Source: Actinomycetota bacterium
Lineage (GTDB): Bacteria; Actinomycetota; AC-67
DNA: 35,458 nucleotides
NCBI GenBank assembly: GCA_040905475.1
Contig: JBBDRM010000161.1
Location: 37,438-72,895, forward strand
Direction of reading: 5' to 3'
Shown here: positions 1 to 35,458 of the stretch, in pieces
Layout of the letters: every line of letters starts with the position of its first letter
Position numbering within the stretch: position 1 is the stretch's first letter
Notes under the pieces: model-generated
What the model saw: only the letters and a program-made list of their open reading frames with translations
What the model was told of the DNA's origin: nothing
The model's database searches: none
Made by a program: the position numbers and the translations under genes

Positions 1-855
1 CGCCAGATCCTTCGTGACGAGCACGTCGGTGTAGCCGATCACCCGAAGGAGCCGCTCCAGTCTCCCTGCCTGATCCTCACCCGACTCGATCACGATCCAG
101 CCGCCGATCGCCAGCCACCGCGGTGCCTCCTGGAGCAGCCGCACGACGATGTCGAGGCCGTCCTCGCCTCCGCAGATCGCTTCGTGCGGCTCGTAGTCCT
201 TTACCTCGGGCGGGAGCCCGGGCCAGTCGCCGTCCGCCACGTACGGCGGGTTGGACACCACAACGTCGACGGCGCCGCCGAGCGCCGGGTGGAGGGGATC
301 CATCATCTCGCCGGGGAGCAGCGTCGCTCGCAGACCCGTTCGCGCGAGGTTGCGCAACGCCCACGCTCGAGCGGCGGCCGACGGCTCGGTGGCGAAGACG
401 CGAGCCGACGGGACCTCGGCCGCCACGGCGAGCGCGATCGCAGCGGAGCCGGTTCCCACGTCGACGACGGTCGCGCGGCCGCGCGCGCGGGCTCGCTCGA
501 TCGCCCGGCCGGCGGTCACCTCGGTCTCGGGTCGCGGGACCAAGACACCTGGGCCCACCTCGAGGTCGAGGCCGCGGAATCGAGTCGTGCCGAGGACGTA
601 GGCGAGCGGCTCGCGGTGCGCACGCCGCGCGACGAGGTTCTCGAACGTATCGCGCTTGTCCTCGGGGAACTGCCGGTCGGCGTCCACGAAGAGCCCGGCG
701 CGACTGGTGTCGAGCGCGTGCGCGGCGATCCACTGCGCGTCCCCGAGCGGTGTATCGCAACCGGCCATCTCGAGGACCCGTTCGGCGGCGCGCACCGCCT
801 CCCCGATCGTCCCGGGACGCGGCGTCCGGGCCGGCGCTTCAGTCGACGAACCCAT
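1..855 (-). CDS. prmC: Peptide chain release factor N5-glutamine methyltransferase PrmC (3' end cut by window edge)
   Basis: The reading frame is open for 285 codons from an ATG at 853-855 to the window edge, so the last few codons and the stop are missing. The product methylates the GGQ glutamine of release factors using S-adenosylmethionine. Visible motifs are a helical N-terminal domain (about residues 15-85), LVPRPETE (about 107-114), the SAM-binding VVDVGTGSAAIAL (about 130-142) and the substrate-binding NPPY signature (about 199-202). The start overlaps the end of prfA by 17 bp in another frame, the usual prfA-prmC arrangement, so the enzyme is co-expressed with its substrate. The alternative open frames here, on either strand, lack family motifs. 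Identity is secure; only the C-terminus is unseen. Confidence 0.93.
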   Translation of the reverse strand, partial: MGSSTEAPARTPRPGTIGEAVRAAERVLEMAGCDTPLGDAQWIAAHALDTSRAGLFVDADRQFPEDKRDTFENLVARRAHREPLAYVLGTTRFRGLDLEVGPGVLVPRPETEVTAGRAIERARARGRATVVDVGTGSAAIALAVAAEVPSARVFATEPSAAARAWALRNLARTGLRATLLPGEMMDPLHPALGGAVDVVVSNPPYVADGDWPGLPPEVKDYEPHEAICGGEDGLDIVVRLLQEAPRWLAIGGWIVIESGEDQAGRLERLLRVIGYTDVLVTKDLA

Positions 856-1909
856 CGCCGAGACTCGCAGCGCGTCCCCGAGCGACGAGTGCGTCGATCA
901 ACTCGTCGAGGTCGCCCTGAAGGACCTGCGGCAGCTTGTGGAGCGTGACGCCGATCCGGTGATCGGTCACCCGATTCTGAGGGTAGTTGTACGTGCGGAT
1001 CTTTTCCGAGCGGTCGCCGGTTCCGACGGCGCTCTTCCGTTCCGCAGCGATCACCTGCGCCTGCTCGCGCTGCGCGCGCTCGAGCAGCCGGGCGCGGAGG
1101 ATACGCATCGCCCGCTCCTTGTTCTGGAGCTGCGACCGCTCCTCCTGGCATGCGACCACCTCGCCGGTGGGAAGGTGCGTGATGCGCACCGCCGAGTCGG
1201 TGGTGTTGACCGACTGGCCCCCGGGCCCACTCGAGCGGTACACGTCGATCTTGAGGTCGCTCGGATTGATCTGGACGTCCACGTCCTCGGCTTCGGGCAG
1301 CACCGCGACCGTCGCCGTCGACGTGTGGATCCGTCCCTGGTTCTCGGTAGCCGGAACCCGTTGCACGCGGTGCACGCCGGACTCGTACTTCATCTTCGAG
1401 TACGCGCCCTTCCCCTTGATGGCGAAGGTTATGTCCTTGAAGCCGCCGAGGTCCGAGGGGCTCGAGGACAGCGCCTCGCTCTTCCATCGATGCGCTTCCG
1501 CGTAGCGCTGGTACATCTCGTAGAGGTCGCGGGCGAACAGCGCGGCCTCGTCGCCGCCGGCGGCGCCGCGGATCTCGACGATGACGTCGCGGTCGTCGTT
1601 GGGATCTTTGGGGATCAACATCTCCCGTAGCTCGTGCTCGAGCTCCGCGATGCGCTCCTCGTTGCCGGCGATCTCGTCACGGAGGAACGTCGAGTCGGCT
1701 CCGTTCGAATCCTTGAGCATCTCGCGTGCCGCGGCCAGATCCTCGTTGACGCGCTTGTGCTCGCGATAGGCGCCGATGATCGGCGCGAGCTCTGCGTGCT
1801 CCTTCCCGAGATCGCGCAGCTTGCGCGGGTCGGAAGCGACCGAGGGGTCGGCGAGAAGCTCCTCGATCTGCGAGAAGCGACGGTCGATGTGTGCCAGCTT
1901 GTCGAGCAT
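839..1909 (-). CDS. prfA: Peptide chain release factor 1
   Basis: This 356-residue protein has the normal RF1 length. RF1 recognises UAA and UAG in the ribosomal A site and triggers peptide release. The anticodon-like tripeptide PAT is at residues 186-188 within RVPATENQGRIHTS; RF2 would have SPF here. The catalytic GGQ is at 230-232 in SSGPGGQSVN. The ATG at 1907-1909 is preceded by a GGGAG ribosome-binding site. It lies 48 bp downstream of the DUF1385 gene and overlaps prmC, which methylates its GGQ glutamine. Nothing unusual was seen. Confidence 0.97.
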   Translation of the reverse strand: MLDKLAHIDRRFSQIEELLADPSVASDPRKLRDLGKEHAELAPIIGAYREHKRVNEDLAAAREMLKDSNGADSTFLRDEIAGNEERIAELEHELREMLIPKDPNDDRDVIVEIRGAAGGDEAALFARDLYEMYQRYAEAHRWKSEALSSSPSDLGGFKDITFAIKGKGAYSKMKYESGVHRVQRVPATENQGRIHTSTATVAVLPEAEDVDVQINPSDLKIDVYRSSGPGGQSVNTTDSAVRITHLPTGEVVACQEERSQLQNKERAMRILRARLLERAQREQAQVIAAERKSAVGTGDRSEKIRTYNYPQNRVTDHRIGVTLHKLPQVLQGDLDELIDALVARGRAASLGDGFVD

Positions 1910-1957
1910 GAGGGCTCCCGGGCGAGTCTAGCAGCGGCGGGACGACGTCCCGAGGCG

Positions 1958-2938
1958 CTATTCGGGAGCCGGTTCGGGTGTTGGAACGGTGTCGCCGACT
2001 CCTTCGGATTCTCGCGGAACCAGCCGGGACGGAAGCGCCGGGATCTTGCCGCTGCGTTCCTCTTCGGGAAGCACCGCTTCGAACGCCCGGATCGCGACCT
2101 CGATCTGATCTTCGGTCGGCGGGCGGGTCGTGATCTTTTGCAGCCAGAGGCCCGGCTTCATGAGCCCCTTCACGATGAAGTTGTTCCCGTGGTTGGCGCC
2201 GAGCCGGAGCGCCTCATAGGAGATCCCTGCGATGAGTGGGATCGCCACGATGCGCTCGAGGATGCGCAACCAGATCGCAGGACGGCCGAAGAAGGCGAAC
2301 ACGACGATCGTCAGCAGCATGACGATGATCAGGAAGTTGGTCCCGCATCGCACGTGCAGCGTCGAGTACTTGTCCACGGCTCGCGGCTCGAGCACCGGCT
2401 CGCCGGCTTCGAACGCGGCGATCGTCTTGTGCTCGGCGCCGTGATACATGAAGACGCGGCGGATCTCCTTGATGAATGAGATGCCGAACAAGTAGGCCAC
2501 GAAGATCGCGACGCGGACGACGCCCTCGACGGCGGCGAATGTGATCGATCGCTTCTTGATGCTCTCGCCGCCGAAGAAGTTCACGCCCAGCGTCGGAAGC
2601 ACGATAAAGATGCTGATGAAGAGCACGAACGCCAGCGTCATCGAGACCGCCATCTGCTTCGAGGTCAGCTTCTCGTCCTCGTCCAGCGCCTGATTCGCCG
2701 AGGTCGTCAGTGCGCGCATGCCGATCGACAACGCCTCGCCCAAGGCGGCGACGCCGCGGAAGAGCGGCTGGCGGAAGAGCGGATACTTCGCCGCGAGCCC
2801 CTTGACCTTGTTCTCTTCGATATAGATGTCGTTCGTCGGGCGGCGCACGGCGAGCGCCCACGTGTCCTTGCCGCGCATCATGACGCCTTCCATGACTGCC
2901 TGGCCGCCGTAGAAGTGTTGCTGCTGCTTCTTTGCCAT
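1958..2938 (-). CDS. DUF1385 family (YqhQ-like) membrane protein
   Basis: This is a 326-residue polytopic membrane protein of the DUF1385/YqhQ family, whose biochemical role is not established. The N-terminal YGGQAVMEGVMMRG signature (residues 10-23) and the YHGAEHKTIAAFE motif (about 165-177), followed by HVRCGTNFL, are family hallmarks; the His/Glu/Cys residues suggest metal binding. Hydrophobic segments lie at about 97-123, 135-155, 202-220 and 228-248. The soluble C-terminal tail is rich in Pro and Glu. The gene sits between rpmE and prfA, a position where this family often occurs, and is probably part of the same transcript. I would not assign a function beyond the family. Confidence 0.88.
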   Translation of the reverse strand: MAKKQQQHFYGGQAVMEGVMMRGKDTWALAVRRPTNDIYIEENKVKGLAAKYPLFRQPLFRGVAALGEALSIGMRALTTSANQALDEDEKLTSKQMAVSMTLAFVLFISIFIVLPTLGVNFFGGESIKKRSITFAAVEGVVRVAIFVAYLFGISFIKEIRRVFMYHGAEHKTIAAFEAGEPVLEPRAVDKYSTLHVRCGTNFLIIVMLLTIVVFAFFGRPAIWLRILERIVAIPLIAGISYEALRLGANHGNNFIVKGLMKPGLWLQKITTRPPTEDQIEVAIRAFEAVLPEEERSGKIPALPSRLVPRESEGVGDTVPTPEPAPE

Positions 2939-2962
2939 CGAGTTGATCCCGCGCGACGCGGG

Positions 2963-3181
2963 CTACTTCTTCTTCGGTGTCGGGCGGTTGGCGTAGCGGC
3001 GCTGGAATCGTTCGACGCGGCCTCCGGCGTCGACGAGCTTCTGCTTGCCCGTGTAGAACGGGTGGCATTGCGAGCAGAGCTCGACGTGGAGCTCGGACTT
3101 CGTGGACCGCGTCTGGAACGTATTGCCGCACGAGCAGCGCACCTGACACAGCACGTATTCGGGGTGGATGCCTGCCTTCAC
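2963..3181 (-). CDS. rpmE: 50S ribosomal protein L31 (zinc-binding type)
   Basis: This 72-residue protein is a component of the large ribosomal subunit at the subunit interface. It starts MKAGIHPEY and retains the Cys clusters of the zinc-containing form: CQVRCSC (residues 12-18) and [12 protein letters not shown] (about 36-47). The C-terminal [11 protein letters not shown] basic tail is typical. It begins 18 bp after the rho stop codon and is followed 24 bp later by the DUF1385 gene, matching the conserved rho-rpmE-prfA order. Retention of the cysteines means it could serve as a zinc reserve, as known for C+ L31 proteins. Confidence 0.97.
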
Positions 3182-3199
3182 GTTCGCTCCCCCTGATCC

Positions 3200-4936
3200 T
3201 TAGTCGTTGACCGGAACCTTGTTTATCTCTCTCAGGAACTGCTCGTTCGACGGTGTCTGTCCGATCTTGTCGCGGAGCAACTCCATCGCTGCGCTGGGCG
3301 CGAGGGCGTGGAGCACCCTGCGGAGCCGCCAGACCAGCGCGAGCTCTTCCTTGTCGTAGAGCAGCTCTTCCTTACGCGTGCCCGACGCTTCGATGTCGAT
3401 CGCCGGGAAGATTCGCTTCTCCGACAACTGCCGGTCGAGCCGGATCTCCGAGTTACCGGTGCCCTTGAACTCCTCGAAGATCACCTCGTCCATCCGCGAG
3501 CCGGTTTCGACCAGCGCCGAGGCGACGATGGTAAGGCTTCCGCCCTCCTCGATATTCCTCGCGGCGCCGAAGAACCGCTTCGGCGGGTAGAGCGCGGTCG
3601 AGTCGACACCACCGGACAGGATGCGGCCGGACGCCGGCGCCGACAGGTTGTAGGCGCGGGCGAGCCGAGTGATCGAGTCGAGCAGGATCACGACGTCCTG
3701 CTTCGCCTCGACGAGCCGCTTGGCGCGCTCCAGCACCAGCTCGGCGACCTGGGTGTGGTCCTCCGCCGGACGGTCGAAGGTCGAGTAGACGACCTCGGCG
3801 GCCTTGACGGTCCGCTGCCAGTCGGTGACCTCCTCCGGACGTTCGTCGACGAGCAGCACCATGAGATGCACGTTCTCTGTGTTCGCCATGATGCCGTTCG
3901 CGATCTGCTTGAGGATCGTCGTCTTTCCCGCCTTCGGCGGGGAGACGATCAGCTCACGCTGACCCTTCCCGAGCGGGGCCACCAGATCGATGATCCGCTC
4001 GGTGACGGCTTGCGGCCCCCACTCGAGCCGGAACCGCTCCTCCGGGAACAGAGGCGTGAGCTTGTCGAACGCCGGCCGCTGGCGCGCCGTGTCGGGATCG
4101 ACGCCGGCGACGGTCTCGACGCGAACGAGCGCGAAGTACTTCTCGTTGTCCTTCGGACGACGAACCTGACCCGTTATCTCGTCGCCCCGCCGGAGCGCGA
4201 AGCGCCGGATCTGCGACAGCGAAACGTAGATGTCGCTCGAGCCCGGCAGATAGCCGCTCGTGCGCAGGAAGCCGTAGCCCTCCGGCAGGACGTCGAGGAT
4301 GCCCGTTCGGAGCTCACCCTCGATGATGTCCGCCTGTGCTTCTGACGGCGGCGTGTAGTCCGAACGCTCGCGCGCCGGACCGCGGTCGCCACCACCTTGC
4401 CGGTCGCGTCCACCGTCCCGGCCTCCGCCTTGACGGTCGCGTCCGCGCCCGCGCCTGCGATCGCGCCGGCTCCAGCGCTCTTCGCGTGCAGGCGCACCCG
4501 ATCCACTTGGGCCGCCCGAGCTGCTCGGTCCGCGATCGCCTCCGCCGGAGGGGGCTTGCGAGCGCTCAGCACCGCCATTGCCGTGCGCCGCAACGGCCGG
4601 CGAGGTCTCCGCGGGCGCGGTCTCGCTCGCTGCAGGCGCCTCGGCCGCAGGCGCTTCCGCCTTAGGAGCTTCCGTGGCCGCGGGTTCCTCATTGGCCTCC
4701 GGCTTGGCGTCGCCTTTGGCTTCGCTCTTGGGTTCGGGCTTGGCCTCGGCGGACTTAGCGTTGTTCGTCTTCGCCGGCTTTCCGTCGGCGGAAGAAGCGC
4801 GCATGATGGCGGAGATGAGGTCGGACTTCTTCAGCTTCTGAAAGCCGGAGACCCCGACCCGCCCGGCGATCTGCTGTAGTTCTGCGATGATCTTGCCCTC
4901 AAGGACTTCTCGCTCGAGGGTCCTCGTCTCTGCCAT
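3200..4936 (-). CDS. rho: Transcription termination factor Rho with long charged insert
   Basis: This is the hexameric RNA helicase for factor-dependent transcription termination. I chose the ATG at 4934-4936 (578 residues) because AAGGA lies 8 nt upstream; a GTG 27 nt earlier (4961-4963) is possible but lacks such a site. The Rho N-terminal domain covers residues 5-45. A low-complexity linker follows (about 50-193), first Ala/Glu/Lys-rich, then Arg/Gly-rich with GRDRQGGG-type repeats. The cold-shock RNA-binding domain (about 205-280) and the ATPase core come next, with Walker A PPKAGKTT at about 333-340 and Walker [12 protein letters not shown]. Such inserts are common in actinobacterial Rho and probably add RNA affinity. 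It lies 27 bp after the aldolase gene, at the junction of the inserted cluster and the backbone. Confidence 0.97.
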
Positions 4937-4963
4937 TTCCGATCCTTCCTTCTTCACGTTCAC

Positions 4964-5620
4964 TTAACCCTTCAGGCTCTTCTGGTATGTCTTCCAGTCG
5001 TCCAGGAACCGCTTCAAACCGATGTCGGTGAGCGGGTGGTTGGTCAGCTTGGAGAACACGTCGTACGGCATCGTCGCGACGTCGGCCCCAACCTTCGCAG
5101 ATTCGACGACGTGCTGGGGGTGGCGGAGGCTGGCGGCCAGTACAAGCGTACGGTAGCCCTGCGTCCGGTATATCTCAACGATCTCGGCTAGCAGATTCAT
5201 CCCATCGTTCGCGATGTCGTCCACCCTTCCAAGGAAGGGGCTGATGTACGTGGCATCGGCCTCGGCGGCCAAGATGGCCTGCGTGGGTGAGAAACAAAGG
5301 GTCATGTTGGTTTTGATCCCGTGCCGTCCGAGCTCACGGACCGCGGCGAACCCGTCGGGGGTGACGGGGCACTTCACCACGATATTCGGCGCGATCTGAG
5401 AGAGCTTTAGTCCTTCTTCGACCATCCCGTCCCGGTCGGTGGATACGACCTCTCCGCTCACGGGCCCGTCGACCTCGGAAGCGATCTCCTTGAGATGCGT
5501 CTCGAAGTCCTTCTTCTCCTTGCCGATCAGCGTCGGGTTGGTGGTGATGCCGGAGAGCACGCCCCAGCGGTTGATCTCGCGGATCTCGTCCAAGTTCCCG
5601 GTGTCGAGCCAGAGCTTCAT
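4964..5620 (-). CDS. Transaldolase/fructose-6-phosphate aldolase, TalC/MipB family
   Basis: This 218-residue single-domain (beta/alpha)8 aldolase is the size of the short TalC/FSA subfamily, not of full-length transaldolase. The opening MKLWLDTGNLDEI, the GITTNPTL motif (24-31) and the Schiff-base lysine K83 in NIVVKCPVT define the family. SPFLGRVDDI and a C-terminal helix complete it. The reaction is either C3-unit transfer between sugar phosphates or aldol addition forming fructose 6-phosphate; sequence alone does not separate these. Its ATG overlaps the stop of the 2-phosphoglycerate kinase gene (ATGA), so the two are translationally coupled. This links sugar-phosphate exchange to the cDPG genes. 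Rho follows directly. Confidence 0.9.
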   Translation of the reverse strand: MKLWLDTGNLDEIREINRWGVLSGITTNPTLIGKEKKDFETHLKEIASEVDGPVSGEVVSTDRDGMVEEGLKLSQIAPNIVVKCPVTPDGFAAVRELGRHGIKTNMTLCFSPTQAILAAEADATYISPFLGRVDDIANDGMNLLAEIVEIYRTQGYRTLVLAASLRHPQHVVESAKVGADVATMPYDVFSKLTNHPLTDIGLKRFLDDWKTYQKSLKG

Positions 5621-6624
5621 ATCGCTCCCTCCTTCATGCCGCGAGCAGTCGGCGACGCCCCGCGTGTGATCGCACGCGGGCGCGCAGCAACCGGACGCGA
5701 GCTCGCGTCCTCCGTCGCCGTTGAGACGACGTGATCGATGACCGCCGCGAGTGCCGCATCAAGGTTGTAGTTCTGGATGATCGGAACGCCGTTCCGAAGT
5801 GCGAGCGAGCGTATGTACTTCTGTACCTTTCTGATGTTCCCGAAACTGTTGAGGTATCGCTCCTGTGGTCGCGCGCGCGTCTCGTGCGCGCGAACGTAGA
5901 AGTGCGACCGGTGAAGGTCCTCGTCGTCCACCGCGACGACCAGATCCACGATGACCGCTTCGCCTTCGGCGTCGGGACGTACGAAGCCGGGGACGACGTG
6001 CGCTCCTTCGATGATGACGTCGGTTCCTTCGGTGATCGCTCGTTCGATCAATGCCTTGATGCCGACCGCCACGGCCGAAACCTGCTCGCGGAACCCGACG
6101 ATGACCGCATCATCCGTCGCCGCGAGCGTCTCCTTCACGACCCCGTCGGCGTTGAACGAAGAGGTGTGGAGTGACGGCATGATGTCGGGCGACAGAACGC
6201 CCTTCATCACTTCCCGTATCGCATCGGTCGAGATGATGCGGACGATGCCGAGCCGCGCCGCCAATTGCGTCGCGATGGTCGACTTCCCCACGCCCGTCCC
6301 TCCGCCGATGAGGATGATCAACGGCACGTCGAGCTCGCTGACCGTCTGCCACCGCAGGAATGAGCGTGCGTACCGTTCGCCGGCTTCCCGACGGATGGTT
6401 TCCTCGGCGATCGTGCGAAGTTCCTCCGTCGTGACCGAGGCGCGCTCGGACTCCAACAGACGCTCTTCGATCACATGAGCGACGTGATAGGCGCGTGCCG
6501 GCGTCAGCCCGGCCGCCATGATCGTGTTGGCCATGAGACCTTTCGAGTACGGCAGCCCGTGCTCCCGGTCGCTGATGATGATCGACCGGGATGCGCCGTC
6601 CGCCGGCTTTTCGTGTCCCGTCAT
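5617..6624 (-). CDS. 2-phosphoglycerate kinase (cDPG pathway, first step)
   Basis: This 335-residue protein matches the archaeal 2-phosphoglycerate kinase layout. An ATP-cone-like N-terminal domain (about 14-95, with GLPYSKGLMANTI) is followed by a P-loop kinase domain with Walker A GGGTGVGKST at 107-116 and STDAIREVMKGV at about 132-143. IIEGAHVVPGF and HFYVRAHETRARP lie further on. Methanogen homologues phosphorylate 2-phosphoglycerate to 2,3-bisphosphoglycerate with ATP. A basic, probably disordered tail of about 30 residues ends the protein. Its ATG overlaps the cpgS stop (ATGA, 6621-6624) and its stop overlaps the aldolase start, so three genes are coupled. The adjacent cpgS supports this activity over a generic kinase; the substrate is nevertheless inferred. 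Confidence 0.85.
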   Translation of the reverse strand: MTGHEKPADGASRSIIISDREHGLPYSKGLMANTIMAAGLTPARAYHVAHVIEERLLESERASVTTEELRTIAEETIRREAGERYARSFLRWQTVSELDVPLIILIGGGTGVGKSTIATQLAARLGIVRIISTDAIREVMKGVLSPDIMPSLHTSSFNADGVVKETLAATDDAVIVGFREQVSAVAVGIKALIERAITEGTDVIIEGAHVVPGFVRPDAEGEAVIVDLVVAVDDEDLHRSHFYVRAHETRARPQERYLNSFGNIRKVQKYIRSLALRNGVPIIQNYNLDAALAAVIDHVVSTATEDASSRPVAARPRAITRGASPTARGMKEGAI

Positions 6625-7958
6625 GCCGTGTGAGCCTCGAATCTCCGTCGGGCGATCTCCGCCACGGTCACGAGCTCCGCCTCCAGATCCCCCTCGACGG
6701 AAACGGGGAGATTGTCTGCGAAGACCACTTCGGCGCCCGCGGCGCGCGCGACCGCAGCCGCTCCGTCCACCGCTCCGGCCTTGAGCTCCGTCACGAGCAC
6801 CTCGTACGTTCCTTCCGCCCCCGCGAGATCGGATGCGAGGGCGGCACGATCTGCCAGATGGTGCGTCATCCCCACGACACGCGCGCCGTGAGCCCCCTCC
6901 ACATGCGCCTTGATCACCTCACCGACGGCGGGAGGCGCGGTGGTTGCGTAGAAGACGGAGCGTCCGGCTATCGACCCGCGTGGGGTCGGGCGGAACACCG
7001 TCTTCACGCGCGCAACGCCTCGCGCCATTTCGTCGATCGAGGAAGTGAGGAGGGAGAGCGCGTGAGCCGAAACGGTGGGTTCGGAGGCCATTGTAATGGC
7101 CACCAGGTCCGCAAGCAATAGCCGGTATGGGCCGAGTGCCGAGGTCAGGACCTCGGGTGAAGCGCCGCCGGGGACCACCAGGACCGTTGCATCGGCCGCC
7201 ACCGGTGGGATCGCCGTGCCACTCCCCTCGAGCAGGATGATGTCCGGCCCGAGGGCGTTCGCAGCCTCGACGGCGGCCGCGACGGTGTCGAAGAACGGTG
7301 CGCCCGCGAGGCCGGCGCCCGCCCGTCGTGCTCCGACGCTTGCAACCCCGGCGAGCACCGCGTCCTCGTAGACGTCACTCGCGGCGTGCTCGCCGCGTCG
7401 TGCGAGCTCGATCAGCTCGTCGACCGTTGGAGGCATGGAGTCGCCGGCAACGACGCGCGGCTCAGCCGGGCCACCGCGCCCCATGGCAACGACCACCACT
7501 CGCATGCCGTGCGCGGTCAGAGTGCGCGCTGCGAATCCGGCGATCGCCGTCTTGCCGCAACGTTTGCCGGTACCGATGACCGCGATCGTCGGACGCGATG
7601 CGAGCCGCGGCCGGAGCGGAGCATCGAATCGGAAATCAGCGCCCTGGTAGCGAACTCCGTGGACGAGCGCGACGCTCGCGAGCAGGAAGCGCGATCGCGC
7701 GTCGACCACCGGATCGTCGGATAGGTCGAGACATACCTCCGGCGAGTACGAAGCGATCGCGTGCTCGAGCGCCTCGCGCTGCGTCGCACCGCGGATGATC
7801 GGGAGCGTGCCCAGCTCGAGTGGGCCGGAAAGCTTCTCGCCGCCGCCCAGGAAGACGCCGGCCACGATCTGATATCCCCGCTCCTCGAGGGCCTTGATCG
7901 CATCGACGATCACCGGCGGGTAGTGCTCGCCGTCGACGAGCACCAGCGCCCTCGTCAT
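6621..7958 (-). CDS. cpgS: Cyclic 2,3-diphosphoglycerate synthetase
   Basis: This 445-residue protein resembles archaeal cDPG synthetase, which closes 2,3-bisphosphoglycerate into its cyclic anhydride using ATP. The N-terminal LVLVDGEHYPPVIVDAI (6-22) is the family hallmark. A P-loop GTGKRCGKTAIAG at 129-141 lies in the central domain, followed by VVAMGRGGPAEPRVV and a DIILLEGSGTAIPPVA motif. The length is close to the methanogen enzyme (about 460). It starts 10 bp after the phosphodiesterase gene ends and overlaps the kinase gene that supplies its substrate. cDPG is known as an abundant solute and phosphagen-like compound in thermophilic methanogens. Its presence in this bacterium is inferred from the gene pair, not shown. 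Confidence 0.87.
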   Translation of the reverse strand: MTRALVLVDGEHYPPVIVDAIKALEERGYQIVAGVFLGGGEKLSGPLELGTLPIIRGATQREALEHAIASYSPEVCLDLSDDPVVDARSRFLLASVALVHGVRYQGADFRFDAPLRPRLASRPTIAVIGTGKRCGKTAIAGFAARTLTAHGMRVVVVAMGRGGPAEPRVVAGDSMPPTVDELIELARRGEHAASDVYEDAVLAGVASVGARRAGAGLAGAPFFDTVAAAVEAANALGPDIILLEGSGTAIPPVAADATVLVVPGGASPEVLTSALGPYRLLLADLVAITMASEPTVSAHALSLLTSSIDEMARGVARVKTVFRPTPRGSIAGRSVFYATTAPPAVGEVIKAHVEGAHGARVVGMTHHLADRAALASDLAGAEGTYEVLVTELKAGAVDGAAAVARAAGAEVVFADNLPVSVEGDLEAELVTVAEIARRRFEAHTA

Positions 7959-7968
7959 GCGCGGAGCA

Positions 7969-8757
7969 CTAGGAGCTCGGTTCGGGCTCGCGCACGACGT
8001 GCTCGATCTCGCGCTGGTACTGCTCGCCGGTCACGTAGTTGAAGTGCGCGATGACGTTCGCCGGTCCGAACGGATACTTGCGGCGGATCACCACGTCCGC
8101 GTCGGACACCTCGATGAGGTTGTAACAAGGCCGCGTGTTTCCGCGGAGGCGCAGGCTCGAGCAGGTTCCTGCGTTGGCGACGTACAGGTTCTCGAGGCGC
8201 CAGACGTACGGCACGTGCTTGTGTCCGGTGAGCGCCAGCCCGACGCCCGATCGGATCAAGAGCTCGAGGAGATCACCGGCGTCGTAGACGATGTTGCGCT
8301 CGCGTCCGGCGCCTGGGATCGGCAGCAGGTGATGATGCTGCACGTAGATCTTCAGCTCCGCGGGATCGGTGAACTGCTCGACCAGCCAGCCATACCGCTC
8401 GCGGCCGATCTGTCCGTGGTCCAGGTCGGGCTCGGATGAATCGGCTCCGACGATGACGACGCCCTTGGTCTCGACGCGCCAGTGGCGCGGGCCGATCATC
8501 TCCTCGAAGTGGACGTAGCCCACGTTGCGCGCGTCGTGGTTGCCGGGGACTGCCACGACCTTCGGACGCAGCTGCTGAAGGTATGCGGCGGCGGTCCTGT
8601 ACTCCTGCCGGAACCCTTCGTTGGTGAAGTCTCCCGTGCAGACGATGATGTCGGGGTTCAGCTCGTTCAGCTCGGTGATGACGCGGTTCATCAAGTTCGG
8701 CACGAAGTGAACCGAGCCGACGTGCATGTCCGAGATATGTGCGATGACGACGCCCAA
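7969..8757 (-). CDS. Calcineurin-like metallophosphoesterase
   Basis: This 262-residue cytosolic phosphoesterase has the full set of dinuclear metal motifs in order: SDMH (D10, H12), GDFTN (about 41-45), PGNHDAR (about 71-77), YVQHHH (about 138-143) and GHKH (about 178-181). No signal peptide is visible. The family includes cyclic-nucleotide phosphodiesterases (CpdA), lipid and protein phosphatases, so the substrate cannot be read from sequence. It lies 27 bp after the glycosidase gene and 10 bp before cpgS, inside the same unidirectional run. That location makes a cyclic phosphate ester or anhydride, possibly cDPG, a reasonable but untested substrate. GTG starts further upstream were not needed; the ATG at 8755-8757 follows a GGAG. 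Confidence 0.85.
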   Translation of the reverse strand: MGVVIAHISDMHVGSVHFVPNLMNRVITELNELNPDIIVCTGDFTNEGFRQEYRTAAAYLQQLRPKVVAVPGNHDARNVGYVHFEEMIGPRHWRVETKGVVIVGADSSEPDLDHGQIGRERYGWLVEQFTDPAELKIYVQHHHLLPIPGAGRERNIVYDAGDLLELLIRSGVGLALTGHKHVPYVWRLENLYVANAGTCSSLRLRGNTRPCYNLIEVSDADVVIRRKYPFGPANVIAHFNYVTGEQYQREIEHVVREPEPSS

Positions 8758-8784
8758 CGCTCCTCCAGTTAGTCGGGTCGGGGA

Positions 8785-11025
8785 CTACTCTTCCATGATC
8801 ACCCGCACGGAGCCCACCTTGTTCAGGAGCGAGAAGCTCGTCGTCTCGCCTTCGCGCCGGAAGACCAGATGGAGAACGGAGTCTCCCACCCTGAGATTCT
8901 TCAGCTCCACCGTGTTGAGCCACGGCGGGAGCACCGGTGAGTTCACCGTCAGCAGGTTGTTGTGCGCCTGGGCCGACAAGCCGAGCATCGCCTGCAGGAG
9001 CAAGAACGGGGAGCCGGCAGCCCAGGCCTGCGGCGAGCAGGCGACCGGGTAGGACACGGGCCGGTTGGGCGTACGGCGCGTGAATCCGCAGAACAGCTCG
9101 GGCAAGCGCATGTAGTCCGAGTGATTCGCCGTCTCGAAGATCGCGGTCGCGATCCGGTTCGTCTGCTTGTGGAAGCCGTAGCGCTTCAGGCCCGCCGCGA
9201 TCAACGCGTTGTCGTGCGGCCATACCGAGCCGTTGTGGTAGCTCATCGGATTGTATGCGGCCGACGACTTCGACATCGTTCGGATCCCCCAGCCGGAGAA
9301 CATGTCGGGTTTGAGGAGCCGCGCGGCGACGTCGGGTGCCTTGTCCTCGTCGATCATCATGCAGTACAGCCCGTGTGCCGGGTTCGAGGTCACACTGGCG
9401 ACGGGACGCTTGTCGCCGTCGAGCGCGATCGCGTAGTACCGCTCGTCTTCGATCCAGAATGCTTCGTTGAATCGGCGTTTCAATTCGTCCGCTTGCCGCG
9501 TCAGCTCGGCGGCGCGGTCCTGGTCCCCGAGGGCCTCGAAGACGTCGGCCATCCGCGCCTTCGCGAGGAACACGTAGGCCTGCACCTCGGCGAGCGCGAT
9601 CGGCGGCTTCGCGAGCTGTCCGTCGATGTGGACCACGGAGTTGTGCGAGTCCTTCCACCCTTGGTTGTCGAGTCCTCGCGGCGAGCGTCGCTGGTACTCG
9701 ACGAAGCCGTCGCCGTCGAGATCGCCGTACTCGTCGATCCAGCGCAGCGCGCGCTCCGCGTGCGGGAGCATCTCCTGGAGGAACACGCGATCGCCGGTCC
9801 ATTTGAAGTAGGTCCCGAGCAGCATGAGGAACAACGGAGTGGCGTCGACGGAGCCATAGTACGGCGAGTGCGGGACGTAGAACGCGTTGGCTAACTCGCC
9901 GAGCCGGATCTCATGGAGGATCTTCCCTGGCTCTTCGTCGCGCCAGGGGTCGACCTCCGTCCCTTGATAGCGCGCGAGCAGTCGCAGCGAGTCGCGCGCC
10001 GGATCGGGGTTCAGCATCAGGATCTGATGGCTCGTCAGCAGCGCGTCGCGTCCGAACGCCGCGACGTACCAGGGGATCCCGGCCGCAAGGAACTTCCCTT
10101 GCCCGGTGTCGGTCAGGAGCGCACGGAGGTCTCGCTGACCGCGATGGAGCAGCGTGTTGAAGAGCTCGTTGTCCGTGTAGATCGAGGTGCAGGAGCGCTC
10201 CCATTCCTCATAGGAACGGCGCAGCTTGTGCACCGCCTCGTCGAACAGCATGGGCTCCCGCCGGTCCTCGCTGATGATCGGCTCGACGACGAACGTGAAC
10301 AGGCGCGTCTGGTGGCCGGCGAGTTCGACGGTGAACGACGCGCGAACGCGTCCCGAGTCGATGGTGACGTCATCGGGTTCGGCGCCGAGATCGACGCGCG
10401 TCTGGCGGAACACCCCGTCCTCGCCGTGGTACGCGAAGAGGATCACCCGGCCCTCCACCTTCGGATGGAAGAATTGGCCGCGCCGCTTCCGCCGCAGACC
10501 TCGCACCTCGAAGATGTCGGCGAAGTCGGCGCCGAACACCACTTCGACGGAGGCGCGGATCGGGTGCTCGTTGTAGTTCTTGAAGCGGATGCGTTCGAAG
10601 AGGCGATTGTCGATCACCCGGATCCGGCGGATGTTCAACGTCTGCTGCGGGACCGAGATCCGGTGGTCGTCCCAGATGTCGGGGTTGGTGCAGTCCACGT
10701 AGGACATGTAGGCGCGCTCGGCACTCGACGACAGCAGCACCGGCGGGCGCCCGTCGACCGTGAGCTCGTACTGCGAAAGGAAGCGGGTGTCCCGGTAATA
10801 CAGGCCCATCCCCTGATAGCCGCTCGCGAGGTCTCCCTCCTCGTTCGCGTACAGGAACATCTCGCCCTCTTTGGTGGCGAGGAGCCGTCCGGACTCCTCG
10901 GAAAGGACGGCCGGGACGCCTTCGTTCAGAACCCGGCTCGCAGCCTCAGGATCCAGCTCGAACTCTTCGCCGGAGGGGCTGCGGTAGAGATCGCTCGGGT
11001 CAAGATCTGCGGACTTCGCCAACAT
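8785..11025 (-). CDS. Amylo-alpha-1,6-glucosidase / glycogen-debranching-type glycosidase
   Basis: This is a 746-residue cytosolic protein with a beta-rich N-terminal debranching domain (about 40-265, including GLYYRDTRFLSQYEL) and a large (alpha/alpha)6 catalytic domain (about 285-680). The C-terminal part contains GIPWYVAAFGRDALLTS and LDNQGWKDSHNS, whose Asp/Glu residues fit inverting GH-type debranching enzymes; a short C-terminal beta domain follows. Family members hydrolyse alpha-1,6 branches, though some act on small glycosides, so glycogen is only the most likely substrate. It begins 67 bp after thrB and heads the cluster inserted between thrB and rho. The ATG at 11023-11025 follows a GGGAG. 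Debranched glucose could feed the triose-phosphate pool used by the downstream cDPG genes. Confidence 0.82.
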   Translation of the reverse strand: MLAKSADLDPSDLYRSPSGEEFELDPEAASRVLNEGVPAVLSEESGRLLATKEGEMFLYANEEGDLASGYQGMGLYYRDTRFLSQYELTVDGRPPVLLSSSAERAYMSYVDCTNPDIWDDHRISVPQQTLNIRRIRVIDNRLFERIRFKNYNEHPIRASVEVVFGADFADIFEVRGLRRKRRGQFFHPKVEGRVILFAYHGEDGVFRQTRVDLGAEPDDVTIDSGRVRASFTVELAGHQTRLFTFVVEPIISEDRREPMLFDEAVHKLRRSYEEWERSCTSIYTDNELFNTLLHRGQRDLRALLTDTGQGKFLAAGIPWYVAAFGRDALLTSHQILMLNPDPARDSLRLLARYQGTEVDPWRDEEPGKILHEIRLGELANAFYVPHSPYYGSVDATPLFLMLLGTYFKWTGDRVFLQEMLPHAERALRWIDEYGDLDGDGFVEYQRRSPRGLDNQGWKDSHNSVVHIDGQLAKPPIALAEVQAYVFLAKARMADVFEALGDQDRAAELTRQADELKRRFNEAFWIEDERYYAIALDGDKRPVASVTSNPAHGLYCMMIDEDKAPDVAARLLKPDMFSGWGIRTMSKSSAAYNPMSYHNGSVWPHDNALIAAGLKRYGFHKQTNRIATAIFETANHSDYMRLPELFCGFTRRTPNRPVSYPVACSPQAWAAGSPFLLLQAMLGLSAQAHNNLLTVNSPVLPPWLNTVELKNLRVGDSVLHLVFRREGETTSFSLLNKVGSVRVIMEE

Positions 11026-11092
11026 GGCTCCCGATCGTCCCCAGGTGAGATCACGGCGCGTGCCGGACCGTCAACCGAGTGTATTCGAGCCG

Positions 11093-11977
11093 TCAGCCGC
11101 TCTCAACGACCACCGCGCCGGCGGCGTCGATGCCGACCTCTCGCACCTCCCACCCGTCCGGGGCGGTCCGCCGCGCCGCCTCGGTCGCGGCCTGGAGGTC
11201 GGAGGACGCCACGAGCGCGGCGACGCTCGGTCCGGCACCGGCCAGGAACGCAGCGATCCCGGCATCACGGAGCGCACCAACGAGACGCCCGGAGTCCGGC
11301 ATGAGCTCGAACCGGGACGGCTGATGCATCAGGTCATAGGTCGCGTCGAGCAGCCGGGAGGGATCGTCCGTCGCGAGCGAGGCGGCGAGCAGGGCGGCGC
11401 GGCCGGCGGTCGCGGAGGCGTCGGCGAGCGGAACGCTCGAGGGCAAGAGCTTGCGAGCGGCCTGGGTCGCGAGTGCCGAAGGAGCGACGCACACGACCGC
11501 ACCGATCCGCTCAGGCACGCCCAGTGGCATCATCGTGCGGCCGGCCGCGACCACCGCTCCCCCGTACACACAGGGCGCGATGTTGTCGGCGTGGCCCTCC
11601 ATCTCCGCGGCGATGGCGACGAGCACATCGGCGTCCCAGACCTCGGCATCTGGCGCGAGGGCGCTCGCCGCGACGAGCCCGCCCACGATCGCGGCGGCGC
11701 TCGATCCGAAGCCGCGGCCGAACGGGATCGCGTTGGTGAGATGCACGCGCAGCCCGCGCGGCTCGCCCAGGATCTTGGCGATCGCCCGCACGGCGAGGTT
11801 CGAGTCGTCGCGCGGCACCTGGTCTGCGCCCTGTCCGGCTGTGGTTACGGTCAGCGCACCCGAAGGGTCGCGCTCGATCCTGATCTCGTTGTGCCAGGCG
11901 ATCGCGAGACCGAGACAATCGAAACCCGGGCCGAGGTTGGCGATCGTGGCCGGAGCCCGGACGACGACGCGATCCAT
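11093..11977 (-). CDS. thrB: Homoserine kinase
   Basis: This 294-residue GHMP-family kinase phosphorylates L-homoserine in threonine synthesis. The N-terminal VRAPATIANLGPGFDCLGLA (5-24) and the ATP-binding PFGRGFGSSAAAIVGG (about 86-101) are diagnostic. The C-terminal GAGPSVAAL loop (about 243-251) is also present. It starts 4 bp after thrC and is the last of the hom-thrC-thrB trio, so the whole threonine branch is co-transcribed. The length is normal. Its stop is followed by 67 bp and then the inserted glycosidase gene; in the usual actinobacterial layout rho would follow here. Confidence 0.95.
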   Translation of the reverse strand: MDRVVVRAPATIANLGPGFDCLGLAIAWHNEIRIERDPSGALTVTTAGQGADQVPRDDSNLAVRAIAKILGEPRGLRVHLTNAIPFGRGFGSSAAAIVGGLVAASALAPDAEVWDADVLVAIAAEMEGHADNIAPCVYGGAVVAAGRTMMPLGVPERIGAVVCVAPSALATQAARKLLPSSVPLADASATAGRAALLAASLATDDPSRLLDATYDLMHQPSRFELMPDSGRLVGALRDAGIAAFLAGAGPSVAALVASSDLQAATEAARRTAPDGWEVREVGIDAAGAVVVESG

Positions 11978-11981
11978 CGGC

Positions 11982-13031
11982 TCAGAGCCCGAGCTCGGTG
12001 GCGGCGGCCTCCGGATCGGCTTCGATCACGGCCGGCTTGGGCGCGCCGGCGATCGCCCACTCAGGATCCTTCAGGCCGTGGCCGGTGAGGACGCAGACGA
12101 CGGTGGTCCCCGGCGCGAGCAGCCCGGCCTCAAGCATCTGCAGCAGACCGGCGACGGATGCCGCCGACGCCATCTCGACGAAGACGCCCTCGCGAGCGAG
12201 CAGGCGATACCCGGTGAGGATCTCGCGGTCGGTAACCGACCGGATGGCGCCTTCCGAACTGCGGGCGGCTTCGACGGCGCTCTCCCACGAAGCCGGATTG
12301 CCGATGCGGATCGCCGTCGCGATGGTGGACGGACGCTCGATCGGATGGCCCTCGACTATCGGTGCCGCGCCTGCGGCCTGGAAGCCGAACATGCGCGGCA
12401 GGAACGTGATGCGCTCCGCGTCGCGCTCTTCCCGGTATCCCTTCCAGTAAGCGGTGATGTTGCCGGCGTTTCCAACCGGGAGGATGTGGTAGTCGGGCGC
12501 GCGGCCGAGCGATTCACAGATCTCGAACGACGCCGTCTTCTGACCTTCGATCCTATGCGGGTTCACGGAGTTCATCAGGGCAACCGGGTAACGCTCGACG
12601 AGCTCGCGCGCCATCGCGAGCGCCGCGTCGAAGTTCCCGAGCACCTGGATCACCTTGGCGCCGTGCACCAACGCTTGGGCCAGCTTGCCGAGTGCGATCG
12701 CGCCCTCCGGGACCAGCACGCCGCACTCGATCCCGGCTTTCGCCGCGTAGGCGGCCGCGCTCGCGCTCGTGTTCCCGGTCGACGCGCAGATGACCGCCTT
12801 CGCGCCTTCTTCGACGGCTTTGGAGATCGCGACGGTCATGCCGCGGTCCTTGAAGGAGCCGGTCGGGTTGGCGCCCTCGTACTTGAGCCACACCTCGCAC
12901 CCCGTACGGTCGGACAGGACCCCGGAGTGGATGAGCGGTGTGCCGCCCTCCATGAGCGTGATGACCGGGGTGGCGTCCGTGATGGGCAGGCGATCGCCGT
13001 ATTCTGCGATCACGCCTCGCCACGAGCGCAT
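11982..13031 (-). CDS. thrC: Threonine synthase
   Basis: This 349-residue PLP enzyme converts O-phosphohomoserine to threonine. PLP would bind K61 in GSFKDRGMT (58-66), and the phosphate-binding [18 protein letters not shown] loop follows at about 85-102. The short form without the N-terminal extension found in enterobacterial ThrC is typical for actinobacteria. It begins 15 bp after hom and ends 4 bp before thr[13 protein letters not shown] and [13 protein letters not shown] are further family segments. Nothing is missing or disrupted. Confidence 0.96.
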
Positions 13032-13046
13032 CGGCGCGGGGCGAGG

Positions 13047-14336
13047 CTACGCCTCGCCGCCCTCCACGCGCATGACGCTGGCGACCTTGGTGACCACGTC
13101 GAGCTCGCGGAGCGAATGCAGCGTCGCTTGCAGGTCGCGCTCCTGAGCGCGGTGGGAGATCATCACGAGCTGCGCCTGGTCGCCGAATCCCTCCTGCCAC
13201 ACGCTCGCGATCGAGACGCCGTTGTCGCCGAACGCGGAAGCGACCGCGGCCAAGACTCCCGGCTCGTCGGCCACGTTGAGGAGGATGTAGTACTGGGCGA
13301 ACATCTGGTCGATGGGGCGGATGGCGGCCTTCCGGTAACAGGTGCAACCGGGACCGCGGCCACCGGAGGTCAGGTTGCGGGCGACGGTGGTGATGTCGCC
13401 GACGACGCTGATCGAGGTCGGCGGCCCGCCGGCACCGCGGCCGTAGAACATCAGCTCGCCGACGTTCTCGCCCTCGACGAAGACGGCGTTGAAGTTCTCG
13501 CGCACGCTCGCGAGGGGATGGGAAACCGGGATCATGGCCGGATGAACGCGGACGGCGACTTCACCGCCTTGCTCTTCGGCGATCGCGAGCAGTTTCACCT
13601 CATAGCCGAGCCGTTTCGCGAACGCGATGTCTGCCGCGGTGATGTCCGCGATGCCCTCGCGGTACACATCGCCGGCGACGACTCGCGTGTTGAACGCGAT
13701 CGAGGCGAGGATGGCGGCCTTCGCAGCGGGATCGAACCCTTCGACGTCTGCCGTCGGGTCGAGCTCGGTGTAGCCGAGCCGTTCCGCCTCGCCGAGCGCC
13801 TCTGAGAACGAGCAACCCTCCTCGCTCATGCGTGTGAGTATGAAGTTCGTCGTTCCGTTCACGATCCCCATCACCTTGCGGATCCGTTCACCTGCGAGCG
13901 ACTCCTTCATCGGACGGATCAACGGGATCCCGCCCGCCACGGCCGCCTCGAAGTAGAGATCGACACCCTTGCCGTCCGCCGCGTCGAAGAGCTCGGCTCC
14001 GAGCGAGGCGAGGAGCTCCTTGTTGGCCGTGACGATCGGCTTGCCGTTGCCGATCGCCTCGAGCAGCAGCGTCCGCGTGGGCTCGATCCCGCCCATCACC
14101 TCGACGACCATGTCGATCGATGGGTCACCGGTGACCTCATGGGGGTCGGTCGTGAGGAGCCCCATCATCCCCTCGGGGATGTCGCGCACCTTCCCGAGAT
14201 TGCGGACCGCGACCCTGGCAACCTCGAGCTTCGCGCCGATCCGCTCTTCGATGTCGGCGGCATGAGCGTCCAGCACACGTAGGACCGCGGAACCGACGAT
14301 CCCGCAGCCCAGCTGGCCGATCCGGAGGGTTCTCAC
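13047..14336 (-). CDS. hom: Homoserine dehydrogenase with ACT domain
   Basis: This NAD(P)-dependent enzyme reduces aspartate semialdehyde to homoserine. I chose the GTG at 14334-14336 (429 residues), because the Rossmann motif IGQLGCGIVGSAV then begins at residue 6. The frame stays open upstream to 14531, but that extension is Pro/Arg-rich and unlike the family. Features include NGTTNFILTRM (about 163-173), the catalytic-domain LDPTADVEGFDPAAK, and a C-terminal ACT domain (about 350-425, NVADEPGVLAAVASAFG) expected to give threonine feedback inhibition. It is first in the hom-thrC-thrB operon. A strong hairpin lies just upstream (14361-14388) and may influence expression. Confidence 0.94.
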   Translation of the reverse strand: MRTLRIGQLGCGIVGSAVLRVLDAHAADIEERIGAKLEVARVAVRNLGKVRDIPEGMMGLLTTDPHEVTGDPSIDMVVEVMGGIEPTRTLLLEAIGNGKPIVTANKELLASLGAELFDAADGKGVDLYFEAAVAGGIPLIRPMKESLAGERIRKVMGIVNGTTNFILTRMSEEGCSFSEALGEAERLGYTELDPTADVEGFDPAAKAAILASIAFNTRVVAGDVYREGIADITAADIAFAKRLGYEVKLLAIAEEQGGEVAVRVHPAMIPVSHPLASVRENFNAVFVEGENVGELMFYGRGAGGPPTSISVVGDITTVARNLTSGGRGPGCTCYRKAAIRPIDQMFAQYYILLNVADEPGVLAAVASAFGDNGVSIASVWQEGFGDQAQLVMISHRAQERDLQATLHSLRELDVVTKVASVMRVEGGEA

Positions 14337-14360
14337 TGCCGAGGTCTGTGTAAACGGCCT

Positions 14361-14388
14361 TGCTGCCGGGCACAGCGCCCGGCCAGCA
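14361..14388 (-). promoter_or_regulatory. Strong hairpin in the hom leader
   Basis: On the minus strand TGCTGGCCGGGC pairs with GCCCGGCAGCA around a 5-nt loop, giving 11 base pairs with one bulged G. It lies between the stop of the small acidic gene (14449) and the hom GTG (14336), 24 nt before the start. No U-run follows, so it is not a standard intrinsic terminator, and no Thr/Ile-rich leader peptide was seen. It may separate the stress gene from the biosynthetic operon or stabilise the hom mRNA. Confidence 0.45.
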
Positions 14389-14448
14389 GGGATGATATCG
14401 GGAGCCGATGGTGAAGGCGGCCGATATGGGTTTCGGGCGGGCCGGGCC

Positions 14449-14691
14449 TCAGTCCTCGGCCGGCGGGGTGGCCTCGTCTGAGGTGCGACGCTCCACCCGA
14501 TCCTCCTCGAGGTCCTTGGAGGCAGGATCACCGGTCGTCCGGGTGTCGGACTCCTTGAGGAGCTCTTCGGCGGACTCCTCCGGATCCTGGGTCTCGGGAC
14601 TCTCCCGGCGGATGGTCTTCGCTCGCGACTTCACGCGATCGGGGTCGGGGTCGGCGGAGTCGGGTGCGCGCTCGTCCAGAAATCCGTCCAT
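14449..14691 (-). CDS. Small acidic, probably disordered protein of unknown function
   Basis: This 80-residue protein is dominated by Asp, Glu, Arg, Ser, Thr and Pro (for example EESAEELLKESDTRT at about 38-52), with no hydrophobic core, cysteines or membrane segment. I do not recognise a family. It is judged real because its ATG follows a good AGGTGGGAG ribosome-binding site and because a sigmaB-like promoter (14745-14770) lies 53 bp upstream of the start. It is divergent from the RsbU-type phosphatase gene at 14858. The composition and promoter suggest a stress-induced hydrophilic protein, which is an inference. Confidence 0.62.
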   Translation of the reverse strand: MDGFLDERAPDSADPDPDRVKSRAKTIRRESPETQDPEESAEELLKESDTRTTGDPASKDLEEDRVERRTSDEATPPAED

Positions 14692-14744
14692 CTCCCACCT
14701 CCGTCCGGATCTGCTGCGCCCGAAACCGGCGCCTCGAAAGGGAG

Positions 14745-14770
14745 GTACCCGGGCCCGGGTCCCTGGAAAC
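14745..14770 (-). promoter_or_regulatory. SigmaB/sigmaF-like promoter upstream of the small acidic gene
   Basis: Read on the minus strand: GTTTCC (14765-14770), 14 nt, GGGTAC (14745-14750). This resembles the general-stress consensus GTTTAA-N12-15-GGGTAT. The -10 box is 53 bp before the ATG. The same layout recurs upstream of the RsbW-like gene (17689-17714). The intervening CCCGGGCCCGGG palindrome could make the -10 match partly fortuitous. Confidence 0.5.
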
Positions 14771-14857
14771 GCAGCCCTCTGAGCAGACGGATCCGGCGAA
14801 AGGGGGGGTGGACAAGGAGACGGCCCGTAACGCTATAAAGGGGGGCCCCAGCGACGA

Positions 14858-17131
14858 ATGAGAACATCGATGAGCGAACAAGCAAACGAAGCAAGCATGG
14901 GAACCAACGCGGCCTCCGGGGGACCGCCCGGGGCAGGCCTGGAAGGCATCGCCCGGCTCCGATTCCTCGCCGACGCGACCGAGCTGCTGGCGACCTCGCC
15001 CAACGAGTGGGTCGCGCTCGAACGGCTCGCCACGATGGCGGTTCCGGAGCTGGCCGACTGGTGCGCCATCGACGTCGTCGACCACGCTGGGAAACTCCGC
15101 CGCGCCGCCGTCGTGCACGCCGACGCTGAGAAGATCGAATGGGTCCGCGAGCTCGAAAAGCGGTATCCGCCGGACCCCAACTCGCCCTTCGGCGTGCCCA
15201 AGGTGATCCGCACCGGCGAACCCGAGTTCTATCCGGAGATCCCCGAGCCGCTCATCCGCGAGGGCACGCAAGACGAGGAGCAACTGAGCCTTATCCTCGG
15301 GCTCGGTCTCTGCTCGGCCATGATCGTGCCGTTCCTCGCCCGGGGCCGCTCCTTGGGCGCGATAACTTTGGTAACGGCCGAATCGGGCCGCGTGTACACG
15401 GCGCAAGATCTCGAGCTCGCAGAGGCCATCGCGCGACGCGCCGGGCTGGCGGTCGACCGTTCCCGGCTGCGCGACGAGGTCGAAGAGAGCGAGCATCGGT
15501 TCGAGGCGCTGGTCGACTCCTTGGACGCGATCGTGTGGGAAGCGCACTCGGCGACGCTTCAGCCCTTCTACGTCAGCCGCCGCGCCGAGGACATCCTGGG
15601 TTATCCGGCCGAACGCTGGGTGAAGGAACCCGGTTTCTGGGAGACGATCATCCATCCCGACGACCGCGACGTCGTCGTCCGAGCACGCCGCGCTGCGGTG
15701 GAAGAGCGTCGTCGCTACGACATCGAATATCGCGCATCGGCCGACGACGGAAGGATCCTCTGGCTCCGCGAGCTGGGCGACACGGTCGACGAGGACGACG
15801 GTCCGCAGGTGCGCGGGATCATCGTCGACGTCACAGTGCGGGTCGACGCCTTGACCGCACTGAACGAGTCACGGGAGCGGCTGGCTTTCCTCGCAGAGGC
15901 GAGCGCGTTGCTCTCGTCGTCGCTGAACTACCGGGCGGTGCTCGAGCGCCTTGCCTCGCTGACGGTTCCGCGCGCGGCCGACTGGTGCGCGGTCGACGTC
16001 GCCGAAGAGGACGGGACGCTGCGCCGTGTCGCCGTGGTGCACTTCGACCCGTCGAAGACCGACGCGGCCCGGCGCCTCAAGGAGATGCCCTCGGACGAGG
16101 AGCACGTTCGAGTCCTCCGGACCGTCATGGAAACCGGCATGGCTCTCCTCGACGTCGACGGCAGTGAGGTGTGCAGTACGAGCGATCCCGACCGGCGGCT
16201 GCTTCTGGATGAGCTGGGGGTTGGATCCGCGATCGTCGTTCCGCTCTTGGCAAGGGGGAGGACGCTCGGCGCCGTGAAGCTGGTGCTGGTGCCGGGTGGC
16301 CGAACCTACGGCCAAGCGGACGTGACGCTTGCGCAGGATCTGGCTCGCCGGGCGGCTCTCGCCGTCGACAATGCACGTCTGTTCCAGGACCGAAGCCACG
16401 TCGCCCGGACGCTGCAGCGGAGCCTGCTGCCGCCGCATCTGCCCCAGATCCCCGGCGTCGAGCTCGCCGCGCGCTACCACGCCGCCGGCGAGGGCAGTGA
16501 GGTCGGCGGCGACTTCTACGACGTCTTCCGCACCGGCAAAGACGACTGGGCGATCCTGATCGGCGATGTCTGCGGGAAGGGAGCCGACGCCGCCGCGCTG
16601 ACGGCTCTCGCCCGGTACACGGTGCGTGCCGCCGCGATGCAGGCGCGCAAGCCCAGCCGCGTTCTCACCCAATTGAACGAGGCGCTCGTTACGGCGGCTG
16701 TTCCCGAGCACGGCCTCGACCTCCGGTTCTGCACCGTCGCCTATACCCGGCTGCGGCCGATGGATATCGGGGTGCGCGTCACCTCGACCGCCGGCGGCCA
16801 CCCGCCGCCCTATATCCTTCGCCGCGATGGACGCGTCGAGACGGCGTGCCGAACCGGAACGCTGATCGGCGTCCTGCCGGAGATCGATCTCACCGATCAC
16901 TCGACCGAGCTGCAACCCGGCGACGCTCTCATCCTTTACACCGATGGGGTAACGGAGGCACGGGGGCCATCCGGGGACTTCGGCGAAGCGGCCTTCCAAG
17001 AACTCGTTTCGACGTGCGCCGGTCTGGATGCTTCCTCGATCGCCGAGCGGATCGAAAGCACCGTGCTCGAGTTCCAAGGCGGCGAGCCCCGCGACGACAT
17101 CGCGTTGATCGTGGTCCGGGTCCCGTACTAG
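14858..17131 (+). CDS. GAF-PAS-GAF-PP2C serine phosphatase (RsbU/SpoIIE type)
   Basis: This is a 757-residue soluble sensor phosphatase. Domains in order are GAF (about 35-200), PAS with PAC (about 205-330), a second GAF (about 338-505) and a SpoIIE-type PP2C domain (about 515-757). PP2C metal motifs are GSEVGGDFYDVF, IGDVCGKGADAAALTALAR, LYTDGVTEAR and PRDDIALIVVR. Such enzymes dephosphorylate an anti-sigma-factor antagonist (RsbV type) in partner-switching pathways. The two GAF domains are clearly paralogous: both contain ADWCA(I/V)DV and similar ends, so one arose by internal duplication. The stop shares the palindrome CTAG with the convergent RsbW-like gene. ATG 14858 follows a G-rich stretch; ATG 14870 is an alternative. 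A weak TGGACA/TATAAA pair with 19-nt spacing (14809-14839) could be its promoter. Confidence 0.9.
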   Translation: MRTSMSEQANEASMGTNAASGGPPGAGLEGIARLRFLADATELLATSPNEWVALERLATMAVPELADWCAIDVVDHAGKLRRAAVVHADAEKIEWVRELEKRYPPDPNSPFGVPKVIRTGEPEFYPEIPEPLIREGTQDEEQLSLILGLGLCSAMIVPFLARGRSLGAITLVTAESGRVYTAQDLELAEAIARRAGLAVDRSRLRDEVEESEHRFEALVDSLDAIVWEAHSATLQPFYVSRRAEDILGYPAERWVKEPGFWETIIHPDDRDVVVRARRAAVEERRRYDIEYRASADDGRILWLRELGDTVDEDDGPQVRGIIVDVTVRVDALTALNESRERLAFLAEASALLSSSLNYRAVLERLASLTVPRAADWCAVDVAEEDGTLRRVAVVHFDPSKTDAARRLKEMPSDEEHVRVLRTVMETGMALLDVDGSEVCSTSDPDRRLLLDELGVGSAIVVPLLARGRTLGAVKLVLVPGGRTYGQADVTLAQDLARRAALAVDNARLFQDRSHVARTLQRSLLPPHLPQIPGVELAARYHAAGEGSEVGGDFYDVFRTGKDDWAILIGDVCGKGADAAALTALARYTVRAAAMQARKPSRVLTQLNEALVTAAVPEHGLDLRFCTVAYTRLRPMDIGVRVTSTAGGHPPPYILRRDGRVETACRTGTLIGVLPEIDLTDHSTELQPGDALILYTDGVTEARGPSGDFGEAAFQELVSTCAGLDASSIAERIESTVLEFQGGEPRDDIALIVVRVPY

Positions 17132-17622
17132 CCGAGCCCGAAGACCTCGCCGGACGAAACGGCTTCTTGGGACTCCGTCTCGAGCAAGAAGGTTACGGTC
17201 ATCCCGCGATCCGCGTTCTCGGTGATCTCAACGCCGGGGAAGAGCGTCCGGATCAGGATCAGGCCGAGGCTCCCCTCGAAAAAACCGTGCGCGGGCGTCA
17301 CCTCGGACCGCGCGTCCGCGAGCATGTTCTCCGTCGGGAACCCCGGCCCCACGTCGATAACGCTGAACCGGACCCCTTCGCCCGCAGACGCCGCGGCGAT
17401 GCGGATCGGATCGGCGATGGCGGCCTTTCGGTGAGCGTTTATCGAGTTCGTGGTCGCCTCGGAGATGGCGACCTTGAGGTCCTCGACGCGATCCTCATCT
17501 ACCCCGAAGTGTCGAGCGACCGCCGAGGCGAACAGCCTGGCCGTGCGTACCTGATCCGCGTCGGGGGGGACCTCCAAAGCGAAGGATCGGGAATCGCCCG
17601 GATCCTCTCCTCCCTTGCCCAT
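17128..17622 (-). CDS. RsbW-like anti-sigma factor / HATPase_c serine kinase
   Basis: This 164-residue protein has a single GHKL ATPase domain. The N-box is AISEATTNSINAH (about 53-65), the G1 motif DVGPGF (about 92-97) and a G2-like region GFFEGSLGLILIRTL (about 112-126). Family members bind a sigma factor and phosphorylate an STAS antagonist. It lies tail to tail with the RsbU-type phosphatase, and their stop codons overlap in CTAG. Neither an RsbV-type antagonist nor a sigmaB-type factor is in the window, so the partners must be elsewhere. A sigmaB-like promoter at 17689-17714 suggests autoregulation. The ATG follows GAGGATC. Confidence 0.85.
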   Translation of the reverse strand: MGKGGEDPGDSRSFALEVPPDADQVRTARLFASAVARHFGVDEDRVEDLKVAISEATTNSINAHRKAAIADPIRIAAASAGEGVRFSVIDVGPGFPTENMLADARSEVTPAHGFFEGSLGLILIRTLFPGVEITENADRGMTVTFLLETESQEAVSSGEVFGLG

Positions 17623-17688
17623 GCCCGATCCTCATGAATGGACCCTGCCTCACGGCAAGGGTAACGGACTCGTGCCCGACTCTTGAGC

Positions 17689-17714
17689 ATTCCCGAACGA
17701 GGCGGTCGTGAAAC
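17689..17714 (-). promoter_or_regulatory. SigmaB/sigmaF-like promoter upstream of the RsbW-like gene
   Basis: On the minus strand GTTTCA (17709-17714) and GGGAAT (17689-17694) are separated by exactly 14 nt, close to the general-stress promoter consensus. The expected start site leaves a leader of about 60 nt before the ATG at 17622. It lies within the 114-bp gap after lysA, so the kinase gene can be transcribed independently of the upstream amino-acid gene. Confidence 0.55.
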
Positions 17715-17736
17715 CTCGCCGGGGCGCCGACGACGG

Positions 17737-19050
17737 CTAGGACGCGTCGAGCCGGATCAGGTCTTCGTACGTCTCGCGCCGCAGGACGACCTCGGCCCTT
17801 CCATCCCGCACGAGAACCACCGGCGGGCGAGGCATCTTGTTGTAATTGGAGGCCATCGCGTAACCGTAGGCCCCGGTCGCGGCGATGGCAAGCAGGTCGC
17901 CGCGGGCCGTCGAAGACGGCAAGGCGACGTCGCGGATGAGGACATCGCCCGACTCGCAGTGGGAGCCGGCGACCGTGACCACCTTGTCGGACGCCTCATT
18001 CGCCTTGTTCGCGAGCAGGGCGGAATACCGCGCGCCGTACAGCATCGGTCGGATGTTGTCGCTCATGCCGCCGTCGACGCTCACGTAGGTGCGGATCCCG
18101 GGCAGCTCCTTGACCACACCCACCGAGTACACGGTGAGCATCGCGTTGCCGACGACCCAGCGGCCCGGCTCGACCGAAAGCAACGGCCGAGCGAATCCGT
18201 GTCGCGCCGCCTCCCGTGCGACCGCTTCACGCACGAAGCGCGCGTGGGTCCCGACATCCGCCGGCGTCTCCTCCTTCGTGTAGGCGATGCCCAATCCACC
18301 GCCGAGATTCAGCTCGCGAAGCTCCGAGCCGGCGGCCGAGCGCACGTCGGCAACGAACTCGCACATGATCTCGACGAGCTTCCCGAACGCCTCCGGCCCG
18401 AAGATCTGCGAGCCGATGTGAGCGTGGACCCCGATGAGCGAGACGGAGGGCAGGTCCTTCGTTCGCTTCGCCGCCTCGAGGGCCGCGCCCGACTCGATCG
18501 ACATCCCGAACTTCGTGTCCTCCTGGCCGGTCTGGATGTATTCGTGGGTGTGGGCCTCGACGCCGGGCGTGCATCGGAGGACGATCTGCTGCACGACGCC
18601 GGCGGAGGCGGCGATACGCGCCAGGCGCTCGAGCTCATCGAGGGAATCGACGGCGATCCGGCCGACGCCGGCGGCGACTGCCATCTCCAATTCCACGTCG
18701 GCCTTGTTGTTACCGTGCAAGATCAGGTCGGCGGGCGGCACGTTCGCCGCGATCGCCGCATGGAGCTCCCCGCCGGTGCAGACGTCGATGCCCAGCCCTT
18801 CTTCGACGGCCATGCGGAAGGCGGCCAGCGATGTGAACGCCTTCGCTGCGTAGTAGACGCGGTCGCCGGGTTCGGCGTACGCGCTGCGGTACGCCCGACA
18901 CCGGCTTCGGAAGGTCTCCTCGTCGAAGACGTACAACGGCGTCCCGTGCTCGGCCGCCAGCTCAACCAGGTCGCAGCCGCCGACCTCCAGGTGGCCGTCG
19001 TCGCGCAGCTTGGCGGTGACCGGGAGGACGTCCTTCAAGGAGTGCGGCAT
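17737..19050 (-). CDS. lysA: Diaminopimelate decarboxylase
   Basis: This 437-residue fold-type III PLP enzyme makes L-lysine from meso-diaminopimelate. The PLP lysine is K70 in YYAAKAFTS. HIGSQI (about 210-215), the GGGLGIAY phosphate-binding loop, SVEPGRW and the C-terminal CESGD and GAYGYAMASNYN segments match the family. Its ATG lies 3 bp after the argS stop, so argS-lysA are coupled, the usual actinobacterial arrangement. In relatives hom follows; here the stress-signalling module intervenes. Confidence 0.96.
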   Translation of the reverse strand: MPHSLKDVLPVTAKLRDDGHLEVGGCDLVELAAEHGTPLYVFDEETFRSRCRAYRSAYAEPGDRVYYAAKAFTSLAAFRMAVEEGLGIDVCTGGELHAAIAANVPPADLILHGNNKADVELEMAVAAGVGRIAVDSLDELERLARIAASAGVVQQIVLRCTPGVEAHTHEYIQTGQEDTKFGMSIESGAALEAAKRTKDLPSVSLIGVHAHIGSQIFGPEAFGKLVEIMCEFVADVRSAAGSELRELNLGGGLGIAYTKEETPADVGTHARFVREAVAREAARHGFARPLLSVEPGRWVVGNAMLTVYSVGVVKELPGIRTYVSVDGGMSDNIRPMLYGARYSALLANKANEASDKVVTVAGSHCESGDVLIRDVALPSSTARGDLLAIAATGAYGYAMASNYNKMPRPPVVLVRDGRAEVVLRRETYEDLIRLDAS

Positions 19051-19053
19051 CGG

Positions 19054-20721
19054 TCACATCTTCTCGGGGGCCGACACGCCGAGCAAGCGCAATGTGTCGG
19101 CGAGCGTGATCTGAGCCGCCCGGCACAGGTGCAGACGGGCCTGCGTCAGCGCGGCGTCCTCCGACACGACCCGGCAGTCGCGGTAGAAGGCGTGGAAGCC
19201 GGCGGCGAGATCCTCCGCGTACCGGGTCAGCCGGTGCGGCGCCCGCAGCGAGGCGGCCACCTCGACCACCTCGGGAAGCTCGGCGAGCTTGCGAAGGAGC
19301 TCCTGCTCGCTCTCGTGTTGCAACTCCTCGAGCGCCACGTCTGCGATCGGCGCGATCGCTATCCCTTGCTCGGCGGCATGCCGCACGATCGAAGCGATCC
19401 GCGCGTGCGCGTACTGGACGTAGAAGACCGGGTTGTCCTGCGACTGAGCGACGGCTTGCTCCATGTCGAAATCGAGCGGCGTGTCGGCCCCCTGGCGGAC
19501 GAGCAAGTACCGGGCGGCGTCGCGCCCGACCTCGTCGAGGAGTTCGTCGAATGTGACCAGCTCGCCGGTGCGCTTCGACATCCGCACGGGAACGCCTCCC
19601 CGAGTGAGGCTCACGAGCTGGCCGATGATGAACTCGGCGTGATCCGGGTCTTCCCCGAGCGCCCGGATCGCGGCTTGCATCCGCGGGACGTGGCCGTGGT
19701 GGTCGGCACCCCAGATGTAGATCAGACGGGTGAAGCCCCGGCGCACCTTGTCCATGAAGTAGGCGATGTCGGGCGCCAGGTAGGTGGGTTCGCCGTTCGA
19801 CCGCACGAGCACGCGGTCCTTGTCGTCGCCGAAGTCGGTCGTGCGGAGCCACAGCGCTCCGTCCTTCTCGTAGACGTGTCCCAGCTCCCGGAGGACCTCG
19901 ATGACCCGCTGCACCGCGCCCTCTTCGTGGAGCGAACCCTCCGAGAACCACACATCGAAGGTGACGCCGAAGCGCTCGAGCACCTCGCGCTGATGCTCGA
20001 GCATCCGCTTCTTGCCTTCCTGCCGGAAGAACGCCACGCGTTCCTCCTCCGGAGCGTCCACGTACCGGTCCCCGACCTCGTCCGCGATCTGTTGCGCCAG
20101 AGCAACGACGTAGGTACCGACGTAACCGCCTTCGGGAACGTCCGCTTCGCGGCCGTTGAGCTGGAGGTAGCGGGCCGCGATCGAGCGACCGAAGAGCTCA
20201 ATCTGCCTGCCGTAGTCGTTGACATAGAACTCGCGCTCAACCGTGTGTCCGGCAGCGATGAGCACGTTCGCCAGCGAATCCCCGATCGCCGCCCAGCGGC
20301 CGTGGCCGAGGTGCAGCGGCCCAGTCGGGTTGGCCGAGACGAACTCCACCTGGATGCGCTCCGGTTCCCCCGCCTCGATCCGGCCCCAGTCGTCGCCGGC
20401 CTGCTCGATCTGGCGCACGACCCCGGTCAGCCACGCGTGCGTGAGGAAGAAGTTGATGAAGCCGGGCCCGGCAACCTCGACCTTAGCCACCGACTCCGGA
20501 GGCGTCAGGTGCGCGACGATGATCTCGGCGATCTCACGCGGTTTCATACGCGCCGCTTTCGCGATCTGCAGCGGAAGGCTCGTCGCCCAGTCGCCGTTCT
20601 CTCGCTTGGCCGGGCGCTCCAGCTCCACCGATGGCATGGGGTCGAGCGGCGGCAGCTTGCCGGCCTGCTGGGCGGATGAGAGCGCGTCTTGGACGGTCGA
20701 GGCGAGCGCGGCCTGGATCAC
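19054..20721 (-). CDS. argS: Arginyl-tRNA synthetase
   Basis: This 555-residue class I synthetase charges tRNA-Arg. The N-terminal Add-1 domain (about 1-110) is followed by the HIGH-type motif GPLHLGHGRWA (134-144) and a degenerate KMSKS equivalent RMSKRTGE. A DALR anticodon-binding domain ends the protein. The start is a GTG at 20719-20721, 9 bp after the response-regulator stop. Length and motifs are normal. A tRNA-Arg(CCG) gene, one of its substrates, lies 0.5 kb away on the other strand. Confidence 0.96.
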   Translation of the reverse strand: MIQAALASTVQDALSSAQQAGKLPPLDPMPSVELERPAKRENGDWATSLPLQIAKAARMKPREIAEIIVAHLTPPESVAKVEVAGPGFINFFLTHAWLTGVVRQIEQAGDDWGRIEAGEPERIQVEFVSANPTGPLHLGHGRWAAIGDSLANVLIAAGHTVEREFYVNDYGRQIELFGRSIAARYLQLNGREADVPEGGYVGTYVVALAQQIADEVGDRYVDAPEEERVAFFRQEGKKRMLEHQREVLERFGVTFDVWFSEGSLHEEGAVQRVIEVLRELGHVYEKDGALWLRTTDFGDDKDRVLVRSNGEPTYLAPDIAYFMDKVRRGFTRLIYIWGADHHGHVPRMQAAIRALGEDPDHAEFIIGQLVSLTRGGVPVRMSKRTGELVTFDELLDEVGRDAARYLLVRQGADTPLDFDMEQAVAQSQDNPVFYVQYAHARIASIVRHAAEQGIAIAPIADVALEELQHESEQELLRKLAELPEVVEVAASLRAPHRLTRYAEDLAAGFHAFYRDCRVVSEDAALTQARLHLCRAAQITLADTLRLLGVSAPEKM

Positions 20722-20730
20722 CGGCGTCGC

Positions 20731-21129
20731 TTAGGAGTCGGCCGGCTGGATGCGCTCGCCGGCGAGCAGGCGGCCGACGACGTCGAGCAGCTCGACCGGG
20801 TCGAACGGCTTGGTGAGATACGCGTCGGCGCCGATCTCGAGCCCCTCACGGATGTCCATGTCCTGCGCGCGCGCCGACAGCAACACGATCGGTATCTTGG
20901 AGAGCTTCGGATCCGCCTTGAGGTGGCGGCACACCTCGAGCCCGTCCATCTTGGGCATCATGATGTCGAGCAGGATCAGGTCGGGTTTGAGCTCGGCGGC
21001 CATCGCGATCGCTTCCCGGCCGTCCGACGCAGTGCCGGCGACCTGGTAGCCCTCCAGCTCGAGGTTGACCTCGAGGAGCTGCTGGATCACCCGGTCGTCG
21101 TCTACAACGAGCACACGCTTGCCTGCCAC
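20731..21129 (-). CDS. Stand-alone response-regulator receiver protein
   Basis: This 132-residue protein contains only a CheY-like receiver domain. The acidic pocket DDD is at residues 10-12, the phosphoacceptor D55 is in LILLDIMMPKMDG, and the conserved Lys lies in LTKPFDP. There is no output domain, so it must act through a partner protein. The GTG at 21127-21129 is preferred over an upstream ATG (21181-21183) because AAGGAGG lies 8 nt before it and the motif VLVVDDD then begins at residue 6. It is the first gene of the response regulator-argS-lysA run. No histidine kinase is nearby. Confidence 0.9.
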   Translation of the reverse strand: MAGKRVLVVDDDRVIQQLLEVNLELEGYQVAGTASDGREAIAMAAELKPDLILLDIMMPKMDGLEVCRHLKADPKLSKIPIVLLSARAQDMDIREGLEIGADAYLTKPFDPVELLDVVGRLLAGERIQPADS

Positions 21130-21155
21130 GCTTGCAGCCTCCTTGCGTCGCGGGC

Positions 21156-21184
21156 ATCTTACCGCCGGGCTGGGGCGGGCCATC
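21156..21184 (-). promoter_or_regulatory. Possible promoter of the response regulator-argS-lysA run
   Basis: On the minus strand TAAGAT (21156-21161) forms a reasonable -10 box, with a weak -35 GATGGC (21179-21184) 17 nt upstream. It lies about 27 bp before the GTG start at 21129. The -35 element is poor, so this is tentative. Confidence 0.3.
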
Positions 21185-21188
21185 GCGT

Positions 21189-21215
21189 TTGGTTATCAGG
21201 GCGCTCCGCTAAGAT
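21189..21215 (+). promoter_or_regulatory. Possible promoter of tRNA-Arg
   Basis: TTGGTT (21189-21194) and TAAGAT (21210-21215) are spaced by 15 nt (16 if TTTGGT is used). The predicted start is about 8 nt before the mature tRNA 5' end, a normal distance. It is divergent from the response-regulator promoter in a 100-bp gap. Confidence 0.4.
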
Positions 21216-21230
21216 TGAGTGCTTCGTTCC

Positions 21231-21302
21231 GCCCCCGTAGCTCAGCGGATAGAGCACCGGCCTCCGGAGCCGGTGGCACAGGTTCGAGTCCTGTCGGGGG
21301 CA
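21231..21302 (+). tRNA. tRNA-Arg (anticodon CCG)
   Basis: The 72-nt cloverleaf is complete. The acceptor GCCCCCG pairs with CGGGGGC, the D stem GCTC with GAGC, and the anticodon stem CCGGC with GCCGG around CTCCGGA, giving anticodon CCG for CGG codons. The variable region is 4 nt (TGGC). The T arm is ACAGG-TTCGAGT-CCTGT and the discriminator is A. CCA is not encoded. Its 3' flank is repeated further downstream (see the repeat entries), suggesting use as an insertion site. Confidence 0.97.
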
Positions 21303-21304
21303 CC

Positions 21305-21333
21305 GATCCGGGCGGTCGTCGAAATATCGGCAC
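21305..21333 (+). repeat. tRNA-Arg 3'-flank repeat, putative attachment-like sequence (copy 1)
   Basis: Directly after the tRNA, GATCCGGGCGGTCGTC followed by GAAATATCGGCAC reappears in modified form at 23834-23862 and 26728-26755 in the same orientation. Together with the last bases of the tRNA (TCGGGGGCACC versus TTGGGAGCACC) about 39 of 49 positions match the 23.8-kb copy. Direct repeats starting at a tRNA 3' end are typical of integrative-element boundaries. Confidence 0.6.
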
Positions 21334-21490
21334 GGGGAAGCAGTCGTTCCGGGCGAAGACGTGGAGATCGGCTGCGATCTCTGAGTCGGAAGTCGCGATC
21401 CCGAGTGCCGGGGACCGCAGCCGAGGTCTCGTCGGAGGAATAGAGAGCGCGCCCGTCGAAGGTATTCCCACCTGTAGAGGGAGGGGGCCG

Positions 21491-22546
21491 ATGAAAGGCC
21501 GGCTTCGTGGGCATGCGCTCAGCGCGTCGATCTTCTTCTTCGTCGTCTCTGTTGCGTCGATGGCACCGGCTTCGGCAGTCGCTTGCGAGGAACTGGGGCT
21601 GGAGGTCAGCGGTCCGACGATGGCGACCAGTTCCGTGAAGGGGACGCTGTGCCGGGAGGGGAGCCTCGAGGGGAAGGCGCTTCAGCTTCTCATCCCGGGG
21701 ATCGTCGCGAACCGGTCTTATTTCGATCTCCCCATCCAGCCTTCGACGTACTCCTACGCTCGGAAGGCGGCGGAGAGCGGATATGTCAGCCTGGCCATCG
21801 ACCGCATAGGGACTGGGTCGAGTGACCGGCCGCCGTTCCTGTTGGTTGATCTCGATCTCAATGTGTCGGTCATCACCCAAGTGATCGAGGCCCTGCGCGC
21901 AGGGGTCGTAGCAGACACGAGATTCGATCGGATCCTGATCGTCGGGCACTCCTTCGGAGGACTCATCGCTGCGCGGATCGCCGAAGACGGCGGCGCTCCC
22001 CTCTCGGGCATCGCCCTCACCGGAGTCTCCCACGAGTTCAACTCCGACGTGCTGCCGGCCGCAGCGACCGGCTTCTATCCAGCGCAGCTCGATGCGAAGT
22101 TCGGCGTGTCCGTTCCAGTTGGATACTTGACCAATCCCCCAGGTGTCCGTGAGGACGTACTTTTCCAGCCCGGAAATTACGACCCGGCGGTCGCGGCCGC
22201 CGACGAAGCTCTCAAGGACACCGTGACCATCCCGGAGTTGCTCCAACTCGGGGATGGACTCGATGACAGAACGACAGAGATCGCCGTGCCTGTCTTCATG
22301 GGTTTGGGACAGTTCGATCGCGTCTTCTGCGCCTCCAGCATCGATTGCTCGAGCGCTGAAGGGCTGCGCGAGTCGGAGGCGCCGTTCTTCTCTCCCAGCG
22401 CCTGTCTCCATACGTACGTGCTCGCAAACGCAGGACACTACGAGAGCCTGCATCTGAATGCCGGCGACTTCCACAACGAGTTACTCGCGTGGGCGAACGC
22501 GCGCGTGGGACCCGACGTCGCGATCCCGTCCCCCGGTTGCCCCTGA
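21491..22546 (+). CDS. Secreted alpha/beta hydrolase
   Basis: This 351-residue protein has a signal peptide (basic start, hydrophobic residues 9-24, likely cleavage after about residue 31, ASAVA). The mature part is an alpha/beta-hydrolase: nucleophile S154 in VGHSFGG, a probable acid in MGLGQFD and a histidine in NAGHYESLHL. Several Cys (C32, C54 and four near the C-terminus) could form disulfides, consistent with export. The substrate (ester or lipid) is unknown. The ATG was chosen because GAGGGAGGGGG precedes it; the frame is open far upstream across the tRNA, which is not coding. It is the first gene after tRNA-Arg and may be part of the accessory region. Confidence 0.85.
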   Translation: MKGRLRGHALSASIFFFVVSVASMAPASAVACEELGLEVSGPTMATSSVKGTLCREGSLEGKALQLLIPGIVANRSYFDLPIQPSTYSYARKAAESGYVSLAIDRIGTGSSDRPPFLLVDLDLNVSVITQVIEALRAGVVADTRFDRILIVGHSFGGLIAARIAEDGGAPLSGIALTGVSHEFNSDVLPAAATGFYPAQLDAKFGVSVPVGYLTNPPGVREDVLFQPGNYDPAVAAADEALKDTVTIPELLQLGDGLDDRTTEIAVPVFMGLGQFDRVFCASSIDCSSAEGLRESEAPFFSPSACLHTYVLANAGHYESLHLNAGDFHNELLAWANARVGPDVAIPSPGCP

Positions 22547-22761
22547 TCGATGCGCCTCTTCTTCCCGCCTCCTAGTGCTCGAGGACACGCCGAGTCCGGC
22601 CCTAGTCCAAGCCCCCCGGGCAATTCGATGCCGCAATTTCGTTCACCGCCTTCTCCGACGGAAGGCCCACAGGGCCTGCCGGTCAGTTCGTAGGCTGTCA
22701 GCAGAACGATATTCCTCGCATTCGGGAATCGCGCCGGGTCGAAAAACCGTCCCGTGGTCGC

Positions 22762-22845
22762 TCACTGACGCCGGTAGACGTCCGCGCCATGGTCGATGGT
22801 GAGCACGAACACGATTCGCTCATCATCGTCGATCGGTCGGTGTCG
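22762..22845 (-). pseudogene. 3' remnant of a RelE/ParE-type toxin gene
   Basis: One minus-strand frame encodes IDDDERIVFVLTIDHGADVY followed by RRQ and a stop. This is the typical last beta-strands of a RelE/ParE toxin. There is no start codon or N-terminal half in frame, and no antitoxin gene adjoins it. It appears to be a truncated relic. The rest of the 22547-23066 gap holds repeat copy R1 and GC-rich inverted sequences around 22876-22905 but no convincing gene. Confidence 0.6.
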
Positions 22846-22965
22846 GAGGGAGGCTCGACTGGCGGTGGGTCCGAGGCGCCTGACCGGCCCACCTCACCGG
22901 CGCCTGTAGCCGGCTCACCGGCCCTTTGCGTGCCCTCCGGACAGAGCAATCGGCTGGCCAACGAC

Positions 22966-23033
22966 GAGCGAGTTTTTCGACTTGTGTCCAGTTGGGGGCA
23001 CCGCGCCATTCGGACCGTGTGACCTGCGGACAC
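22966..23033 (+). repeat. Dispersed repeat R1 (TTTTTCG-N10-AGTTGGGGGCACC)
   Basis: GAGTTTTTCG is followed after ACTTGTGTCC by AGTTGGGGGCACC, then a weak version of the tRNA-flank sequence (ATTCGGACCGTG). GTGTCC (22984-22989) and GGACAC (23028-23033) form an inverted repeat enclosing the core. TTTTTCGACC recurs at 23035, and its complement at about 22738. It has the same orientation as copies R2-R5. Confidence 0.55.
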
Positions 23034-23066
23034 TTTTTCGACCCGAGGCCTTGCGAAGCCGCGGGA

Positions 23067-23444
23067 CTAGACGTTGACGAGATCGATCTTGGCATCGATG
23101 CGTCGCAGATCGTCCGCATCACTCGTCAGAATCTTCTGGCCGCGCTGTCGGGCGCAGAAGACCACCGAGGCATCAACCACATCGGTTGTTCCAGTGGCAC
23201 CACATAACTGTCCGACTGCTCTCGCGGTGGGATCGTCGAGTGCGACAACCTCGATGACGTCCGATGCCAGCAGGCGCACGAGGCGGACCTGACGCGCTCC
23301 GTCGCGCCAAACCTGAGCGACCACTCCGGCCGGCACTGCCAACGTGTCGCCTCGTTCGAGCGCGCGCGCGACAAGAGTTACAACTGGGCGTTTGGCACGC
23401 GCGAAGGCAATCAACGCTCCAGAATCCAGGGTCGCACCGCTCAC
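23067..23444 (-). CDS. vapC: VapC-like PIN-domain ribonuclease toxin
   Basis: This 125-residue PIN-domain protein is the toxin of a type II toxin-antitoxin pair and probably cleaves RNA. Acidic metal ligands visible are D7 (TLDSGALIAFAR) and the C-terminal TTDVVDASVV (about 88-97) and TSDADDLRRI. The usual second-helix Glu appears as Gln in VVAQVWRDG, which I believe is normal for this actinobacterial subgroup. Its GTG start overlaps the antitoxin stop (GTGA), so the pair is coupled. It is a typical accessory-region module between repeat copies R1 and R2. Confidence 0.88.
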   Translation of the reverse strand: MSGATLDSGALIAFARAKRPVVTLVARALERGDTLAVPAGVVAQVWRDGARQVRLVRLLASDVIEVVALDDPTARAVGQLCGATGTTDVVDASVVFCARQRGQKILTSDADDLRRIDAKIDLVNV

Positions 23445-23692
23445 CGCTTGGCCTTCACAGACCCCCCAAGGATCCGATCCGCGGCTTGTCGCTCGGCCTT
23501 GGTCAGCGGGCCCCCGGTCTCCGCAAGCATCCGCTCAAGAAGTGTCGATAGATCGTCCAGCATGATCTTCTCGGCGAGAGCGTCCGCGACGTACGCGCTC
23601 ACGTTCGGTGCCCGGCCACCCCGGACCGCGCTCTTCGCGGCTTTGACTAGTCGCGGCGGCAAGCTCACGGCGATCTTCTCTTTGGCTGTCAT
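23441..23692 (-). CDS. vapB: Antitoxin of the VapBC pair (ribbon-helix-helix-like)
   Basis: This 83-residue protein begins MTAKEKIAVSLPPRLVKAAK, a beta-strand then helix pattern like ribbon-helix-helix DNA-binding antitoxins. A helical C-terminal half (about 35-75) would mask the toxin. The ATG at 23690-23692 fits the family start; upstream in-frame ATGs at 23699-23701 and 23702-23704 are possible. It overlaps vapC by 4 bp. A direct repeat over the start region (23689-23707) is a candidate operator. Confidence 0.82.
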   Translation of the reverse strand: MTAKEKIAVSLPPRLVKAAKSAVRGGRAPNVSAYVADALAEKIMLDDLSTLLERMLAETGGPLTKAERQAADRILGGSVKAKR

Positions 23693-23707
23693 ACCAACCA
23701 TCATACC
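23689..23707 (-). promoter_or_regulatory. Candidate VapB operator (direct repeat)
   Basis: On the minus strand GGTATGA-TGGTT-GGTATGA is a perfect 7-bp direct repeat with a 12-bp period, overlapping the vapB start codon. Ribbon-helix-helix repressors commonly bind such closely spaced repeats, so autoregulation is plausible. Confidence 0.4.
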
Positions 23708-23785
23708 TACCGTGGATGCTACAGACAAGCTCAAACTCACGCTCGGCGGCGCTTCGCGAGCCTTGTCCGCATCGCGAATCGATCC

Positions 23786-23808
23786 CCCTCGATCCGGGGA
23801 GGGTTTTT
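23786..23808 (+). terminator. Intrinsic-terminator-like hairpin at the head of repeat R2
   Basis: CCCTC (23786-23790) pairs with GAGGG (23799-23803) around an 8-nt loop and is followed by five T (23804-23808). No plus-strand gene ends nearby, so it looks like part of the repeat unit, whose copies R3 and R4 also have GC-rich stems before the T-run. Confidence 0.4.
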
Positions 23809-23862
23809 CGGATACCGGCCAGTTGGGAGCACCAATCCGGACGGTGGCCTAAATATCGGCAC
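23799..23862 (+). repeat. Dispersed repeat R2 with tRNA-flank-like sequence
   Basis: GGGGAGGGTTTTTCG-GATACCGGCC-AGTTGGGAGCACC runs into AATCCGGACGGTGGCC and TAAATATCGGCAC (to 23862). The second part matches the 3' flank of tRNA-Arg at 21305-21333 in the same orientation. The 23741-24095 gap otherwise contains only the ECF promoter at its right end. Confidence 0.65.
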
Positions 23863-24053
23863 GTAGAAGATCGGTTGGATCCATGAGCGGTCTTTGACGC
23901 GGATCTCGGCGACGAGCTGCCGTGCGCCTGGGAACGGCCCGGACCCGGAGGCGAGACGGTCCAGTCTTGCGAGCCCTGACTGGGGCTCCTCCCGGCGCCG
24001 AGGGCTTCTCCCAGGTCCAAGTCCGCAGTTAACTCAGTGTGGCCAACGTGCAG

Positions 24054-24079
24054 GGAACAGAAGCGCCATGCTAAGCGTC
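24054..24079 (+). promoter_or_regulatory. ECF-type promoter of the sigma-factor gene
   Basis: GGAAC (24054-24058) and CGTC (24076-24079) are 17 nt apart, the classic extracytoplasmic-function promoter layout. The start codon is 16 nt after the -10 element, with AAAGG as ribosome-binding site. This suggests that the sigma factor transcribes its own operon. Confidence 0.6.
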
Positions 24080-24095
24080 CTCTAAAGGCCGACAG

Positions 24096-24620
24096 ATGAG
24101 TTCGGAGGACGCTGGCCCTAACGTTCGGCCGGGACGGTTGGCGGCGCTGTATCGGCGGCATGCCGCGAACGCGATCCGGCTGGCTTACTTGCTGACGGGC
24201 GACGAGGCTCTTGCGGAGGATTTGTTTCACGACGCGTTCATCAAAATCTCAGGGCGCTGGGGAACCCTACGAGACCCGGAAGCTTTCGGCGGCTATCTGA
24301 GGCGCACGATCGTGAACCTGTCCCACTCGCATCATCGTCGAAAGGCAGTGGAGCGCCGCTTCCTGGAGCGGGAGCGCGGGAGTCTCCGACCAACTCCTGG
24401 TGCGGAGTCGTTGGATCATGAGGCCGATGAACTTTGGGATCAGATTCAAAGGCTTCCTATCGGGCAGCGGCAAGCCATCGTTCTGCGCTTCTACGAGGAC
24501 GTGTCTGATGAGGAGATAGCGGAGATCCTTCGGTGTCGTCCAGGCACGGTGCGGTCACGCATCTCTCGAGGGCTCGATGCGCTGCACAGGATCCGAGGAG
24601 GCGATCGAGTTGGAGACTGA
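24096..24620 (+). CDS. ECF RNA polymerase sigma factor (SigE-like)
   Basis: This 174-residue protein has sigma region 2 (about 16-80, with YLLTGDEALAEDLFHDAFIK) and region 4 (about 118-168, with LPIGQRQAIVLRFYEDVS and the HTH ILRCRPGTVRSRISRG). It would direct RNA polymerase to a small regulon. The gene overlaps by 11 bp the following membrane beta-propeller gene, suggesting a sigma/regulator pair. An ECF-type promoter immediately upstream points to autoregulation. The segment lies between repeats R2 and R5, consistent with accessory cargo. The ATG follows AAAGG. Confidence 0.9.
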   Translation: MSSEDAGPNVRPGRLAALYRRHAANAIRLAYLLTGDEALAEDLFHDAFIKISGRWGTLRDPEAFGGYLRRTIVNLSHSHHRRKAVERRFLERERGSLRPTPGAESLDHEADELWDQIQRLPIGQRQAIVLRFYEDVSDEEIAEILRCRPGTVRSRISRGLDALHRIRGGDRVGD

Positions 24621-25728
24621 CGTTCGCGAGACGTTGCGCAAGAGAGCGCAGGACCCGCACATTCCTACCGATATCCCTGACCGGGTGCTCGACGCCGCCA
24701 GGCGGCGGATGATGGCGACCGGGCTTCTCACGGCCGTCATGATCGCCGGGCTTGGTGTTGGGGCTGCCGTTGGTTTCCGCGCCATCGGGCGGGTGCCCGA
24801 TGGGCCGGCCGAGCCGGTGGTTCGGCCGGCGCAAGGACGTCCCGCGGTGATCGCTCTGGGAGAAACCAAGACAGGTTCCGGCCTAGCTCTGACGATAGCC
24901 GCGGATCCCGCTGGAGTATGGGTCAACCTTGCCGATGAAGTTGTCCGCGTCGACCCGCGAACCAACAAGGTCACAACGCGAATCCCCGGACCAGGTTTCA
25001 CGGGAGGGATCGCCGTGGGATTCGGGTCCCTCTGGATAGCTGACGATGCAGCAGTCACTCGCCGAGATCTCCACTCCGGGCAAGAGCGCGTTCGCATCAC
25101 GCTCAACCCTCGCCGAACAGGCGAAGGGCGACGCGCCATCGAGATCGCCGCCGGAGAAGGAGCAGTTTGGGTCGCCGCCGGGACCGGTAGTGGGTTTGCA
25201 ATCGATCGAATCGACCCCGCGACCGACGAAGTCGCTGCGACCATCGACGTTGAATCCTTCCTATCGATGACGGTGGGCGAGGATGCTCTCTGGGTCTTCG
25301 GCCGCGACAACGTGGTTCGCATTGATGCGGCGACGAATCGAACCACGACGTGGCCTCGAGGCGAGGCCCGTCTTCCAGCGGCAGCCGGAGGCGGCTACTT
25401 GTGGGCACCCGATGGCGAGCCACGCCTGGGACAGGTCAGCCGCATTCTCAGGATCGATCCGGCATCCGGCCGCGTATCGCACGAGATCGACGTAGCGTAT
25501 GCGGGCCCGGTGGTCGCAGGAGAAGGTGCAATCTGGGCACTCGATCTGCAGTGGCCCTCGGGGATTCTCAAGATCGACCCGTCCACGGCGCGAGTGGTAC
25601 AGAAGGTTTCCCTGGACCTCGGAAGGGGGCCGCCGTCGCTCCATGTCGGTGCTGGCTCTATATGGGTTACTAGGCACGAGGGAAGCGAGCAGTCAACGGT
25701 GACCCTGTTGCGGTTTCTATTGTCATAG
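24610..25728 (+). CDS. Membrane-anchored beta-propeller protein, putative sensor partner of the ECF factor
   Basis: This protein of about 372 residues has a charged cytoplasmic N-terminus (1-33), one transmembrane helix (about 35-57) and an extracytoplasmic domain of about 300 residues with repeated blades: VWVNLADEVVRVDPRTNKV, IDRIDPATDEVAATI, ILRIDPASGRVSHEI and ILKIDPSTARVVQKV, like YVTN/Vgb propellers. The TTG at 24610-24612 is preferred because GAGGAGG lies 8 nt upstream; ATG 24577 is the alternative. The overlap with the sigma gene and the topology fit an anti-sigma or sensor role, although no recognised zinc anti-sigma motif is present. Confidence 0.75.
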   Translation: METDVRETLRKRAQDPHIPTDIPDRVLDAARRRMMATGLLTAVMIAGLGVGAAVGFRAIGRVPDGPAEPVVRPAQGRPAVIALGETKTGSGLALTIAADPAGVWVNLADEVVRVDPRTNKVTTRIPGPGFTGGIAVGFGSLWIADDAAVTRRDLHSGQERVRITLNPRRTGEGRRAIEIAAGEGAVWVAAGTGSGFAIDRIDPATDEVAATIDVESFLSMTVGEDALWVFGRDNVVRIDAATNRTTTWPRGEARLPAAAGGGYLWAPDGEPRLGQVSRILRIDPASGRVSHEIDVAYAGPVVAGEGAIWALDLQWPSGILKIDPSTARVVQKVSLDLGRGPPSLHVGAGSIWVTRHEGSEQSTVTLLRFLLS

Positions 25729-25870
25729 TCGCCGTTCCGTCCCGATGCAGGAAGCTGAGGCGCGAAGCCACAGTTCCCGCGGAACAGTGAAAGACGCCCA
25801 AAGAGTGTTGACCATGGTCGCTTTTGTCTCCGACGCCACGGTGGCCAGGCCCGTGCCAGGCGGGACTACG

Positions 25871-25927
25871 CTTTTCGGCCTCTCCACAGCTGGGAGCACA
25901 GCTGTCTCTTTTTGATTGAGAGACAGC
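25871..25927 (+). repeat. Dispersed repeat R5 followed by a 9-bp hairpin
   Basis: CTTTTCG-GCCTCTCCAC-AGCTGGGAGCACA keeps the same 10-nt internal spacing as R1, R2 and R4. It runs directly into a perfect 9-bp inverted repeat, GCTGTCTCT (25901-25909) and AGAGACAGC (25919-25927), with a T-rich loop. The tRNA-flank-like part is absent. Nothing else was recognised in 25729-25940. Confidence 0.45.
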
Positions 25928-25940
25928 ATGCCCGGCGAAG

Positions 25941-26552
25941 ATGCGTGCAGACTTCCGAGTTTGGTTGACGCCACGCGCGTGCTCGGCCCTACGATGGTGC
26001 GTGGTCGCGGCGGCGCAGGACGCAATCATCGAGGTCCTCGCCAGCGGACGTGGGCGCCTCGTCTCCCTGGGTTCGCCCTCCTCTTTCGGCTGGCGAGGCG
26101 AGACGTGGGAGGGCCTTCCCCATACCCCGCGGCTCGACACCATTCGGTTCCTCACCTCCCGCGGGTTCGAAATGTTCGAGCTCTTCGTCATCGAATACGA
26201 GGATGACCATGGCGACTGCTTCCGATGGACGTGTCGCGCGGATTTCGAGCCAGAATCCTCGAAATGGCGTGGCAGGCTCGTGTCTGGAGGCAGGTGCGAC
26301 GAGCCGGGCCAGAGAGCGCCGTGGGCGAACCTGGGTGGCAGCTGGGGGCGAGACGGATTCACCATCGGAGGGAGCGTCCATGGCAGCGTCGTGCGGGTCG
26401 AGCTGGAAGATCGGGACGGGCGCGTCTTCGTCGACTCGGTCCTCAACGGCTACGTCCTGTTCGGATCGAACGATCCGGTCAGAATGCCGCTGGCGGTCCG
26501 ACTGCTCGACGCGAGCGGAACTGTCGTGGTGACGCAGACGTTCGGGTCGTAG
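25941..26552 (+). CDS. Hypothetical protein
   Basis: This is a frame of 203 codons; I do not recognise the family. Coding character is clear from about 26001 onward (a GTG there is the alternative start), with high GC at third positions and a globular, acidic sequence such as FELFVIEYEDDHGD. The last 60 residues (VRVELEDRDGRVFVDSVLNG, then VPLAVRLLD-like strands) resemble a beta-sandwich of the kind found in extracytoplasmic or regulatory proteins. No signal peptide or membrane helix is convincing. It stands alone between repeats R5 and R3, so it may be cargo of the accessory region. The start is uncertain. Confidence 0.55.
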   Translation: MRADFRVWLTPRACSALRWCVVAAAQDAIIEVLASGRGRLVSLGSPSSFGWRGETWEGLPHTPRLDTIRFLTSRGFEMFELFVIEYEDDHGDCFRWTCRADFEPESSKWRGRLVSGGRCDEPGQRAPWANLGGSWGRDGFTIGGSVHGSVVRVELEDRDGRVFVDSVLNGYVLFGSNDPVRMPLAVRLLDASGTVVVTQTFGS

Positions 26553-26659
26553 ACGGCGAGGCTCGGGCCGGCCGGGAAGTAACCCGCGCCTCTCCTCCGT
26601 TAGCCGTCAGGCCGGATCTTCGCATGCCTGCGCGTCAGCCGGAACGGCTCACCCGCCAG

Positions 26660-26755
26660 CCGGGGAGGGTTTTTCGGATTCTGTATTGGGGGCGCCACAG
26701 TAGTGACATGCGCCGATGCATCCGAGCGATCGGACGGTGGTCGAATTATTCGCAC
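26660..26755 (+). repeat. Dispersed repeat R3 with tRNA-flank-like sequence
   Basis: CCGGGGAGGGTTTTTCG-GATTCTGT-ATTGGGGGCGCC is followed, after about 30 unrelated bases, by GATCGGACGGTGGTCG and AATTATTCGCAC (26728-26755), which match the tRNA-Arg 3' flank at most positions. The internal spacer is 8 nt instead of 10. It occupies most of the gap between the genes at 26552 and 26769. Confidence 0.6.
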
Positions 26756-26768
26756 ACCCGAACCCGAT

Positions 26769-27131
26769 CTATCGAGCATATGGAGGGGGCTTCCTCGGCT
26801 GCACCGCCCAGCCGGCCACCCACGTTCCGCTCGTCTCATCCCAATACGCACGCTCACCCGGAGCCGCATTCACCACTTCGAGACCATCGATCCCTCCAGC
26901 GGGTTGCCCGCCGGCCACCCAGGCGGTGAGCCAGGTAGCCGTGGGTGTGCCGCCGAGGTAAGCGACGCCCGTGTACCCGATCACAACGACCCCGTCGTAC
27001 GCTCCAACCACAACACCCTTGTTTGCCGTTCGATCGAACGGGTCAACCATCGGGCCGTGCACGGCGGAAACCAGGCGATCGCTCACGTGAATCGTCACGT
27101 CACTGCGAACGTAACTCAAGATAGCCGTCAT
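26769..27131 (-). CDS. Ntn-hydrolase/proteasome-like protein, probably 3'-truncated
   Basis: This 120-residue product starts MTAILSYVRSDVTIHVSDRL, then VGAYDGVVVIGYTGVAYLGG, a pattern I associate with small proteasome-like Ntn-hydrolase proteins; Thr2 would become N-terminal after Met removal. Relatives, as I recall, are about twice as long. The sequence after about residue 85 is less typical, and the stop lies 14 bp from the edge of repeat R3, suggesting truncation. The frame is open upstream to 27383, but that extension is Arg-rich and unlike protein. No good ribosome-binding site was found beyond GGCGAGG. Confidence 0.5.
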   Translation of the reverse strand: MTAILSYVRSDVTIHVSDRLVSAVHGPMVDPFDRTANKGVVVGAYDGVVVIGYTGVAYLGGTPTATWLTAWVAGGQPAGGIDGLEVVNAAPGERAYWDETSGTWVAGWAVQPRKPPPYAR

Positions 27132-27204
27132 CGATAGGAGCGCCTCGCCGCCGCACTTGATGCGGACCCATTCGAGATCAGCCCGCCGTGAGTTGCAGCC
27201 TGTA

Positions 27205-27945
27205 CTATTTGCGCTTGCCTCTCCGACTCCCGTGCCGCTGACTGAGAGCGCTGGCTGCAGCCGACTTCGACTTCTTCGAAGTCCGGCCGTCACGAAGCAC
27301 CTTCGACGCGGCGCTCGCAGCCTTCTTTCCCGTCTTCTTCGCGTGTGCCATTTCGCCTCCCTTGGTCGAGTTCTTGACTTCAATCAGATACGTTCGACCG
27401 TCTTCTCGGACCATCATGTCGATACCCGAGTCCGCAGGTGGACGGCCCGGTCGACGAGCCCACCGCTCGAGAAACCGCTCGATCGTCGGGCGCGGCCACA
27501 CGGGTCCAGCGCGGAGCTCGCTCAGTGGTTCCGGAAGGCGGCCGCTCTCACGGAGCTCGCTGACGCGCTGCTTGCTTACGCGGAGAAACTCAGCGACCTC
27601 CGAAACTCCAAGCATCTCGGGGAAGGTTGGCTCAACGAGGTCGCTCTCAGCGCGCTCCGAGGTCTTGGCTTCCACTCTTTCGACCGGCAGATCATCACGG
27701 CAGCCGGCCGCGCGAAGCGCATCCTGTGCCGCCGAAACGCCAGAACCGACCGCCTCCCAATAGGTAGGAGCCGCGAGCGTCACCGCAATAGTGATCCTCC
27801 GTGGAAGCACAGAGACGACTCCGTCGTACTTCTCCGTGGCGTCTAGGAGGTCGTCTGCGACGCGAGTATCGAATTCCTCCCCCGCGAACGGGGCGAAGTC
27901 CACGGAGACATCCCACTCCGTCAACGCATCTCGCCATTCGCTCAT
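27205..27945 (-). CDS. Helix-turn-helix DNA-binding protein (antitoxin-like) fused to a basic C-terminal tail
   Basis: This 246-residue protein has three parts. Residues 1-105 form an alpha/beta domain common at the N-terminus of actinobacterial HTH antitoxin-like proteins. Residues 110-165 form a DNA-binding domain: LGVSEVAEFLRVSKQRVSEL, then GPVWPRPTIERFLERW. Residues 175-196 contain DMMVREDGRTYLIEVKNSTK, reminiscent of a nuclease-fold strand. The last 48 residues are Lys/Arg/Ser/Ala-rich and begin at an internal ATG (27349-27351) that has its own GGGAGG site 5 nt upstream, so a small basic protein may also be made. It lies 14 bp after the HicA-like gene and is the probable partner. The ATG at 27943-27945 follows AAAGGA. 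Confidence 0.7.
   Translation of the reverse strand: MSEWRDALTEWDVSVDFAPFAGEEFDTRVADDLLDATEKYDGVVSVLPRRITIAVTLAAPTYWEAVGSGVSAAQDALRAAGCRDDLPVERVEAKTSERAESDLVEPTFPEMLGVSEVAEFLRVSKQRVSELRESGRLPEPLSELRAGPVWPRPTIERFLERWARRPGRPPADSGIDMMVREDGRTYLIEVKNSTKGGEMAHAKKTGKKAASAASKVLRDGRTSKKSKSAAASALSQRHGSRRGKRK
27349..27361 (-). promoter_or_regulatory. Internal ribosome-binding site and start codon within the HTH gene
   Basis: On the minus strand GGGAGG-CGAA-ATG gives a near-ideal start inside the HTH frame. It would yield a 48-residue basic protein (MAHAKKTGKKAASAAS...) ending at 27205. Either an ancestral stop between two genes was lost, or both long and short products are made. Confidence 0.45.
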
Positions 27946-27959
27946 CGCTTGCCGTCCTT

Positions 27960-28154
27960 TCACGGGGGCCATTGGAATCCTCCGTAATTCTTGAGGTGAG
28001 ACACGGTCTTGCGGATGGCTCCCGGTGTCGGATCCCGGTGCAGGCTCACCCGGTACCCGTTCGGGGCAACTATCATGAATCCGCTCTTCGTCGCCCGCAT
28101 CTCGAACCCTTGATCCCGCAGAGCGCGCTCGACATCAGGCCACTTGGGTAACAT
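27960..28154 (-). CDS. HicA-like small protein (possible toxin, catalytic His not evident)
   Basis: This 64-residue protein has the HicA-type double-stranded-RNA-binding-fold pattern: helix (VERALRDQGFEM), strands (FMIVAPNGYRVSLH) and helix (PGAIRKTVSHLKNYGGF). HicA toxins cleave mRNA using a His in a G-S-H turn; here that turn reads K-S-G-F, so the catalytic His is not in its usual place. The ATG at 28152-28154 follows AAGGAAAGG; an upstream in-frame ATG (28179-28181) is less likely. It precedes the HTH gene by 14 bp, the order toxin then antitoxin as in hicAB. Confidence 0.68.
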   Translation of the reverse strand: MLPKWPDVERALRDQGFEMRATKSGFMIVAPNGYRVSLHRDPTPGAIRKTVSHLKNYGGFQWPP

Positions 28155-28172
28155 CTTGGCCCTTTCCTTGTT

Positions 28173-28213
28173 CGTTGTCAAGAGTTTTTAACGAAATACC
28201 TACCGTTGTCAAG
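28173..28213 (-). promoter_or_regulatory. Promoter and direct repeat upstream of the HicA-like gene
   Basis: On the minus strand TTGACA (28207-28212) and TAAAAA (28185-28190) are 16 nt apart, a good housekeeping promoter. CTTGACAACG occurs twice (28204-28213 and 28173-28182) with a 31-bp period flanking the -10 region, a plausible operator for the HTH partner. Confidence 0.5.
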
Positions 28214-28308
28214 GGTTTCGGGTGCGGCAGGTCTGACTGGGCCTGATGGATACCGACATCCACGCAGCTTCGCGTGACGCCTGCTTACTCCGAACGATTC
28301 GCCCCGGA

Positions 28309-28360
28309 GACGGGGAGGGTCTTTCGAATACCGTCCAGTTGGAAGCACCAGTTATCGGAT
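28309..28360 (+). repeat. Dispersed repeat R4
   Basis: GACGGGGAGGGTCTTTCG-AATACCGTCC-AGTTGGAAGCACC has the same spacing as R1 and R2. A GC stem (CCCC-ggaga-CGGGG) precedes the T-run. A weak tRNA-flank-like remnant (ATCGGATGAGATCGTCGA) follows. It is the rightmost copy and marks the edge of the accessory region. Confidence 0.55.
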
Positions 28361-28462
28361 GAGATCGTCGAGCGATCTTCGTGGCTCGTCCGGCGAGAAC
28401 GAACGCATCGTTCCCCGGGCCGAGATACGATCCGCGGGGCATAGACACCGGAGGTGGAGGTC

Positions 28463-28909
28463 ATGGCACAGCGGGCCACCCGGACGCGCGAGACGCCGTC
28501 TCGCGAACAAGTCTTCCTGAGGAACGCAGCGATCCTGTACGGGGTCGGGCTCGTACTGCACCTTGCCGATCACCTGCGTCGCGGAACCGTGGTTCTGACC
28601 GGCGAGGTGAACCTTCTCGGCACGATATCGACCGTCGCCGGCGTCGTAACGATCGGGCTCATCATGACGCGTCACCGGCTCGCGCCGGTCGCCGCGATCG
28701 CGCTCGGGTTCCCCGTGGCGGTAGGCGTCGCGGCGGTCCATCTGCTCCCCCGCTGGAGCGACTTCAGCGATGCGTTCCCGGGTTCGACGACGGGAGTGAA
28801 CGCGATGTCGTGGACGGTCGTGCTCATCGAGATCGCGGGAGCCTTCGCGCTCGGACTCGCGGGCCGCGCGATGTTGCGCCGCTCGAGTGAGCCGGCGCGA
28901 TCCGCTTAG
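28463..28909 (+). CDS. Small polytopic membrane protein of unknown function
   Basis: This 148-residue protein has four predicted transmembrane helices: about 22-40 (NAAILYGVGLVLHLADHL), 47-67, 75-96 and 116-138. A basic N-terminus (about 1-18) precedes them. I recognise no catalytic motif or family. The ATG follows GGAGGTGGAGG; a GTG 9 nt upstream is in frame. The gene converges on the acetyltransferase gene, and their stops overlap by 4 bp (TTAG). It is the first apparently chromosomal gene after repeat R4. Confidence 0.75.
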   Translation: MAQRATRTRETPSREQVFLRNAAILYGVGLVLHLADHLRRGTVVLTGEVNLLGTISTVAGVVTIGLIMTRHRLAPVAAIALGFPVAVGVAAVHLLPRWSDFSDAFPGSTTGVNAMSWTVVLIEIAGAFALGLAGRAMLRRSSEPARSA

Positions 28910-29442
28910 CCGGGTCGCTCGAGGTCGAAGACGTACTCGAGGCCGTCGACCTCGTCCATCTGCTCCCCTACCCGGACGAAACCCAGCTTTGCGGTGAGCG
29001 AGAGCGACGGCTCGTTGTCGGGTCGGATGCTGGCCCGAACGCGGGTAACCTCCGGATGAGCGAATGCGTTGTCGATCAGACCGCGAACGGCCTCGATCGC
29101 GTAGCCGCGGCGCCGGAACGGGGGCGCCACCTGGTAGCCGATCTCGACCATGCCGCTTTCATCGGCACCACCGTGGTACCCACAGTGCCCAACCATCGTA
29201 CGCGGGAGGTCGCCACCCTCGTCGCTCGCCAGCACCATCGCGTGCAACAGCCATCGATCGAGCGCGGGCGCTTCCTTCAGTTGCCGGATGCGAAGACGCA
29301 TCCAGCCCTGCGATCCTTCGAACCAATCGCCGGTGATGAGGAGGTTCATCAACCGTTGGGCTTCGGCCCGATCGGCGCGCTCGAGAGCCTCGATGAATCC
29401 GACGGGCGCGGGTTCGAGAGACAGGCGCTCGGTGACGATCAT
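28906..29442 (-). CDS. GNAT-family N-acetyltransferase (RimJ/RimL-like)
   Basis: This 178-residue GNAT enzyme transfers an acetyl group from acetyl-CoA to an amine. The start MIVTERLSLEPA and the acetyl-CoA-binding VAPPFRRRGYAIEAVRGLI (about 110-128), then DNEPSLSLTAKLGFVRVG, match RimJ/RimL-type proteins acting on protein N-termini or small molecules. The substrate is unknown. The frame is open upstream to 30057, but that is antisense to the phospholipase-like gene; the ATG at 29440-29442 gives the normal family length. It converges with the membrane-protein gene. Confidence 0.9.
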   Translation of the reverse strand: MIVTERLSLEPAPVGFIEALERADRAEAQRLMNLLITGDWFEGSQGWMRLRIRQLKEAPALDRWLLHAMVLASDEGGDLPRTMVGHCGYHGGADESGMVEIGYQVAPPFRRRGYAIEAVRGLIDNAFAHPEVTRVRASIRPDNEPSLSLTAKLGFVRVGEQMDEVDGLEYVFDLERPG

Positions 29443-29459
29443 GGCGGGGAGGCTACCGG

Positions 29460-30875
29460 TCAGCCCGCCCAGCCGCTCCCCGTTGCCGAATACGCCAGCC
29501 ATACGTCGGACACTCCGGCCGCGGACTTCGCGGTCTTCAGAGCGAGGTTCTGCGGGCCGTTGCGTGGAACCGAGAACGTCGCTTCCGCAGGGCACGAGGC
29601 CGTCGCCCACGGCGAGGCGGTCGAGGACAAGGCCCAGGTGCCGTCGGCGTACACGCACGCGGCTCGGTGAGCGGCCGCGCAGGAGTCTGCGGCGAACCGG
29701 CCGTCCCCGCGATGCAGGGCGCAGTTTCCCGCCGCGTTCGTCGAAGGCTCGTCCGGCGACCAGCTCCACACGACCGCCTCGAGGCGGACGTCGTCCGGAG
29801 CAAGCTGATCGAACGACGGCATGTTCACGCCGCACGCCACCATGGCGGCGAAATGCGTCGAAGTCAGCGGCGAAGCGGAACCATCCACCATCGTCGAGAG
29901 CCAGGTCGAGTCCTCGAAGTACCGCGTCCAGCTGGTTGCGTACTCCTCGGCGCTGAACCCGCACGGCGGGTTCGCATCGAAGTCGTCGGCCCCGCCCTCG
30001 ACCCAGAAGTCGTCCTGAGAATGGACGAGCCCGCTCCAGGCCGCTCCGCCTCCGCACGCGCTGGCGATCACGACCTGTTTACCGGCGGCGAGGATGTCGG
30101 CGGCGCTCACGTCCAACGGAAGGCCCTCGTCGCAGGGGCCGGACGGACGGAGCACGAGGTCCCGTGGCGAGCCGGTTCCGAGCTCCTCCTCGATCGTCGC
30201 GGCGGCTCGGGCGTGGCCGGTCTCGTCGTCCAGGTGATCTTCGATGTACAGGATCAGCACCTCGGTCGGGTTCGCGTCGAGCCAAGCGCGAAGCTCGGTC
30301 AGGCCGTCGCGAAGGTGCCGCTCGATCGTGCAGCCGATGTGCGGACCGGTCGCGTGACACATCAAGGGCGCCCGGCCACCTTCACCGGGAGCAGCAGTGA
30401 GGCTCGGGAACCAGTGGACGTCGATCTCGAGCCCGCGCATGTCCATCCGGAGCTGGTCGGTCATGGTGTATTGCTGGTTCGCATCGAACCCAGACAACGT
30501 GGGCGGGTACGACGCCGAGTTGAAGGAGTTGTGCGTCGACGGGAACAGCGCCTCGCCCAGCGGCAGCGAGCTTCCAAGAGCACGCTGGAGCGTCAGCGCT
30601 CGATGCACCCAGGTCGACTCGTAGGCGTCGACGAGCTCACTCGAGATGACCTTCCCCTTGAAGAAGGCACAGGCCTCTGCGGGCGCGTTCGCGTACCGGC
30701 ACACATGCGCGACCAACGAGCCGAGCGCCTCGAGGCTCTTGCAGGTCCGTTCGGATCCGCCGTTGGCCCGGCACTGCTCGGCGAGGGTCTGGAAGCTCGG
30801 ATCGTCGGCACGCGCACCACCGAAGGTCGCCGCGATAAGCAGGAGAACCGAAACCACGATCCGTATCCTGGGCAT
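29460..30875 (-). CDS. Secreted PI-PLC-like phosphodiesterase with a C-terminal Cys-rich domain
   Basis: This 471-residue exported protein has a signal peptide at 1-23 (MPRIRIVVSVLLLIAATFGG, then ARA). The central domain (about 95-350) resembles PI-PLC X proteins: the first His in FPSTHNSFN, Glu/Asp in RGLEIDVHWFP, the second His in LMCHATG, and a LILYIEDHL strand. The C-terminal 110 residues contain WSWSPDEPSTNAAGNCALHR and paired cysteines, like a C-type-lectin-type fold. It probably cleaves a phosphodiester in a lipid or glycan outside the cell; the substrate is unknown. The frame is open far upstream, but the signal peptide fixes the start. It is divergent from the glycosylase gene, 66 bp apart. 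Confidence 0.8.
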   Translation of the reverse strand: MPRIRIVVSVLLLIAATFGGARADDPSFQTLAEQCRANGGSERTCKSLEALGSLVAHVCRYANAPAEACAFFKGKVISSELVDAYESTWVHRALTLQRALGSSLPLGEALFPSTHNSFNSASYPPTLSGFDANQQYTMTDQLRMDMRGLEIDVHWFPSLTAAPGEGGRAPLMCHATGPHIGCTIERHLRDGLTELRAWLDANPTEVLILYIEDHLDDETGHARAAATIEEELGTGSPRDLVLRPSGPCDEGLPLDVSAADILAAGKQVVIASACGGGAAWSGLVHSQDDFWVEGGADDFDANPPCGFSAEEYATSWTRYFEDSTWLSTMVDGSASPLTSTHFAAMVACGVNMPSFDQLAPDDVRLEAVVWSWSPDEPSTNAAGNCALHRGDGRFAADSCAAAHRAACVYADGTWALSSTASPWATASCPAEATFSVPRNGPQNLALKTAKSAAGVSDVWLAYSATGSGWAG

Positions 30876-30941
30876 GACGACAAGGTTCGCCGCGGCGGCG
30901 CCCGGGACCTTGTCACCGGCAGCCGTTAGGCTGCTCGGCAG

Positions 30942-31835
30942 ATGAAGACGCGTCACCTGCCGGTCGCTGAGCCTATCCACCTCGGCTTGACGCTCGGACC
31001 GTGCCGGCGCGGCCGGCGCGACCCGGCGACCCGCTTCGAGGACGGCTTCTGGCGCGCGACCCGGACGCCCGCAGGCCCGGCCGCAGAGCGGATAACGCTC
31101 CGGGACGGTGGGGTCTGGGTCGAGGCCTGGGGCTCGGGCGCAGACTGGCTCCTCGATGCCGCCCCCGCGCTCCTCGGTCTGGACGACGATCCGGGATCCT
31201 TCCATGCGGCTCATCCGGTCATCCGCGATCTCCACCGAAGGATGCCGGGCCTGCGGCTCGGGCGGACCGGCGCGGTGATGGAGGCGCTGTTCCCGAGCAT
31301 CCTCGAGCAGAAGGTGTCGGGGAAGGAGGCCTGGCTCGCGTACGTGGCGATCGTCCGCCGTTACGGCGAGCCGGCGCCGGGCCCGGCTGGGTTGACGCTT
31401 CCACCGTCGGCCGAGCGCCTGGCCGGGATCCCGTCGTACGACCTCCACCCACTCGGCGTCGAGCGCCGCCGCGCCGAGACGCTTCGCCGCGCGTGCCGCG
31501 CCGCTCGCCGGATGGAAGAGATCACCTCTATGTCGTTCGAGGACGCGCACCGCCGGCTGCGCGCGATCCCCGGGGTCGGCGTGTGGACGGCCGCCGAGGT
31601 TGCCCGCGTGGCGCTCGGCGATCCCGACGCGGTCAGCGTCGGCGACTTTCACCTCAAGAATCAGGTGGCGTGGATCCTCGCCGGGGAGCCGCGCGCGACC
31701 GATGAGCGGATGTTGGAGTTGCTAGAGCCGTACCGCGGACAACGCGCCCGTGCGATCCGGCTGATCGAGGCCTCCGGCATCACCGCGCCCCGTTACGGCG
31801 CACGGAAGCCGATCCGGCGGTTGCGCGAGATCTAA
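30942..31835 (+). CDS. DNA-3-methyladenine glycosylase II (AlkA-like, HhH-GPD)
   Basis: This 297-residue base-excision-repair glycosylase removes alkylated bases. The HhH-GPD domain spans about 120-285: SILEQKVSGKEAWLAYVAIV, the helix-hairpin-helix LRAIPGVGVWTAAEVARVAL (about 205-224), and the catalytic Asp in DAVSVGDFHLKN. There is no C-terminal Fe-S cluster motif, so it is the AlkA and not the endonuclease III type. The ATG was chosen at the first in-frame Met. No repair genes adjoin it. Confidence 0.88.
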   Translation: MKTRHLPVAEPIHLGLTLGPCRRGRRDPATRFEDGFWRATRTPAGPAAERITLRDGGVWVEAWGSGADWLLDAAPALLGLDDDPGSFHAAHPVIRDLHRRMPGLRLGRTGAVMEALFPSILEQKVSGKEAWLAYVAIVRRYGEPAPGPAGLTLPPSAERLAGIPSYDLHPLGVERRRAETLRRACRAARRMEEITSMSFEDAHRRLRAIPGVGVWTAAEVARVALGDPDAVSVGDFHLKNQVAWILAGEPRATDERMLELLEPYRGQRARAIRLIEASGITAPRYGARKPIRRLREI

Positions 31836-31894
31836 CGCCGGATCGGACGACCTCCATCCTCGCGTTTCGCTCGCGGGCCGGTAGCATCCCGGTG

Positions 31895-32317
31895 ATGAAC
31901 CTCAAGAGATCGCTCGCTGCGCCGACCTTCGCCTTTTCGCTTTGCTTCATGGCCGCAGCGTGCGGAGGCGACGACAAGTCCGCGGCTCCCACACCAACCC
32001 CAAGCGTCTCCGAGAGCTCGCCGTGCGTACTCGGTGCGTTGACGCTCGTCGCCAAGGACATCGATTTCGACAAAAGCTGCCTCATCGCACCGGCGAACCA
32101 GCCCATCACGATCACGATGGACAACAAGGATGCGGGCATCCCACATAACTTCGCGATCTATCCGGACCTTCGCAGCAGCGCGGCGCTCTTCAAGGGCGAG
32201 AACGTCCTCGGCCCGGTCGTCAAGGCGTACAAGGTTCCAGCGCTCGCTGCGGGCGAGTACCACTTCCGTTGCGACATCCATCCGAGACAGATGCAGGGCG
32301 ACTTCGTGGTCGAATAG
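31895..32317 (+). CDS. Cupredoxin-like copper lipoprotein
   Basis: This 140-residue protein has a lipoprotein signal peptide (hydrophobic 9-21, then AAACGG with the lipidated Cys). A Ser/Thr/Pro linker and a plastocyanin-type domain follow (about 50-140). Copper ligands are His in GIPHNFAIY and Cys, His and Met in FRCDIHPRQMQG, so a type 1 copper site is intact. It probably carries electrons at the outer face of the membrane. A GTG one codon upstream (31892) is an alternative start. It converges with the acyl-CoA dehydrogenase gene 24 bp away. Confidence 0.88.
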   Translation: MNLKRSLAAPTFAFSLCFMAAACGGDDKSAAPTPTPSVSESSPCVLGALTLVAKDIDFDKSCLIAPANQPITITMDNKDAGIPHNFAIYPDLRSSAALFKGENVLGPVVKAYKVPALAAGEYHFRCDIHPRQMQGDFVVE

Positions 32318-32341
32318 CGCCGACACCTCGTATCGTCCCCG

Positions 32342-33556
<1,215 letters not shown>

Positions 33557-33638
33557 CGGACCCTCCGGTTCGTTAGGGAGGTGCAGTTTCGCATGGACCC
33601 GCCGATCACGTCAGACCGGGGACGGCCGGTCACCCTAG

Positions 33639-33665
33639 GTTTCACCCGTGGAGGAGAGGGGGAAA
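33639..33665 (+). promoter_or_regulatory. Possible sigmaB-like promoter before the small gene at 33692
   Basis: GTTTCA (33639-33644), 15 nt and GGGAAA (33660-33665) resemble the stress promoters at 14745 and 17689. The -10 end is 26 bp before the ATG. The purine-rich spacer makes the exact -10 register ambiguous, so the call is tentative. Confidence 0.3.
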
Positions 33666-33691
33666 AATCGAGCTCATCGAAAGGTGGCCCC

Positions 33692-33985
33692 ATGCGATCG
33701 GTGAGTGATTGGGCGCGGTCCACTGCGCGGAAAAGCGACGTCTCGATCCTTGGATCGAGAGCGCGGTGGGGACGCGTCGGCTACGCCGGCTCAGCGTTCG
33801 CGCCCGCGCCCGGCACCTACCAAGGTGTCGACGGCGGACGCGCTCGGCTGACAACCGTTCACGATTCCGGCCGTGCCCGATCGGTGAAGGCTCCGATCGC
33901 GAACCTCTACCCGTTGATCGCGGCCGCCCTCTACGAAGTGGCGTTCGCGAGCGAGGCGGGGCCGCTCGCCACCTGGCTCAACTAG
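33692..33985 (+). CDS. Small hypothetical protein
   Basis: This 97-residue protein shows no family I recognise. It starts MRSVSDWARS, has a Gly/Arg-rich middle and ends with a hydrophobic, possibly amphipathic helix (APIANLYPLIAAALYEVAFA, about 67-86). Third codon positions are strongly G/C in the second half, and AAAGGTGG precedes the ATG, supporting a real gene. The stop overlaps that of the ferritin-VIT1 gene in CTAG. The frame continues upstream to 33425 over the dehydrogenase gene, but that part is antisense noise. Confidence 0.5.
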   Translation: MRSVSDWARSTARKSDVSILGSRARWGRVGYAGSAFAPAPGTYQGVDGGRARLTTVHDSGRARSVKAPIANLYPLIAAALYEVAFASEAGPLATWLN

Positions 33986-35106
33986 TTGACGTTGACGCCG
34001 ATGAGGCGTCCGACCGCGTAGGTTGCTCCGGCGGACATCGCGCCGATCAGCAGCATGCGTGCGCCGTTGCGCAGCGCCGACCTTCCCGTGAAAACAGATA
34101 TCGCCGCTCCGACCCCGAGAAGCAGAGCCGCAGATAACCCAGCGGCAACCATCAGCGCCGCCGCACCCGAGCCGATGATGAACGGGATCACCGGGACGAA
34201 CGCGCCGAGGGCGAACGCGGCGAACGACGATCCCGACGCGGTCCACGGTGAGACGAGATCCGACGGATCGATCCCCAGCTCCTCGCGCACCAGCGTGTCG
34301 AGCGCCGTTTCGGGCCGACTCATCAGCCTCGCGGCGAGCGCCTCAGCTTCGTCCCGGTCGACGCCCTTCGCGCGGTAGATGAGCGCGAGCTCCTCACGCT
34401 CCTCCTCCGGGAAATGCGTGAGCTCGTCGCGTTCCATCTGGATCTCGCGCTCGTAGAGCTCCCGCTGCGACTTGACCGAGATCCACTCCCCCGTCGCCAT
34501 GGAGAACGCCCCGGCGACGAGCCCTGCGACACCGGCCAAGAGCACGAAGCGCGAATCACCCTGCGTCCCCCCGGCGACGCCCATCACCAAGGAGAGGTTC
34601 GACACGAGCCCGTCGTTGAACCCGAACACGCCTGCCCGCAACGCTCCCGCCGCGCCGACGCGGTGGCGGCCCTCGGCGCGGGCGATCCGGGCACCGGTCG
34701 GCCCTCCGACGAGTGCCGACACGGTCTTGCCGTGCGAACGTTCTTGTCGCGCCATCGAGTCCGGCGCCTCGGCGATGTCCTCGTACTTGGCGGCGTCGGC
34801 CGCCTCGAGGCGAAGCACCAGGGGCAGGATCGCGTCGGCGCCGAAACGACGTGCAAGCATCGAGAGAACGCGGACACGGAACGGGAGCCGGGGCCTTCGC
34901 GGCTCCGTCATCCCGCGCTCCGCCATGAGCTTCGCCCAGTGCGCGGCGTGACGCTCCTCGGCGTCGGCGAGCTCCATCAGGATCTCCCGACGGTTCTCGC
35001 CGGCCCGCTCCGCGAGCGCCCGGTACAGCGCGGCCCCGGCGAGCTCGTCCGCCCAGAGCTCCCAGAAGCGAGCCACCTCGGGATCGGTGCGTTCGGAGGT
35101 TCGCAT
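33982..35106 (-). CDS. Ferritin-like/VIT1 membrane metal transporter (MbfA-type)
   Basis: This protein of about 374 residues combines a rubrerythrin-like N-terminal domain (about 8-140) with a VIT1/CCC1 transporter (about 150-374). The first domain carries Glu and ExxH ligands (DELAGAALYRALAE, ADAEERHAAHW, EAADAAKYEDIAE, RQERSHG). The second has GVFGFNDGLVSNLSLVMGVA, then MATGEWISVKSQRELYEREI and three C-terminal membrane helices. This layout matches MbfA-type iron (or manganese) exporters, where the ferritin domain gathers the metal. The ATG at 35104-35106 follows GGAG; the GTG just upstream is an alternative. Confidence 0.88.
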   Translation of the reverse strand: MRTSERTDPEVARFWELWADELAGAALYRALAERAGENRREILMELADAEERHAAHWAKLMAERGMTEPRRPRLPFRVRVLSMLARRFGADAILPLVLRLEAADAAKYEDIAEAPDSMARQERSHGKTVSALVGGPTGARIARAEGRHRVGAAGALRAGVFGFNDGLVSNLSLVMGVAGGTQGDSRFVLLAGVAGLVAGAFSMATGEWISVKSQRELYEREIQMERDELTHFPEEEREELALIYRAKGVDRDEAEALAARLMSRPETALDTLVREELGIDPSDLVSPWTASGSSFAAFALGAFVPVIPFIIGSGAAALMVAAGLSAALLLGVGAAISVFTGRSALRNGARMLLIGAMSAGATYAVGRLIGVNVN

Positions 35107-35162
35107 CACGTCTCCACCCTATCGCGGGCGAGCGGCCGCGCCGCGGTTCGCAAACGCTCGGG

Positions 35163-35458
35163 CTAGCTCCCTTTCTTCCTTTCCGGCGCCCGCTTCTGCG
35201 GGGGCGTCGCCGGCGGCTCCAATACGGTGCGGAGATCGAAGTCGGCCGGCTGCTCCAGTTGCTCGTACGAGCACGAGCGCGGATCCCGATCGGGACGCCA
35301 GCGGCGGAAGTGCGTCACGTGACGGAACCGCTGCCCTTCCATGTAGTCGTAGGAGACCTCGACGACCCGTTCGGGCCGCAACGGCTCCCAGGACTGGTCT
35401 TTCCCTTGGCTCCAGCGTGACCCCTCGCCGGGCATGCGCTCGAACACGCCTTCCGGAG
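35163..35458 (-). CDS. ATP-dependent DNA ligase, C-terminal part (5' end beyond window)
   Basis: The last 97 or so codons of a minus-strand gene are present, open to the window edge. WEPLRPERVVEVSYDYMEG, then FRHVTHFRRWRPDRDPRSC and YEQLEQPADFDL, match the OB-fold C-terminal domain of actinobacterial LigC-type ATP-dependent ligases. The catalytic Lys lies outside the window. The tail ends in a short Lys/Arg cluster. In-frame GTG and ATG codons near 35447 are internal, not starts. Confidence 0.82.
   Translation of the reverse strand, partial: PEGVFERMPGEGSRWSQGKDQSWEPLRPERVVEVSYDYMEGQRFRHVTHFRRWRPDRDPRSCSYEQLEQPADFDLRTVLEPPATPPQKRAPERKKGS

What the first reader, a model, noticed from the sequence alone, without database searches (positions are those of the whole stretch)
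5617..7958. Complete cyclic 2,3-diphosphoglycerate (cDPG) synthesis operon in an actinomycete-type bacterium
Both enzymes of the archaeal pathway are adjacent and translationally coupled: cDPG synthetase (LVDGEHYPPV hallmark, P-loop at 129-137) followed through ATGA by 2-phosphoglycerate kinase (ATP-cone-like domain plus P-loop at 107-116), itself coupled through ATGA to a TalC-type aldolase. Established knowledge: in Methanothermus and relatives these two enzymes turn 2-phosphoglycerate into cDPG, a thermoprotectant and phosphate store. Inference: this bacterium makes cDPG, perhaps as a stress solute or phosphagen. I know of no characterised bacterial pathway.
Basis: partly seen in the sequence, partly recalled or inferred. 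Interest (0 to 1): 0.85.

Follow-up and report, generated by a model that had tools for sequence, protein, structure and literature searches.

The report
Bacterial cDPG synthesis operon plus phosphoesterase
A bacterium of the Actinomycetota carries, in one operon, the two enzymes that heat-loving archaea use to make the unusual protective phosphate compound cDPG, next to a phosphoesterase that probably breaks it down, and relatives of the operon are widespread in that phylum although cDPG has been reported only from hot-living methanogens.

Summary
ORF 6621-7958 (-) is a full-length cyclic 2,3-diphosphoglycerate synthetase homologue (41% identical to the crystallised Methanothermus fervidus enzyme, E 1e-99), with all substrate-binding residues conserved. 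It overlaps by ATGA a 2-phosphoglycerate kinase homologue (5617-6624), which overlaps talC by ATGA. It is not unique: cDPGS was found in 156 of 297 sampled genomes of the window's phylum, 2PGK is adjacent in 66 of 71 loci, and Actinomycetota form one clade in both trees, so the module looks old there. New here: the calcineurin-like phosphoesterase directly upstream (7969-8757) belongs to the module. It is in 20/21 genomes with cDPGS and 0/20 without; in 8/8 distant genomes its best match lies beside cDPGS, as a tandem duplicate preceded by a CBS-domain gene; haloarchaea have a PHP protein there. I propose a make-and-break cDPG module, with the phosphoesterase as candidate cDPG hydrolase or 2,3-DPG phosphatase. 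[quoted passage not shown] TalC looks like a bystander.

The parts
6621..7958 (-). [quoted passage not shown]
   Evidence: phmmer to 8oru/8ork (M. fervidus cDPGS) E 1.6e-99 and 9sxb E 5.6e-85; ligand residues conserved
7551..7577 (-). cDPGS P-loop GTGKRCGKT (residues 128-136), with the substrate-contacting Lys131/Arg132 (= M. fervidus K145/R146)
   Evidence: alignment; roles from PMC10690619
5617..6624 (-). 2-phosphoglycerate kinase (2PGK) homologue, 335 aa
   Evidence: NCBIfam PRK04220 315 bits, E 4e-94 (below the equivalog cut-off of 343); 30-62% identity to 2PGKs adjacent to cDPGS elsewhere
6277..6306 (-). 2PGK P-loop GGGTGVGKST (residues 107-116)
   Evidence: alignment A2
6346..6552 (-). 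N-terminal ATP-cone domain of 2PGK (residues 25-93)
   Evidence: PF03477 31.4 bits, above cut-off
7969..8757 (-). calcineurin-like metallophosphoesterase (MPE), candidate cDPG hydrolase / 2,3-DPG phosphatase
   Evidence: PF00149 E 1e-19; co-occurs with cDPGS 20/21 vs 0/20; best genome-wide match beside cDPGS in 8/8 distant genomes; model closest to Rv0805 and GpdQ
4964..5620 (-). talC-type fructose-6-phosphate aldolase/transaldolase; overlaps 2PGK by ATGA; probably a neighbour rather than part of the pathway
   Evidence: TIGR00875 288 bits above cut-off; beside cDPGS-2PGK only in some actinobacterial loci
8785..11025 (-). GDE_N_bis / MGH1-like glycoside hydrolase (glycogen-debranching-type), 27 bp upstream of MPE; frequent actinobacterial neighbour, role in the module unknown
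   Evidence: PF14742 E 2e-55, PF22422 E 7e-22; co-located in several loci

Best explanation
The locus is a make-and-break module for cyclic 2,3-diphosphoglycerate. 2PGK phosphorylates 2-phosphoglycerate to 2,3-diphosphoglycerate. cDPGS then uses ATP to activate one phosphate, and attack by the other closes the intramolecular phosphoanhydride ring of cDPG. The linked metallophosphoesterase opens cDPG and/or dephosphorylates 2,3-DPG, returning phosphoglycerate and phosphate to central metabolism. Shown by sequence here: identity and adjacency of the two synthesis genes, conservation of the catalytic and substrate-binding residues, and the evolutionary linkage of the phosphoesterase. Inferred: that the enzymes are active on these substrates in this bacterium, the reaction of the phosphoesterase, and the physiological role (phosphate or energy store, osmolyte, or antioxidant).
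For: cDPGS: full-length match to the M. fervidus crystal structure, E 1.6e-99; 41% identity. Ten published ligand or catalytic positions (E45, K46, K145, R146, K149, T150, D208, T353, E404, K406) are identical in the window protein, and nine of them in all 73 sequences aligned (T353 in 71) (roles from PMC10690619). 2PGK: PRK04220 E 4e-94 against E 6e-23 for mevalonate-3-phosphate 5-kinase. Adjacent in 66 of 71 loci with a long cDPGS match, and 2PGK in 21/21 genomes with cDPGS vs 1/20 without (Fisher p 8e-11). MPE: in 20/21 vs 0/20 (17 within about 1 kb of cDPGS); best genome-wide match beside cDPGS in 8/8 distant genomes; operon cDPGS-2PGK-CBS-MPE in archaea and other phyla. Phosphoglycerate mutase apgM, which supplies 2PG, sits in the cluster in L037 and L091. 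Own genome has a cofactor-independent PGM over its cut-off.
Against: No biochemistry exists for any bacterial homologue that I could find. The 2PGK score is below NCBI's equivalog cut-off (315 vs 343 bits). One ADP-contacting position differs (E305 to Ser; variable across the family, Asp in 9sxb). [quoted passage not shown] 23 of 59 loci with room on both sides lack MPE beside cDPGS; three genomes have only a paralogue elsewhere and one has none. M. fervidus and Methanothermobacter genomes could not be reached, so whether proven producers carry MPE is unknown.
Confidence: 0.7

Rival explanations
1. The enzymes are true cDPGS and 2PGK but make cDPG as a low-level regulatory or signalling metabolite with fast turnover, not as a bulk solute. 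The phosphoesterase (and the CBS adenylate-sensor protein in archaea) would set its level, as synthases and phosphodiesterases do for cyclic nucleotides.
For: Dedicated synthase plus phosphoesterase pairing; CBS protein in the archaeal operons; nearest folds of MPE are the cyclic-nucleotide phosphodiesterase Rv0805 and GpdQ; cDPG never detected in Thermococcales that carry the gene.
Against: cDPG reaches 0.3-1.1 M in the methanogens where it is known; no receptor is known; the known chemistry fits storage equally well.
Confidence: 0.25
2. The bacterial enzymes use a related but different bisphosphate (not 2,3-DPG), so the product is a new cyclic pyrophosphate.
For: 41% identity only; 2PGK-family relatives have changed substrate before (mevalonate-3-phosphate 5-kinase is a named relative); one adenosine-side residue differs.
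Against: The residues reported to hold or shield 2,3-DPG and its phosphates (E45, K145, R146, K149, T150, D208, K406) are invariant in all 73 sequences, archaeal and bacterial; apgM lies in the cluster in L037 and L091.
Confidence: 0.1
3. The 2PGK serves to make 2,3-DPG as the priming cofactor of a cofactor-dependent phosphoglycerate mutase, and cDPGS/MPE buffer that pool.
For: 2,3-DPG is the known cofactor of dPGM (general knowledge); the 2PGK family also rings in Thermus and Deinobacterium control genomes.
Against: The window's genome has a cofactor-independent apgM over its cut-off; its only histidine-phosphatase-family gene is of the MSMEG_4193 type, far below the dPGM cut-offs.
Confidence: 0.04
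4. The phosphoesterase is an unrelated housekeeping enzyme kept near cDPGS by the conserved thrB-rho gene neighbourhood, not by function.
For: Actinobacterial loci share a larger syntenic block with rho, and 23/59 loci lack MPE beside cDPGS.
Against: The same MPE family lies beside cDPGS in Thermococcus, Thermoplasmata, Aminicenantes, Cloacimonadota and Mcinerneyibacterium, in unrelated surroundings and a different gene order, and no close match exists in 20/20 actinobacterial genomes without cDPGS.
Confidence: 0.15

Closest known systems
cDPGS of Methanothermus fervidus (Mfer_0077; PDB 8ork, 8oru; PMC10690619)
   Same: Full-length homology, 41% identity, same N-terminal domain and P-loop, same substrate, Mg and phosphate-binding residues
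   Different: Actinomycetota clade separate from the archaeal/other clade (99% SH-aLRT); E305 replaced by Ser; host not a methanogen
2-phosphoglycerate kinase family (NCBIfam PRK04220; M. fervidus 2PGK)
   Same: ATP-cone plus P-loop kinase, E 4e-94; conserved motifs shared with the Thermococcus and Thermoplasmata copies next to cDPGS
   Different: Below the curated equivalog cut-off (315 vs 343 bits); 30-37% identity to the archaeal and other non-actinobacterial copies with named origin
cDPGS/2PGK gene pair of Thermococcales (Pyrococcus yayanosii PYCH_14390-400, PMC4890121)
   Same: Adjacent cDPGS and 2PGK; MPE and CBS genes nearby in Thermococcus loci read here
   Different: MPE and CBS convergent on the opposite strand and MPE duplicated in tandem; cDPG never detected there (PMC7511516)
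Metal-dependent phosphodiesterases Rv0805 and GpdQ (PDB 3ib7, 2hy1, 3d03)
   Same: Predicted fold and the metal-site motifs of the calcineurin-like superfamily
   Different: Only 20-26% identity in the structural match; a separate subfamily tied to cDPGS; no known substrate

Membership tests
cDPGS (cyclic 2,3-diphosphoglycerate synthetase) | Full-length two-domain similarity to characterised M. fervidus cDPGS | tested here: met
   Residues 3-437 aligned, E 1.6e-99
cDPGS (cyclic 2,3-diphosphoglycerate synthetase) | P-loop with K145/R146 and K149/T150, Mg ligand D208, E45 from the partner subunit, E404/K406 | tested here: met
   All identical in the window protein and in all 73 aligned sequences
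cDPGS (cyclic 2,3-diphosphoglycerate synthetase) | Adenosine-side contacts E305 and T353 | tested here: inconclusive
   T353 conserved; E305 is Ser in the window, variable in the family
cDPGS (cyclic 2,3-diphosphoglycerate synthetase) | Makes cDPG from 2,3-DPG and ATP | not testable with these tools
   Needs an enzyme assay
2-phosphoglycerate kinase (PRK04220) | Profile match above the curated equivalog cut-off | tested here: not met
   315.4 bits against a cut-off of 343; the Thermococcus neighbour of cDPGS reaches 379.5. So it works like a 2PGK by context, but NCBI's own threshold would not name it one
2-phosphoglycerate kinase (PRK04220) | ATP-cone domain followed by a P-loop kinase domain, best family match 2PGK rather than mevalonate-3-phosphate 5-kinase | tested here: met
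   PF03477 above cut-off; PRK04220 315 bits vs PRK12339 81 bits
2-phosphoglycerate kinase (PRK04220) | Phosphorylates 2-phosphoglycerate to 2,3-diphosphoglycerate | not testable with these tools
   Needs an enzyme assay
Complete cDPG pathway | Both synthesis genes present and linked | tested here: met
   ATGA overlap in the window; 66/71 loci adjacent
Complete cDPG pathway | cDPG present in the cells | not testable with these tools
   Needs 31P NMR or LC-MS of cells
cDPG hydrolase / 2,3-DPG phosphatase (hydrolase activity described in Methanothermobacter, PMC1224877; gene not known to me) | Metal-dependent phosphoesterase genetically tied to cDPGS | tested here: met
   superfamily motifs invariant in 27 sequences
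cDPG hydrolase / 2,3-DPG phosphatase (hydrolase activity described in Methanothermobacter, PMC1224877; gene not known to me) | Hydrolyses cDPG or 2,3-DPG | not testable with these tools
   Needs an enzyme assay
cDPG hydrolase / 2,3-DPG phosphatase (hydrolase activity described in Methanothermobacter, PMC1224877; gene not known to me) | Present in the proven cDPG producers | not tested

The most novel reading that the evidence does not exclude
cDPG is not a speciality of hyperthermophilic methanogens but an ancient metabolite of much of the Actinomycetota and several other bacterial and archaeal phyla, handled by a conserved synthase-phosphoesterase module (with a CBS adenylate sensor in many archaea) that works as a regulated phosphate/energy store or signal. 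The upstream phosphoesterase is the missing cDPG-degrading enzyme.
Probability: 0.4. Interest if true: 0.85.

Novelty: new variant of a known kind. Interest (0 to 1): 0.63.

Why it matters
If true, a metabolite regarded for decades as exclusive to a few hot-living methanogens is made by a large part of one of the major bacterial phyla, where nothing seen here points to thermoprotection. That reopens what cDPG is for and offers other hosts in which to ask. The linked phosphoesterase supplies a concrete gene candidate for the cDPG-degrading activity described biochemically in Methanothermobacter, and the enzymes are candidates for making cDPG, a sought-after protectant, at moderate temperature.

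Tried and rejected
talC as a pathway gene: rejected as part of the core, because it follows 2PGK only in some actinobacterial loci, next to rho, and is not beside cDPGS in the archaeal loci read. 2PGK as source of the dPGM cofactor: rejected for this genome. 2PGK as mevalonate-3-phosphate 5-kinase: rejected on score. Recent transfer from archaea: not supported; Actinomycetota are one side of a single branch in the cDPGS, 2PGK and MPE trees (quick trees, SH-aLRT only). apgM-like genes upstream of cDPGS in Acidimicrobiia loci: they match at only about 27%, and I take them for the alternative homoserine kinase of the thr cluster, not for a pathway gene (inference). IVYWREL growth-temperature estimate (about 54 C): discarded as unreliable from 11 genes of a GC-rich genome. 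Reaching Methanobacteria through the phylum of the Thermococcus locus gave no identifiable methanogen. Literature searches for a bacterial cDPG pathway found none; the library holds open-licence papers only.
Full report
OBSERVATION. On the minus strand, 6621-7958 encodes 445 aa beginning MTRALVLVDGEHYPPV and 5617-6624 encodes 335 aa; talC is 4964-5620. The junctions cDPGS/2PGK and 2PGK/talC are both 4-base overlaps. Upstream the same strand continues with a metallophosphoesterase (7969-8757, 10 bp gap) and a glycogen-debranching-type enzyme (8785-11025, 27 bp gap), then the thr genes; downstream comes rho.

IDENTITY OF cDPGS. No Pfam or NCBIfam family covers it above cut-off, but it aligns over residues 3-437 with the crystallised Methanothermus fervidus enzyme (8oru/8ork, E 1.6e-99) and with a second deposited cDPGS (9sxb, E 5.6e-85). 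Identity on the multiple alignment is 41% to M. fervidus. The structure paper names the residues that bind 2,3-DPG, ADP and Mg and those that shield the phosphates (PMC10690619). Ten of the twelve positions I tested are matched as published and identical in the window protein: E45, K46, K145, R146, K149, T150, D208, T353, E404 and K406; nine of these are invariant in all 73 aligned sequences and T353 is present in 71. E305 is Ser here, and it varies across the family (Asp in 9sxb). The paper's P335 is Phe in the deposited chain by my numbering, and is Phe in the window too. Substrate-side chemistry is therefore conserved.

IDENTITY OF 2PGK. Best NCBIfam match is 2-phosphoglycerate kinase PRK04220 (315 bits, E 4e-94), below the curated equivalog cut-off of 343; the mevalonate-3-phosphate 5-kinase relative scores only 81 bits. 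It has the N-terminal ATP-cone and the P-loop at 107-116. The Thermococcus protein that lies beside cDPGS passes the same cut-off (379.5 bits) and aligns throughout with the window protein at 36%. I could not obtain the M. fervidus 2PGK sequence itself.

DISTRIBUTION AND LINKAGE. A scan of one-genome-per-species contigs returned 78 loci, mostly Actinomycetota of several classes, plus Thermoplasmata, haloarchaea, Thermococcus, Altiarchaeota, Cloacimonadota, Neomarinimicrobiota, Aminicenantes, Omnitrophota and Mcinerneyibacterium. Of 71 loci with a long cDPGS match, 66 have 2PGK adjacent, and three of the five exceptions (L001, L058, L062) are cut by the contig end. In an even sample of the window's own phylum, 156 of 297 genomes have cDPGS. 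I then compared 21 genomes with cDPGS (the window's included) and 20 without: 2PGK is in 21/21 against 1/20 (Fisher p 8e-11; the genomes are related, so the p-value overstates independence). In quick maximum-likelihood trees Actinomycetota are one side of a single branch for cDPGS (99%), 2PGK (100%) and MPE (100%), so long-standing inheritance within the phylum is favoured over recent import from archaea.

THE THIRD GENE. A match above 200 bits occurs in 20 of the 21 cDPGS-bearing genomes, within about 1 kb of cDPGS in 17 of them, and in none of the 20 genomes without cDPGS, where the best match is 58 bits (positions). In three genomes of one family the match is a 44% paralogue elsewhere, and one genome has none. 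Searching 14 distant genomes with the window's protein, the best match in every one of the eight genomes that carry this family (archaeal and bacterial) is the gene beside cDPGS, at E 1e-41 to 1e-59; unrelated phosphoesterases there reach E 3e-7 at best, the only strong second locus being in the Aminicenantes genome G005 (E 5e-34) (with the coordinates). In those organisms the protein is about 500 aa and consists of two tandem phosphoesterase units, and it is preceded by a small two-CBS-domain protein: cDPGS-2PGK-CBS-MPE in Thermoplasmata, Cloacimonadota, Aminicenantes, Mcinerneyibacterium and L090; CBS-MPE convergent to cDPGS-2PGK in Thermococcus; cDPGS-apgM-CBS-MPE in L091. Two haloarchaeal genomes searched lack MPE, and haloarchaeal loci have a PHP-domain protein after 2PGK instead, which looks like a replacement of one phosphoesterase by another. 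Omnitrophota L037 has 2PGK-cDPGS-phosphoglycerate mutase-CBS, which ties the cluster to 2-phosphoglycerate. The predicted MPE structure (mean pLDDT 88.9) is closest to Rv0805 and GpdQ, metal-dependent phosphodiesterases, and the superfamily's metal motifs are invariant across 27 sequences.

MECHANISM. From published biochemistry of the archaeal enzymes (PMC10690619; [quoted passage not shown] I infer that the MPE (or PHP) gene supplies that opening and/or the 2,3-DPG phosphatase step, and that the CBS protein senses adenylates. The window's genome has a cofactor-independent phosphoglycerate mutase (PRK04135, 531 bits, over its cut-off); its single histidine-phosphatase-family gene is of the MSMEG_4193 type. 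2,3-DPG is thus not needed there as a mutase cofactor, which removes the most ordinary alternative purpose for 2PGK.

ROLE. This is the weak point. Recent papers describe cDPG as exclusive to hyperthermophilic methanogens, at 0.3-1.1 M. Thermococcales carry the gene almost universally (71/81 genomes of that phylum sample), yet cDPG has never been detected in them; the synthase responds to pressure stress (PMC7511516; PMC4890121). So carrying the genes does not by itself mean bulk accumulation, and the Actinomycetota may use cDPG as a regulated store or a low-level signal. Thermoprotection is not indicated by anything found here.

LIMITS. No bacterial enzyme has been assayed to my knowledge. 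The literature library holds open-licence papers only. The proven producers' genomes could not be searched for MPE and CBS. Trees were quick searches without bootstrap. Databases may already name many of these genes by homology; what I did not find described is the bacterial breadth as a pathway and the phosphoesterase/CBS partners.

VERDICT. The finding is real and correctly read as a cDPG synthesis operon, probably active as such; it is common rather than singular. The more useful discovery is the linked phosphoesterase, a concrete, testable candidate for cDPG turnover.

Noticed in passing
L024:6233-8180, L032:6232-8169, L043:6218-8147, L045:6233-8171, L049:6237-8172, L053:6245-8165, L060:6224-8159, L066:6158-8070, L090:114-2082, L091:413-2321: Archaeal and non-actinobacterial cDPG loci carry a small two-CBS-domain protein followed by a tandem-duplicated metallophosphoesterase; candidate regulator and hydrolase of cDPG.
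   Followed up: partly
L041:6239-7018, L047:6439-7233, L051:5023-5802: Haloarchaeal cDPGS-2PGK pairs are followed by a PHP-domain protein in place of the metallophosphoesterase, an apparent non-orthologous replacement.
   Followed up: partly
window 8785-11025: GDE_N_bis / MGH1-like glycoside hydrolase directly upstream of the phosphoesterase, also present in many relatives (L016, L035, L065, L070 and others); its substrate could be a glycosylglycerate or glycogen, which would link it to glycerate metabolism.
   Followed up: no
L088:4343-5281 (G025) and G040: In one actinobacterial family (f11) the 2PGK is divergent (36%) and lies far from cDPGS; in G040 the match contains in-frame stop codons.
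   Followed up: no
L044:4001-6246: A Streptomyces (WAC 01529) with a long-branched cDPGS-2PGK pair and no adjacent phosphoesterase; a named strain that may be handy for tests.
   Followed up: no
window 33982-35109: ORF combining a rubrerythrin-like N-terminus with a VIT1-family transporter domain.
   Followed up: no
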